37,062 bases of DNA from a virus: the IMG/VR virus record IMGVR_UViG_3300048003_000453, positions 1 to 37,062 of that record; one strand, written 5' to 3'. The translations under genes and the position numbers were made by a program. Of the stretch, positions 1 to 37,062 are shown in pieces; the stretch's first letter is position 1, and each line of letters begins with the position of its first letter. Under the pieces are notes generated by a model. That model worked only from the letters and a program-made list of their open reading frames with translations. It was not told the DNA's origin and did no database searches.

Positions 1-1
1 C

Positions 2-1567
2 ACTGGTGATGAGTCGGGGTTATATCTACCAGCGACAAACAATATAGGTATAATAACAGATAGACTTGAGAGAGTTCGTATTGATGAATCTGGCAACGTT
101 GGTATAGGAACAACGAATCCATCTAGTTTACTAAGCGTAGTAGATTCAGGAGGAACAGGTTTAGAATTTATACCGCAAGACACTAATAACAGAAATATTA
201 TATTTAGTTATAAGAGATCAGCCTCCACATACAAACAATTAGATGTTGTAGCTAGCGACTTCAAATTTACCACTAACGGTGCGGATACCAGAATGGTAAT
301 CTTGAACGGCGGCAACGTTGGTATAGGAACAACGAGTCCGACAGCAACATTAGACATTAAAGGTGATGGCGCGGAGATATACTTGAAGTCAGCGGATTAT
401 AGTGTCGCAAGAATAATCCCAAGAGGAACAGGAAGTAATCTTGATAAAGGTTTGCTATCGTTATTTGATGCAGGAACAGAAGACGTAAGGATTGATACCG
501 CAGGAAATAGCTGGTTTAATGGCGGTAACGTTGGTATAGGAACAACTAGTCCAGATCATAAATTACACGTTAAAGGAGATGTAACGATTGATAACGAAAG
601 TTCTTCAGAGCCTTCGATGCTACACTTTAATGCGACAAACAAAACCAACCATGATCCCACTGCTAGGATTAATTTTTGGGAAGGGAATGCTCATGGGGAT
701 ACTTATACTGATAGCCACGCATTTATTGAATATAATGGTGGCACAACAGGAGGGGCTGATGGCTATTTAGCAATAGGAGGTAAGACCGATGTTGCCAATA
801 CAGACGTAATGGTTATTAACCGTCTTGGTCGAGTTGGTGTAGGAACAACTAGTCCATCCACTATATTTCAAATCGACGATAACAATACTACTGGGGTAGG
901 TCTTTTGGTAACTGGGGGAGGTGTCGGAGGTCCATTAGCTACATTTACCCGTGATGTTGGTGGTAGTGGGTCAATATTTATAAATTCTAGTGATTCACGC
1001 CCTCAAATTAAATTAGCTGCCTCATCGAATACTTTTGCGTTAGGCGTTAATGGCAGCACGTTTGAAATAGCGGATAATGATAAATTAGGAACTGATGCAC
1101 GGTTAAGTATTAACTCTTCTGGTGAAGTTGGTATAGGAACAACTAGTCCTTCTACTAAACTAGACGTTGACGGTATCACCACATCTGACGCCTTCAGAAC
1201 TAACACAAATAATATTGACTACAACGTAATCAGCAGGAATAGCACTAGTACCACTCTGTGGGTTCAAGCGGCTCAATCAGGAAGCCTTCAAGGAATCGCA
1301 TCATTTAGGTATGGGTCTTCTAGCGTTAATGCGGGAACTGAGGTCTGTGCGATCAGAAGGAACTCAAGCTACTTTATCAACACTAAATTAGGAATTGGCA
1401 GGGATGATCCGGGCAAAACGCTTGATGTCAGCGGGGAAGTCAGAGTCTCTAATGGAGATTTAGAAGTCGTTGGGAGTTCCGAAGGTATTATACTTACAGC
1501 TCCTAGTGGTGGACGTTACCGTATCAGCGTTAATGATAGTGGGGAACTACAGGCATCTGCTGTTTAA
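2..1567 (+). CDS. Tail fibre / structural repeat protein (5' partial)
   Basis: The frame is open from base 2, so the true start lies upstream of the window; the first in-frame ATG at 293 is internal. The protein repeats the motif GNVGIGTTSP or close variants at about bases 92, 311, 524, 830 and 1121, with a degenerate copy near 1385. Such motifs are typical of phage tail fibres and adhesins, where they mark beta-rich trimeric shaft segments. The protein ends in RYRISVNDSGEL and shows no C-terminal intramolecular chaperone (peptidase S74) domain, so trimerisation or chaperoning must come from elsewhere. Role inferred: distal host-recognition structure. Confidence 0.8.
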   Translation, partial: TGDESGLYLPATNNIGIITDRLERVRIDESGNVGIGTTNPSSLLSVVDSGGTGLEFIPQDTNNRNIIFSYKRSASTYKQLDVVASDFKFTTNGADTRMVILNGGNVGIGTTSPTATLDIKGDGAEIYLKSADYSVARIIPRGTGSNLDKGLLSLFDAGTEDVRIDTAGNSWFNGGNVGIGTTSPDHKLHVKGDVTIDNESSSEPSMLHFNATNKTNHDPTARINFWEGNAHGDTYTDSHAFIEYNGGTTGGADGYLAIGGKTDVANTDVMVINRLGRVGVGTTSPSTIFQIDDNNTTGVGLLVTGGGVGGPLATFTRDVGGSGSIFINSSDSRPQIKLAASSNTFALGVNGSTFEIADNDKLGTDARLSINSSGEVGIGTTSPSTKLDVDGITTSDAFRTNTNNIDYNVISRNSTSTTLWVQAAQSGSLQGIASFRYGSSSVNAGTEVCAIRRNSSYFINTKLGIGRDDPGKTLDVSGEVRVSNGDLEVVGSSEGIILTAPSGGRYRISVNDSGELQASAV

Positions 1568-1596
1568 AAAATAAAATATCATTTTGTATTTAAAAT

Positions 1597-1606
1597 AGTG
1601 TAATTA
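1597..1606 (+). promoter_or_regulatory. Putative late promoter motif AGTGTAATTA
   Basis: AGTGTAATTA lies 21 nt before the start of the acidic protein gene. The same core recurs before several other genes on both strands. A phage-specific late promoter is inferred; it resembles the TATAAATA-type late elements of T4-like phages only in being a -10-like box without a -35. Confidence 0.5.
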
Positions 1607-1627
1607 AAGATATAATTATAAAAAGTC

Positions 1628-2062
1628 ATGGCTATTTCACGTTCACCCTCATTTACCGTTCCTGCTGTCGTAGAGAAATCTTTTGATTCTGTATGGGTCC
1701 GCAATATTAATATTTATTGCCCACAGCTCAACGCTGAAGGTAATGATCAAGGCAGTATCAGTATTGAGTTAGTTCCTTATGATGCTACAGAAGGCTCTGA
1801 AGCTATCCACTTCACCATCGACAACGAAGGGGTTGAGTATATCAATGTCCCAAATCGGGCTAACGGACGCAAAACTTTTTGGGAGTGTGTCAATGAAGTC
1901 CCTGAGGTCGCCGCAGCTATGGAAGCTATTGTCGCTGCTGTAGAACCACTTAAGACTTGGGCTGAGACCGCCCCTGTAGTCGAAGAGCCTGTAGTCGAAG
2001 AAGAAGCTCCTGCTGAAGAAGCTCCTGCTGAAGAAGCTCCTGCTGAAGAAGCTCCTGAGTAA
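1628..2062 (+). CDS. Acidic-tailed virion-associated protein, function unknown
   Basis: 144 residues. Residues 1-110 look like a compact domain with no family I recognise. The last 30 are an acidic low-complexity tail built of EEAPA repeats encoded by near-identical 15-bp units (gctcctgctgaagaa). It lies just behind the tail-fibre gene and behind an AGTGTAATTA motif, so late expression and a virion or fibre-assembly role are inferred. The next small gene also ends in an EEAPAES tail, suggesting a shared tail or recombination between the two. Confidence 0.6.
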   Translation: MAISRSPSFTVPAVVEKSFDSVWVRNINIYCPQLNAEGNDQGSISIELVPYDATEGSEAIHFTIDNEGVEYINVPNRANGRKTFWECVNEVPEVAAAMEAIVAAVEPLKTWAETAPVVEEPVVEEEAPAEEAPAEEAPAEEAPE

Positions 2063-2117
2063 TTTTCTTAAAAAAAACTCTTGAATTATTCGTCATAATA
2101 TTTATTATTCAGTAACT

Positions 2118-2309
2118 ATGAATGAAATTAACTTATCTTTTCAAGAAAACGAACTGAATGTATTGCTGCAACTTATTGATGCGGCTATCAAAGCTCAAGG
2201 ACTCCAAGTCGCTGAAGCTGGTTCTTTCCTCGCTACTAAAATTCAGGAGCAAGCTAAGTCCCAGATCGAGCAACCTGAAGAATCTGAAGAGGCTCCTGCA
2301 GAATCTTAA
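2118..2309 (+). CDS. Small acidic protein, function unknown
   Basis: 63 residues: a predicted amphipathic helical part (ELNVLLQLIDAAIKAQGL) then an acidic tail ending SEEAPAES, which echoes the tail of the preceding protein. It sits between the fibre-associated gene and the endolysin, 2 nt before the latter. Upstream is TCATAATATTTATTATTC, an AT-rich box that may be a promoter. No known family recognised; an accessory structural or lysis-linked role is possible. Confidence 0.55.
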   Translation: MNEINLSFQENELNVLLQLIDAAIKAQGLQVAEAGSFLATKIQEQAKSQIEQPEESEEAPAES

Positions 2310-2311
2310 TT

Positions 2312-3199
2312 ATGAGATTCTCTGGGAAAAGCCAGATCGTCAAAGACATTCAATCTGAGTTAGACATAACTGTAGATGGTGTTGATGGCGTCCAAACTTG
2401 GTCAGCTATCGTAGCTGGTCTTCTTGAGGGTAAAGAAGAAAAGGAGCTGATCCAATACGTGCAAAGGATTCTTCAAGTTGAAGATGATGGTGTGGATGGG
2501 CCAGTTACTTGGAAGACTCTTAAAACCTTATTGGTTGATGATGATTTTGTAACGCCTTCCACCTGCCAACACGAATCCGAAGAAAACACTAAAGAGCTTT
2601 TGTCCCCCAGATCTCTTCAGTTGGTTCTGGACTATGAGGTTGGAGGTGGAGAGGGTTACTATAATCGTTTTCTAAAACGTCCATGTTGGCCAAAAGGTGC
2701 TAGTGGAGTCACTATTGGTGTAGGTTATGATTTAGGTTATAACAGCACTAGTCAGTTCCAAGAAGATTGGGGGGGTAGAATTGATGATTCTGATTACAAC
2801 CGCCTTCGTAAATGTTTGGGGTTTAAAGGCGGTTCTGCCAACTCTAGATTATCTAGTGTGCGAGATATTGAGATCCCTTGGGGTTCAGCTTTAAATGTAT
2901 TTAAAAATAATACAATTCCTCGATTCATTAAAATGACATTGAGGGCTTTCCCCGGAGCAGATCAGCTAGAGCCAGATGCTTTTGGCGCTTTGGTTAGTTT
3001 AGTATTTAACCGTGGCAGTTCTATCAAAGGTTCTCGTCGAGCTGAAATGGCTCGTATCCGTGGTCTTGTCTCTAGTAAAAATTATGAGGCAATCGCTCAA
3101 GAGATCAGGAATATGAAAAGGATTTGGGCTGGTAAAGGCTTAGATGGGTTACTAAGACGTAGAGATAAAGAAGCTGCTTTAGTGGATTCTTGTAAATAA
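2312..3199 (+). CDS. Endolysin: peptidoglycan-binding repeats plus lysozyme-like domain
   Basis: 295 residues. The N-terminus (about 5-75) has two copies of a PG_binding_1-like pattern (VDGVDGVQTWSAI and DDGVDGPVTWKTL). The C-terminal part (about 95-295) has lysozyme-like features: a glutamate in LDYEVGGGEGYY, then TIGVGYDLGY, and later ALVSLVFNRGSS, which matches the phage lysozyme (GH24/pesticin-like) pattern. Role: cleavage of host peptidoglycan at lysis. No signal peptide is visible, so a holin is expected; the small membrane protein at 4182 is a candidate. A strong hairpin follows the stop codon. Confidence 0.85.
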   Translation: MRFSGKSQIVKDIQSELDITVDGVDGVQTWSAIVAGLLEGKEEKELIQYVQRILQVEDDGVDGPVTWKTLKTLLVDDDFVTPSTCQHESEENTKELLSPRSLQLVLDYEVGGGEGYYNRFLKRPCWPKGASGVTIGVGYDLGYNSTSQFQEDWGGRIDDSDYNRLRKCLGFKGGSANSRLSSVRDIEIPWGSALNVFKNNTIPRFIKMTLRAFPGADQLEPDAFGALVSLVFNRGSSIKGSRRAEMARIRGLVSSKNYEAIAQEIRNMKRIWAGKGLDGLLRRRDKEAALVDSCK

Positions 3200-3212
3200 A
3201 TTAAAACTATAG

Positions 3213-3244
3213 TTGACGGCCCCATCATATCTAGTATGATGGGG
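3213..3244 (+). terminator. Perfect 10-bp hairpin after endolysin; overlaps a TTGACG-16-TATGAT promoter-like sequence
   Basis: CCCCATCATA and TATGATGGGG form a perfect 10-bp stem with a 5-nt loop (3220-3244), followed by TTGTTG rather than a run of T. The same bases also hold TTGACG (3213-3218), 16 nt, TATGAT (3235-3240), a fair sigma70-like promoter for the next gene at 3271. Terminator, promoter, or both: the sequence does not decide. Confidence 0.5.
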
Positions 3245-3270
3245 TTGTTGATTGATAACCAAAGCGAATA

Positions 3271-3570
3271 ATGGGTTCTGAAGAAATTAAAAATATAGAA
3301 GTGAATCGCTCTGATATCTTTAAATGGGTTGTTAGCCAAAGCTGCTTTGATCCAGTCGAAAAGTGTATTGATACCACTATTTACGAAACTTTTGGAGACC
3401 ACATCCGAAACAGTAAGACTAACGAATATATAGAACAGAAGGAGGATTATATTAAGTTCTATGAGGAGATGTTCCAATTAAAAAATTTAGCACCGGGGAT
3501 GACTGGAGGAGAAATACAAAGGCTTTGTGAGGAGTTAGAAGAGATAGCTCCAAAATTCGTTTACTTGTAA
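3271..3570 (+). CDS. Hypothetical protein
   Basis: 99 residues, rich in charged residues, no membrane segment, no family recognised. Its stop codon overlaps the start of the MazG-like gene (TAATG), so the two are probably translationally coupled. It is the first gene after the hairpin/promoter-like sequence that follows the endolysin. Confidence 0.6.
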   Translation: MGSEEIKNIEVNRSDIFKWVVSQSCFDPVEKCIDTTIYETFGDHIRNSKTNEYIEQKEDYIKFYEEMFQLKNLAPGMTGGEIQRLCEELEEIAPKFVYL

Positions 3571-4001
3571 TGAGGAACTTTGAAAAATATTTTACTCAAT
3601 TGATAAAGAGTCAAGAATCTATGAACTACGAACAACTAAGTGCATTAGTAATAAAATGGGGAGAAGACAAAGGTATTTTTGCCAAGTCAACTCCGCTCCG
3701 CCAACTCGATAAAACCCAAGAAGAGTTAAATGAAACTAAAGAAGCTTTGGAGAAACTCGCTTCTCTTACTAATCAAGAAATACTAGATGATGTTTTATTG
3801 TCAGATGATTTTGGTAATATTTCTCTTGAAGAGGACGCTTTAGCGGAAGCTAAAGATGGTATCGGCGATATGCTCGTGACTATTATTCTGTTAGCTAAGA
3901 TGGTTAATATGGATAGTGTTGATTGTTTAGAAGCGGCTTATAATATCATTAAAAAGCGCACTGGCAAGATGGTGGATGGTCAATTTGTGAAAGATAATTA
4001 G
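3570..4001 (+). CDS. MazG-like nucleotide pyrophosphohydrolase
   Basis: 143 residues, all-alpha. The pattern WGEDKGI, then an EE-rich helix, then DGIGDMLVTIILLA, then AAYNIIKKRTGKMVDGQFVK matches MazG-like NTP pyrophosphohydrolases; the acidic residues of the two helices (EEL..E and D..GD) would bind Mg2+. The family hydrolyses (d)NTPs to NMP and pyrophosphate, and in phages is thought to adjust nucleotide pools or alarmones. An internal ATG at about 3621 would also keep the whole domain; the upstream start is preferred because it overlaps the preceding stop codon. Confidence 0.75.
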   Translation: MRNFEKYFTQLIKSQESMNYEQLSALVIKWGEDKGIFAKSTPLRQLDKTQEELNETKEALEKLASLTNQEILDDVLLSDDFGNISLEEDALAEAKDGIGDMLVTIILLAKMVNMDSVDCLEAAYNIIKKRTGKMVDGQFVKDN

Positions 4002-4130
4002 GTGAAAAAAGGAGTAACTTACGAAAGAAAAAAACGAATCCGTAGAAAAGGGGTTCACGCTAAAAGTAAAACTTCTCAGATCAAAGGTTCTACTAATTAT
4101 AAGAAACCTTATAACGGTCAGGGAAAATAA
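4002..4130 (+). CDS. Small very basic protein, function unknown
   Basis: 42 residues from a GTG start directly after the previous stop codon. It is almost all Lys, Arg, Gly, Ser and Asn (ERKKRIRRKGVHAKSK, then NYKKPYNGQGK). Short Lys-rich proteins of this style are common in phage genomes and may bind nucleic acid. The start is inferred: no ATG is available, and the GTG is adjacent to the upstream stop. Confidence 0.5.
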   Translation: MKKGVTYERKKRIRRKGVHAKSKTSQIKGSTNYKKPYNGQGK

Positions 4131-4151
4131 TTTTATTTTTATGGGGTTTTT

Positions 4152-4162
4152 GGTGTAATATA
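4152..4162 (+). promoter_or_regulatory. Putative late promoter motif GGTGTAATATA
   Basis: GGTGTAATATA ends 19 nt before the start of the holin-like gene. It belongs to the AGTGTAATWA family seen elsewhere in the window. Late expression of a lysis gene would make sense. Confidence 0.5.
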
Positions 4163-4181
4163 CAGTAACAATACTATTATT

Positions 4182-4373
4182 ATGGACGCAATTACACAAT
4201 TTATTGAAGGGCAAGCTTGGTTTAATTGGGCTACCGCTGTTATCGCTGCGGCTAGTGCTTTTGCAGCTTCTACTCCTACCCCAAAAGAAGGAAGTTGGTT
4301 ATCTAAAGTTTACAAAGTGGTTGATTTCCTCAGTGTGAATTTTGGCAAGGCTAAGGACAAGGGTGATAAATAA
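4182..4373 (+). CDS. Small membrane protein, holin-like
   Basis: 63 residues with one hydrophobic segment (about 15-31, FNWATAVIAAASAFAAS) followed by PTPKEG and a charged C-terminus ending KDKGDK. Size, single helix, charged tail and position near the endolysin are consistent with a holin, but there is no diagnostic motif. Preceded by a putative late promoter and followed by a clear rho-independent terminator, so it may be a single-gene unit. Confidence 0.5.
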   Translation: MDAITQFIEGQAWFNWATAVIAAASAFAASTPTPKEGSWLSKVYKVVDFLSVNFGKAKDKGDK

Positions 4374-4411
4374 ATTATTATCTTTTTAAACGCCTCAGAT
4401 TATGGGGGCAT

Positions 4412-4447
4412 ATGAGATCGTCTTAACAGGCGGTCTCATTTTTTTTG
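4412..4447 (+). terminator. Rho-independent terminator
   Basis: ATGAGATCGT pairs with GCGGTCTCAT (10 bp, with G-U pairs) around an 8-nt loop, followed at once by a run of eight T. It separates the lysis-type genes from the independently promoted tRNA-Leu. Confidence 0.8.
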
Positions 4448-4455
4448 TTTTGAGG

Positions 4456-4483
4456 TTGACGGCATATACAAATAATGTATTAT
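4456..4483 (+). promoter_or_regulatory. Sigma70-like promoter of tRNA-Leu
   Basis: TTGACG, 16 nt, TATTAT. The expected transcription start (about 4490) is some 12 nt before the mature tRNA. It sits directly after a terminator, so the tRNA and the genes behind it have their own start point readable by host polymerase. Confidence 0.6.
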
Positions 4484-4501
4484 AGTCTAACAATTAACTA
4501 A

Positions 4502-4584
4502 GGCTTTGTGGCGGAATTGGTAGACGCTGTGGATTTAAAATCCATTGATCCTAGATCGTGAGGGTTCGATTCCCTCCAAAGCTA
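4502..4584 (+). tRNA. tRNA-Leu (anticodon TAA), CCA not encoded
   Basis: The acceptor stem GGCTTTG pairs with CAAAGCT (one G-U), discriminator A. The D arm GCGGAATTGGTAGACGC is typical of leucine tRNAs. The anticodon loop is TTTAAAA with anticodon TAA, a long variable arm follows, and the T arm is GAGGG TTCGATT CCCTC. The 3' end runs into ACTTTTT, so CCA must be added by the host enzyme. It would read TTA/TTG, codons common in this AT-rich genome. Confidence 0.93.
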
Positions 4585-4596
4585 CTTTTTAAGAAT

Positions 4597-4893
4597 ATGG
4601 AAAAACAAATATACCACGCTAATCCAGAAAACAGTTCGTTTATGCGTGTTGATTTTGATGGGGTTCGATACTTTGAAGATATCAATCGGACGGTGAAGCA
4701 TCGAGAAGGGAAGCCAGCGGTTATACTCAACAATGGCTGCGAAGAGTATTGGGATCATGGGAGACTGCATAACCTAGATGGACCAGCAATCACCACAAAA
4801 AATGGTAAAAAAGTCTACTATCTAGGTGGACGTAGGTTGAATCATAGACAGTGGCAGGAAGCTAAACATAAATTTACTCTTGACGGATATTGA
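4597..4893 (+). CDS. Hypothetical protein with repeated DGPA-type motif
   Basis: 98 residues, starting 13 nt after the tRNA; a longer frame would start inside the tRNA and is not credible. It has two related stretches, HREGKPAVILNNGCEEYWDHG and HNLDGPAITTKNGKKVYYLGG, matching the short repeats HR-x-DGPA-x-G-x-x-x-W-x-x-x-G seen in many phage and bacterial hypothetical proteins. Those repeats form beta-hairpin-like units of unknown function. Likely co-transcribed with tRNA-Leu. Confidence 0.6.
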   Translation: MEKQIYHANPENSSFMRVDFDGVRYFEDINRTVKHREGKPAVILNNGCEEYWDHGRLHNLDGPAITTKNGKKVYYLGGRRLNHRQWQEAKHKFTLDGY

Positions 4894-4899
4894 TTTATT

Positions 4900-4910
4900 A
4901 GTGTAGTTAT
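4900..4910 (+). promoter_or_regulatory. Weak copy of the late promoter motif (AGTGTAGTTAT)
   Basis: AGTGTAGTTAT lies 5 nt before an ATG. It differs from the AGTGTAATWA core at one key position, so it is a weaker call than the other copies. Confidence 0.35.
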
Positions 4911-4915
4911 AACGC

Positions 4916-5167
4916 ATGAAGATCACAGGTAAACAAGAGGTCCAGATTGAAATATCTGACGCTCAAAGGCATTTGATAGCTTTGGATTATATTTCCGAAG
5001 TGTTTGAGTGGGATACAGATTATTTTATTGAAGATGGTTGGGTAATCAAAAGAGAGATTGCCCATACTTCACATTCTTTTGAGCTGAAGAATAAAGTCAG
5101 GGAGGCTACCAAAAAGGATCAATCCCTTTATGATATATTTAAGACCTTAAGGAAGCAGTCTTTTTAA
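4916..5167 (+). CDS. Hypothetical protein
   Basis: 83 residues, no membrane segment, no family recognised. It converges on the minus-strand genes: its last 21 bp overlap the readthrough extension of the lipoprotein gene on the other strand. No clear terminator lies between the two converging units. Confidence 0.6.
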   Translation: MKITGKQEVQIEISDAQRHLIALDYISEVFEWDTDYFIEDGWVIKREIAHTSHSFELKNKVREATKKDQSLYDIFKTLRKQSF

Positions 5168-5275
5168 TGCAGGATGCATTTTTTTAGGGTAAAGCTTACC
5201 ATTTTTTACCGTATAATCTTTAAGGTTTGGCTCAAGTGGTTTTTTGTGACTCACGGTCACATATTTTTGTTTACC

Positions 5276-5341
5276 TCAACAAGAAGAGCAAGATGTAGAG
5301 AAAACTACTGCTGTAATTAAGATTAGTGTTTTTTTAATCAT
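5276..5341 (-). CDS. Short lipoprotein with in-frame UGA; frame stays open to 5147
   Basis: The start overlaps the stop of the upstream gene (TAATG). The product is 21 residues: MIKK, a hydrophobic stretch, then the lipobox-like FSTSC followed by SSC and TGA. Read past the TGA, the frame stays open for 42 more codons (GKQKYVTVSHKKPLEP... to ...ALKRLLP) and ends with TAA at 5147. So a 63-residue lipoprotein may exist if the UGA is read through, decoded as Sec or Trp, or is a sequencing error; otherwise the gene is truncated. Elsewhere in this phage TGA is a normal stop. A Cys directly before the TGA and a lysis (Rz1-like) setting are suggestive but not proof. Confidence 0.5.
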   Translation of the reverse strand: MIKKTLILITAVVFSTSCSSC

Positions 5342-5865
5342 TACTTATTTCCTTTGGCTTTTTTAATTTGATCAGATGTCGGCGCTCCTTTGTCGCCTTT
5401 CTTTCTCATTTTTTCTCCAGAACCCCTTTTGATTCTTTCTTTTTTCTTCCTGATGTTTTCCCAGAGGCTACTATCAGATTTTTTTTCGAGGATTTCATCA
5501 TGGCGTTTCATGAAAGCTTCATGATTTGGGCCAGCCATATATAAGGTTTTGCCATCATCATTTGTATGAGTGTGGAAACCTTTTAATCCTAATTTTTTAG
5601 CATCTTCCAAAGCTTTTTCTTTTGTATCAAAGTAATGGTCTGTTTCTTTTTCGCTAGACTTAGAGAAATAGTAGTATAGATCGCTTTCGTCCCAAGGGCT
5701 TCCGACAACGATAGAAGCTTTGCTTTCTGCGTTTTGAAACTGTGACGAGCATACAGCAGCTCTCTGCTTAGCGTCTTTAAATTCTTCTTTAGTTGTGAGA
5801 TCGACCATGCAACGGCTAATGAACTCGGATCTTTTTTCTCCGTTATTGGGGTTTGGTAATGGCAT
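5341..5865 (-). CDS. Hypothetical phage protein with C-x-C and HEAFMKRHDEIL motifs
   Basis: 174 residues. The N-terminus (MPLPNPNNGEKRSEFISRC to about residue 45, ending AAVCSSQF) is a short Cys-containing module common at the N-terminus of many phage proteins of uncertain role. The middle (about 85-130: FHTHTNDDGKTLYMAGPNHE) is followed by AFMKRHDEIL, and the C-terminus is very basic. Similar modules occur near capsid and maturation genes. The start lies 4 nt after an AGTGTAATAAA motif, which would give an almost leaderless late transcript. Confidence 0.55.
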   Translation of the reverse strand: MPLPNPNNGEKRSEFISRCMVDLTTKEEFKDAKQRAAVCSSQFQNAESKASIVVGSPWDESDLYYYFSKSSEKETDHYFDTKEKALEDAKKLGLKGFHTHTNDDGKTLYMAGPNHEAFMKRHDEILEKKSDSSLWENIRKKKERIKRGSGEKMRKKGDKGAPTSDQIKKAKGNK

Positions 5866-5869
5866 ACCA

Positions 5870-5880
5870 TTTATTACACT
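5870..5880 (-). promoter_or_regulatory. Putative late promoter motif AGTGTAATAAA (minus strand)
   Basis: Minus-strand AGTGTAATAAA ends 4 nt before the ATG at 5865. If this is a -10-like element, the transcript would begin at or next to the start codon. Confidence 0.55.
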
Positions 5881-5889
5881 TAAAATACT

Positions 5890-6189
5890 TTATTTTTTCA
5901 TCTTTTTTAAGTGTTGATGCTCTAAAACCCAAGGTATGACTAAGTTTTCCACGCATCTGACGTAAGCTTCTTCATCGTTTTCTGCCATAAAAGCTATTCC
6001 TGAGAGTTCAAATATCATGTGTGTTACCTCATGGATTAATGTCCACCAATGTTGTTCTGGGTCTTTGAGGCATTTTTTATTCAATTTAATTAATTTATTA
6101 TCCAAAAAGCATTCACCCCAATCTTCCATCTCTTCATAGCTAATTTTTATTTTTTGATTTAGAACGTTTACATGAGACAGCCTCTTCAC
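5890..6189 (-). CDS. HEXXH zinc metallopeptidase-like protein
   Basis: 99 residues from a GTG start, the only plausible start in this frame. WWTLIHEVTHMIFELSGI contains HEVTH (residues 53-57), the zinc-binding and catalytic motif of gluzincin-type peptidases, as in ImmA/IrrE- and SprT-like families; E70 or E74 in MAENDEEAYVRC could be the third ligand. The protein is little more than the catalytic helix and flanks, so it may need a partner. Phage relatives are thought to cleave regulators or act in assembly; the substrate here is unknown. An AGTGTAATTA motif lies just upstream. Confidence 0.65.
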   Translation of the reverse strand: MKRLSHVNVLNQKIKISYEEMEDWGECFLDNKLIKLNKKCLKDPEQHWWTLIHEVTHMIFELSGIAFMAENDEEAYVRCVENLVIPWVLEHQHLKKMKK

Positions 6190-6194
6190 ACTAT

Positions 6195-6204
6195 TAATTA
6201 CACT
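6195..6204 (-). promoter_or_regulatory. Putative late promoter motif AGTGTAATTA (minus strand)
   Basis: Minus-strand AGTGTAATTA lies 5 nt before the GTG start at 6189, nearly the same geometry as at 5870-5880. It marks a local reversal of late transcription covering three genes. Confidence 0.55.
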
Positions 6205-6249
6205 TTTTAGTTGATTTTTGGGTTAGTATTTCATATATTATGATAAGTT

Positions 6250-6477
6250 ATGAGTGTTAAAGAGGAAATCGCCTTAATTAAAGAGGCTCAACAAGCTTTA
6301 GCTGGTCTAGACCTAGAGAAAAAGAAGCTTTATGACGATCTAGTTAAAAAGATTCAGCCAGATCCTAGACTAGAGAGTATTATGTGGGATTTTGTGTATA
6401 ATGGAGTCCAATGTTATATCTACGATATCGAATCTTTAATCAAAAAAAGTAAAAAACCGCTTGACTCAGGAGGATAG
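6250..6477 (+). CDS. Hypothetical protein
   Basis: 75 residues with a helical, charged N-terminal half (IALIKEAQQALAGLDLEKKK) that could form a coiled coil. No family recognised. It is divergent from the minus-strand metallopeptidase gene and begins the long plus-strand accessory run. Confidence 0.55.
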   Translation: MSVKEEIALIKEAQQALAGLDLEKKKLYDDLVKKIQPDPRLESIMWDFVYNGVQCYIYDIESLIKKSKKPLDSGG

Positions 6478-6497
6478 ACTGATATTTTAACTGGGCA

Positions 6498-7025
6498 ATG
6501 AACATATTCGTTACAGATAAAGACCCATATAAAGCAGCCCAAAACCTTTGCGACAAGCATGTTTCAAAGATGATTGTCGAAACCGCTCAGATGTTAGCTA
6601 ATTGCTTCTCGCTGGAGACTTTAGAAGATAAAGACTGCCCAAGGAGTCAGAAGGGCAACGCTCGTAAACACTCCTACTCAAAACATCCTTGCACTATCTG
6701 GGCCGCTAAAACTAAATCTAATATGATCTGGTTGATCCGTCATGGCTTAGCTATGTCTAGAGAAAAAAAGTTCAGAACCGATAAGGTTCACTTCTCTGAA
6801 CAGTTTATTAAATGGTGTATGTTCAATATGCATCGCTCTACTGTGCCAGCTGGACCGCTTACCGAATTCGCTGTAGCTATTAGCCAAGACCAAAAATGTC
6901 GTATGCACCCTCGCTTCGATACCCTTTCGATTGTAGAAAAGTACAGGGAGTATTACAATTACGACAAATCACGCTTCGCTAAGTGGACTAAAAGAGAAGC
7001 TCCAAGTTGGTATTCTCCAGTTTAG
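6498..7025 (+). CDS. Pyrimidine dimer DNA glycosylase (Pyr_excise)-like protein
   Basis: 175 residues. MNIFVTDKDPYKAAQNLCDKHVSKMIVETAQML, HPCTIWAAKTKSN, WLIRHGLAMSREKKFR and the H-x-C spacing match the phage branch of the Pyr_excise family (T4 DenV superfamily). DenV uses its N-terminal amine and a glutamate to cleave at pyrimidine dimers; whether these longer relatives have that activity is not established. Possible role: repair of UV damage in phage DNA. The start is firm because M1-N-I-F-V-T-D is the conserved N-terminus. Confidence 0.65.
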   Translation: MNIFVTDKDPYKAAQNLCDKHVSKMIVETAQMLANCFSLETLEDKDCPRSQKGNARKHSYSKHPCTIWAAKTKSNMIWLIRHGLAMSREKKFRTDKVHFSEQFIKWCMFNMHRSTVPAGPLTEFAVAISQDQKCRMHPRFDTLSIVEKYREYYNYDKSRFAKWTKREAPSWYSPV

Positions 7026-7026
7026 T

Positions 7027-7788
7027 ATGAATAAAGTAGCATTTTTAAATTTATCTTTACACTCCTTCAATCAGGAAGGGGTGTGGAAAAAGTTTTTTGA
7101 GGGGGGGGATGAAGATTTATTTAACCTGTATATCCACTCTAAAAGTAAAAAATCCCGTTTCTTTTCTGACTACTTTATAGATAAAAAAGTGCCTACTAGT
7201 TGGGGGCAATTCTCTTTAGTTGAGGCTACTATAGAACTTATCAAAGCGGCTTTGGGGGATGAAGATAATGAATACTTCTCCTTGATTAGTGATTCTCATT
7301 TACCATTATATCCTTTAGACGAAACAGTATCTTTGATCAAAGAAAGATATCCAAAGACAACCTTTGCAAAACATTTCAGTTTTCACACTAAAGTTAAAAG
7401 TCAGTTGACTTTCAGGAAGGGGGTTAAAGATTATAAGTTCGATAAATATAATGCAGTTTGCCAATTTTTTGTTTTAAGGCGTAAGGACGCGATTAAGTTT
7501 GTTGAGACTTTTGATCATTGGTCTAAGTATTTCGTAAAGAATGAAGTTATCTTTGCTGATGAATTTTATTTTTGGGGGGTAGCTAGAGAAATAGGTATTG
7601 ACTTCGATATGGGGCAAGCTACAACCTACTCCGATTGGAGTATTAGAAAAGATCAGCACGGTAAAATATATAGGAATCCTAGAGCTTTTGAATCGTTTAG
7701 TAGGGCTATGATGCAAAATTACCGCAACAGGAATTTTTTATACGTTAGAAAAATAATGCCAGAAACATTTATAACTGTTAATCTTTAG
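7027..7788 (+). CDS. Core-2/I-branching (GT14)-like glycosyltransferase
   Basis: 253 residues. FNLYIHSKSKKSRFFSDYFI, the SLVEATIELIKAAL helix and YFSLISDSHLPLYPLDETVSLI follow the pattern of GT14 (core-2/I-branching) enzymes, where a run like 'SESCIPLYPL' is highly conserved. VIFADEFYF may hold the late acidic residues. The family transfers sugars from UDP-sugars. In a phage it could decorate DNA bases, virion proteins or a host surface glycan; the target is unknown. It starts 1 nt after the upstream gene ends. Confidence 0.65.
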   Translation: MNKVAFLNLSLHSFNQEGVWKKFFEGGDEDLFNLYIHSKSKKSRFFSDYFIDKKVPTSWGQFSLVEATIELIKAALGDEDNEYFSLISDSHLPLYPLDETVSLIKERYPKTTFAKHFSFHTKVKSQLTFRKGVKDYKFDKYNAVCQFFVLRRKDAIKFVETFDHWSKYFVKNEVIFADEFYFWGVAREIGIDFDMGQATTYSDWSIRKDQHGKIYRNPRAFESFSRAMMQNYRNRNFLYVRKIMPETFITVNL

Positions 7789-7799
7789 GTTAGAAAAAA

Positions 7800-8417
7800 A
7801 TGAAAAATACAGTAGAATTATTAGGGCATTACGGCAGTGATGAAGTCATTGCTTGTAGTGCTTGGACATCGACTTCAAGAGAACTGGATGAAAAGAAAAG
7901 AGAGAGAATTCCGAAGCTCATCGACATGCTTTGGAGCCACGGACACGAAACACCCTTTGAAAAAGGTAGCGTTCACTTTCTTATTGATTGTGATATTGCC
8001 AGCCATATACATTTACTTAAACATAGGGTTTCTTCGCTCAATGCTGAATCGGCTCGCTACAAAGAGCTTAAGGAGGATAAAATGTTTATTCCTGAAGATT
8101 GGCCAGAAGCTTGGCGAAATGAATTAATGATTCATGCTGCTCATGGAAACAAGTTATACCATGAGGCAATCGAAGTTCTTGAGTCAAGGTTGGGTCGTAA
8201 ACGAGCAAAAGAATCTGCCCGTTTCTTCAAAACTTATAATAGTAGAATCCAAGCTGACGTACAGTTTAATATGAGGAGCTTTGCTAATTTTGTTAAATTA
8301 CGCAAGAGTGAACACGCTCAAAAAGAAATCAGAGAAATAGCAGAAAAGATGCTTGACTTGGTTAGTAATATAGAGGATGCTCCTTTCCAGCATACCTTAA
8401 ATAGTTGGGGTTATTAA
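7800..8417 (+). CDS. thyX: FAD-dependent thymidylate synthase ThyX
   Basis: 205 residues, close to the usual ThyX length. The signature is at residues 74-87 (KHRVSSLNAESARY), matching RHRxxSxNxxSxRY with Lys for the first Arg. FKTYNSRIQADVQFNMRSFANFVKLR supplies the conserved C-terminal FAD/dUMP-binding region. The enzyme makes dTMP from dUMP using methylene-tetrahydrofolate, NADPH and FAD. It supplies dTTP for phage replication and works with the MazG-like and Nmad1 genes in nucleotide metabolism. Confidence 0.93.
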   Translation: MKNTVELLGHYGSDEVIACSAWTSTSRELDEKKRERIPKLIDMLWSHGHETPFEKGSVHFLIDCDIASHIHLLKHRVSSLNAESARYKELKEDKMFIPEDWPEAWRNELMIHAAHGNKLYHEAIEVLESRLGRKRAKESARFFKTYNSRIQADVQFNMRSFANFVKLRKSEHAQKEIREIAEKMLDLVSNIEDAPFQHTLNSWGY

Positions 8418-8420
8418 ATT

Positions 8421-8654
8421 ATGAATATATTTAAAAAAATATTTAAGTTTATTGATGAGAAAATGTTTCATCCTGCTCAATGGTTTGTTGAGCGGGAGCA
8501 TAAGATAGACCCTAATGTTATCAATCCTCCTTCATGGAGAGAGAGGAAGATACAAAATGAGATGATTGATAGGCAGTATGAAGAGTCTATAAAAGCTAAA
8601 GGGGATGAGAAAGAGCCTTCTTGGGCGGATAAATACGATAAAGATTTTAAATGA
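8421..8654 (+). CDS. Hypothetical protein
   Basis: 77 residues: a hydrophobic/aromatic N-terminal part (IFKKIFKFIDEKMFHPAQWF), then a charged C-terminus. No family recognised. It lies 3 nt after thyX and its stop overlaps the start of a membrane micro-protein, so the three are likely one transcript. Confidence 0.55.
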   Translation: MNIFKKIFKFIDEKMFHPAQWFVEREHKIDPNVINPPSWRERKIQNEMIDRQYEESIKAKGDEKEPSWADKYDKDFK

Positions 8655-8749
8655 TTAAAAAAGGATTATATATTATATCAGCGGTTTTGCTTCTAGCTTT
8701 GATTAAAGCTTCTGGTATAATTAATTTTCTTTTCCCAGAGATATTTTAA
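8651..8749 (+). CDS. Single-helix membrane micro-protein
   Basis: 32 residues: MIKKG, a hydrophobic segment (YIISAVLLLALIKASGIINFLF) and a short end. The ATG overlaps the previous stop codon (ATGA), and it ends 2 nt before the tRNA. Function unknown; co-translation with the upstream gene supports that it is real. Confidence 0.45.
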   Translation: MIKKGLYIISAVLLLALIKASGIINFLFPEIF

Positions 8750-8751
8750 AT

Positions 8752-8828
8752 GCGCTTGTAGCTCAGTTGGTTAGAGCAGGGGTCTCATAAACCCTTTGTC
8801 ACTGGTTCAAGTCCAGTCGGGCGCACCA
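8752..8828 (+). tRNA. tRNA with anticodon CAT (elongator Met or Ile2), CCA encoded
   Basis: The acceptor stem GCGCTTG pairs with CGGGCGC (two G-U), discriminator A, then encoded CCA. The D arm is AGCTCAGTTGGTTAGAGC, the anticodon stem GGGGT/ACCCT with loop CTCATAA, and the T arm ACTGG TTCAAGT CCAGT. CAT could be an elongator methionine tRNA or the ATA-reading isoleucine tRNA modified by lysidine synthase; sequence alone does not separate them cleanly. Encoded CCA contrasts with the tRNA-Leu upstream. Confidence 0.93.
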
Positions 8829-8874
8829 ATAATTAAATTGAGAATACCAACTTTTTGAACTATAATATAATACT

Positions 8875-10125
8875 ATGATACATAGCACGATTGATAAACT
8901 GATAGGCAATTTAGAGCAGGTTGTCAAAGACTTGGAAAATTTAAAAATTTCTGCTAGCGCATATGAACTAGCCTCGACGAGCGCGGAGACGAGCGCGGAG
9001 ACGAGCGCGGAGACGAGCGCGGAGACGAGCGCGGAGACGAGCGCGGAGACGAGCGCGGAGACGAGCGCGGAGACGAGCGCGGAGACGAGCGGTGGTTTTT
9101 TTTTAGATGGCTCTCCTCCATCTTGGCCAAGCTTCAAGTATCTAAAAGGGGAGATCGTAGGAAATCTGACTAAGACCCGTACAATGGCGATGGATGATAA
9201 AGGTTTCATCCACTCTCTAGGTTATAAGTCTGATATGCATATTCAGACAGACACTCTTGAGGATACTATAGAGAGGAAAGATCGGGGGTACAAAGGATTT
9301 ATTGGTAATGTAGAAGCTTCGGATGGTTATACTTATTTTTTGCCAGCATATTCTAGTTCCATAGGTAAGTTGAAAAGATCAACAGGAGAGATTACTTTAG
9401 AAAAGAAATTTAGTTCTTGTCCTCAAGTTAGGTCTGGAGCGGAGGGAGCGAATGGGATAATCTATATGCCATCTTATACTAAAACTTTAAAGATTTATAC
9501 TTTAAACACTAAGACGGGTCAGATTGGATCGTTTACTCCTCCACAACCGGGATACTTTGGCCATGTATGGGGAGCAGCAGCAGATCCAGACGGGAATGTT
9601 TATATGCCACCAGCATTAGGAAATAAAATTCTTAAGATAGATAAAAATGGCACCAGTTTCTTATTGGAGGGTAAGCCTGTCACCTCTGGAGTTTCTGGAT
9701 TTAGTGTGAAGTATGTCGGAGCTACTTATGTCCCAAGTGTTGATAAGGTGTTCTGCCTACCAAGGACGGGCAAAAAGATTTTAATTATTAATTGTGCTGA
9801 TGATAGTTATAAGGAGATTGATTTGCCAGCGGAATATTTAAAGGTGGCTAATAAAAATAAAAATTTCCACGGTTACCTCGCTCCTGACGGTTGGCTTTAC
9901 AGTGCGTTCTGGGGGGATACAAAATGCTTCAGAGTTAACCCTCTGACTCAAGAGATCCAATGGGAGGACTATGATTATCAGTTTATGGATGGTTGGCCAA
10001 CAATAAAAGAGGGTTCTGGGATAATGAGTCTTGGAACTGGTTACTCTACTTGCGCTTTGACTAAAGGTAAAGATGTCTTTCTTGGGTTGGCAGGAACCTC
10101 TAGAGCTATCAAGCTTGAGTTTTAA
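8875..10125 (+). CDS. Beta-propeller-like protein with a TSAE tandem-repeat linker
   Basis: 416 residues. A short N-terminal helix (about 1-34) is followed by a linker of nine perfect TSAE repeats, then GGFFLDGSPPSWPSF and a C-terminal domain (about 85-416). That domain has repeated blade-like units such as DDKGFIHSLGY, ANGIIYMPSYTKTLKIYTLNTKTG, DPDGNVYMPPALGNKILKID and APDGWLYSAFWGDTKCFRVN, typical of NHL/SMP-30-type six- or seven-bladed propellers. Likely a binding protein, perhaps virion-associated or secreted. The gene is preceded by TATAATATAATACT, an AT-rich -10-like box. Confidence 0.65.
   Translation: MIHSTIDKLIGNLEQVVKDLENLKISASAYELASTSAETSAETSAETSAETSAETSAETSAETSAETSAETSGGFFLDGSPPSWPSFKYLKGEIVGNLTKTRTMAMDDKGFIHSLGYKSDMHIQTDTLEDTIERKDRGYKGFIGNVEASDGYTYFLPAYSSSIGKLKRSTGEITLEKKFSSCPQVRSGAEGANGIIYMPSYTKTLKIYTLNTKTGQIGSFTPPQPGYFGHVWGAAADPDGNVYMPPALGNKILKIDKNGTSFLLEGKPVTSGVSGFSVKYVGATYVPSVDKVFCLPRTGKKILIINCADDSYKEIDLPAEYLKVANKNKNFHGYLAPDGWLYSAFWGDTKCFRVNPLTQEIQWEDYDYQFMDGWPTIKEGSGIMSLGTGYSTCALTKGKDVFLGLAGTSRAIKLEF
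8977..9090 (+). repeat. 12-bp tandem repeat, nine perfect copies plus a half copy
   Basis: The unit acgagcgcggag is repeated nine times without a mismatch, followed by acgagc. It encodes Thr-Ser-Ala-Glu in frame. It is far richer in G+C than its surroundings and uses codons (acg, agc, gcg) that are uncommon in this phage. Perfect identity points to recent expansion by slippage; changes of copy number would alter linker length without frameshift. Confidence 0.95.
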
Positions 10126-10127
10126 AA

Positions 10128-10343
10128 ATGAAAAGCTATAGGCAGGTATATTTGATTGTAAAAGATAGAGGTTTTGTTTATCAACCAGTTGCAGATGTAC
10201 CAGAGTTCCATAAAGAAAGCGAGGCTTTAGTCTATTGGGAATACAACAAAGAGAGTATACTGGATGCTAATTTCTACAATGATCCTATTATTATCATAAG
10301 AAAAGAAGTCAACAATGTAAAAACAAAAGATTTGTATGTTTGA
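10128..10343 (+). CDS. Hypothetical protein; 3' part duplicated downstream
   Basis: 71 residues, no family recognised. Its C-terminal segment NFYNDPIIIIRKEVNN reappears in a fragment at 10715-10804 (NFYNDPIVIIRREINN). It overlaps the following small gene by 8 nt. The pair forms a cassette whose second member is also duplicated at 11154. Confidence 0.55.
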   Translation: MKSYRQVYLIVKDRGFVYQPVADVPEFHKESEALVYWEYNKESILDANFYNDPIIIIRKEVNNVKTKDLYV

Positions 10344-10485
10344 GAATTTTGAGGTAGACGATTTAGGTCGCATCATATATAGAATTGTTAGGGAGTTCGG
10401 CTACACTGAAGAGTGGTGGTTTGAGTATGGTAGGCGGGGTGAAAAGATATTAGTTAAGTACATTAAAGAAAATAAACCATTTTAA
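10336..10485 (+). CDS. Small duplicated protein with GYTEEWWFEY motif, copy 1
   Basis: 49 residues: MFENFEVDDLGRIIYRI, GYTEEWWFEY, then KYIKENKPF. A paralogue lies at 11154-11303 with the same length and motif. The DLGR...GYTEEW-x-EY arrangement recalls small phage proteins of unknown function with a beta-hairpin core. The start overlaps the upstream gene, a mark of coupling. Confidence 0.6.
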   Translation: MFENFEVDDLGRIIYRIVREFGYTEEWWFEYGRRGEKILVKYIKENKPF

Positions 10486-10489
10486 AATT

Positions 10490-10714
10490 ATGAGAAAACA
10501 ATTATATGATATGCTTTGGACAGAAGCAATTGCAGATAGAAAAAAAGCTTTATTATCCCTTGATTTACTTTCTGATCATGCGGCTGGGATAGGTGACCAC
10601 TCCACAGATGATTATTGGAAGAATTGTAAGCAATCTCTTGAGCTTTTGGTAGATGCTGATGATAAACTTGAGTGTCTCCGAAAATACTTCAAAGAAGAAC
10701 ACGACGAGGGCTAG
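10490..10714 (+). CDS. Hypothetical protein
   Basis: 74 residues, mostly helical, acidic C-terminus (YFKEEHDEG). It starts 4 nt after copy 1 of the duplicated gene, with the frequent junction 'stop-AAATTATG'. No family recognised. Confidence 0.55.
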   Translation: MRKQLYDMLWTEAIADRKKALLSLDLLSDHAAGIGDHSTDDYWKNCKQSLELLVDADDKLECLRKYFKEEHDEG

Positions 10715-10804
10715 AACAAAGATATTTAAAGATTTAAATTTCTATAATGATCCTATCGTTATTATTAGGAGGGAAATAAATAATATTACAGTAAAAAACT
10801 TATG
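10715..10804 (+). pseudogene. Remnant of a second copy of the 10128 gene (3' end)
   Basis: An open stretch translating to FKDLNFYNDPIVIIRREINNITVKNL ends in TGA at about 10804. It matches the C-terminus of the protein at 10128 in order and spacing (NFYNDPI-x-IIR-x-E-x-NN-x-x-K). No start codon or N-terminal part remains. It shows that the 10128-10485 cassette was duplicated and that one copy then decayed. Confidence 0.55.
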
Positions 10805-10969
10805 ACAAAGACAGAAAACGAAGAGATTGTATCGATTAAAAAAGATCTTAGTGATCTCAATAATACGATTCAGATCAGGACCAGAGCGTTAAAAACAATT
10901 GCCGTATTCTTTGGTACGTTGTTTGTTCTGGATGCGGCAATGCTAGTTTATAGCATTTTAACTAAGTAA
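10802..10969 (+). CDS. Small membrane protein with N-terminal coiled coil
   Basis: 55 residues: charged helical N-terminus (EEIVSIKKDLSDLNNTIQIR), then one transmembrane segment (TIAVFFGTLFVLDAAMLVY). The ATG overlaps the end of the gene remnant. This layout recalls small phage inner-membrane or holin/antiholin proteins, but no motif proves it. It lies inside the duplicated region. Confidence 0.5.
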   Translation: MTKTENEEIVSIKKDLSDLNNTIQIRTRALKTIAVFFGTLFVLDAAMLVYSILTK

Positions 10970-10970
10970 T

Positions 10971-11006
10971 CCACAATTTCAGCTTGACTTGAAGTCAAAA
11001 CTGTGG
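10971..11006 (+). other. Imperfect hairpin with perfect TTGACTT-G-AAGTCAA core
   Basis: TTGACTT and AAGTCAA form a 7-bp inverted repeat around a single G (10984-10998). CAG/CTG and CCA/TGG pairings extend it outward with bulges. No T-run follows, so it is a poor terminator. It could be an operator, an RNA structure or part of a promoter (TTGACT). Confidence 0.4.
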
Positions 11007-11024
11007 AGGATATGGTGTAGGACG

Positions 11025-11150
11025 ATGGGCGAGCGGGTGTCAGACAACCCTAGGGAAGCTGACCTCGCCGCCCTCATCCGAACTTTTTGGTGGTTCGTCC
11101 ATATAACGACATGTGGATTCATCATAGCGAATACAATTAGACATTGGTAA
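11025..11150 (+). CDS. Small membrane protein
   Basis: 41 residues: a polar N-terminus (MGERVSDNPREADLAALIR), then TFWWFVHITTCGFIIANTIRHW, a single transmembrane helix rich in aromatic residues. Its codons are more G+C-rich than those of its neighbours. With the 10802 gene it forms a pair of tiny membrane proteins inserted between the two halves of the duplicated cassette. Holin or superinfection-exclusion function is possible, unproven. Confidence 0.45.
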   Translation: MGERVSDNPREADLAALIRTFWWFVHITTCGFIIANTIRHW

Positions 11151-11153
11151 AGT

Positions 11154-11303
11154 ATGTTTGAAAATTTAGAATTAGATGATTTAGGACGTGTTGTATATAA
11201 GATTACCAGATCAGGTGGATATACTGAAGAATGGTGGTTTGAGTATGATAGTAAAGGAGTCAAAGTGTTAAAAAAATATATTAAAGAAAGAAAACCGTTT
11301 TAG
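11154..11303 (+). CDS. Small duplicated protein with GYTEEWWFEY motif, copy 2
   Basis: 49 residues: MFENLELDDLGRVVYKI, GYTEEWWFEY, then KYIKERKPF. Clearly a paralogue of the product of 10336-10485, about two thirds identical by eye, with conservative changes spread along its length, so the duplication is not recent and both copies appear to be kept. Function unknown. Confidence 0.6.
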   Translation: MFENLELDDLGRVVYKITRSGGYTEEWWFEYDSKGVKVLKKYIKERKPF

Positions 11304-11306
11304 ATT

Positions 11307-11819
11307 ATGGAAGCCCACAAATGGAGAAATAAATATAGAGCATTCGATTGCCCCACGCAATCGGTTCTAATAGTTTATAGAAGTTATAAAATTAAGACTG
11401 AAGTTTTAAATCTTTTAAATATTAAATGTAATGCGGATGGAGATTTGCATTTCCCCTTTTATGATCCTTATGATGAAAAGACTATAATAGGACATTATTT
11501 AGCCGGGACAAACGATAAGGGCGCTTATAAAAAATTAAATAGATGCGCTCATGATTATGTCTATCCTTCTAATGTCCCCGGTGTAAGTTTCAACAAGGAA
11601 GAAACTCTTTATATAGTGAAGACTCCAGCTATAGCGGCTGAATACTTAAGCCAAGGCAAAAATGCTGTAGCTTATTGTTACAGGAATAGGGTCTCTGATA
11701 ACTTAATAACTTATATCGGCCAGAATGGATTCAAAAAAATAAAACCAATGGATTTTGATGGGGTGAGACTCAAGGATAAATTAAATCAAGCTGGTTACTA
11801 TGAATTCTCAATTCTTTAA
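11307..11819 (+). CDS. Hypothetical protein, faint Toprim-like resemblance
   Basis: 170 residues. ETLYIVKTPAIAAEYLSQGK followed by NAVAYCY and later KPMDFDG resembles the strand-helix-strand core of Toprim domains ('IVEG...A..L...G...V'), but the catalytic glutamate position carries Lys, so any such domain would be inactive. Otherwise no family recognised. Its stop overlaps the region just before the next gene. Confidence 0.5.
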   Translation: MEAHKWRNKYRAFDCPTQSVLIVYRSYKIKTEVLNLLNIKCNADGDLHFPFYDPYDEKTIIGHYLAGTNDKGAYKKLNRCAHDYVYPSNVPGVSFNKEETLYIVKTPAIAAEYLSQGKNAVAYCYRNRVSDNLITYIGQNGFKKIKPMDFDGVRLKDKLNQAGYYEFSIL

Positions 11820-11823
11820 TAAA

Positions 11824-12255
11824 ATGAAAAAAATATTATTATTCGCGTCTGTTTGTCTCCCCTTGTGGGGAGTGTGGGGTGTGGCCGCTTGGCATGGCTA
11901 TAAAGAGCCTAAGATAGAGGTTAAAGAGACCGTCAAGGTTGTCCCTCCAGAGAAGGTGGACGCTCATGTGTTTCTAACCAAGTGGCAGCTCACTAAAATG
12001 CTAAAGACATTTGAAGAAGATGCTCACCCTGCTGATACTTTAAAATTTAAAACGGTAGTGAAGAGTGATGGCGATGGCTGGAGGATCTCCTCGACTCATT
12101 TAGCAAGAGGAGCTGAACCATATCCAATCCCAGAAGGGAAGTATTTTGTTATTGATTCTTCTTATGTGGATCACTCAGGAGACTTCAAGTCTTGCGTTGA
12201 ATATGCTGAGAGCTACAAGAGTTTTCACGATTATATTGTGATAAGTGCAGAATAA
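11824..12255 (+). CDS. Membrane-anchored or secreted hypothetical protein
   Basis: 143 residues from the ATG at 11824. MKKILLFASVCLPLWGVWGVAAW is a signal peptide or N-terminal anchor; the rest is a soluble domain ending HDYIVISAE, probably in the periplasm. An ATG at 11800 would add eight residues but lies inside the previous gene and spoils the signal-like start. The stop overlaps the ATG of the next gene (TAATG). Confidence 0.55.
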   Translation: MKKILLFASVCLPLWGVWGVAAWHGYKEPKIEVKETVKVVPPEKVDAHVFLTKWQLTKMLKTFEEDAHPADTLKFKTVVKSDGDGWRISSTHLARGAEPYPIPEGKYFVIDSSYVDHSGDFKSCVEYAESYKSFHDYIVISAE

Positions 12256-12908
12256 TGGGGGAGATCTTCGATACAATCGTCTGTGTTTATTCTTCTTGTG
12301 ATCATTTAGAAGACGCAAAAAAGTTGAGGGATAGCTTGAGCTTACCGAACTCTAAATTCTTAATTTTCCTTTCTAAAGGTTATAAAGGTGAAGAGGGCGA
12401 TGGAATAGTTAAATTGGATATCGATGAGGGTTATGAGCTTTTATCTATAAAAACTTATAAGATGTTTGAATATATCTATAAGTCAGGTATTCAATTTAAT
12501 AAAATTTATAAGATAGATGCTACTGTTTTATCTGGTACAACTTGTAAACATGAGCTTGAAAAAATAGATAAAATTAAAGAGGTGTTCTTTAATCAAAGCT
12601 TGGATTCAGATCTTCAATATTTTGGCGCTTGTTTGTATACAGCTACAGAGCAGTCAACTTTAGCTTGGGCAAAAGGGAAGGGGATGTCCATAAAAGGGGG
12701 TAGTTGGTGGCTTTTAACCAATAAGCATAATATAAACTATTTCAGCGGTAAGTTTTATGGTTTGGGTTGGGAATTCTTTAACTTCATTATTAATGATAAA
12801 ACTACAAAAGGTTTATGTAACTTAATGGTGAGAGATTGGGGTGGGTGTGAAGATATGGTGGTTGGCATACTTTACCAAAAGTTTTTAAGATATGATCAAC
12901 AAAACTAA
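12255..12908 (+). CDS. Glycosyltransferase-like protein (galactosyltransferase type)
   Basis: 217 residues. The N-terminal pattern DTIVCVYSSCDHLEDAKKLRDSL, then GDGIVKLDIDEGYELLSIKTYKMFEYIYKS and KIYKIDATV, follows the GT31-like scheme in which a helix ('NL-x-x-KT') precedes a DxD-like site; here K-I-D replaces the usual DDD. GGSWWLLTNKHN and GGCEDMVVG resemble the later substrate-binding motifs. Probably a sugar transferase acting with the two sulfotransferases that follow and overlap it by 17 nt. Confidence 0.55.
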   Translation: MGEIFDTIVCVYSSCDHLEDAKKLRDSLSLPNSKFLIFLSKGYKGEEGDGIVKLDIDEGYELLSIKTYKMFEYIYKSGIQFNKIYKIDATVLSGTTCKHELEKIDKIKEVFFNQSLDSDLQYFGACLYTATEQSTLAWAKGKGMSIKGGSWWLLTNKHNINYFSGKFYGLGWEFFNFIINDKTTKGLCNLMVRDWGGCEDMVVGILYQKFLRYDQQN

Positions 12909-13515
12909 AAAATTTGTGTTCGTACATATTCCAAAATGCGGAGGTTCATCAATTACGAAATGTAATTATTTTAATTGTTGGCGGGGCGACTCCCATTTAA
13001 CTTTGGAGGATTATCATAATTATATTTTTAATTCAAACTCTTACAAATACTATTCTATAGTAAGGAATCCTTGGTCTCGTATGCTGAGCGTTTATACTTA
13101 TTGGAAACAGATGACCCCTAACCATAAAAACTATCGTTGGGATAAATACGCTTGTAGAGCTTTACACGACAATAAAATGACTTTTAAAGAATTTATTTTA
13201 AATCTTTCTAGTCGCAAAATACCCTTTCTCAAGTCTTTTGAACCTCATTTAGAAATGCCTCATTTAAAAACTCAATGTAGTTTTTTAAAGGTTGGAGGGG
13301 AGTTTAAAGTGGATTTTGTGGGTAAGATGGAAAGCTTGCAGGAAGATTTTGATTTTATCTGCGATGACATCGGAATACCCAGACAAGATTTGCCTCATGT
13401 CAATAAAAGTGATCATAAGTGTTATACAGAATACTATGATGATGAAACTAAAAAAGTTATTTCCGATTTATATAGGGAAGATATCGAAGTTTTTAATTAT
13501 AAATTCGGAGAATAA
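12892..13515 (+). CDS. Sulfotransferase family protein, copy 1
   Basis: 207 residues. FVFVHIPKCGGSS (residues 8-20) is the 5'-phosphosulfate-binding loop, and SIVRNPWSRMLSVY (55-68) the 3'-phosphate-binding motif, of the Sulfotransfer_2 family. Such enzymes move sulfate from PAPS to carbohydrates or proteins. It ends NYKFGE, as does the next gene's product. A phage sulfotransferase next to a glycosyltransferase suggests modification of a glycan, on the virion or on the host surface. Confidence 0.8.
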   Translation: MINKTKKFVFVHIPKCGGSSITKCNYFNCWRGDSHLTLEDYHNYIFNSNSYKYYSIVRNPWSRMLSVYTYWKQMTPNHKNYRWDKYACRALHDNKMTFKEFILNLSSRKIPFLKSFEPHLEMPHLKTQCSFLKVGGEFKVDFVGKMESLQEDFDFICDDIGIPRQDLPHVNKSDHKCYTEYYDDETKKVISDLYREDIEVFNYKFGE

Positions 13516-14052
13516 ATGATTAATTTAGATTTCAATCTAGTTTTCGTACATGTTATAAGGACGGGAGGAGTTTCTATCTCGACAGCCTTTGATATAGAAG
13601 AAACCCAGTGTCACCTTCCGGCTAGCCGGGTAAGAGGATTGATTGGTGAAGATTTATGGGAGCAATGTTTCAAATTCTCTTTTGTAAGGAATCCTTTCGA
13701 CAAAATCGTGTCACAGTTTTTTTATAATAGTCAGAAATTTGGATTTAAAAAAGATGCCAGTTTCAATGAATACGTAAAAGCTTGGGATAGTGGCGCAAAG
13801 ATCAGCGTACACCCTCAATTAAATTCGGATTACATAGATGAGGATCTTGACTTTATAGGTCGTTTTGAGAATCTTCAAGAAGATTTTGATTTTATATGTG
13901 ATAAATTAAATATAAACAGACGAACATTACCCCATAAAAATAAATCTAACCATGAACACTATACTAAATACCACAATGAAGAGACTAAAAGTATTATCTC
14001 AAAAAAATTCGCTATAGATCTAGAGCGTTTCAATTACAAATTTGGAGAATAA
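13516..14052 (+). CDS. Sulfotransferase family protein, copy 2 (altered PAPS loop)
   Basis: 178 residues, starting directly after copy 1. LVFVHVIRTGGVS (8-20) aligns with the 5'-PSB loop of copy 1, but the conserved P-K has become I-R. FSFVRNPFDKIVSQFFY (54-70) is the 3'-PB motif. NLQEDFDFICDKL and HYTKYHNEETK align with NLQEDFDFICDDI-like and CYTEYYDDETK segments of copy 1, so the two are paralogues. The changed loop may alter the donor, the acceptor or activity. Confidence 0.7.
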   Translation: MINLDFNLVFVHVIRTGGVSISTAFDIEETQCHLPASRVRGLIGEDLWEQCFKFSFVRNPFDKIVSQFFYNSQKFGFKKDASFNEYVKAWDSGAKISVHPQLNSDYIDEDLDFIGRFENLQEDFDFICDKLNINRRTLPHKNKSNHEHYTKYHNEETKSIISKKFAIDLERFNYKFGE

Positions 14053-14286
14053 ATGGAAATATATACATACGACAGTAAGATTATTGGCCCAAACGGGTAT
14101 AAAGAACTAATGGTGGCGGTGTTAAATAACAAAGGTAATCCTATTGACTATTGTTGTCATAGGTTGGATTCACCAGATATACATGATCTTACGACTGCTG
14201 ATACCGGGGCGCATGAGTTTGGTGTAAACGGGTGGGAGTTAGATCCAGCGGATCAATATCAAGGTTACGCTACAAAAATAAAATGA
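14053..14286 (+). CDS. Hypothetical protein
   Basis: 77 residues, probably beta-rich, no family recognised. It starts directly after the second sulfotransferase and its TGA overlaps the ATG of the nuclease gene (AAATGATA), so it is in the same coupled run. Confidence 0.55.
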   Translation: MEIYTYDSKIIGPNGYKELMVAVLNNKGNPIDYCCHRLDSPDIHDLTTADTGAHEFGVNGWELDPADQYQGYATKIK

Positions 14287-14813
14287 TAAAATTAGACTTC
14301 GACCAGTCCATGATAGATGAGGCTGTTAAGAAAGCGGAAGAATTAGGATCTATTAATAACTCTATCACATCAGGCAGAGGTAACTTAGCTGGTTACTTAG
14401 CTGAGATTGCGTTAACAAAGCATTTAGGTTGTAAGAATATATCTTGTGATAAAGGCAGAGATAAATATGACTACGATCTAATCAAAGATGGCCGAAAAAT
14501 AGATGTCAAAACAAAGAGGAGAACTGTAGATCCAAAGCCTTTTTTTGAAGTATCTATAGCGGGGACGAGTAAGCACCAAAAAACAGATACTTACGCTTTT
14601 ATTTCTATAACTTTCAAAGAGAAAAGGGGTATGGGCAGTCAAGCGCAGTATTATGGAGTAGAATCAATATGGTTATGTGGGTTTATGTCTAAAGAGGATT
14701 ACTTTGATAAGGCGATCTTCTGGAAGAAAGGGGCTGTAGATCCGTCTAATGGTTTTAAAGTTCATGCGGATATGTATAACATGCCTATAAGTAGCTTAGG
14801 AGAATCAATATGA
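14283..14813 (+). CDS. PD-(D/E)XK-type nuclease-like protein
   Basis: 176 residues from the ATG at 14283. NLAGYLAEIALTKHLG has the early glutamate; DKYDYDLIKDGRKIDVKTKRRT gives the D-x(n)-D-x-K core (IDVKT), and FFEVSIAG follows as the next strand. This is the restriction-endonuclease-like fold found in many phage genes of unknown specificity. A frame start at 14232 would overlap the upstream gene heavily and is less likely. It overlaps the HNH gene by 4 nt. Confidence 0.6.
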   Translation: MIKLDFDQSMIDEAVKKAEELGSINNSITSGRGNLAGYLAEIALTKHLGCKNISCDKGRDKYDYDLIKDGRKIDVKTKRRTVDPKPFFEVSIAGTSKHQKTDTYAFISITFKEKRGMGSQAQYYGVESIWLCGFMSKEDYFDKAIFWKKGAVDPSNGFKVHADMYNMPISSLGESI

Positions 14814-15412
14814 AAGAAGAAAAGAGTGATCAATTTAAACCGAAGCTAATACCCGAAGATATAGGAGATTATATCGATTATAATCCAGAGACGGGAGTTT
14901 TAACCTGTAAACTTAATAGGGGGCAAAGGATAAGAGTTAATCAAGTCACGGGTTGCAAAGGGAAGTTCTACACCCATATCATTTTCAGATGGCTAAATTA
15001 TCCTGCTCACAGAGTATGTTACTTTCTTCACACTGGCGTGGACCCAAAAGAAATGTATGTTGACCATATAGATGGAGATGGTCACAATAATAAATTTTCA
15101 AACCTTAGATTGGTTACCAAGAAAGAAAATTCACGGAATAGTAAGCGACCAAGCAATAATAGCTCTGGTGTTACTGGGGTTAGTTGGCACAAATTAAAGT
15201 CAAAATGGCAAGCTCAATTAACTGATAATTACAAAATCAAACACCTCGGTACTGTTGATAATTTTGACGAAGCTGTAGCGGTTCGTATAGCAGCAGAGCA
15301 TAGATTCTACGGTAAACATAGGAATGATCACAATGATAAATACAAAATTACCCCAGAGATGTTAGAATGGGGCAAAGAGTATTTAGAGGATTTACTCAAA
15401 GATATTTCTTGA
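14810..15412 (+). CDS. HNH endonuclease with AP2 DNA-binding domain
   Basis: 200 residues. VDHIDGDGHNNKFSNLRLVT (about 84-103) is the HNH_3 core; SSGVTGVSWHKLKSKWQAQL onward to FDEAVAVRIAAEHRFYG is a clear AP2 domain. This combination is typical of free-standing phage homing endonucleases that cut intronless alleles and spread by gene conversion. The N-terminal 75 residues resemble the pre-HNH module of the same family. Confidence 0.85.
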   Translation: MKEEKSDQFKPKLIPEDIGDYIDYNPETGVLTCKLNRGQRIRVNQVTGCKGKFYTHIIFRWLNYPAHRVCYFLHTGVDPKEMYVDHIDGDGHNNKFSNLRLVTKKENSRNSKRPSNNSSGVTGVSWHKLKSKWQAQLTDNYKIKHLGTVDNFDEAVAVRIAAEHRFYGKHRNDHNDKYKITPEMLEWGKEYLEDLLKDIS

Positions 15413-15443
15413 TAATACTTACATTAAGGTTTAGAATAATAAA

Positions 15444-16118
15444 ATGGAGTCGCTTAGAAGACTAGTAGTTTATCAGGGAGTTACTTATCCTGATTATGAA
15501 ATGGATTTTTATACCTCAAATGTTTATAGTAAGAGATTTAAAGATAGAATTGTGAAACCCAGACTACGAAGCGGTTATATTCATTTTCACATGTCAAACG
15601 GTTTAAATCCCGGAGAACACCAATTCTTAGCAGAAACATTTCCTGATCTTTTATCCAAATCTCCTCTAGTATCTCATTACGATTTAAAAATAGGTCAGGA
15701 CCGACATGAATTAAAAACCCCAACGGATTTTACTTTTCTTTGCAATATGATATGCCCTGATCACATTGATAACAACAGAACCAATAATCATCATACCAAT
15801 CTAATGATTGCGACTCAACATGAGAATCTCATTAAGTGTGGGCCTTTTAAGGGTAAGAGATATAAGGGCATAACGAAAACAAAATGCGGAAAGTATAGAG
15901 TTAGAGTTCGCTGGCAAAACATAGTAGATAAAAATGGCAAAATCTTTGAAGTATCGAAATTAATTAGAACAGAAGAAGAGGCAGTATTAGGATATAACAG
16001 AATACTAGAAGAATCTCTACTTACCATCTGGGGGCCAGATCTAAGGCCAAAGATGTATGATTTTGCTTATAAGAATGTAATTGAGACTCCTGTTCAAGAA
16101 CAATTAATACTTAGGTAA
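15444..16118 (+). CDS. HNH endonuclease with AP2-like C-terminus
   Basis: 224 residues. CPDHIDNNRTNNHHTNLMIAT is the HNH_3 core; KRYKGITKTKCGKYRVRVRW followed by RTEEEAVLGYNRI is an AP2-like domain. It is related in layout to the preceding gene but diverged. It may be a second homing endonuclease, or an older duplicate. Just upstream, AGAATAATAAA is a weak AT box. Confidence 0.75.
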   Translation: MESLRRLVVYQGVTYPDYEMDFYTSNVYSKRFKDRIVKPRLRSGYIHFHMSNGLNPGEHQFLAETFPDLLSKSPLVSHYDLKIGQDRHELKTPTDFTFLCNMICPDHIDNNRTNNHHTNLMIATQHENLIKCGPFKGKRYKGITKTKCGKYRVRVRWQNIVDKNGKIFEVSKLIRTEEEAVLGYNRILEESLLTIWGPDLRPKMYDFAYKNVIETPVQEQLILR

Positions 16119-16119
16119 T

Positions 16120-16383
16120 ATGAAAGTAAAAAAAATTTACGAAGAGTTCTCTATTATAACGGGGGCAATTATTATCGGCATCCCACTTGGTTTATTTGTG
16201 GGCATCGTATGTTGGATTAAGTTCCCCTTCGCTGTCTATAGAGAAGCGAGAGCTAAATTAGCCATAAGAAGGATACAAGAAGCTAAAGAATTTCTAGAAA
16301 AGCATGGGCAAACCCAAAAAACCCAAGATATCTGGGAAAAACATATTCAAAGAATGGAAGAAAAAAAATATCATGACAATTGA
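16120..16383 (+). CDS. Membrane protein with charged cytoplasmic tail
   Basis: 87 residues: one long hydrophobic segment (about 12-36, ITGAIIIGIPLGLFVGIVCWI), then a basic, helical tail (YREARAKLAIRRIQEAKEFL). No family recognised. It overlaps the next gene by 11 nt. Confidence 0.55.
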   Translation: MKVKKIYEEFSIITGAIIIGIPLGLFVGIVCWIKFPFAVYREARAKLAIRRIQEAKEFLEKHGQTQKTQDIWEKHIQRMEEKKYHDN

Positions 16384-16711
16384 AAACGTTATAACAATGC
16401 TGGAAGAGACCACTAATGATCTCAAGGATACTTTACGCAGAAAAAGTTCCGATTATACTGGTGGAGAGAAGAGCCAAGACCCTTTTGCTAACTTTAGAGC
16501 GACAGAGGTCTTAGATATCGATCCTATTGTGGGTATTATGATGAGGATTATGGATAAGATCCAGAGAATCCGGTCATTTACAAATGATGGGGAGTTAAAG
16601 GTGTCAAACGAGAGTGTTTATGACGCTTTTGACGATATAATCGGTTACACAGTGCTTGCTAAAGCTATGACACAGGAAAAAAGACAAAAAACTACCTCCA
16701 TAACTCATTGA
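16373..16711 (+). CDS. Nucleotide modification associated domain 1 (DUF1599) protein
   Basis: 112 residues from ATG 16373. The pattern RKSSDYTGGEKSQDPFANFRATEVLDI, RIMDKIQRIRSF, NESVYDAFDDIIGYTVLAKAM matches Nmad1/DUF1599, a family often linked by genome context to modified phage nucleotides and structurally akin to all-alpha NTP pyrophosphohydrolases. Possible role: shaping the nucleotide pool with MazG-like and ThyX functions. A longer frame from 16304 would overlap the upstream gene by 80 nt and is rejected. Confidence 0.75.
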   Translation: MTIENVITMLEETTNDLKDTLRRKSSDYTGGEKSQDPFANFRATEVLDIDPIVGIMMRIMDKIQRIRSFTNDGELKVSNESVYDAFDDIIGYTVLAKAMTQEKRQKTTSITH

Positions 16712-16758
16712 TTACTAGTATTTTAAGATAAAAAGACTTTTTAATACAAAAAAAGCCT

Positions 16759-16786
16759 TGCTTCAGGGTGTTCTTTGACCATAATC
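16759..16786 (+). promoter_or_regulatory. Putative early promoter TTGCTT-16-CATAAT
   Basis: TTGCTT (about 16759) is followed after 16 nt by CATAAT, 9 nt before the ATG at 16795. It opens the early-looking plus-strand operon after the accessory run. Confidence 0.4.
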
Positions 16787-16794
16787 GCCTCGTT

Positions 16795-16977
16795 ATGGAA
16801 TTTGAACACCCTATTTTTATTACGCCAGAGCAATACGAGGAGTATCAGACTATTATGGCTGAACTGAATGATATTGCTGAGCAGGAGACTGGAGATCCTC
16901 AACCTAAAGATCTCGGTCATGAAAATAATCTATTTTTAAATCAAAAAAAAGTTGACCAAACCAAATCCAATCACTAA
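16795..16977 (+). CDS. Small hypothetical protein
   Basis: 60 residues starting at ATG 16795 (MEFEHPIFITPEQYEEYQ). Acidic, helical, no family recognised. The promoter of the next gene is embedded in its last codons, so the downstream genes can be made without it. Confidence 0.5.
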   Translation: MEFEHPIFITPEQYEEYQTIMAELNDIAEQETGDPQPKDLGHENNLFLNQKKVDQTKSNH

Positions 16978-16980
16978 ACT
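16952..16980 (+). promoter_or_regulatory. Early promoter TTGACC-17-TAAACT
   Basis: TTGACC at 16952-16957, spacer of exactly 17 nt, TAAACT at 16975-16980. The ATG at 16991 is 10 nt downstream, so the leader would be only a few nt. It shares hexamers with minus-strand early promoters (TTGACC at 24288, TAAACT at 23672 and 25674). Confidence 0.65.
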
Positions 16981-16990
16981 ACAGACAGTC

Positions 16991-17224
16991 ATGAGTAATA
17001 CAGCAAAGCAAGGTCGGGGACGCCCCAAAGGTTCCACATCATTCGTCAGAGTCAGCATCAATGACCTCATTGATCAGTTCGGACAGAATGCAAAAGTTAT
17101 GGTTAGTAAGAAGTTCCTTGAGCAGATGGGCTTCGACTTCGAACCTAAACCAGCAATGACAATCTCATCTATCACTGATGAGCCAGAAGCAGAAGAGACA
17201 ATCCAATTCAATGTTTACCAGTAA
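16991..17224 (+). CDS. AT-hook-containing protein
   Basis: 77 residues. GRGRPKGST (about 8-16) is a canonical AT-hook (core GRP), a minor-groove DNA-binding motif. The rest (FVRVSINDLIDQFG...VMVSKKFLEQMGF) may be a small fold of its own, and the tail is acidic. It shares a junction with the RuvB-like gene (TAATGA), which suggests the two act together on DNA. Confidence 0.6.
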   Translation: MSNTAKQGRGRPKGSTSFVRVSINDLIDQFGQNAKVMVSKKFLEQMGFDFEPKPAMTISSITDEPEAEETIQFNVYQ

Positions 17225-18135
17225 TGAAAATGTTTTCTAAATTAGTCGGCCAGCCAGAGGTCAAGTCCCAGCTTTCCTTTTACGCTCAAGCGGAGAAGGC
17301 TGGGTCTATCATCCCACCCATCATGCTTAACGGCTCTAAAGGCTTAGGTAAGACTGAGTTTGCCAAGCATTTTGCTGTAGGTATGGGTAAGAAGCTTGTA
17401 GAGATCAACTGTGGTTCTATTAGGAATGCAGGTCAGTTTCTTGAGCAGGTGTTTATGCCAGCTATTGCAGGTCAGGAAGTATCAGTCCTCCTCGATGAGT
17501 GCCATGCTCTACCTAAAGATCTTGTAGATATATTCTTAACAGTGTTTAATGTTGAGGGTGCTAAGAGTAAGACTGTGAACTTCGGGGAAAGTGGATTTGC
17601 TACATTCGATTTCACCAAACAGAACTTCTTGTTCGCCACTACAGAGTTAGATAAGATCTTTGCTCCTCTCAAGGATAGAATGACTATTGTTGATTTTCAA
17701 CCATATACTCCACAAGACCTCAAGTATATCATTAAGAATAAAAAAGATTGGATTGGTTATGATCCTACTGTTCTGAATGAAATTGCATCGAGTGTTCGGG
17801 GTAATGCTAGAAGTGCAGTTAAGAGAGTTTTAGAGATTAGTTCATATTGCAACATCAAGAAGATTGATTTTGTTGATAAGTCAGCTTGGGTAGGGTTAAA
17901 GAAGATCCTTGGTATCAGACCATTCGGTCTTAGTAACATCGAGGTGCAGATCCTCAAGACGCTAAGCTCACATGGACCCAGTAGCCTCCAGATGCTTTCT
18001 GCTGTAACTGGGATGTCGAGGTCAGCCCTACAGAGGGACGCTGAGAATGGACTCCTCAAGGATGGGTTTATGACTATCGAGGGTAAGCGCATGATAACAC
18101 CTAAAGGTAGGAAACTACTCAAAGAGTTGGTATGA
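17224..18135 (+). CDS. RuvB-like Holliday-junction AAA+ helicase
   Basis: 303 residues. Walker A GSKGLGKT (37-44), Walker B VLLDECH (88-94), sensor-1-type FLFATTELDKIF, and GNARSAVKRVLE in the lid as sensor 2. The C-terminus (about 235-303) is a winged helix in the RuvB_C pattern, ending with KRMITPKGRKLL. RuvB drives branch migration; bacterial RuvB needs RuvA for loading, and no RuvA or RuvC is seen in this window. Phage RuvB-like proteins may process replication or recombination intermediates. Start: ATG 17224 overlapping the upstream stop; a second Met at residue 3 is possible. Confidence 0.8.
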   Translation: MKMFSKLVGQPEVKSQLSFYAQAEKAGSIIPPIMLNGSKGLGKTEFAKHFAVGMGKKLVEINCGSIRNAGQFLEQVFMPAIAGQEVSVLLDECHALPKDLVDIFLTVFNVEGAKSKTVNFGESGFATFDFTKQNFLFATTELDKIFAPLKDRMTIVDFQPYTPQDLKYIIKNKKDWIGYDPTVLNEIASSVRGNARSAVKRVLEISSYCNIKKIDFVDKSAWVGLKKILGIRPFGLSNIEVQILKTLSSHGPSSLQMLSAVTGMSRSALQRDAENGLLKDGFMTIEGKRMITPKGRKLLKELV

Positions 18136-18503
18136 AATATGTAGTATCATCTTGGGGCAATGGGATATCTGTTGCTCTAATCGGCCCACCTGAGGAGGTT
18201 CGAAGTGATGCTAACCTAGCTCACAATCTATTCAATGCTAGCTTCAAAAGCGATTTCATGAACGGTCGCATCAACTTCCCCGGTATTCGAACCTTCTATA
18301 GATTCCTGATCTACAAACACGCATTGCCCTATATGGACGAGTGTGCGTGTAGTCTTCGACCAGCTATGGTAGGAACCAAAGCAGAGCTAAAGGCTCACAG
18401 GATCGAGAAGAGGAACTTTATGAGGGAGTACCAATCCTCTAGGTCAGTATATCAAATAGGATCGCACAATGATGGAGACTTTGGTTACTATTATGAAGAT
18501 TAA
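18132..18503 (+). CDS. Hypothetical protein
   Basis: 123 residues, mixed fold, ending in an aspartate/tyrosine-rich tail (NDGDFGYYYED). No family recognised. The ATG overlaps the stop of the RuvB-like gene (ATGA), so it is coupled to it and may be a partner. It is the last plus-strand gene before the repeat-rich gap. Confidence 0.55.
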   Translation: MKYVVSSWGNGISVALIGPPEEVRSDANLAHNLFNASFKSDFMNGRINFPGIRTFYRFLIYKHALPYMDECACSLRPAMVGTKAELKAHRIEKRNFMREYQSSRSVYQIGSHNDGDFGYYYED

Positions 18504-18960
18504 TTATTAATTGTTCGTTTGAAATTATAAAAACCACGTCATTTGCAACAATATACTTGACCAGCCACGTATACCCCCATAACACCTACCCAATGACACA
18601 CACAACCATACCACTCAATCACCATCTATACCTTATACAATATAAGAAAGATACAAGTCAATATAGAGGGGAATAGAAACAGAATGATCGATAAAATAAA
18701 ATGCATGGAAGTTGATTATGGATTGGCCATATTAATTATATTTAAATAATAAAAAGTCTTTTTAAATAATTCTCGTTAATTTTCCTTGATTTTACAGGGA
18801 TTTAGCGGCACACTCTTGGACGTGGACACTATAGTATTCGTAACATTTTTTGCATGGGGGTTGTATATGGCGATCACCAGAGACAGCAGATAAAGATCAA
18901 AATAATAAAATAAATGGATTTTCGCTAGGGGGTAAATACAAAAAGTTTTTAAAAAAAGCT

Positions 18961-18989
18961 GCAGGTCGCGGCATATGCCCCAAATAAGA
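18961..18989 (+). repeat. AGGTC-family repeat, copy 1
   Basis: gcaggtcgcggcatatgccc then caaataaga. Shares with the other copies an AGGTC head, an AT-rich middle and a CAAATAA-type end. Confidence 0.6.
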
Positions 18990-19035
18990 ATAAAAAAAAA
19001 CAAATAAGAGCAACCTCGCCCCACCAGCCACGTTC

Positions 19036-19064
19036 GCAGGTCGTGTGATATCGCCCAAATAATA
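19036..19064 (+). repeat. AGGTC-family repeat, copy 2
   Basis: gcaggtcgtgtgatatcgcc then caaataata; 75 nt after copy 1. Aligns over its full length with copy 1. Confidence 0.6.
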
Positions 19065-19122
19065 ATGAAACAAAAAACAATATTAATTTGCCCCGCACCA
19101 AATAATACATTCCGCTCGATGT

Positions 19123-19180
19123 TCAGGTCAAGTCATTTCGCGCCAAATAACTCAGGTCGGGATATTTTTGCCGAAATAAC
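19123..19180 (+). repeat. AGGTC-family repeats, copies 3 and 4 in tandem
   Basis: Copy 3 (tcaggtcaagtcatttcgcg then ccaaataac) is followed directly by copy 4 (tcaggtcgggatatttttgc then cgaaataac). Period about 29 nt, as in the tandem pair at 23160-23217. Confidence 0.65.
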
Positions 19181-19270
19181 GAATAACTACCAAATAAGTA
19201 ATATCCCCCAGAACAAACAAAATAAATCCAAATAAAGCTCGGCTTCGATGGCGACCACGTTCAACGGTCG

Positions 19271-19399
19271 GTAACTCACTGAGCGACAACGGGTTACAAA
19301 GCTCACTAACAATAAAAAACTTCCTAAGTTATTGATTAGTAAGGAGTTACGGGCGGCGGCATCCGCCCAGCCGTAACTCGCTGATAGTCAACGAGTTAC
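19271..19399 (+). repeat. Palindromic element E1 (76 bp, 19324-19399) with an extra half (19271-19297)
   Basis: Two 27-bp palindromes (19324-19350 and 19373-19399), each GTAACTC...GAGTTAC-like, flank a 22-nt GC-rich hairpin spacer (GGGCGG...CCGCCC). A third palindrome lies 26 nt upstream. The right palindrome followed by GAGGTTTTTATTT could also act as a plus-strand terminator. Confidence 0.85.
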
Positions 19400-19406
19400 G
19401 AGGTTT

Positions 19407-19583
19407 TTATTTAATGTATTCTTTTACAGAGAGACAGTTAAACTCCATTGCCCTTTGATCGGTAGGGTCTCCAGCCTCCCCAACCTCAACCAAGTCGATA
19501 GCCGAAGCCTCCGAAGAGGCTTCGACTTCGAACTGCAAGCGGTTTACTTCCTCGAATATCACCAAGTAGTTTTTAATTTTCAT
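19407..19583 (-). CDS. Small hypothetical protein
   Basis: 58 residues: MKIKNYLVIFEEVNRLQFEVEASSEASAIDLVEVGEAG, ending SVKEYIK. The pattern of a short beta-strand, then SEASAIDLV, resembles other tiny phage proteins in which a strand is followed by a 'x-x-A-x-x-A' helix (see also the product of 20191). The start overlaps the upstream stop by 11 nt. It is the last gene of the minus-strand operon. Confidence 0.5.
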   Translation of the reverse strand: MKIKNYLVIFEEVNRLQFEVEASSEASAIDLVEVGEAGDPTDQRAMEFNCLSVKEYIK

Positions 19584-19863
19584 CTGCTAATGGCTCCTTT
19601 CCATAGTCGAGGTAATGCATATGCTGCCTAGCATATTGGTAAACCTTGTTCATGGCTTCCTTGATCTCTTCTCTTTCTAAGTTAGCCTCTGACCAGACTA
19701 ACTCTCCAAGAGGGTAGTAATCCCTTTGATGGAAGTCTGTATCATAAAGGAGTTTAATCTGCGCTTGGCTTACAGCGTCAAACAAATCATTGTATTGTCT
19801 GCGTAACCTGTCCTCTCCCGATCCATTCATGTGGATCACGGGCATTGTATATTTTTCAATCAT
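19573..19863 (-). CDS. Hypothetical protein
   Basis: 96 residues, helical and charged, no family recognised (MIEKYTMPVIHMNGSGEDRL...). It follows the upstream gene after only a few nt and starts in the recurring junction TTTAAATTATG, without a recognisable Shine-Dalgarno. Confidence 0.55.
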   Translation of the reverse strand: MIEKYTMPVIHMNGSGEDRLRRQYNDLFDAVSQAQIKLLYDTDFHQRDYYPLGELVWSEANLEREEIKEAMNKVYQYARQHMHYLDYGKEPLADEN

Positions 19864-19866
19864 AAT

Positions 19867-20187
19867 TTAAAGGTTGTTGTATCTTGAACTTAGATCAGGC
19901 TTAACTTGCTTATTCCATATTTTATACATCTTGTGAAATGGGGTTCCTTTACGCCCAGAATAAGGGAAGTATGCAGTGAACTCCTCCATCATAGTGTCAA
20001 ACGAAGATTCAAATGCGACTTGCTCAGGATTAGCATCCCCTTTTAATCCATCAATAAAACTTGTGGCTTCCTCAAGCGTTATCAATTTAGTTCCATCGCC
20101 ATTATATATGTTTCCTAGGTCATTGGTCTCAATGTAGGAGTGGAGGAGAGCCTCAAGTAGTTTCTTTGTGCTTACTTCTGTCTTCAT
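19867..20187 (-). CDS. Hypothetical protein
   Basis: 106 residues, helical (STKKLLEALLHSYIETNDLG...), with no family recognised. It has the same TTTAAATTATG junction as its neighbours, which places it in one coupled minus-strand operon. Confidence 0.55.
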   Translation of the reverse strand: MKTEVSTKKLLEALLHSYIETNDLGNIYNGDGTKLITLEEATSFIDGLKGDANPEQVAFESSFDTMMEEFTAYFPYSGRKGTPFHKMYKIWNKQVKPDLSSRYNNL

Positions 20188-20190
20188 AAT

Positions 20191-20364
20191 TTAAATTTCT
20201 TCTACTTCGTGGCCATCCTCCATATCCTCAAAGTATTCTGTGCCATTCCCATATTCACCGTCGTGATCAAGGGCTTTCCGAATAGCATCGGCTTTGCTTA
20301 CGGCATCCACAACGATATCTTGAACGTGGATTTGCCTTAGAGAAACTTTATATGTTTTTTTCAT
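20191..20364 (-). CDS. Small hypothetical protein
   Basis: 57 residues: MKKTYKVSLRQIHVQDIVVDAVSKADAIRKALDHDG... ending GHEVEEI. A strand pair followed by SKADAIRKAL recalls short phage proteins of the 'V-x-A-x-S-x-x-x-A-x-x-x-A' type, of unknown function. Start in a TTTAAATTATG junction; stop 3 nt before the next gene's start. Confidence 0.5.
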   Translation of the reverse strand: MKKTYKVSLRQIHVQDIVVDAVSKADAIRKALDHDGEYGNGTEYFEDMEDGHEVEEI

Positions 20365-20367
20365 AAT

Positions 20368-20550
20368 TTAAATTCTTTCTGTTACTTGTTCAATGACCAA
20401 GACAAAGCCTAGCTCTTTAAGAGCTTCAACGTCGTAGTCGGTTAAAGTTTTTCTTCCTGTTAGTTTCTTTATAGAATTCCTTACAGATTCTTTTTTTACA
20501 TAAGTTAGGGTATTACCGTAAACTTCTTTTCTTTCTACTTCTATTGTCAT
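20368..20550 (-). CDS. Small hypothetical protein
   Basis: 60 residues, basic in the middle (VKKESVRNSIKKLTGRK) with a hydrophobic end (ELGFVLVIEQVTERI). No family recognised. Its ATG touches the stop of the upstream gene (TATATAATG). Confidence 0.5.
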   Translation of the reverse strand: MTIEVERKEVYGNTLTYVKKESVRNSIKKLTGRKTLTDYDVEALKELGFVLVIEQVTERI

Positions 20551-20780
20551 TATATAAATTTGTTGTAGCCTTTTGGGTGGATTTGCGTAAAGCCTAACTT
20601 TCTAAATGTATCGGCCAACTTGATTGCGCCGTGTGTCGAGATAGGGATGCGAGTTTGCTCCTTATCAAAATCCCATTCAATGGAATATTCTAAGCCCTTA
20701 TAGCCCTTCTCTTCCTTTTTGACACTGAAGGTTTTATTGAAGTGTCCTGTCAATTTAATGGTTGGTGTTTCGTTGTTCAT
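20550..20780 (-). CDS. Small hypothetical protein
   Basis: 76 residues from ATG 20780 (MNNETPTIKLTGHFNKTFSV...). The longer frame up to 20870 overlaps the upstream gene by 116 nt and adds a low-complexity N-terminus, so the shorter start is preferred. Beta-rich, no family recognised. Confidence 0.5.
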   Translation of the reverse strand: MNNETPTIKLTGHFNKTFSVKKEEKGYKGLEYSIEWDFDKEQTRIPISTHGAIKLADTFRKLGFTQIHPKGYNKFI

Positions 20781-21021
20781 CTTTTGCTTGTTGTATTTTT
20801 TTCTTTCTGTCGTTTCTGTCGTGGAACCATGCGGAACCGTATCTAATGTTTCTTGATTTAAAGAATTCATCGCAAGCTTCGCTCACTGTGCGAGCAATGT
20901 TTGCGGGGAGTACATCGTACATCCCAAAGTTTCCTTGCGAGGATTGCTTTATTATCTCTTTCCTTTCAATCGATTTGCGGAGAAGCTCATCTTTTAAAGC
21001 GTGGTAGTCTTTTGATCTCAT
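20755..21021 (-). CDS. Small basic hypothetical protein
   Basis: 88 residues from ATG 21021 (MRSKDYHALKDELLRKSIER...). AGAAGG lies 6-7 nt before this ATG, one of the few good ribosome-binding sites in the region; a longer frame to 21156 would run through the end of the GP88 gene. The C-terminus is strongly basic (HDRNDRKKKIQQAKDEQR). No family recognised. Confidence 0.55.
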   Translation of the reverse strand: MRSKDYHALKDELLRKSIERKEIIKQSSQGNFGMYDVLPANIARTVSEACDEFFKSRNIRYGSAWFHDRNDRKKKIQQAKDEQRNTNH

Positions 21022-21023
21022 TT

Positions 21024-21095
21024 TTACCTTCTTCTTTCTGTTATTAATAAAAGTACTGCGATTATCAAAGTCACATAAAAATCTAATCCCATCAT
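21024..21095 (-). CDS. Membrane micro-protein (23 residues)
   Basis: MMGLDFYVTLIIAVLLLITERRR: one transmembrane helix and a basic end. Its ATG overlaps the GP88 stop (ATGATG) and its end contains the ribosome-binding site of the next gene. Tight packing and a credible helix favour a real gene, but length makes this tentative. Confidence 0.35.
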   Translation of the reverse strand: MMGLDFYVTLIIAVLLLITERRR

Positions 21096-21796
21096 TTCGG
21101 CTCCACAACAAACCCCGTTTCATCTTTTTTAGCAAGACCTTTCTCGACCAATCCAACGATCACGCCTTTAGGATCTTTAAAGCGCAGATCATTTTCATCT
21201 CCATCTACAACGGGATAGCCTAGGTAAGTTTTAGGGAGTGAACCACGGAAGACGACAGCGACGTTGCCCCCTAACTCAAGGATTGTTTTCATTTTATTAT
21301 CACTAGTCTCCTCACTACGAGAAAAGGTAAGATGGTAGTTGTCAGGCATTTTGCCATCAAGCCAAGCCCTCATTCTATAAAACCCTTTAGTGTAATCGTA
21401 GAAATTCACATTTGGGAATTCTTCAATCACATTTGTTTTACTACCCTTACGGACATTCTCCCAAGGGATATCGCTTGTAAGATTAAGTCGAAAGCATGGA
21501 ATCATTTGCTTTTTAGCTGCGCTAATGATCGCCTTGCCTATTTCAACCCTAAGGTCCGACATGAAACCGAAGTTATCCTTAAAGAATCTTTTAGTTTTAT
21601 TGATTCTAGAAGTTTGCACATTGCTCATGCAACCACGACCCGCAGTATCTAAACAAGCGGCACGACAACCTGCGCTTGCCCATTGGCAGACATTGAATCC
21701 TGATTTATTAGCGGGGGAAAGATGGAGACCGAAAGTGCGATATCCTAGAACCTCTCCCTTGAGAGTTTTGGCATTGCCTTGATTTAGTAGCTTCAT
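21092..21796 (-). CDS. GP88-family phage protein
   Basis: 234 residues. The N-terminus with FGLHLSPANKSGFNVCQWAS, then AGCRAACLDTAGRG, and four cysteines (about 37, 44, 48, 56) matches the 'gene product 88' family first named in mycobacteriophages; the cysteines probably bind metal. NKTKRFFKDN and FRLNLTSDIPWE are also family-like. Function is unestablished; the cysteine arrangement resembles Fe-S or radical enzymes, but that is speculative. A TTGCGC-17-AAAATA promoter lies directly upstream. Confidence 0.75.
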   Translation of the reverse strand: MKLLNQGNAKTLKGEVLGYRTFGLHLSPANKSGFNVCQWASAGCRAACLDTAGRGCMSNVQTSRINKTKRFFKDNFGFMSDLRVEIGKAIISAAKKQMIPCFRLNLTSDIPWENVRKGSKTNVIEEFPNVNFYDYTKGFYRMRAWLDGKMPDNYHLTFSRSEETSDNKMKTILELGGNVAVVFRGSLPKTYLGYPVVDGDENDLRFKDPKGVIVGLVEKGLAKKDETGFVVEPK

Positions 21797-21804
21797 AACG
21801 AAAG

Positions 21805-21833
21805 TATTTTGGCAGGTTTGGGTTTGGGCGCAA
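21805..21833 (-). promoter_or_regulatory. Early promoter TTGCGC-17-AAAATA (minus strand)
   Basis: Minus-strand TTGCGC, 17 nt, AAAATA, with the ATG 8 nt further on. An A-rich tract precedes the -35 box like an UP element. It should drive the nine-gene minus-strand operon down to 19407. Confidence 0.55.
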
Positions 21834-21878
21834 GTCTTTTTTATTATTTTTAATTCTTTTTTAATGCTTGACAGGGCT

Positions 21879-21954
21879 GTAACTCACTGAGCGCCAACGA
21901 GTTACGGGCGGCGCGATCCCCTCGGCTGTAACTCGTTGATACTCAAGGAGTTAC
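21879..21954 (+). repeat. Palindromic element E2 (76 bp)
   Basis: 27-bp palindrome 21879-21905, 22-nt spacer (gggcggcgcgatcccctcgg plus ct), 27-bp palindrome 21928-21954. Same architecture as E1, E3 and E4. It lies between the GP88 promoter and a minus-strand terminator. Confidence 0.85.
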
Positions 21955-21974
21955 GGAGATTTATTTTTAATCAA

Positions 21975-22012
21975 TAAAAAACCCCGCCCTCCATGCAGAG
22001 AGGACGAGGTTT
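21975..22012 (-). terminator. Rho-independent terminator (minus strand)
   Basis: On the minus strand AACCTCGTCCTC pairs with GAGGGCGGGGTT (12 bp with G-U pairs) around an 8-nt loop, then TTTTTT. It ends the DUF932 transcript. Confidence 0.75.
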
Positions 22013-22035
22013 TGCTTGTTACCCCTAACAAAAAA

Positions 22036-22149
22036 TTATAGTGCCATCTTTACAAGTTGGATGATTCCGAAGAGAGTAACTAGGCCAGAAAGTAGGACCA
22101 TGCAAGTGAAAACTACATTTTCGAAGAGGGTTCTGTTTTGCTCTTTCAT
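22036..22149 (-). CDS. Small membrane protein
   Basis: 37 residues: MKEQNRTLFENVVFTCMVLLSGLVTLFGIIQLVKMAL, with one or two hydrophobic stretches. It lies between the DUF932 gene, from which a GCAA-capped hairpin separates it, and the terminator, so it is co-transcribed with DUF932. Function unknown. Confidence 0.5.
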   Translation of the reverse strand: MKEQNRTLFENVVFTCMVLLSGLVTLFGIIQLVKMAL

Positions 22150-22158
22150 AAGAAGGTT

Positions 22159-22176
22159 GCCCCCCTTGCGGGGGGC
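22159..22176 (-). other. GC hairpin with GCAA tetraloop between two genes
   Basis: On the minus strand GCCCCCC and GGGGGGC form a 7-bp stem capped by GCAA, a stable GNRA loop. There is no T-run, so it is more likely an RNA-stabilising or processing hairpin, or a translation-control element, 9 nt before the small membrane gene. Confidence 0.5.
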
Positions 22177-22185
22177 GGTTATGGG

Positions 22186-23016
22186 CTATGCAGGTAAAAC
22201 TAAAGCTGACTCGCGATCATCTTGGGAGATGACAACCTCGGGAGGATTGACCACACGGTCAAAAATCTGCTGGGCTTGCATCGTCATGCGGGGAAGGTTC
22301 ATGACATTGTTAGCGGTTAGATTCTTGAACGACTCGGTTACAGCGTTGTAAACATTCCAGAGAGTCCCCTTGTATTCGGAGAATGCGCCTTCATTGCCGT
22401 CCTTATCGACGCCACCGTTTTCGATGTTGTCGAAGATAGCTTCGATCTTGGTAGGCTTGATCAAACCAGCTTTGACCAGTTTATTGAGAACCGAAACCTC
22501 ATTAGCCTCGGTGTTTTTGTAAGCCTCAATGCGCTTGCCTTGATTGTCCCAAGTCTGCTGGATCTGACCGATTGCCTTATTGAAAAGGAAGGGAAGATCT
22601 TTGAATATGTTCTTGGTGTGTCTCCGGGCGAGCGTGACATCCGAAGAGAAGCAGAGGTTTTCGCAAACCATCATAGAGTTGCCAATGGCGAGGCTACTAG
22701 CGAATTTTTGGTTATGGGAGTTGCGAAGCCCCATGACGAGCTGACGTTCCTCACTATCAAAGCCAGACTTGCGAAGAGCGAAACCGCTGAAGCAATTCAT
22801 ATCGCCTTCGGAAAGACCATGTTCCTCCTGTTCAATAGTGAAACCATTTTCTTTTAGAGACTGGCGAGCCTCATTAATAAGACGGTCATGAGGAATTGGG
22901 AAGTGGTTGCCTTTGCCTTCGGCGTCTTCCTTTCTCATCCAGTTAGGAGCGGGAGTTTCGATTGCTTTAACAGCTTCGAAGTCAACTTTGTTGGAGGAAT
23001 AGATTAGGTTTTTCAT
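22186..23016 (-). CDS. DUF932 family (phage/plasmid-like) protein
   Basis: 276 residues. FALRKSGFDSEERQLVMGLRNSHNQKFASSLAIGNSMMVCENLCFSSDVTLARRHT is the hallmark of DUF932 (phage/plasmid-like protein). The family is common on plasmids and phages, is often expressed early and has no proven activity. More G+C-rich than the late genes. It has its own promoter and a leader of about 45 nt with a hairpin, unlike the leaderless neighbours. Confidence 0.8.
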   Translation of the reverse strand: MKNLIYSSNKVDFEAVKAIETPAPNWMRKEDAEGKGNHFPIPHDRLINEARQSLKENGFTIEQEEHGLSEGDMNCFSGFALRKSGFDSEERQLVMGLRNSHNQKFASSLAIGNSMMVCENLCFSSDVTLARRHTKNIFKDLPFLFNKAIGQIQQTWDNQGKRIEAYKNTEANEVSVLNKLVKAGLIKPTKIEAIFDNIENGGVDKDGNEGAFSEYKGTLWNVYNAVTESFKNLTANNVMNLPRMTMQAQQIFDRVVNPPEVVISQDDRESALVLPA

Positions 23017-23039
23017 AGTAGTAATAGTAGTTAGTGGTA

Positions 23040-23062
23040 AAGCGAGAGCGTTTCTCTCGACA
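23040..23062 (-). promoter_or_regulatory. Hairpin in the DUF932 leader
   Basis: On the minus strand CGAGAG and CTCTCG form a 6-bp stem around AAACG, near the expected 5' end of the transcript. A 5' hairpin may protect the mRNA or act in control. Confidence 0.4.
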
Positions 23063-23067
23063 GGAGA

Positions 23068-23095
23068 ATTATGACAGAAAAGTAATTAACTGCAA
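23068..23095 (-). promoter_or_regulatory. Early promoter TTGCAG-16-CATAAT (minus strand)
   Basis: Minus-strand TTGCAG, 16 nt, CATAAT, with an A/T-rich UP-like tract before the -35. It drives DUF932 and the small membrane gene. Confidence 0.6.
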
Positions 23096-23159
23096 GCCCT
23101 TTTTTAATCTTTTATGCATTTTTATTTTTTTATTTTAGGGTTGACATTCCTTAAATACT

Positions 23160-23217
23160 GTAGGTCAGGACATTTTTTTGCAAATAGCGTAGGTCAGAAC
23201 ATTTTTCGACAAATAGC
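23160..23217 (+). repeat. Tandem pair of 29-bp AGGTC-family repeats
   Basis: Unit 1 gtaggtcaggacatttttt then tgcaaatagc; unit 2 gtaggtcagaacatttttc then gacaaatagc; exact period 29. The second runs straight into a GTAACATACTGAC palindrome, so the two repeat families are physically linked here as in the 19-kb region. Confidence 0.85.
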
Positions 23218-23337
23218 GTAACATACTGACACTCAGTGGGTTAGAGGTGTCGAAAAACGCTGTAACCTATTGATACTCAACGAGTTACGGAGGGGCGGAC
23301 GCCCCCGGCTGTAACTCCTTACTACTCAGTGAGTTAC
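23218..23337 (+). repeat. Palindromic element E3 (76 bp, 23262-23337) with an extra half (23218-23244)
   Basis: Palindromes at 23262-23288 and 23311-23337 flank a 22-nt spacer (ggaggggcggacgcccccgg plus ct). An extra degenerate palindrome lies 17 nt upstream, as in E1. Confidence 0.85.
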
Positions 23338-23395
23338 GGCGTTCCCGCTTTACATTATTTTGCCGCCAGTGTAAAGCATAAAAATGCACTTTTCC

Positions 23396-23420
23396 AAAAA
23401 AAAGCTCCCTTTCGGGAGCC
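23396..23420 (-). terminator. Rho-independent terminator (minus strand)
   Basis: On the minus strand GCTCCC, loop GAAA, GGGAGC, then eight T. A textbook terminator 24 nt after the gene at 23444. Confidence 0.9.
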
Positions 23421-23443
23421 TTGCGGAGAGTGCGGGAAACCCT

Positions 23444-23665
23444 TTAGGGCTGAGTAGCCTCTTGCTCGCTATGCTCATGTATAGCAACCCACTCTTGGGC
23501 TTCGGCATAGGCTGTTCTCCAAACCCCCATAGCCAACTCCCCGTCTTCAAACATCTCTGGGATCTCCCACCCACGGTAAGACCTTGGGCAAGTCATGCTC
23601 TCCCGCCCTTGGAGTCCTGCCTGATAAGCGAAGTCATATAACTGATGTACATTTAGTGCTGCCAT
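23444..23665 (-). CDS. Small hypothetical protein, leaderless
   Basis: 73 residues: MAALNVHQLYDFAYQAGLQGRES, then ELAMGVWRTAYAEAQEWVA and an acidic end. Helical, no family recognised. It is a single-gene unit with its own promoter (TTGCAT-17-TAAACT, then 6 nt to ATG) and its own terminator. Confidence 0.6.
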   Translation of the reverse strand: MAALNVHQLYDFAYQAGLQGRESMTCPRSYRGWEIPEMFEDGELAMGVWRTAYAEAQEWVAIHEHSEQEATQP

Positions 23666-23671
23666 GCCGAA

Positions 23672-23700
23672 AGTTTACTCCAGAAAAGAATTAGATGCAA
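23672..23700 (-). promoter_or_regulatory. Leaderless-type early promoter TTGCAT-17-TAAACT (minus strand)
   Basis: The -10 hexamer ends exactly 6 nt before the ATG at 23665, so transcription should start at or next to the start codon. Confidence 0.7.
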
Positions 23701-23717
23701 GCTTTATTTGTATAAAA

Positions 23718-23760
23718 AACAAAAAAACCCCGCTCCCCAAAACAAAAAAGGGAGCGAGGT
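23718..23760 (-). terminator. Rho-independent terminator (minus strand)
   Basis: On the minus strand ACCTCGCTCCC pairs with GGGAGCGGGGT (11 bp, one G-U) around a T-rich loop, followed by seven T. It terminates the unit of the 23914-24562 genes; the 150 bp between it and the gene hold no credible coding sequence. Confidence 0.8.
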
Positions 23761-23913
23761 TGTTACTGAGCTTTTATGCAGTTACTCAGGCGGCGAATGA
23801 TTAACCAGAACTATGTCCCGCTGCATTACCGCCTTACTAATCAAAACAAAGGGTTTACCCTTCGGAGCATTAAGTTAGCAAGGATTTTACACACAACACC
23901 GAGAGAAAATCTT

Positions 23914-24258
23914 TTAACGTCTTGACATATTCTTAGCGGCTTCTTTCAACATCTTGATGGCGGTAACTGCGGGATGCTCAATCTTTGTGATACCACCGAT
24001 CTGAAGATTCTTGAAACCTCGCTTATTATTATCGTCAAGATCTCTTTCTTCTATCTTAATGTAACGGATGTTATCTTTTTTACTAAACGCTATTCCTTCT
24101 ACTCCGAGAGCAGAAAACCTTCTGTTACCATCAACCTTGACAGAAGATGGCCCTTCGTTACTGTAGTAGATGGTTTGCCCGACGACAGCTTTAGTAAGCT
24201 CTTCGTCACTCATTTTGTAAAGTTTCTGGGCGAGGGTGGTAGTAGTGTTATTTGTCAT
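23914..24258 (-). CDS. Hypothetical protein, leaderless
   Basis: 114 residues: MTNNTTTTLAQKLYKMSDEEL..., a beta-rich middle (IRYIKIEERDLDDNNKRGFKNLQIGG) and a basic C-terminus (MLKEAAKNMSRR). No family recognised. Its own promoter overlaps the stop codon of the upstream gene, giving it a second, leaderless mRNA. Confidence 0.6.
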   Translation of the reverse strand: MTNNTTTTLAQKLYKMSDEELTKAVVGQTIYYSNEGPSSVKVDGNRRFSALGVEGIAFSKKDNIRYIKIEERDLDDNNKRGFKNLQIGGITKIEHPAVTAIKMLKEAAKNMSRR

Positions 24259-24264
24259 AGGAGT

Positions 24265-24293
24265 ATTCTAGTTAAAAAGGTAGTCGAGGTCAA
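24265..24293 (-). promoter_or_regulatory. Leaderless-type early promoter TTGACC-17-TAGAAT (minus strand)
   Basis: The -10 TAGAAT is followed by 6 nt (ACTCCT) and ATG. Its first three bases are the stop codon TAG of the upstream membrane gene. Confidence 0.75.
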
Positions 24294-24402
24294 TGCTATT
24301 TTGTAAATCTTTTTCAAGATCTTGTGAGTGGTCGAGCATCTCCAAGTTGCCAGCGATGACAAGCGTGAAGATAACTCCTGCGATGGTGAGTATAGAGTTC
24401 AT
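24268..24402 (-). CDS. Small membrane protein
   Basis: 44 residues: MNSILTIAGVIFTLVIAGNLEML, a single N-terminal membrane helix, then an acidic tail (DHSQDLEKDLQNSIDLDYLFN). Starts 1 nt after the upstream stop. Function unknown. Confidence 0.5.
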   Translation of the reverse strand: MNSILTIAGVIFTLVIAGNLEMLDHSQDLEKDLQNSIDLDYLFN

Positions 24403-24403
24403 A

Positions 24404-24562
24404 TTACTTAGAGGCTTTTAGGATTTGTTTTTTCTTTTCAGCAATTAACTTTTCTGCAGAGAGGGTGCAGAGACCGTAAGACTTGATTTTTGTAAGACCC
24501 TGTTCCATGCCTTGCAGTTCCGCTTTATACATTCTTACTGTCCAGTTGTTGGTGTCGCTCAT
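24404..24562 (-). CDS. Small hypothetical protein, leaderless
   Basis: 52 residues: MSDTNNWTVRMYKAELQGMEQGL, then a lysine-rich helix (SAEKLIAEKKKQILKASK). No family recognised. First gene of a three-gene unit; its -10 TAAAAT lies 6 nt before the ATG. Confidence 0.55.
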   Translation of the reverse strand: MSDTNNWTVRMYKAELQGMEQGLTKIKSYGLCTLSAEKLIAEKKKQILKASK

Positions 24563-24568
24563 GGGGAT

Positions 24569-24597
24569 ATTTTACTCTAATCGGCAGAGAATTAAAA
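24569..24597 (-). promoter_or_regulatory. Leaderless-type early promoter, weak -35, TAAAAT -10 (minus strand)
   Basis: TAAAAT, then 6 nt (ATCCCC), then ATG. The hexamer 17 nt upstream is TTTTAA, a poor -35, so the call rests mainly on the shared -10-to-ATG geometry. Confidence 0.5.
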
Positions 24598-24679
24598 GCT
24601 TTTTCTGCATATATTTAATCTTTTTTTTTATTTAAAAAGGCTTGACATGCTGCCCTCATATGGTATAGGCGAGAGGCTT

Positions 24680-24755
24680 GTAAGTCACTAATACTCAACG
24701 AGTTACAGCCGGGGGCGACCCCCCCCTCGTAACTCCCTACCGCTCAGTGAGTTAG
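24680..24755 (-). repeat. Palindromic element E4 (76 bp), inverted relative to E1-E3
   Basis: Palindromes at 24680-24706 and 24729-24755 flank a 22-nt spacer whose reverse complement (gaggggggggtcgcccccgg plus ct) matches the E3 spacer, so E4 is in the opposite orientation. Confidence 0.85.
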
Positions 24756-24933
24756 AGCGGTTTGTATTTAAATGTTTTTATTTATTTTTTTTACCCTAAA
24801 AGGCTTGACACTCTCACTGTTCTGATTTAAAATGGTGGCATATTTCTGCGAGGGCTATGCCAGACCCACGACCCTTCCTTATTTAACGTCTTGCGGACCG
24901 CTTGACCGTGTTTATACTCACTTGACGAATTGT

Positions 24934-24999
24934 TGGTGGATGGCGGGGGGATCGAACCCCCATCCGCGACTTGCGTCCCGTCGAAACCATTGGCCACCC
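24934..24999 (-). ncRNA. Minimal tmRNA-like RNA: tRNA-like domain only, alanine-type
   Basis: 66 nt. The acceptor stem GGGTGGC pairs with GCCATCC, then discriminator A and encoded CCA. The third pair is G3-U70, the main identity element for alanyl-tRNA synthetase. After the acceptor and 4 nt comes GGTTTCGACGGG, the conserved tmRNA 5' box, at the same distance as in E. coli (5 nt) and Bacillus (4 nt) tmRNA. The T arm is GGGGG TTCGATC CCCCC. Between them, where ordinary tmRNA has P2, tag frame and pseudoknots, there is only a short stem with GCAA tetraloop (CGGGAC GCAA GTCGCG with one G-G mismatch). There is no anticodon arm, so it is not a normal tRNA, and no tag frame. It begins 7 nt after the stop of the 25007 gene, so processing from the mRNA is expected. 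Possible roles: SmpB or AlaRS decoy, inhibitor of trans-translation, or an unrelated tRNA mimic. Confidence 0.75.
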
Positions 25000-25006
25000 A
25001 AACTTT

Positions 25007-25231
25007 TTACTTGCCGTAGATCCAGCGAAGCTCATCGCTCCACTCCTTGACCATCTCAGCCTCGACCCCTTGTGGATTCTTGCAAGCTGCACCAATCCAC
25101 TTCCTGATCATGCGCTGGAGCTTCCGCATCCTAAGCCATTCACCCAAGTGAATGCCAATGGCGAAAGGGTAAGTGAGAATGAGAAGGGCTTTGCCCTTGG
25201 TGTCTTGATCTTTGAAGTTGTGTAAGTTCAT
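25007..25231 (-). CDS. Small membrane-associated protein
   Basis: 74 residues. GKALLILTYPFAIGIHLGEWL (about 12-32) is hydrophobic enough to be membrane-inserted; the rest is basic and helical (RMRKLQRMIRKW). No family recognised. It lies between the 25236 gene and the tmRNA-like RNA on one transcript. Confidence 0.55.
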   Translation of the reverse strand: MNLHNFKDQDTKGKALLILTYPFAIGIHLGEWLRMRKLQRMIRKWIGAACKNPQGVEAEMVKEWSDELRWIYGK

Positions 25232-25235
25232 AGTG

Positions 25236-25463
25236 TTAGTGTGCTGATTTTACTTTGTTTTCTCTGAATGTGCCGAGTGCGTCGTTTAGGTGTTTAGCTA
25301 TATGAGGATCAGTCGCCCTAAGTAGCCAGATAGCCTCGGAAACTTTATAGTCTAACTCACGGGCAGCGTTCTGCTCCTGCATAAAGTTATCAAAGTTTAG
25401 GTTAGCTCTCTCTTGGGCGTGTTCAAATGCTGATTTGGCGACATCAAATGCTGTGTTAGTCAT
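25236..25463 (-). CDS. Hypothetical protein, leaderless
   Basis: 75 residues, helical (MTNTAFDVAKSAFEHAQERANL...), no family recognised. The MTN start resembles that of the 24258 product. First gene of the transcript that carries the tmRNA-like RNA. Confidence 0.6.
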   Translation of the reverse strand: MTNTAFDVAKSAFEHAQERANLNFDNFMQEQNAARELDYKVSEAIWLLRATDPHIAKHLNDALGTFRENKVKSAH

Positions 25464-25469
25464 GGGAGT

Positions 25470-25499
25470 ATTCTAGTATAGAGTTGGGGCTAGTGTAAA
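25470..25499 (-). promoter_or_regulatory. Leaderless-type early promoter TTTACA-18-TAGAAT (minus strand)
   Basis: TAGAAT, 6 nt (ACTCCC), ATG. The stretch TAGAATACTCC-ATG is shared almost exactly with the promoter at 24265. It probably drives the 25463 and 25231 genes and the tmRNA-like RNA. Confidence 0.7.
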
Positions 25500-25502
25500 G
25501 AT

Positions 25503-25667
25503 TTATTTTGTTTTTTTAAAGACTACTTTGCCAGTCTCCATAGTAGCTTTCCAGTCGATAGGGTTGGCTTCACGCTGTTCTTCGCGCTTCATTGTGTCCT
25601 TGGCAAGTGACTCGCGAGCATCTAAAACTCTCTGGTGGTAACTGCGTCCTGTGTTGTTTGCTTTCAT
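25503..25667 (-). CDS. Small basic hypothetical protein, leaderless
   Basis: 54 residues: MKANNTGRSYHQRVLDARESL, then KREEQREANPIDWKATMETGKVVFKKTK. No family recognised. It is the outermost gene of the minus-strand early region, facing away from the late module. Confidence 0.55.
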   Translation of the reverse strand: MKANNTGRSYHQRVLDARESLAKDTMKREEQREANPIDWKATMETGKVVFKKTK

Positions 25668-25673
25668 GTGAGT

Positions 25674-25702
25674 AGTTTACTCTAAAAATTAATTGTGTGC
25701 AA
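25674..25702 (-). promoter_or_regulatory. Leaderless-type early promoter TTGCAC-17-TAAACT (minus strand)
   Basis: TTGCAC, 17 nt, TAAACT, 6 nt (ACTCAC), ATG. An A-rich tract upstream of the -35 may act as an UP element. Confidence 0.75.
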
Positions 25703-25870
25703 GCTTTTTCTTTATATTTTTTAGCCCCCCCGATTAAAATAAAAACAACTTTATGCTTGACAGCGCAAAGTCGCGGGGGGAGTCAATTTTCAATTTCTCA
25801 ATGGCCCCCACCCATTAATTAGGAACGTGGAGGGTGTAGGATAAAGTAAAAATAAAAAAACCAAAAAAAA

Positions 25871-25881
25871 AGTGTAACATA
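25871..25881 (+). promoter_or_regulatory. Putative late promoter motif AGTGTAACATA
   Basis: AGTGTAACATA, preceded by a long A-tract, ends 4 nt before the ATG at 25886. It opens the late module. Confidence 0.5.
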
Positions 25882-25885
25882 AGAT

Positions 25886-26713
25886 ATGACATATCGGAAT
25901 ATGGCGGTGGTAGTGGATGAGGCTAGTCCTATGATGGGGACGAGAGTATCTGTGGATTTTAGTACACAAAATGAAGAGAAAAAGCAATTAGCCGCGAATA
26001 TAAACGCTGACGACCAATTGAGGTTTGTGGGGGATGTGGAATGTAAGATCTCTATTGATTTCTTGTTGAGAAGTGATGGGGATAATTATTCGGGGTTTGA
26101 CTTCTTGTTTGATAATTATCATAATACAGGCGCGAATGAAATGCTTTTGGATGTTGGCGGTAATAAATACAGTGGGTGTTTTATTGATAGCTATAATTTG
26201 ACGGTAAAACCATTTGAACCCGTGGTGGGCAGCGTAAGTTTTACAAGTTTTAGCCCAAGCGCGGGTGGTATTACAGGTTTAGTGTCTAGCGATGTTGATA
26301 ATACGTTAAATACTTCAGATATCATCTATGGTCATGATTGTACGTTGGTTAATGCGGGTAATGTGGTATCTAGTAATTTAGTAAATAATTTAACATATAA
26401 TAAAACTTTCAGCAGGACGCCTGTTTATACATTAGGGTCTCAATACGCATCTGACCATTTAGTGGATGGAGTGGAAGTGAGTATGGACGTGGAATCTACA
26501 GGATTGAATTCTCTTATTGATTTTAGTGGGAATAAGCTGACGAGTAATTTTGGGGTGATGTTAAATGATGTGAGTAATGTTGGATTGGGTTATGATAGTG
26601 TTAATTTTCATTTATTGGCAAATTCTGGAGCGCATGTGGTCAGCGAGTCGTATTCTGTACAGGGAGGAGACACTTTATCGACTAGAGCAACAATTAGGGA
26701 GATAATTCTGTAA
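25886..26713 (+). CDS. Virion structural protein, possibly tail tube
   Basis: 275 residues, rich in Gly, Ser, Asn, Asp and Val, all-beta in appearance, with no signal peptide. ADDQLRFVGDVECKISIDFLL and the alternating strands up to the C-terminus resemble tail-tube or neck-type structural proteins of marine phages, but there is no decisive motif. It is the first gene of the late module and has a late promoter motif. Confidence 0.45.
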   Translation: MTYRNMAVVVDEASPMMGTRVSVDFSTQNEEKKQLAANINADDQLRFVGDVECKISIDFLLRSDGDNYSGFDFLFDNYHNTGANEMLLDVGGNKYSGCFIDSYNLTVKPFEPVVGSVSFTSFSPSAGGITGLVSSDVDNTLNTSDIIYGHDCTLVNAGNVVSSNLVNNLTYNKTFSRTPVYTLGSQYASDHLVDGVEVSMDVESTGLNSLIDFSGNKLTSNFGVMLNDVSNVGLGYDSVNFHLLANSGAHVVSESYSVQGGDTLSTRATIREIIL

Positions 26714-26717
26714 AATA

Positions 26718-26728
26718 AGTGTATATAT
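26718..26728 (+). promoter_or_regulatory. Putative late promoter motif AAGTGTATATA
   Basis: AAGTGTATATATAAATA lies 9 nt before the PhoH-like gene. It fits the AGTGTA core and also contains TATAAATA, the T4-type late consensus. Confidence 0.5.
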
Positions 26729-26736
26729 AAATACAT

Positions 26737-27453
26737 ATGGCCCGAAAACAAGCGGTGAAAGAGAAGGCTCCATTTGACTTAATGGCGGATTTTGAGAGAT
26801 CAATTAAGTTTAATAAGAGGAGATTTAGATTCAGCCCCAAACAAAAGCGGTTTCTAGAGTTAGTATTGAGTGAAGATTCGAAAATAATCTTCGTATCTGG
26901 TCCTGCGGGAAGTTCAAAGACTTACATGTCCTTATATGGCATGTTAAAACTCATGGAGGAAGATTTCAGTAAGGATATTTTGTATGTCCGAAGTATTGCT
27001 GAGAGTGCGGATAGGGGATTAGGCAGTCTACCCGGAGATATTACAGAGAAGTTCGACCCATTTCTTGGTCCTCTCTATGATAAAATGGAAGAAATAGTCG
27101 CTCCCGGCGATGCAACCTTCTTGAAACAGAAAGGAAAGATATCTGCAGTACCGATAAACTTCCTGAGAGGCGCTAGTTGGCAAAATAAGTTGGTTTTCGC
27201 TGATGAAGCGCAGAACTTTACTTTGAAAGAGTTAACTACTTTGATCACCCGTATAGGGGAAGACAGTAAAATCATCATAGGTGGTGACTTTTTTCAAAGT
27301 GATATCAACGGAAAGAGCGGTTTTAACCCAATGTTCAACAAATTCGATGATGACGAGTCGGAAGATATGGGAATTCATACGTTTAGCTTCAATGAAAGCG
27401 ATATTGTGCGTAGTAAAATACTAAAATTCATTATTAAAAAGCTAGAAAGCTAA
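26737..27453 (+). CDS. phoH: PhoH-like P-loop ATPase
   Basis: 238 residues. FVSGPAGSSKTYM holds Walker A (55-62); KLVFADEAQN (151-160) is Walker B with the DEAQN typical of PhoH; RSIAESADRGLGSLPGD and IIGGDFFQSDI match further PhoH motifs. PhoH-like genes are widespread in marine phages; the product is an RNA helicase/ATPase-like protein of unsettled role. Here it is placed with the late sigma factor and terminase. Confidence 0.9.
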   Translation: MARKQAVKEKAPFDLMADFERSIKFNKRRFRFSPKQKRFLELVLSEDSKIIFVSGPAGSSKTYMSLYGMLKLMEEDFSKDILYVRSIAESADRGLGSLPGDITEKFDPFLGPLYDKMEEIVAPGDATFLKQKGKISAVPINFLRGASWQNKLVFADEAQNFTLKELTTLITRIGEDSKIIIGGDFFQSDINGKSGFNPMFNKFDDDESEDMGIHTFSFNESDIVRSKILKFIIKKLES

Positions 27454-27457
27454 AAAT

Positions 27458-27470
27458 AGTGTAATAAATA
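27458..27470 (+). promoter_or_regulatory. Putative late promoter motif AGTGTAATAAATA
   Basis: AGTGTAATAAATA just after the PhoH stop codon, 24 nt before the zinc-ribbon gene. It is one of the best matches in the window. Confidence 0.6.
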
Positions 27471-27494
27471 TACATTACTAATATAATAAATGAG

Positions 27495-27815
27495 ATGAGT
27501 CACATGTTTTGTTCTGATTGTGGGGTTAAGATTGAATATAATTTTGCAAAACCTAATTTTTGTTCCAAATGCGGGGCAAATTTTGGTTCTGTAGGTCAAT
27601 CTAACGCAAGAGTTGCTGAGCCAGCTCGAAAAAAGGCATCTGCAGTTTCTGATGATGAAACTGATGCTGAATTTGTCCCTGATATTCGGGGTCTAGATGT
27701 TGAAATTTATAATAATAAATCTTTTACTATTGGTTCTCTCGCAGGACAAAATACACCGCCAGACTTTAAGGGGAAGGGTTCATATGGCTTAGATGAATTT
27801 ACTTCCAATCCTTAA
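27495..27815 (+). CDS. Zinc-ribbon protein
   Basis: 106 residues. MFCSDCGVKIEYNFAKPNFCSKCGANFG is a C-x2-C...C-x2-C zinc ribbon at the N-terminus; the rest is acidic and partly disordered. Its stop overlaps the sigma-factor ATG (TAATG), so the two are coupled. A role as transcription co-factor of the sigma factor is a reasonable guess, not shown. Confidence 0.6.
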   Translation: MSHMFCSDCGVKIEYNFAKPNFCSKCGANFGSVGQSNARVAEPARKKASAVSDDETDAEFVPDIRGLDVEIYNNKSFTIGSLAGQNTPPDFKGKGSYGLDEFTSNP

Positions 27816-28495
27816 TGGACGAAAAGAAAAAATATGAAGACTTCCAAGATCTAATAGACCTAGCTGTAAAAAAGCAAAAATCTAGATGGCGCTTAGACGC
27901 AATTAAGTGGTTTGATTTTGAAGACGTAGAGCAGGTTGTGAAATCTCATATTGCCCAGAAGTGGCATATGTGGGATCAAACAAGACCTCTTGAGCCTTGG
28001 TTAAGTCGAGTGATTACCAATAGGATGTGGAATCTTATAAGGAATCATTATGGTTCTTATATAAAACCTTGTTCTACATGTATCCACGCTAGAGACGAGT
28101 TATGCGCCAAAACAAAGAGTGGTAATCAAGATGTTAGCTGTAAAGATTTTGCTAAATGGTCAAAAAAGAAAAAATATGGCTTAGAGCTTAAAACAGCCGG
28201 GAGTTTGGATGAAACCGACTCAATCGGCAATGTTAAGTGTAATTCTCATTTTGATTATGAAGGCAACATAGAAAAGTTAAATCAAGAAATGAGCAACAGA
28301 CTTAGCGAAAAACATTTTACTGCATATCATATGTTGTACTTTGAAGAATGTTCTGAGGAAGATATTGCTATTTTTATGGGATATAAGATCACAGACGCAA
28401 CTCGCAAGACAGGATACCGTCAGGTTAAGAATCTAAAAAATAAATTTCAAGAAATGGCGATATCAATATTGAAACAAGAAGACCCGAAAAAATGA
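27815..28495 (+). CDS. Phage RNA polymerase sigma factor with Cys-rich insertion
   Basis: 226 residues. Region 2-like: FEDVEQVVKSHIAQKWHMWD and EPWLSRVITNRMWNLIRNHYG (about 35-80). Region 4-like: LSEKHFTAYHMLYFEECSEEDIAIFMGY through GYRQVKNLKNKF (about 165-215). In between, CSTCIHARDELCAK and VSCKDF place four cysteines (about 86, 89, 97, 109), probably a zinc knuckle not found in ordinary ECF sigma factors. Likely the late sigma factor, in the manner of T4 gp55, that recognises AGTGTAATWA. It overlaps the next gene by 4 nt. Confidence 0.75.
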   Translation: MDEKKKYEDFQDLIDLAVKKQKSRWRLDAIKWFDFEDVEQVVKSHIAQKWHMWDQTRPLEPWLSRVITNRMWNLIRNHYGSYIKPCSTCIHARDELCAKTKSGNQDVSCKDFAKWSKKKKYGLELKTAGSLDETDSIGNVKCNSHFDYEGNIEKLNQEMSNRLSEKHFTAYHMLYFEECSEEDIAIFMGYKITDATRKTGYRQVKNLKNKFQEMAISILKQEDPKK

Positions 28496-29541
28496 AATTA
28501 ACAAAAGAGCAGCAGAAATTTTTGGAGGAAAACGCTAAAGATATGTTAGACCTCAATGATCTGACACAAAAATGCTTTAAAGATGATAAATTAGATGGCC
28601 GCAACAAAGAGGGGAGGGCTGTAAGAAAGTTTTTGATTGAGAATGATATTGATTATAAAACAACAGCTAGAGCGCCAACAGATAAAATAGACTTAACAGA
28701 TCAACAAAAAGAATTCATATTGGATCAAGCGCAAGAAGGTTTGTCTTCCCTTGAGATAGCAAAGCTAATATTCCCTCAAAAAATAATAAAACCTCTAAGT
28801 AATGAGCAAAGAACAGTGCTTTCTTACATTCATGAGATAAATCCTGATTTTATTCCATCGCAAGAGTCTGGCGCGGTCAATGATTATTCATCACCGAAAA
28901 GTGCGAGTAGAATCGTAAAGAAAATAAATGATGCTACAGGTATAGGTTTGGAGGAGAGTAAACTGAATAGGCAAAAACAAATTTGCATAGAGAAACTTCG
29001 CATTAACTTGTCCAATAGCAGATTTTTAAAAATCATCAATAATTATTTAAATAAGCAAGACAGGGATCTGTTCGAGCAAGAGTTTATCCGGTTAAGTTGG
29101 GATAAGCCCGATTTAACCGCTGACGAACTCAATCTATACTTAAACGTATGTAAAGAAGTTATTAACTTAGAGGTTGTTTCGGCGCATCTTAATAAACTTA
29201 ATGATATGTTCGATGTCGCAGACGATCAAACTGAAATGACTGTCCGGTTAGCTGAGATTATCAAAGCTAAATCACAAGAATATCATCAATGTGAGACCCG
29301 TATTGAGAATTTGACGAAAAAACTTCAAGGCGACCGTGCGGAGCGCATGAAGAAGAATCAAAAAGATAATGCTTCGTTTTTAGCTATTGTTCATATGTTC
29401 CAAGAAGAGGAAGAACGAAAGAATATGGTTCGTATGGCAGAGATGCAGAAAAAATTAATTAAAGAAGAAGCCGAGCGGATGGAGGGTATGGCGGAGTGGA
29501 AGGCTAGAATCTTAGGTATAAGCAAAGATGATGCAATTTGA
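28492..29541 (+). CDS. Hypothetical protein before terminase; possible small-terminase-like role
   Basis: 349 residues. Repeated helix-turn-helix-like stretches (for example LTDQQKEFILDQAQEGLSSLEIAKLIF at about 66-92), then a helical middle and a long charged coiled coil (about 250-335). HTH repeats plus coiled coil directly upstream of the large terminase would suit a small terminase or DNA-recognition subunit, but no family is recognised. The stop overlaps the start of the ERCC4 gene. Confidence 0.5.
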   Translation: MKLTKEQQKFLEENAKDMLDLNDLTQKCFKDDKLDGRNKEGRAVRKFLIENDIDYKTTARAPTDKIDLTDQQKEFILDQAQEGLSSLEIAKLIFPQKIIKPLSNEQRTVLSYIHEINPDFIPSQESGAVNDYSSPKSASRIVKKINDATGIGLEESKLNRQKQICIEKLRINLSNSRFLKIINNYLNKQDRDLFEQEFIRLSWDKPDLTADELNLYLNVCKEVINLEVVSAHLNKLNDMFDVADDQTEMTVRLAEIIKAKSQEYHQCETRIENLTKKLQGDRAERMKKNQKDNASFLAIVHMFQEEEERKNMVRMAEMQKKLIKEEAERMEGMAEWKARILGISKDDAI

Positions 29542-30547
29542 ATGTCAAGAGTGCGGAAAGACCTTTGAATCGCAGAGAGGGCTTCACATGCACATTAAAG
29601 CGCATAATATGCTCCTAGGTGAGTATTACGTCAAACATTACCCACGTTTTGACAAACTGACGGAGAAGCCTATAGAATTTAAAAACGCCAAGCAATACTT
29701 CTCTATGGACTTCAATAGTTCTGAAAATATGAGGCGTTGGTGTTTGAAAGCGCCAGAAGATGAAACAAAAAAATATGTATTGGAGAAATTTCAAAAACGA
29801 CTAGAAAAAAAGAACCTAAGACTCGGTCCATCTAGTTTATACCTCAAGACCGGGGATTGGCCGACGTTAGACATAATTAAGAAACTTTTCGGAAGCTACA
29901 CGGCATTATGTAATACGTTAGGGATTGAGCCAGCATATAATAAAAATTTGTGTGAGGAGTTTTTTGAAAACTGTAATAATGCGGAGATATGGATCGATAC
30001 TAGGGAAAACAAACCTTTGTCTTTCGAAAACTCTCTTATTCATAAATTAGATTTTGGTGATTATACTCTGCCCCCACAAAACTATACATATACTCATGTT
30101 GAACGTAAATCCTTTAGTGACTTTGCAGCTACAGTAACAAATGGCTATGATAGGTTTTTGAGAGAGATAGAACGATGCGAGAGTTTGAGGTGTTATTTAT
30201 TTATTGTTGTTGAGGCTGATTATAGAGATCTTTTTAAAATAAATCAGTCAGTTTATAAAAAATTTAATATGAAGTATGTTTTCAGTCGCCTTCGGGCTAT
30301 TGAGGAACAATTTAGTGGCTGCTGCCAATTTGTGTTCAGCGGCTCTAGGAAAGATAGTGAAGAATTAATACCCAAGATCCTTCATTGTGGTAAAAAACTC
30401 TGGAAAGTTGATTTACAATATTTTTGGGAAAAAGAATTAGAAAAAAATGGCTTGGATAGACGGGAATCAGGAACTCTACAAGAAATTCAAGGAAGTAAAC
30501 CAAGAGGTTCTTTCAAAAGAAGGTTATATCGAAGAAGGAGAGGCTAA
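29528..30547 (+). CDS. C2H2 zinc finger-ERCC4 nuclease fusion
   Basis: 339 residues. The N-terminus has a classical C2H2 finger (C6-x2-C9-x12-H22-x3-H26: FECQECGKTFESQRGLHMHI). The C-terminal half has an ERCC4/XPF nuclease core: IDTRE (156-160), GD (177-178) and VERKSFSDF (191-199), then GYDRFLREIERC. XPF-type nucleases cut branched DNA near ss/ds junctions. Position before the terminase suggests resolving branched concatemers before packaging, the job of endonuclease VII in T4. The last 101 bp overlap the terminase gene and code for an Arg-rich tail. Confidence 0.8.
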   Translation: MMQFECQECGKTFESQRGLHMHIKAHNMLLGEYYVKHYPRFDKLTEKPIEFKNAKQYFSMDFNSSENMRRWCLKAPEDETKKYVLEKFQKRLEKKNLRLGPSSLYLKTGDWPTLDIIKKLFGSYTALCNTLGIEPAYNKNLCEEFFENCNNAEIWIDTRENKPLSFENSLIHKLDFGDYTLPPQNYTYTHVERKSFSDFAATVTNGYDRFLREIERCESLRCYLFIVVEADYRDLFKINQSVYKKFNMKYVFSRLRAIEEQFSGCCQFVFSGSRKDSEELIPKILHCGKKLWKVDLQYFWEKELEKNGLDRRESGTLQEIQGSKPRGSFKRRLYRRRRG

Positions 30548-32312
30548 GCTCCTTCTATATAAATTTCTTAGGGATAATCCTTCATTTACCTGTGAGTTAT
30601 TCACGGGTGTGAAGTTATTTCCCTTTCAGCATATGGCCATCAAATCTATGATGGAGACAGACTACTTTTTAGGAATCTGGAGTCGAGGCATGAGTAAATC
30701 ATTCTCAACTGCTGTATTTGCCATCTTAGATGCTATTATGAATCAAGGAGTCCAGATAGGTATCATATCTAAGTCTTTTCGTCAGGCTAAGATGATTTTC
30801 AAAAAGATTGAAGATATTGCTAAAAGCCCTAAAGCAGAGTTTCTATCTCAATGCATAACTAGGACATCTAAAATGAATGATGAATGGGTTATGGAAATAG
30901 GCACTAGTAGTATCAGAGCGTTACCTTTGGGTGACGGAGAAAAGCTGCGAGGCTTCCGATTCCAGAGAATGATCATAGATGAGCTTCTCCTGATGCCTGA
31001 GAAGATTTTCAACGAGGTTATCATGCCATTCCTATCTGTCGTTGAGAATCCAACTGAGCGCCAAGAAACGTATGATATCGAGACGAAGATGATCAAAGAG
31101 GGAGAGATGGAGGAAAACGAAAGGACTCGTTGGCCAAATAACAAAATTATTGGTTTATCTTCTGCGTCCTACAAATTTGAATACCTTTATAAGCTTTATC
31201 AACAATATGAGAGCTTAATCATTAATGAAAACAAGCAAGACGGCGCTCATCGTGTGATTATGCATTTTAGTTATGATTGCGCCCCTGATCAGCTATATGA
31301 TCAAAATTTGATTAATCAATCTAAATCAACAATGAGTCAGTCTCAGTTTGATCGAGAGTTTGGAGCTGTGTTTACAGATGATAGCTCTGGTTACTTCAAA
31401 GTTAGTAAAATGGCTTCTTGTACTATTCCTGATGGAGAAGGTCAATGTGTCGAGGTTATTGGAGATCCCTCCTCAAAATACATATTGGCATTTGACCCCT
31501 CTTGGTCTGAGAGTGAAAGCTCAGATGATTTTGCTATACTCGTGATAAAAGTCCACCCAGATACTAGGAAAGGCACTGTAGTGCATAGCTATGCTGTTTC
31601 TGGTTCTAGCTTACAAACGCACATAAGATATATGGCATATCTGTTAACCCACTTCAATATTGAGATGGTCGTAGGTGACTACAATGGAGGTGTCCAGTTT
31701 TTGAGCGCGTGTAAGGAAAGCGGTATATTTAAAAAAGAAAAATTAAAAATAGATACTGTAGAGGCTGAATTAGATAACCCGAAAGATTATCAGAAAGGTA
31801 TTAGACAACTAAAAAACTCAATAGATAAATCTTCTAGAAAATATGTGTTTTTAAGGAAGCCTAGTTCTACATGGATTCGTTTTGCTAATGAGAGCTTGCA
31901 ATCTGCATTTGATCATAAACGGATATTCTTCGCTGGTTCAGCTATGGATGAGAACTACAACTTGCAGAGAAAAGCTAATATACCCATTGAGAATTTAAAG
32001 TTCTTGAGAAATCAAGATGTGGAAGAAAAAAATAAAGGAGCTAAGATGATCGATTTTGTAGAGCATCAGAGAGATATGATGGATCTTATGAAAGTACAAT
32101 GTGCTTTAGTGCAGGTAACGACATCTCCACAAGGGACGCAAAGTTTTGATCTCCCACCCAACTTAAGGAAGCAGCGGGGAGCCGATAAAGCCCGGAAAGA
32201 TTCATATTCTGCCTTGGTTCTAGGTAACTGGGCCATGAATGTTTACTTCGATATGTTAGAGGATAATGGGTCTTCAGTTACAGAAACTTTCACCCCAATG
32301 TTTATTTCTTAA
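30447..32312 (+). CDS. terL: Terminase large subunit
   Basis: 621 residues. ATPase: IWSRGMSKSFS (about 77-87) is a Walker A of the R-G-x-x-K-S type, and MIIDELLLM (175-183) is Walker B plus catalytic Glu. Nuclease: ILAFDPSWSESESSDD (D350), VVGDYNG (D411) and the late KMIDFVEHQRDMMD give the RNase H-like acidic triad. It packages DNA into proheads. The start at 30447 lies inside the ERCC4 gene; no later Met preserves the N-terminal region before Walker A so well. Confidence 0.92.
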   Translation: MAWIDGNQELYKKFKEVNQEVLSKEGYIEEGEAKLLLYKFLRDNPSFTCELFTGVKLFPFQHMAIKSMMETDYFLGIWSRGMSKSFSTAVFAILDAIMNQGVQIGIISKSFRQAKMIFKKIEDIAKSPKAEFLSQCITRTSKMNDEWVMEIGTSSIRALPLGDGEKLRGFRFQRMIIDELLLMPEKIFNEVIMPFLSVVENPTERQETYDIETKMIKEGEMEENERTRWPNNKIIGLSSASYKFEYLYKLYQQYESLIINENKQDGAHRVIMHFSYDCAPDQLYDQNLINQSKSTMSQSQFDREFGAVFTDDSSGYFKVSKMASCTIPDGEGQCVEVIGDPSSKYILAFDPSWSESESSDDFAILVIKVHPDTRKGTVVHSYAVSGSSLQTHIRYMAYLLTHFNIEMVVGDYNGGVQFLSACKESGIFKKEKLKIDTVEAELDNPKDYQKGIRQLKNSIDKSSRKYVFLRKPSSTWIRFANESLQSAFDHKRIFFAGSAMDENYNLQRKANIPIENLKFLRNQDVEEKNKGAKMIDFVEHQRDMMDLMKVQCALVQVTTSPQGTQSFDLPPNLRKQRGADKARKDSYSALVLGNWAMNVYFDMLEDNGSSVTETFTPMFIS

Positions 32313-32338
32313 CTTTTAAAAGTTAGAAAGTTACTTTT

Positions 32339-32350
32339 GGTGTAATATAA
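32339..32350 (+). promoter_or_regulatory. Putative late promoter motif GGTGTAATATAA
   Basis: GGTGTAATATAATTATA, 7 nt before the portal gene, preceded by a 14-bp palindrome AACTTTTAAAAGTT (32311-32324). It repeats the sequence found before the holin-like gene (GGTGTAATATA). Confidence 0.6.
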
Positions 32351-32357
32351 TTATACA

Positions 32358-34334
32358 ATGGCTAGGAAGTATACAAAAAAATCTGATTACTGGAAAAAAT
32401 TCCAAAGCAACAATAGTTTGCAGCAATTATCTCAAGCTCGAAACACTGAAGAGTCTTACACTCCAGAGCTATTAGGTGAATCTTTTTACACCTCTGACGC
32501 TTCCTATAAAAAAGTGTCTAAAGCTAGGACTAACAGGGCGGGGACTACTAATTCCGCTAGAGTTAACTCTTCAGCTATGAGAACAACTATAGATAGGTTT
32601 TCTAGTATCCGTAAAGGGTTACTGCCTTATGAGTATGCCGGAGATGGAGTGAATGTCCGGGAAGGTATTGAACTTTGTCAAAAAGCTTATGCTAATGTCG
32701 CGGTGTTCAGAAATGCTATAGATGTTATGTCTGAGTTCGCAAACACAGAGATTTATCTAGAGGGCGGCTCTAAAAAAAGCAGGGAGTTCTTCCAGCAGTT
32801 TTTCAAACGTATTAATTTACAAAATTTAAAAGATCAGTATTTCCGTGAATACTACCGCAGCGGTAATATCTTTCTTTATCGGTTTGACGGAGAGTTTGAA
32901 GCTGAAGATTACGCCCGGTTAATGAATCAGGTTGGAGCTATCAACCCAACAGCAAACAAAATACCAGTAAAGTATGTTGTCCTTAACCCTTTCGATATCG
33001 TATCTAAAAGGGCTACGACATTCAATGTCGGGGCATATGAGAAAGTTCTTTCTGAGTATGAGCTTTCTAGATTACAAAACCCCGCTACAGAGGAAGACCA
33101 ATTAGTTTATGATGCTTTAGATCCTGAAATGAAGAAGCTTGTGAAAGATGGTTCTTATTATACAGATGGTATTAAAGTCGAGTTAGATCCTAAGCGTCTG
33201 AGCTTTTCATTCTACAAGAAACAAGATTATGAGCCGTTTGCTATACCATTTGGTTATCCAGTTTTAGAAGACATCAACGCTAAGCTTGAGCTTAAGAAGA
33301 TGGACCAAGCAATTACTCGTACCGTGGAGAATGTTATACTTCTTATCACTATGGGTGCTGAACCTGATAAAGGAGGCGTTAATGCTAATAACATCAACGC
33401 CATGCAACATTTATTTAAAAATGAGAGTGTTGGCCGAGTCTTAGTTTCTGACCATACGACAAAAGCTGATTTTGTTATCCCAGATCTTAATAAAGTTCTG
33501 GGGCCAGCTAAATATCAAATACTCAATGAGGATATCAAGCAAGGTCTTCAGAATATTGTTGTCGGGGATGAAAAATATAATTCTACTCAAGTCAAAGCTC
33601 AAATATTCATTGACCGCCTCAAAGAGGCTAGGAACTGCTTCTTGAATGATTTCTTACAAAAAGAAATAAAAAGAATCGCTAATAGTTTAGGTTTTAAATC
33701 ATATCCGACCGCAACCATGAAGGATATTGATATGAGAGATGAGACGCAGCTTATGCGTGTATCTACCCGCCTTATGGAGCTTGGAATTCTTACACCTCAA
33801 CAAGGTATGCAGATGTTCCACAATGGTCAGTTCCCAAATGCCGAAGATATAGCTCCTGCACAAAGCAGGTTTATCGAACAGCGTAAAGAAGGCTTCTATA
33901 ACCCTATCGTTGGAGGTGTTCCAATGATAGAAGACGAGATCTCTGAAAAGTCTCAAACCCCTGAAGCTGCGGGTAGACCTCATGGTACTACAACAGTAGA
34001 GAAAGATAAGGTATCTAATGCTGAATATTCCAGAAGCGATATCCAAAATACTATTTACTCTATAGAAGCTTTTAATTCTTTGGCTACAGACAGTGCTAAA
34101 GAAAAATTTGGAGAAACTTTAAATGAGCAACAAGAAGAGATGGTCGCGAAACTTTGCGAGTCGATTATATGCTCTACAGAAAAGCAAAATTGGAACCAAA
34201 CCTTAGAAGCTTGTATAGAAAATTTCGAACTTATCGAAGAATTAAATGTAATGAATGAAGTTTTAAGTGTAGCTAATAAGCATAACCTAGAAGTTTATCC
34301 ATCAGCAATATTATATCACAGTCATGAAAATTGA
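32358..34334 (+). CDS. Portal protein
   Basis: 658 residues, typical length for large myovirus-type portals. Basic N-terminus, then a core with VREGIELCQKAYANVAVFRNAIDVMSEFAN, YYRSGNIFLYRFDGEF, and KRLSFSFYKKQDYEPFAIPFGYPVLEDINAKLELKKMD, the long helix region seen in T4-like portals. A ring of 12 would form the DNA entry vertex and dock the terminase. Overlaps the next gene by 11 nt. Confidence 0.85.
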   Translation: MARKYTKKSDYWKKFQSNNSLQQLSQARNTEESYTPELLGESFYTSDASYKKVSKARTNRAGTTNSARVNSSAMRTTIDRFSSIRKGLLPYEYAGDGVNVREGIELCQKAYANVAVFRNAIDVMSEFANTEIYLEGGSKKSREFFQQFFKRINLQNLKDQYFREYYRSGNIFLYRFDGEFEAEDYARLMNQVGAINPTANKIPVKYVVLNPFDIVSKRATTFNVGAYEKVLSEYELSRLQNPATEEDQLVYDALDPEMKKLVKDGSYYTDGIKVELDPKRLSFSFYKKQDYEPFAIPFGYPVLEDINAKLELKKMDQAITRTVENVILLITMGAEPDKGGVNANNINAMQHLFKNESVGRVLVSDHTTKADFVIPDLNKVLGPAKYQILNEDIKQGLQNIVVGDEKYNSTQVKAQIFIDRLKEARNCFLNDFLQKEIKRIANSLGFKSYPTATMKDIDMRDETQLMRVSTRLMELGILTPQQGMQMFHNGQFPNAEDIAPAQSRFIEQRKEGFYNPIVGGVPMIEDEISEKSQTPEAAGRPHGTTTVEKDKVSNAEYSRSDIQNTIYSIEAFNSLATDSAKEKFGETLNEQQEEMVAKLCESIICSTEKQNWNQTLEACIENFELIEELNVMNEVLSVANKHNLEVYPSAILYHSHEN

Positions 34335-34761
34335 TCCAGAACAAATTGAAGTACCCCTTGAAAAAACTGTTAGTTTTAAAAATGGGGAAGCTGAAGTCTC
34401 AATCGCTAGTAAGTATAAAGGCTCAGAAGCGGGTTTATATAAATCTTATATGAGCATGTGTGCATCAGACGACAAAGCCCTTACCGATACCGAAGGTATG
34501 GATAAAAACTCCACCTACGCCGCTTGTGCTGTAAAATACGACAAAATGCGAGCTATGATGACGGAAGAAGGTAAAGGAGAATTAACTGATAAACAGAAAA
34601 AACTTCCACCCGCTATCCAGAAAGCTATTTTAGAGAAAATGAAAAAAGATGGCAAACTTAGCAAAGAAGAGTCTGAAGCAGCTATTAAAAAGCTCTTATC
34701 AAAAGATGATAAAAAAGAGTCTGATCCAAAGGGTGAAAAAATTGATGTCAAGGAAGGATAA
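34324..34761 (+). CDS. Head-module protein of unknown function
   Basis: 145 residues. SEAGLYKSYMSMCASDD and STYAACAVKYDKM show the Cys-spaced module also seen in the 5341-5865 product; the C-terminus is highly charged and helical (KDGKLSKEESEAAIKKLLSKDD). It lies between portal and protease and ends 1 nt before the latter's start, overlapping its ribosome-binding site. A capsid accessory or scaffold-like role is inferred. Confidence 0.5.
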   Translation: MKIDPEQIEVPLEKTVSFKNGEAEVSIASKYKGSEAGLYKSYMSMCASDDKALTDTEGMDKNSTYAACAVKYDKMRAMMTEEGKGELTDKQKKLPPAIQKAILEKMKKDGKLSKEESEAAIKKLLSKDDKKESDPKGEKIDVKEG

Positions 34762-34762
34762 A

Positions 34763-36244
34763 ATGCCTTATAAGTATACAACCTCTTTTGAATCTGAAAT
34801 ATTCGCTCATCAAATTAATGATGAGTTTATCTCTGAGGCTTCGCTAAGCGAACTCTCTTCTCTTGTCCCAAAAGACATAGACTTTGAAAAAAACGTTGAT
34901 TTGCTAGGTGTTTCTTTTAACGCTGCAGTTGTTAATGTTTTTAATAGGAATGGTGATGGTATTGATTCTAGCACAGCCTTAAAATACAACGATCAATTTA
35001 TACATAAGCCCACAAACATAGAGCATAACAAAGATAAGATTGTTGGGCATATTGTGACTGCTGGATTTAGTGAGTATGGATCTAATAAAATATTATCTAA
35101 TGATAAAATAGAAAATAAAAAAGATCCTTTTAATATAGCTTTAGGAGCTGTTGTTTATCGTTCGGCTAACAAATCTTTTGCGGAACTTATAGAAAAATCT
35201 ACTGATCCCGAAGATAAATCATACTATAAAAAAATATCTGCAAGCTGGGAAGTTGGATTTTCTAATTATGTGTTAGCTGTCGGCAGTGACAAACTGAGTG
35301 AAGCTACTATAGTTGAAGATCCAAGAGAAATTAAAAAATTAAATGGATGCTTAAAAGCATATGGAGGGTCTGGGAAAACTGAAAAAGGCGAACCTGTATA
35401 CCGATTAATCACTGGTAAGATATATCCTTTAGGGATTGGTTTCACCTCTAATCCAGCTGCTGATGTAAAAGGTATATATAAAGATCAAGAGGAAAATGCC
35501 GAATCTATCAAAGATGACAGCGAAGATAAAATTTCACAAAAAATTAAAAAAACTGTAACAAAAGAAAAGAATATAGCTATGGAAAACATTGTTAATGAAC
35601 TAAAGGAGCTTCTCGTCGAGAAAAAAATCGGTGAAGAGGCTGTAGCTTCTATGACTCAGTCTTTTTCTGAAGCGATTCGTCAAAAGAACGAAGAGTTTTT
35701 GAAAGAAAAAGAAGCTCTTCTGAGCGAGCAAGAAGCAGCCAAGAAAGAATACGAAGATCTTAAAGCTTCTGTCGCTGAGCTTGAAAGCAAACTGGCAGAA
35801 TCTAATGATCGCATCAACGTTTTTGAAAACGAGAAAAAAGCTGAAGAAGCTGTAGCTCGTTTCAATACTCGCATGGACGAACTTGACTCTAAGTTTGAAC
35901 TTGCTGATGAAGATCGTGAATTTCTTGCGAAAGAGGTCAAGTCTATCGAAGAGACTGAGGAGGCATTCGCTTCTTTCTCTGACAAGCTTGAAGTCCTCTG
36001 GAAGCATAAGAGTAAGGAAAATAAAGAAGCTTTTGAAGCTGAAATCCAAGCTCGTATTGATGAAGAGGTTGCCAAGAGGATCGCTAAAGCTTCGGAAGAA
36101 GTTGATGTCGAAGAAGCTCTTGACAATGCTAAGCAGGTCGATGCCGACCTTTCTAACAATAATGAGGCTATTGCTTCGAAAGAAGAAAACCTTGTTGATA
36201 AATTTAAAAAAGCGTTCTCTCGTGAGAACATCGAAATATCTTAA
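34763..36244 (+). CDS. Prohead protease-scaffold protein
   Basis: 493 residues from ATG 34763, with AGGAAGG 7 nt upstream. The N-terminal half (about 1-240) looks like a prohead protease: IEHNKDKIVGHIVTAGFS, NIALGAVVYR and YYKKISASWEVGFSNYVL, with a histidine and a serine in places expected for a serine protease of this kind. The C-terminal half (about 273-493) is a long charged coiled coil, like a capsid scaffold. An in-frame ATG at 35579 begins exactly at the coiled coil (MENIVNELKELL), so a separate scaffold may be made from the same gene. Confidence 0.7.
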   Translation: MPYKYTTSFESEIFAHQINDEFISEASLSELSSLVPKDIDFEKNVDLLGVSFNAAVVNVFNRNGDGIDSSTALKYNDQFIHKPTNIEHNKDKIVGHIVTAGFSEYGSNKILSNDKIENKKDPFNIALGAVVYRSANKSFAELIEKSTDPEDKSYYKKISASWEVGFSNYVLAVGSDKLSEATIVEDPREIKKLNGCLKAYGGSGKTEKGEPVYRLITGKIYPLGIGFTSNPAADVKGIYKDQEENAESIKDDSEDKISQKIKKTVTKEKNIAMENIVNELKELLVEKKIGEEAVASMTQSFSEAIRQKNEEFLKEKEALLSEQEAAKKEYEDLKASVAELESKLAESNDRINVFENEKKAEEAVARFNTRMDELDSKFELADEDREFLAKEVKSIEETEEAFASFSDKLEVLWKHKSKENKEAFEAEIQARIDEEVAKRIAKASEEVDVEEALDNAKQVDADLSNNNEAIASKEENLVDKFKKAFSRENIEIS

Positions 36245-36264
36245 CTTAAACAAAATATAATACT

Positions 36265-36891
36265 ATGGGACTTAAAATTCTTCCTTTTAGACAATATGAC
36301 GACCAAGATGTCGTTAATCTCTATCGTGTTGCCGATGGAATGGTACTCGATAGCACAACCGATGCGGGTTCTGGCGATGCTGGAACTTTCGTGAAGGTTT
36401 CTGCTGGTGACTTCTCTGCTGATCCTGTTGCTTATGCTACAGACAGCTATTTAGGTAAAACTGACTACCCTCATGTTGGGCGTAATCAATACCCTAAAGT
36501 AAGTCTGCAGGTCGAACCTGCTGGTGCTGGAGATATTCCTCTTGGAATCACTCTTCTTCAGACCGCTAAAAATGACGAGAACGGAGAGAAACTTCTCTAC
36601 AATCCTCAAAAAGCTGCTGAGCTTCAGTCTGCTCTCCCCGGAGAAGCTGTCCCTGTCGCTACTAAAGGTATCTTTACTGTAGCTAGCGCTGCTTTCCAAG
36701 GTGATCTTGGTGGCGATCTTGCTATCGGTAGCGGTATTAAAGCTTCTACTGGTGGAACTATTACTGGATGCGCTCCAACTGATAGCGCATGTTTCGGAAC
36801 AATTCTTGGAACTGGAACCCGTGATCAAGCTAATTCTAATGGAATTACCGATCAGTTTTCTGGTGAGTACCTCGTCTTCAAATTCAAATAA
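36265..36891 (+). CDS. Capsid accessory (decoration-type) protein
   Basis: 208 residues, rich in Gly, Ala, Asp and Thr, beta-rich (VLDSTTDAGSGDAGTFVKVSAGDF, AIGSGIKASTGGTITG). It sits directly before the major capsid gene, where head-decoration or capsid-stabilising proteins are usually found. Codon choice (Gly, Ala and Ser codons ending in T) suggests high expression. Upstream, AAAATATAATACT is an AT-rich -10-like box 3 nt before the ATG. Confidence 0.55.
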   Translation: MGLKILPFRQYDDQDVVNLYRVADGMVLDSTTDAGSGDAGTFVKVSAGDFSADPVAYATDSYLGKTDYPHVGRNQYPKVSLQVEPAGAGDIPLGITLLQTAKNDENGEKLLYNPQKAAELQSALPGEAVPVATKGIFTVASAAFQGDLGGDLAIGSGIKASTGGTITGCAPTDSACFGTILGTGTRDQANSNGITDQFSGEYLVFKFK

Positions 36892-36910
36892 TATAGAAAG
36901 AATCTAGAAA

Positions 36911-37062
36911 ATGAAAATTACTTTAAAAAGAACTCCAGAACAAATCGAGCTTGTGAAAGCTATGGCTTCTCGTAATCGCACTGTCGCTTACGAAGCTCAA
37001 GTAGCTCTCGCTGAGTTTATTGGACCTGTGCTTGCAGAGGTTATCAATAACGCTCCTACCAT
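36911..37062 (+). CDS. Major capsid protein (3' partial, N-terminal 50 residues)
   Basis: The frame starts at ATG 36911 and runs off the window: MKITLKRTPEQIELVKAMAS, then YEAQVALAEFIGPVLAEVIN and NAPT. The 'ALAEFIGPVLAEVINNAPT' N-terminus and its place after the scaffold and decoration genes fit a major capsid protein of the HK97 fold as found in large marine phages. Confidence 0.7.
   Translation, partial: MKITLKRTPEQIELVKAMASRNRTVAYEAQVALAEFIGPVLAEVINNAPT

Follow-up and report, generated by a model that had tools for sequence, protein, structure and literature searches.

A 66-nt tmRNA gene without an mRNA-like domain (MLD) is encoded on the minus strand at positions 24934-24999 of the window, that is, the whole 37,062-base stretch of DNA that was analysed. 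The gene is complete within these coordinates (nt 1 at 24999, nt 66 at 24934), and its identity as a tmRNA consisting of the tRNA-like domain (TLD) only is nearly certain. The window is an IMG/VR virus contig, a metagenomic fragment. On balance, this sequence is probably a functional phage gene that encodes an MLD-less tmRNA in one piece, and its alanylated product probably vies with host tmRNA for SmpB and for stalled ribosomes.

Structure and neighbourhood of the window RNA

The minus-strand sequence, GGGTGGC-CAATGGT-TTCGAC-GGGAC-GCAA-GTCGC-GGAT-GGGGG-TTCGATC-CCCCC-GCCATCC-A-CCA, was divided into the following parts, listed together with the ORF upstream:

24993..24999, minus strand: 5' strand of the acceptor stem, GGGTGGC (nt 1-7), with G3 of G3-U70; 7/7 pairs with 24938-24944
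24980..24992, minus strand: D-loop analogue CAATGG-T-TTCGAC (nt 8-20), the tmRNA 5' box with its GAC motif; from the RF00023 alignment
24966..24979, minus strand: P2 stem with a GNRA tetraloop, GGGAC-GCAA-GTCGC (nt 21-34); from sequence, folding and comparison
24962..24965, minus strand: GGAT (nt 35-38), counterpart of the tmRNA GGAC motif, 5' of the T arm; from the RF00023 alignment, the family consensus being GGAC
24945..24961, minus strand: T arm GGGGG-TTCGATC-CCCCC (nt 39-55); from sequence and the RF00023 alignment
24938..24944, minus strand: 3' strand of the acceptor stem, GCCATCC (nt 56-62), with U70; from pairing with the 5' strand
24934..24937, minus strand: discriminator A73 and encoded CCA (nt 63-66); from sequence
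25007..25231, minus strand: 74-aa ORF of unknown family, its stop codon just upstream of the RNA; ORF call

The features named in the original prediction (a 7-bp acceptor with G3-U70, CCA, a T arm, the 5' box and a GCAA-capped stem) were all found in their predicted places on the minus strand. The GGxTTCGAC box was present, a D stem was absent and the T arm was joined straight to the acceptor, as judged from the RF00023 (Rfam tmRNA) alignment and the family consensus. The gene order was standard, with the 5' half before the 3' half, and there was no tag frame. The box and the T arm of tmRNA are bound by SmpB and EF-Tu, and the GAC motif of the box is contacted by SmpB in known TLD structures. 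At the position of P2, a full tmRNA carries P2 and approximately 300 nt, including the tag frame; the window RNA has a 5-bp P2 stem there, with one G-G mismatch (GGGAC/GTCGC). Sequence and comparison show that the RNA folds as a tRNA-like domain in which alanine identity, the box and the T arm are kept and P2 is closed by a small hairpin.

RF00023 aligned end to end (positions 1-374) on the window RNA, with 4 nt replacing 312 model positions, which bears out the prediction that only the tRNA-like domain of a tmRNA is left. The match scored 35 bits (E 1.1e-12) in a 331-nt stretch and 43.5 bits (E 7.2e-18) in the whole record, and these E-values exclude a chance match. The RNA was detected with RF00023 only after the Rfam threshold was lowered; at the gathering cut-off of 47 bits it was missed, and only tRNA-Leu and tRNA-Met were found in the window. 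ARAGORN likewise reported these two tRNAs and no tmRNA. The permuted tmRNA model RF04321 reached only 12 bits, on a partial overlapping stretch; this score and the standard gene order ruled out a permuted, mitochondrial-type CDS-less tmRNA. The MLD of a complete tmRNA, with its resume codon, tag frame, stop codon and pseudoknots, was absent, and the 7-bp acceptor with G3-U70 and the A73 of a tmRNA tRNA-like domain were present. An intact tRNA-like domain in a record classed as virus fits a standard-order TLD-only (CDS-less) tmRNA. The single-sequence folding energy was unremarkable (z = -0.89) and uninformative; the evidence consists of the model match and the comparison with relatives.

The 74-aa ORF had no Pfam match. 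Its end also lies 5' of the RNA in most 66-nt relatives, and the two are probably co-transcribed. The record also encodes a terminase large subunit, PhoH, ThyX, a RuvB-like ATPase and, a few kb from the RNA, a GP88 family gene (PF17338; 21092-21796, minus strand). No close relative of the terminase large subunit was found among cultured phages, and BLAST with the window region found no cultured-phage relative. On the plus strand, a hairpin (GAGTTAC..GGGGGcgaCCCCC..GTAACTC) lies at 24643-24760 next to promoter-like sequences, and related GTAACTCACTGA motifs occur near the RNA in relatives. An ORF at 8875-10125 (plus strand) has a tandem SAET repeat close to its start.

The mini-tmRNA family and its conservation

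A pattern scan of IMG/VR yielded approximately 22 near-identical copies of 65-66 nt in other marine virus contigs, where the flanking sequence has diverged. In the alignment of the 66-nt group, the RNA was 95-98% conserved and the flanks mostly about 25-75%; in one lineage the flanks were unrelated. Homologues with compensatory changes, which the original prediction had proposed to look for, were found. In one lineage of three contigs, the acceptor GGGTGGC/GCCATCC is changed to GGGTAGC/GCTATCC. In other 66-nt relatives, the tetraloop GCAA is changed to GCGA, and the short-stem mismatch is repaired to G-U (GTCTC).

The family proved to be much wider than this group. The first patterns gave 94 MLD-less candidates, 3 of them false, and the first scans contained many unrelated RNAs of 65-88 nt. 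The acceptor was left unspecified in the second pattern, and the third was acceptor-aware. When the gap in the pattern was lengthened, 3 loci were found versus 81, and the acceptor-aware pattern gave at least 120 loci versus 19 in the next length class. The acceptor filter required 6/7 pairs and did not demand G-U; three loci that passed it (L037, L042 and L109) resembled tRNA or chance matches and were dropped. After filtering, at least 134 distinct MLD-less tmRNAs remained in the viral set, with a sharp length peak at 80-83 nt and a minor class of 62-68 nt, to which the window RNA belongs. In the 80-83-nt form, P2 begins directly after TTCGAC, ends directly before GGAC and contains an A-rich bulge and a small CC-loop-GG hairpin (P2b); this inner hairpin is absent from the window form. 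GG ahead of the TTCGAC box was frequent across the family but not required. The T stem of one group of four mini-tmRNAs appears to contain a bulged A.

The acceptor, T and P2 stems covaried strongly across the family. Among 95 non-redundant RNAs, P2 pairs 1-4 were paired in 98, 95, 91 and 87% versus 42-51% after shuffling (pair 1, 98% versus 43%), with all Watson-Crick types present. In 18 gapless sequences, 94.7% of cells paired, and the covariation score was 0.618 versus 0.087-0.148 with one strand slid. A covariance model of the 79-nt form (R1) was built from these 18 sequences, with the window and cultured-phage copies excluded. R1 matched the window RNA end to end at 42.1 bits (E 1.6e-7) despite the absence of P2b. 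Cultured phages outside the training set scored 52-89 bits and full-length tmRNAs 27-30 bits, with those of Phabba and Kumao below 30 bits. R1 separates mini-tmRNAs from full tmRNAs. Rfam's 47-bit gathering cut-off for tmRNA was exceeded in 31 of 37 family-bearing records.

Alanine identity was nearly invariant. Among 58 distinct RNAs with paired acceptor and T stems, G3-U70 was present in 57 and A73 in all 58, although neither had been demanded in the search. G1-C72 and G2-C71 were each present in 58/58, positions 4-7 were paired in 58/58 with several pair types, and CCA was encoded in 20/58. This pattern is evidence for selection on alanylation across the family.

Occurrence in phages and bacteria

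Copies of 81-83 nt, unannotated as RNA, were found in or beside tRNA arrays of the Streptomyces phages Shaeky, LuckySocke and pSt2308 and of Stenotrophomonas virus Jojan60. Pseudomonas SM1 and PA_L9 and Xanthomonas Rb1 gave partial matches only and no mini-tmRNA. None of the 37 mini-tmRNA phage records contained an SmpB gene, and a release-factor-like gene was found in one and in none of the other 36. A full-length tmRNA was also present in only one of the 37; that phage carries a mini-tmRNA at G033:C1:46486-46567 and a 392-nt tmRNA at 77588-77979. A GP88 gene occurs in 8 of the 37 records, a count from which no functional link is claimed; in another phage group (three contigs) a GP88 family gene lies about 130 nt after the RNA. 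ARAGORN tmRNA calls at L046 and L059 were false, fusing the T arm of the mini-tmRNA with unrelated upstream sequence. At L046:636-1124, the sequence upstream of the mini-tmRNA is structured and contains a long inverted repeat (ACACGAGGAGGAGGTT ... AACCTCCTCGTGT); this is what ARAGORN wrongly fuses with the mini-tmRNA there.

In bacterial genomes, the same pattern gave approximately 15 acceptable matches, nine of them in Ca. Poribacteria with an 86-88-nt copy. Many matches of the first pattern in Lachnospiraceae and other genomes looked like 3' ends of full tmRNAs and failed the acceptor test. The phage-built R1 scored 54-62 bits on the poribacterial copies and matched 10 of 59 genomes of the phylum; in the family of Terracoccus, it matched 1 of 100. 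At all nine poribacterial loci, the mini-tmRNA was conserved and formed a chromosomal gene of its own that converges with a PLP-decarboxylase-like ORF, and several copies had promoter-like sequence close upstream. Seven of the nine genomes also carried a full-length tmRNA (approximately 354 nt) with SmpB adjoining. A Victivallaceae copy lies amid von Willebrand-type, kinase-like and PP2C-like ORFs (identified by eye), not in an obvious prophage.

These distributions bear on the suggestion that the RNA is a deletion relic, a full phage tmRNA that lost its middle and whose remainder is drifting. A copy can indeed decay: the mini-tmRNA is intact in LuckySocke and degenerate in its close relative Alone3, with an altered TTCGAC box and a broken T stem, and can therefore be dispensable. 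The acceptor and the T-arm sequence of the poribacterial mini-tmRNAs are also found in the full tmRNA that the respective genome carries, and this group may therefore have arisen by duplication with deletion. Against such an origin in general, covariation extends to every stem in phages that are only distantly related, the lengths fall into tight groups of 80-83 nt and about 66 nt, the RNA outlasts its flanks in the 66-nt group, and the actinobacterial and Victivallaceae copies (Cellulosimicrobium, Terracoccus and Victivallaceae) have acceptors different from that of the resident tmRNA. The homologues, which might have turned out to be full-length tmRNAs, are MLD-less and covarying, and the window copy is not a local deletion. 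For the family, the relic explanation is thus largely refuted, and it is very improbable overall.

The positions of the genes in phages suggest a different alternative. In five contigs, the mini-tmRNA lies between the prohead protease and the major capsid protein, in the late operon and on the coding strand; other copies lie before a head-tail connector or near an integrase. Location between co-oriented genes, as here, would be expected if the fold served only to let RNase P and 3' nucleases bind and cleave polycistronic phage mRNAs into separate pieces. However, processing of this kind needs neither G3-U70 nor the tmRNA box nor the GGAC motif, all of which are conserved, and the poribacterial copies are free-standing, with promoter-like sequence upstream and a convergent gene downstream; this explanation is quite improbable. 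Nor was specific support found for the earlier idea of a decoy for AlaRS or RNase P: neither target would have any need of the tmRNA-specific GGTTTCGAC box or the GGAC motif, yet both are conserved.

tmRNA genes are known integration targets, and attP copies contain the 3' part of the gene. In one contig group, a tyrosine integrase lies approximately 450 nt away, as would be expected of a host tmRNA piece carried for site-specific integration. However, both gene ends are present here, mutually paired and covarying, and most copies, including that of the window, were not seen beside an integrase. An attP fragment is therefore extremely improbable.

Known message-less tmRNAs and the proposed function

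The original work on the TLD-only tmRNA of Mycobacterium phage DS6A is reportedly that of Mao et al. 2009. This RNA is tmID 11587 of the tmRNA Website and is classed as 'TLD only' (PMC4131195; PMC11915505). Judged by its published description, it resembles the window RNA in being phage-encoded and barely more than a tRNA-like domain without a tag frame, but it comes from one actinobacterial phage, whereas the family described here is far wider, has a conserved architecture of P2 or P2b and includes a lineage of 66 nt with a GNRA cap. Mitochondrial CDS-less tmRNAs (Jacob et al. 2004 and Hafez et al. 2013, as cited in PMC7050145, PMC10352661 and PMC11915505) also have a mature RNA without an mRNA-like region and keep the G-U pair and the GAC motif. 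On our reading of its counts, a 2025 census places the mitochondrial form mostly under 'permuted, no CDS', whereas the phage gene has the standard 5'-to-3' order. The census contains 9 'standard, no CDS' and 72 'permuted, no CDS' forms among 97,179, with DS6A as the named phage example (PMC11915505). It also reports two Mallomonadaceae plastid tmRNAs of approximately 65 bp without a tag frame and calls the DS6A RNA a similar form (PMC11915505); these have the size of the window RNA but are organellar, number only two and are related to ochrophyte plastid tmRNA. Among phages, the full-length tmRNAs of mycobacteriophages Phabba and Kumao share the tRNA-like domain but are approximately 400 nt long with a tag frame, and the Pelagibacter and OM43 phage tmRNAs share it but are two-piece with a tag frame. 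Contrary to the original prediction, which took the form to be undescribed, the kind is already known from DS6A, mitochondria and two plastids (PMC4131195; PMC11915505), and the window RNA is a further member. New relative to the open-licence literature are the scale, the conserved P2/P2b architecture, the evidence that alanylation is under selection, the occurrence in cultured phages and the presence of a copy alongside a full tmRNA in Ca. Poribacteria.

Published experiments with TLD molecules suggest what such RNAs might do. A crystallised T. thermophilus construct consisting of the 5' 25 nt, UUCG and the 3' 34 nt binds SmpB (PMC3929946); it is nearly of the design and size of the window RNA but artificial. 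With SmpB, the TLD mimics tRNA, and a TLD fragment has been observed on the ribosome with SmpB and EF-Tu (PMC3929946; PMC3968760). TLD-SmpB gains entry to stalled ribosomes, and polyalanine is synthesised in the absence of mRNA when a TLD fragment is combined with SmpB (PMC3929946). In E. coli, a DS6A-like TLD molecule strongly inhibits tmRNA, charged or not, perhaps via SmpB titration (PMC4131195; PMC11915505), so the blocking of host rescue proposed originally has a published precedent.

We infer from these TLD experiments, which support it, a mechanism of interference with host rescue. The phage RNA would be trimmed like tRNA and alanylated by host AlaRS, and host SmpB and EF-Tu would bind it; none of the examined phages encodes SmpB. 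It would then take the place of host tmRNA both on SmpB and in the vacant A site of stalled ribosomes. Since it has no tag frame and no stop codon, it could not complete trans-translation; nascent-chain tagging should consequently fall during infection, and release from stalled ribosomes would be left to other factors. The position of some copies, between capsid genes or in tRNA arrays, fits other roles.

The published inhibition is independent of alanine charging, so simple SmpB titration leaves the conserved alanine identity unexplained. Because G3-U70 and A73 exceed what titration needs, the charged form is probably used, and it probably matters; besides titrating SmpB, the RNA may accept the nascent peptide and thereby add alanine. 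A reading built on this step alone is tag-less rescue, in which the charged RNA with SmpB would take the peptide and add one or more alanines, ArfB-type release would follow and phage proteins would be spared degradation. The conserved alanine identity is consistent with it, as are the polyalanine synthesis by a TLD fragment with SmpB (PMC3929946) and the mitochondrial CDS-less tmRNAs, which coexist with SmpB and are thought to assist with incomplete mRNAs (PMC11915505). However, the lack of a release-factor-like gene in 36 of the 37 phage records speaks against it, and it is judged unlikely. Competition with host tmRNA for SmpB and stalled ribosomes is the preferred reading. More broadly, and only tentatively, phages, like a small number of bacteria including Ca. 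Poribacteria, may use alanylated message-less tmRNAs that, with host SmpB, take over the nascent chain on stalled ribosomes and give tag-less or alanine-extended products; this possibility, which is somewhat doubtful, would be a distinct RNA-based control of rescue and not a passive SmpB sponge.

In the window RNA, the TLD construct of structural biologists has an equivalent that occurs in nature, and the mini-tmRNA family makes the importance of tmRNA in infection testable. At least 134 distinct virus-contig sequences, together with the cultured Streptomyces and Stenotrophomonas copies and the poribacterial chromosomal form, versus 9 in the census, would raise the form from a curiosity to a common means by which phages work against, or through, ribosome rescue.
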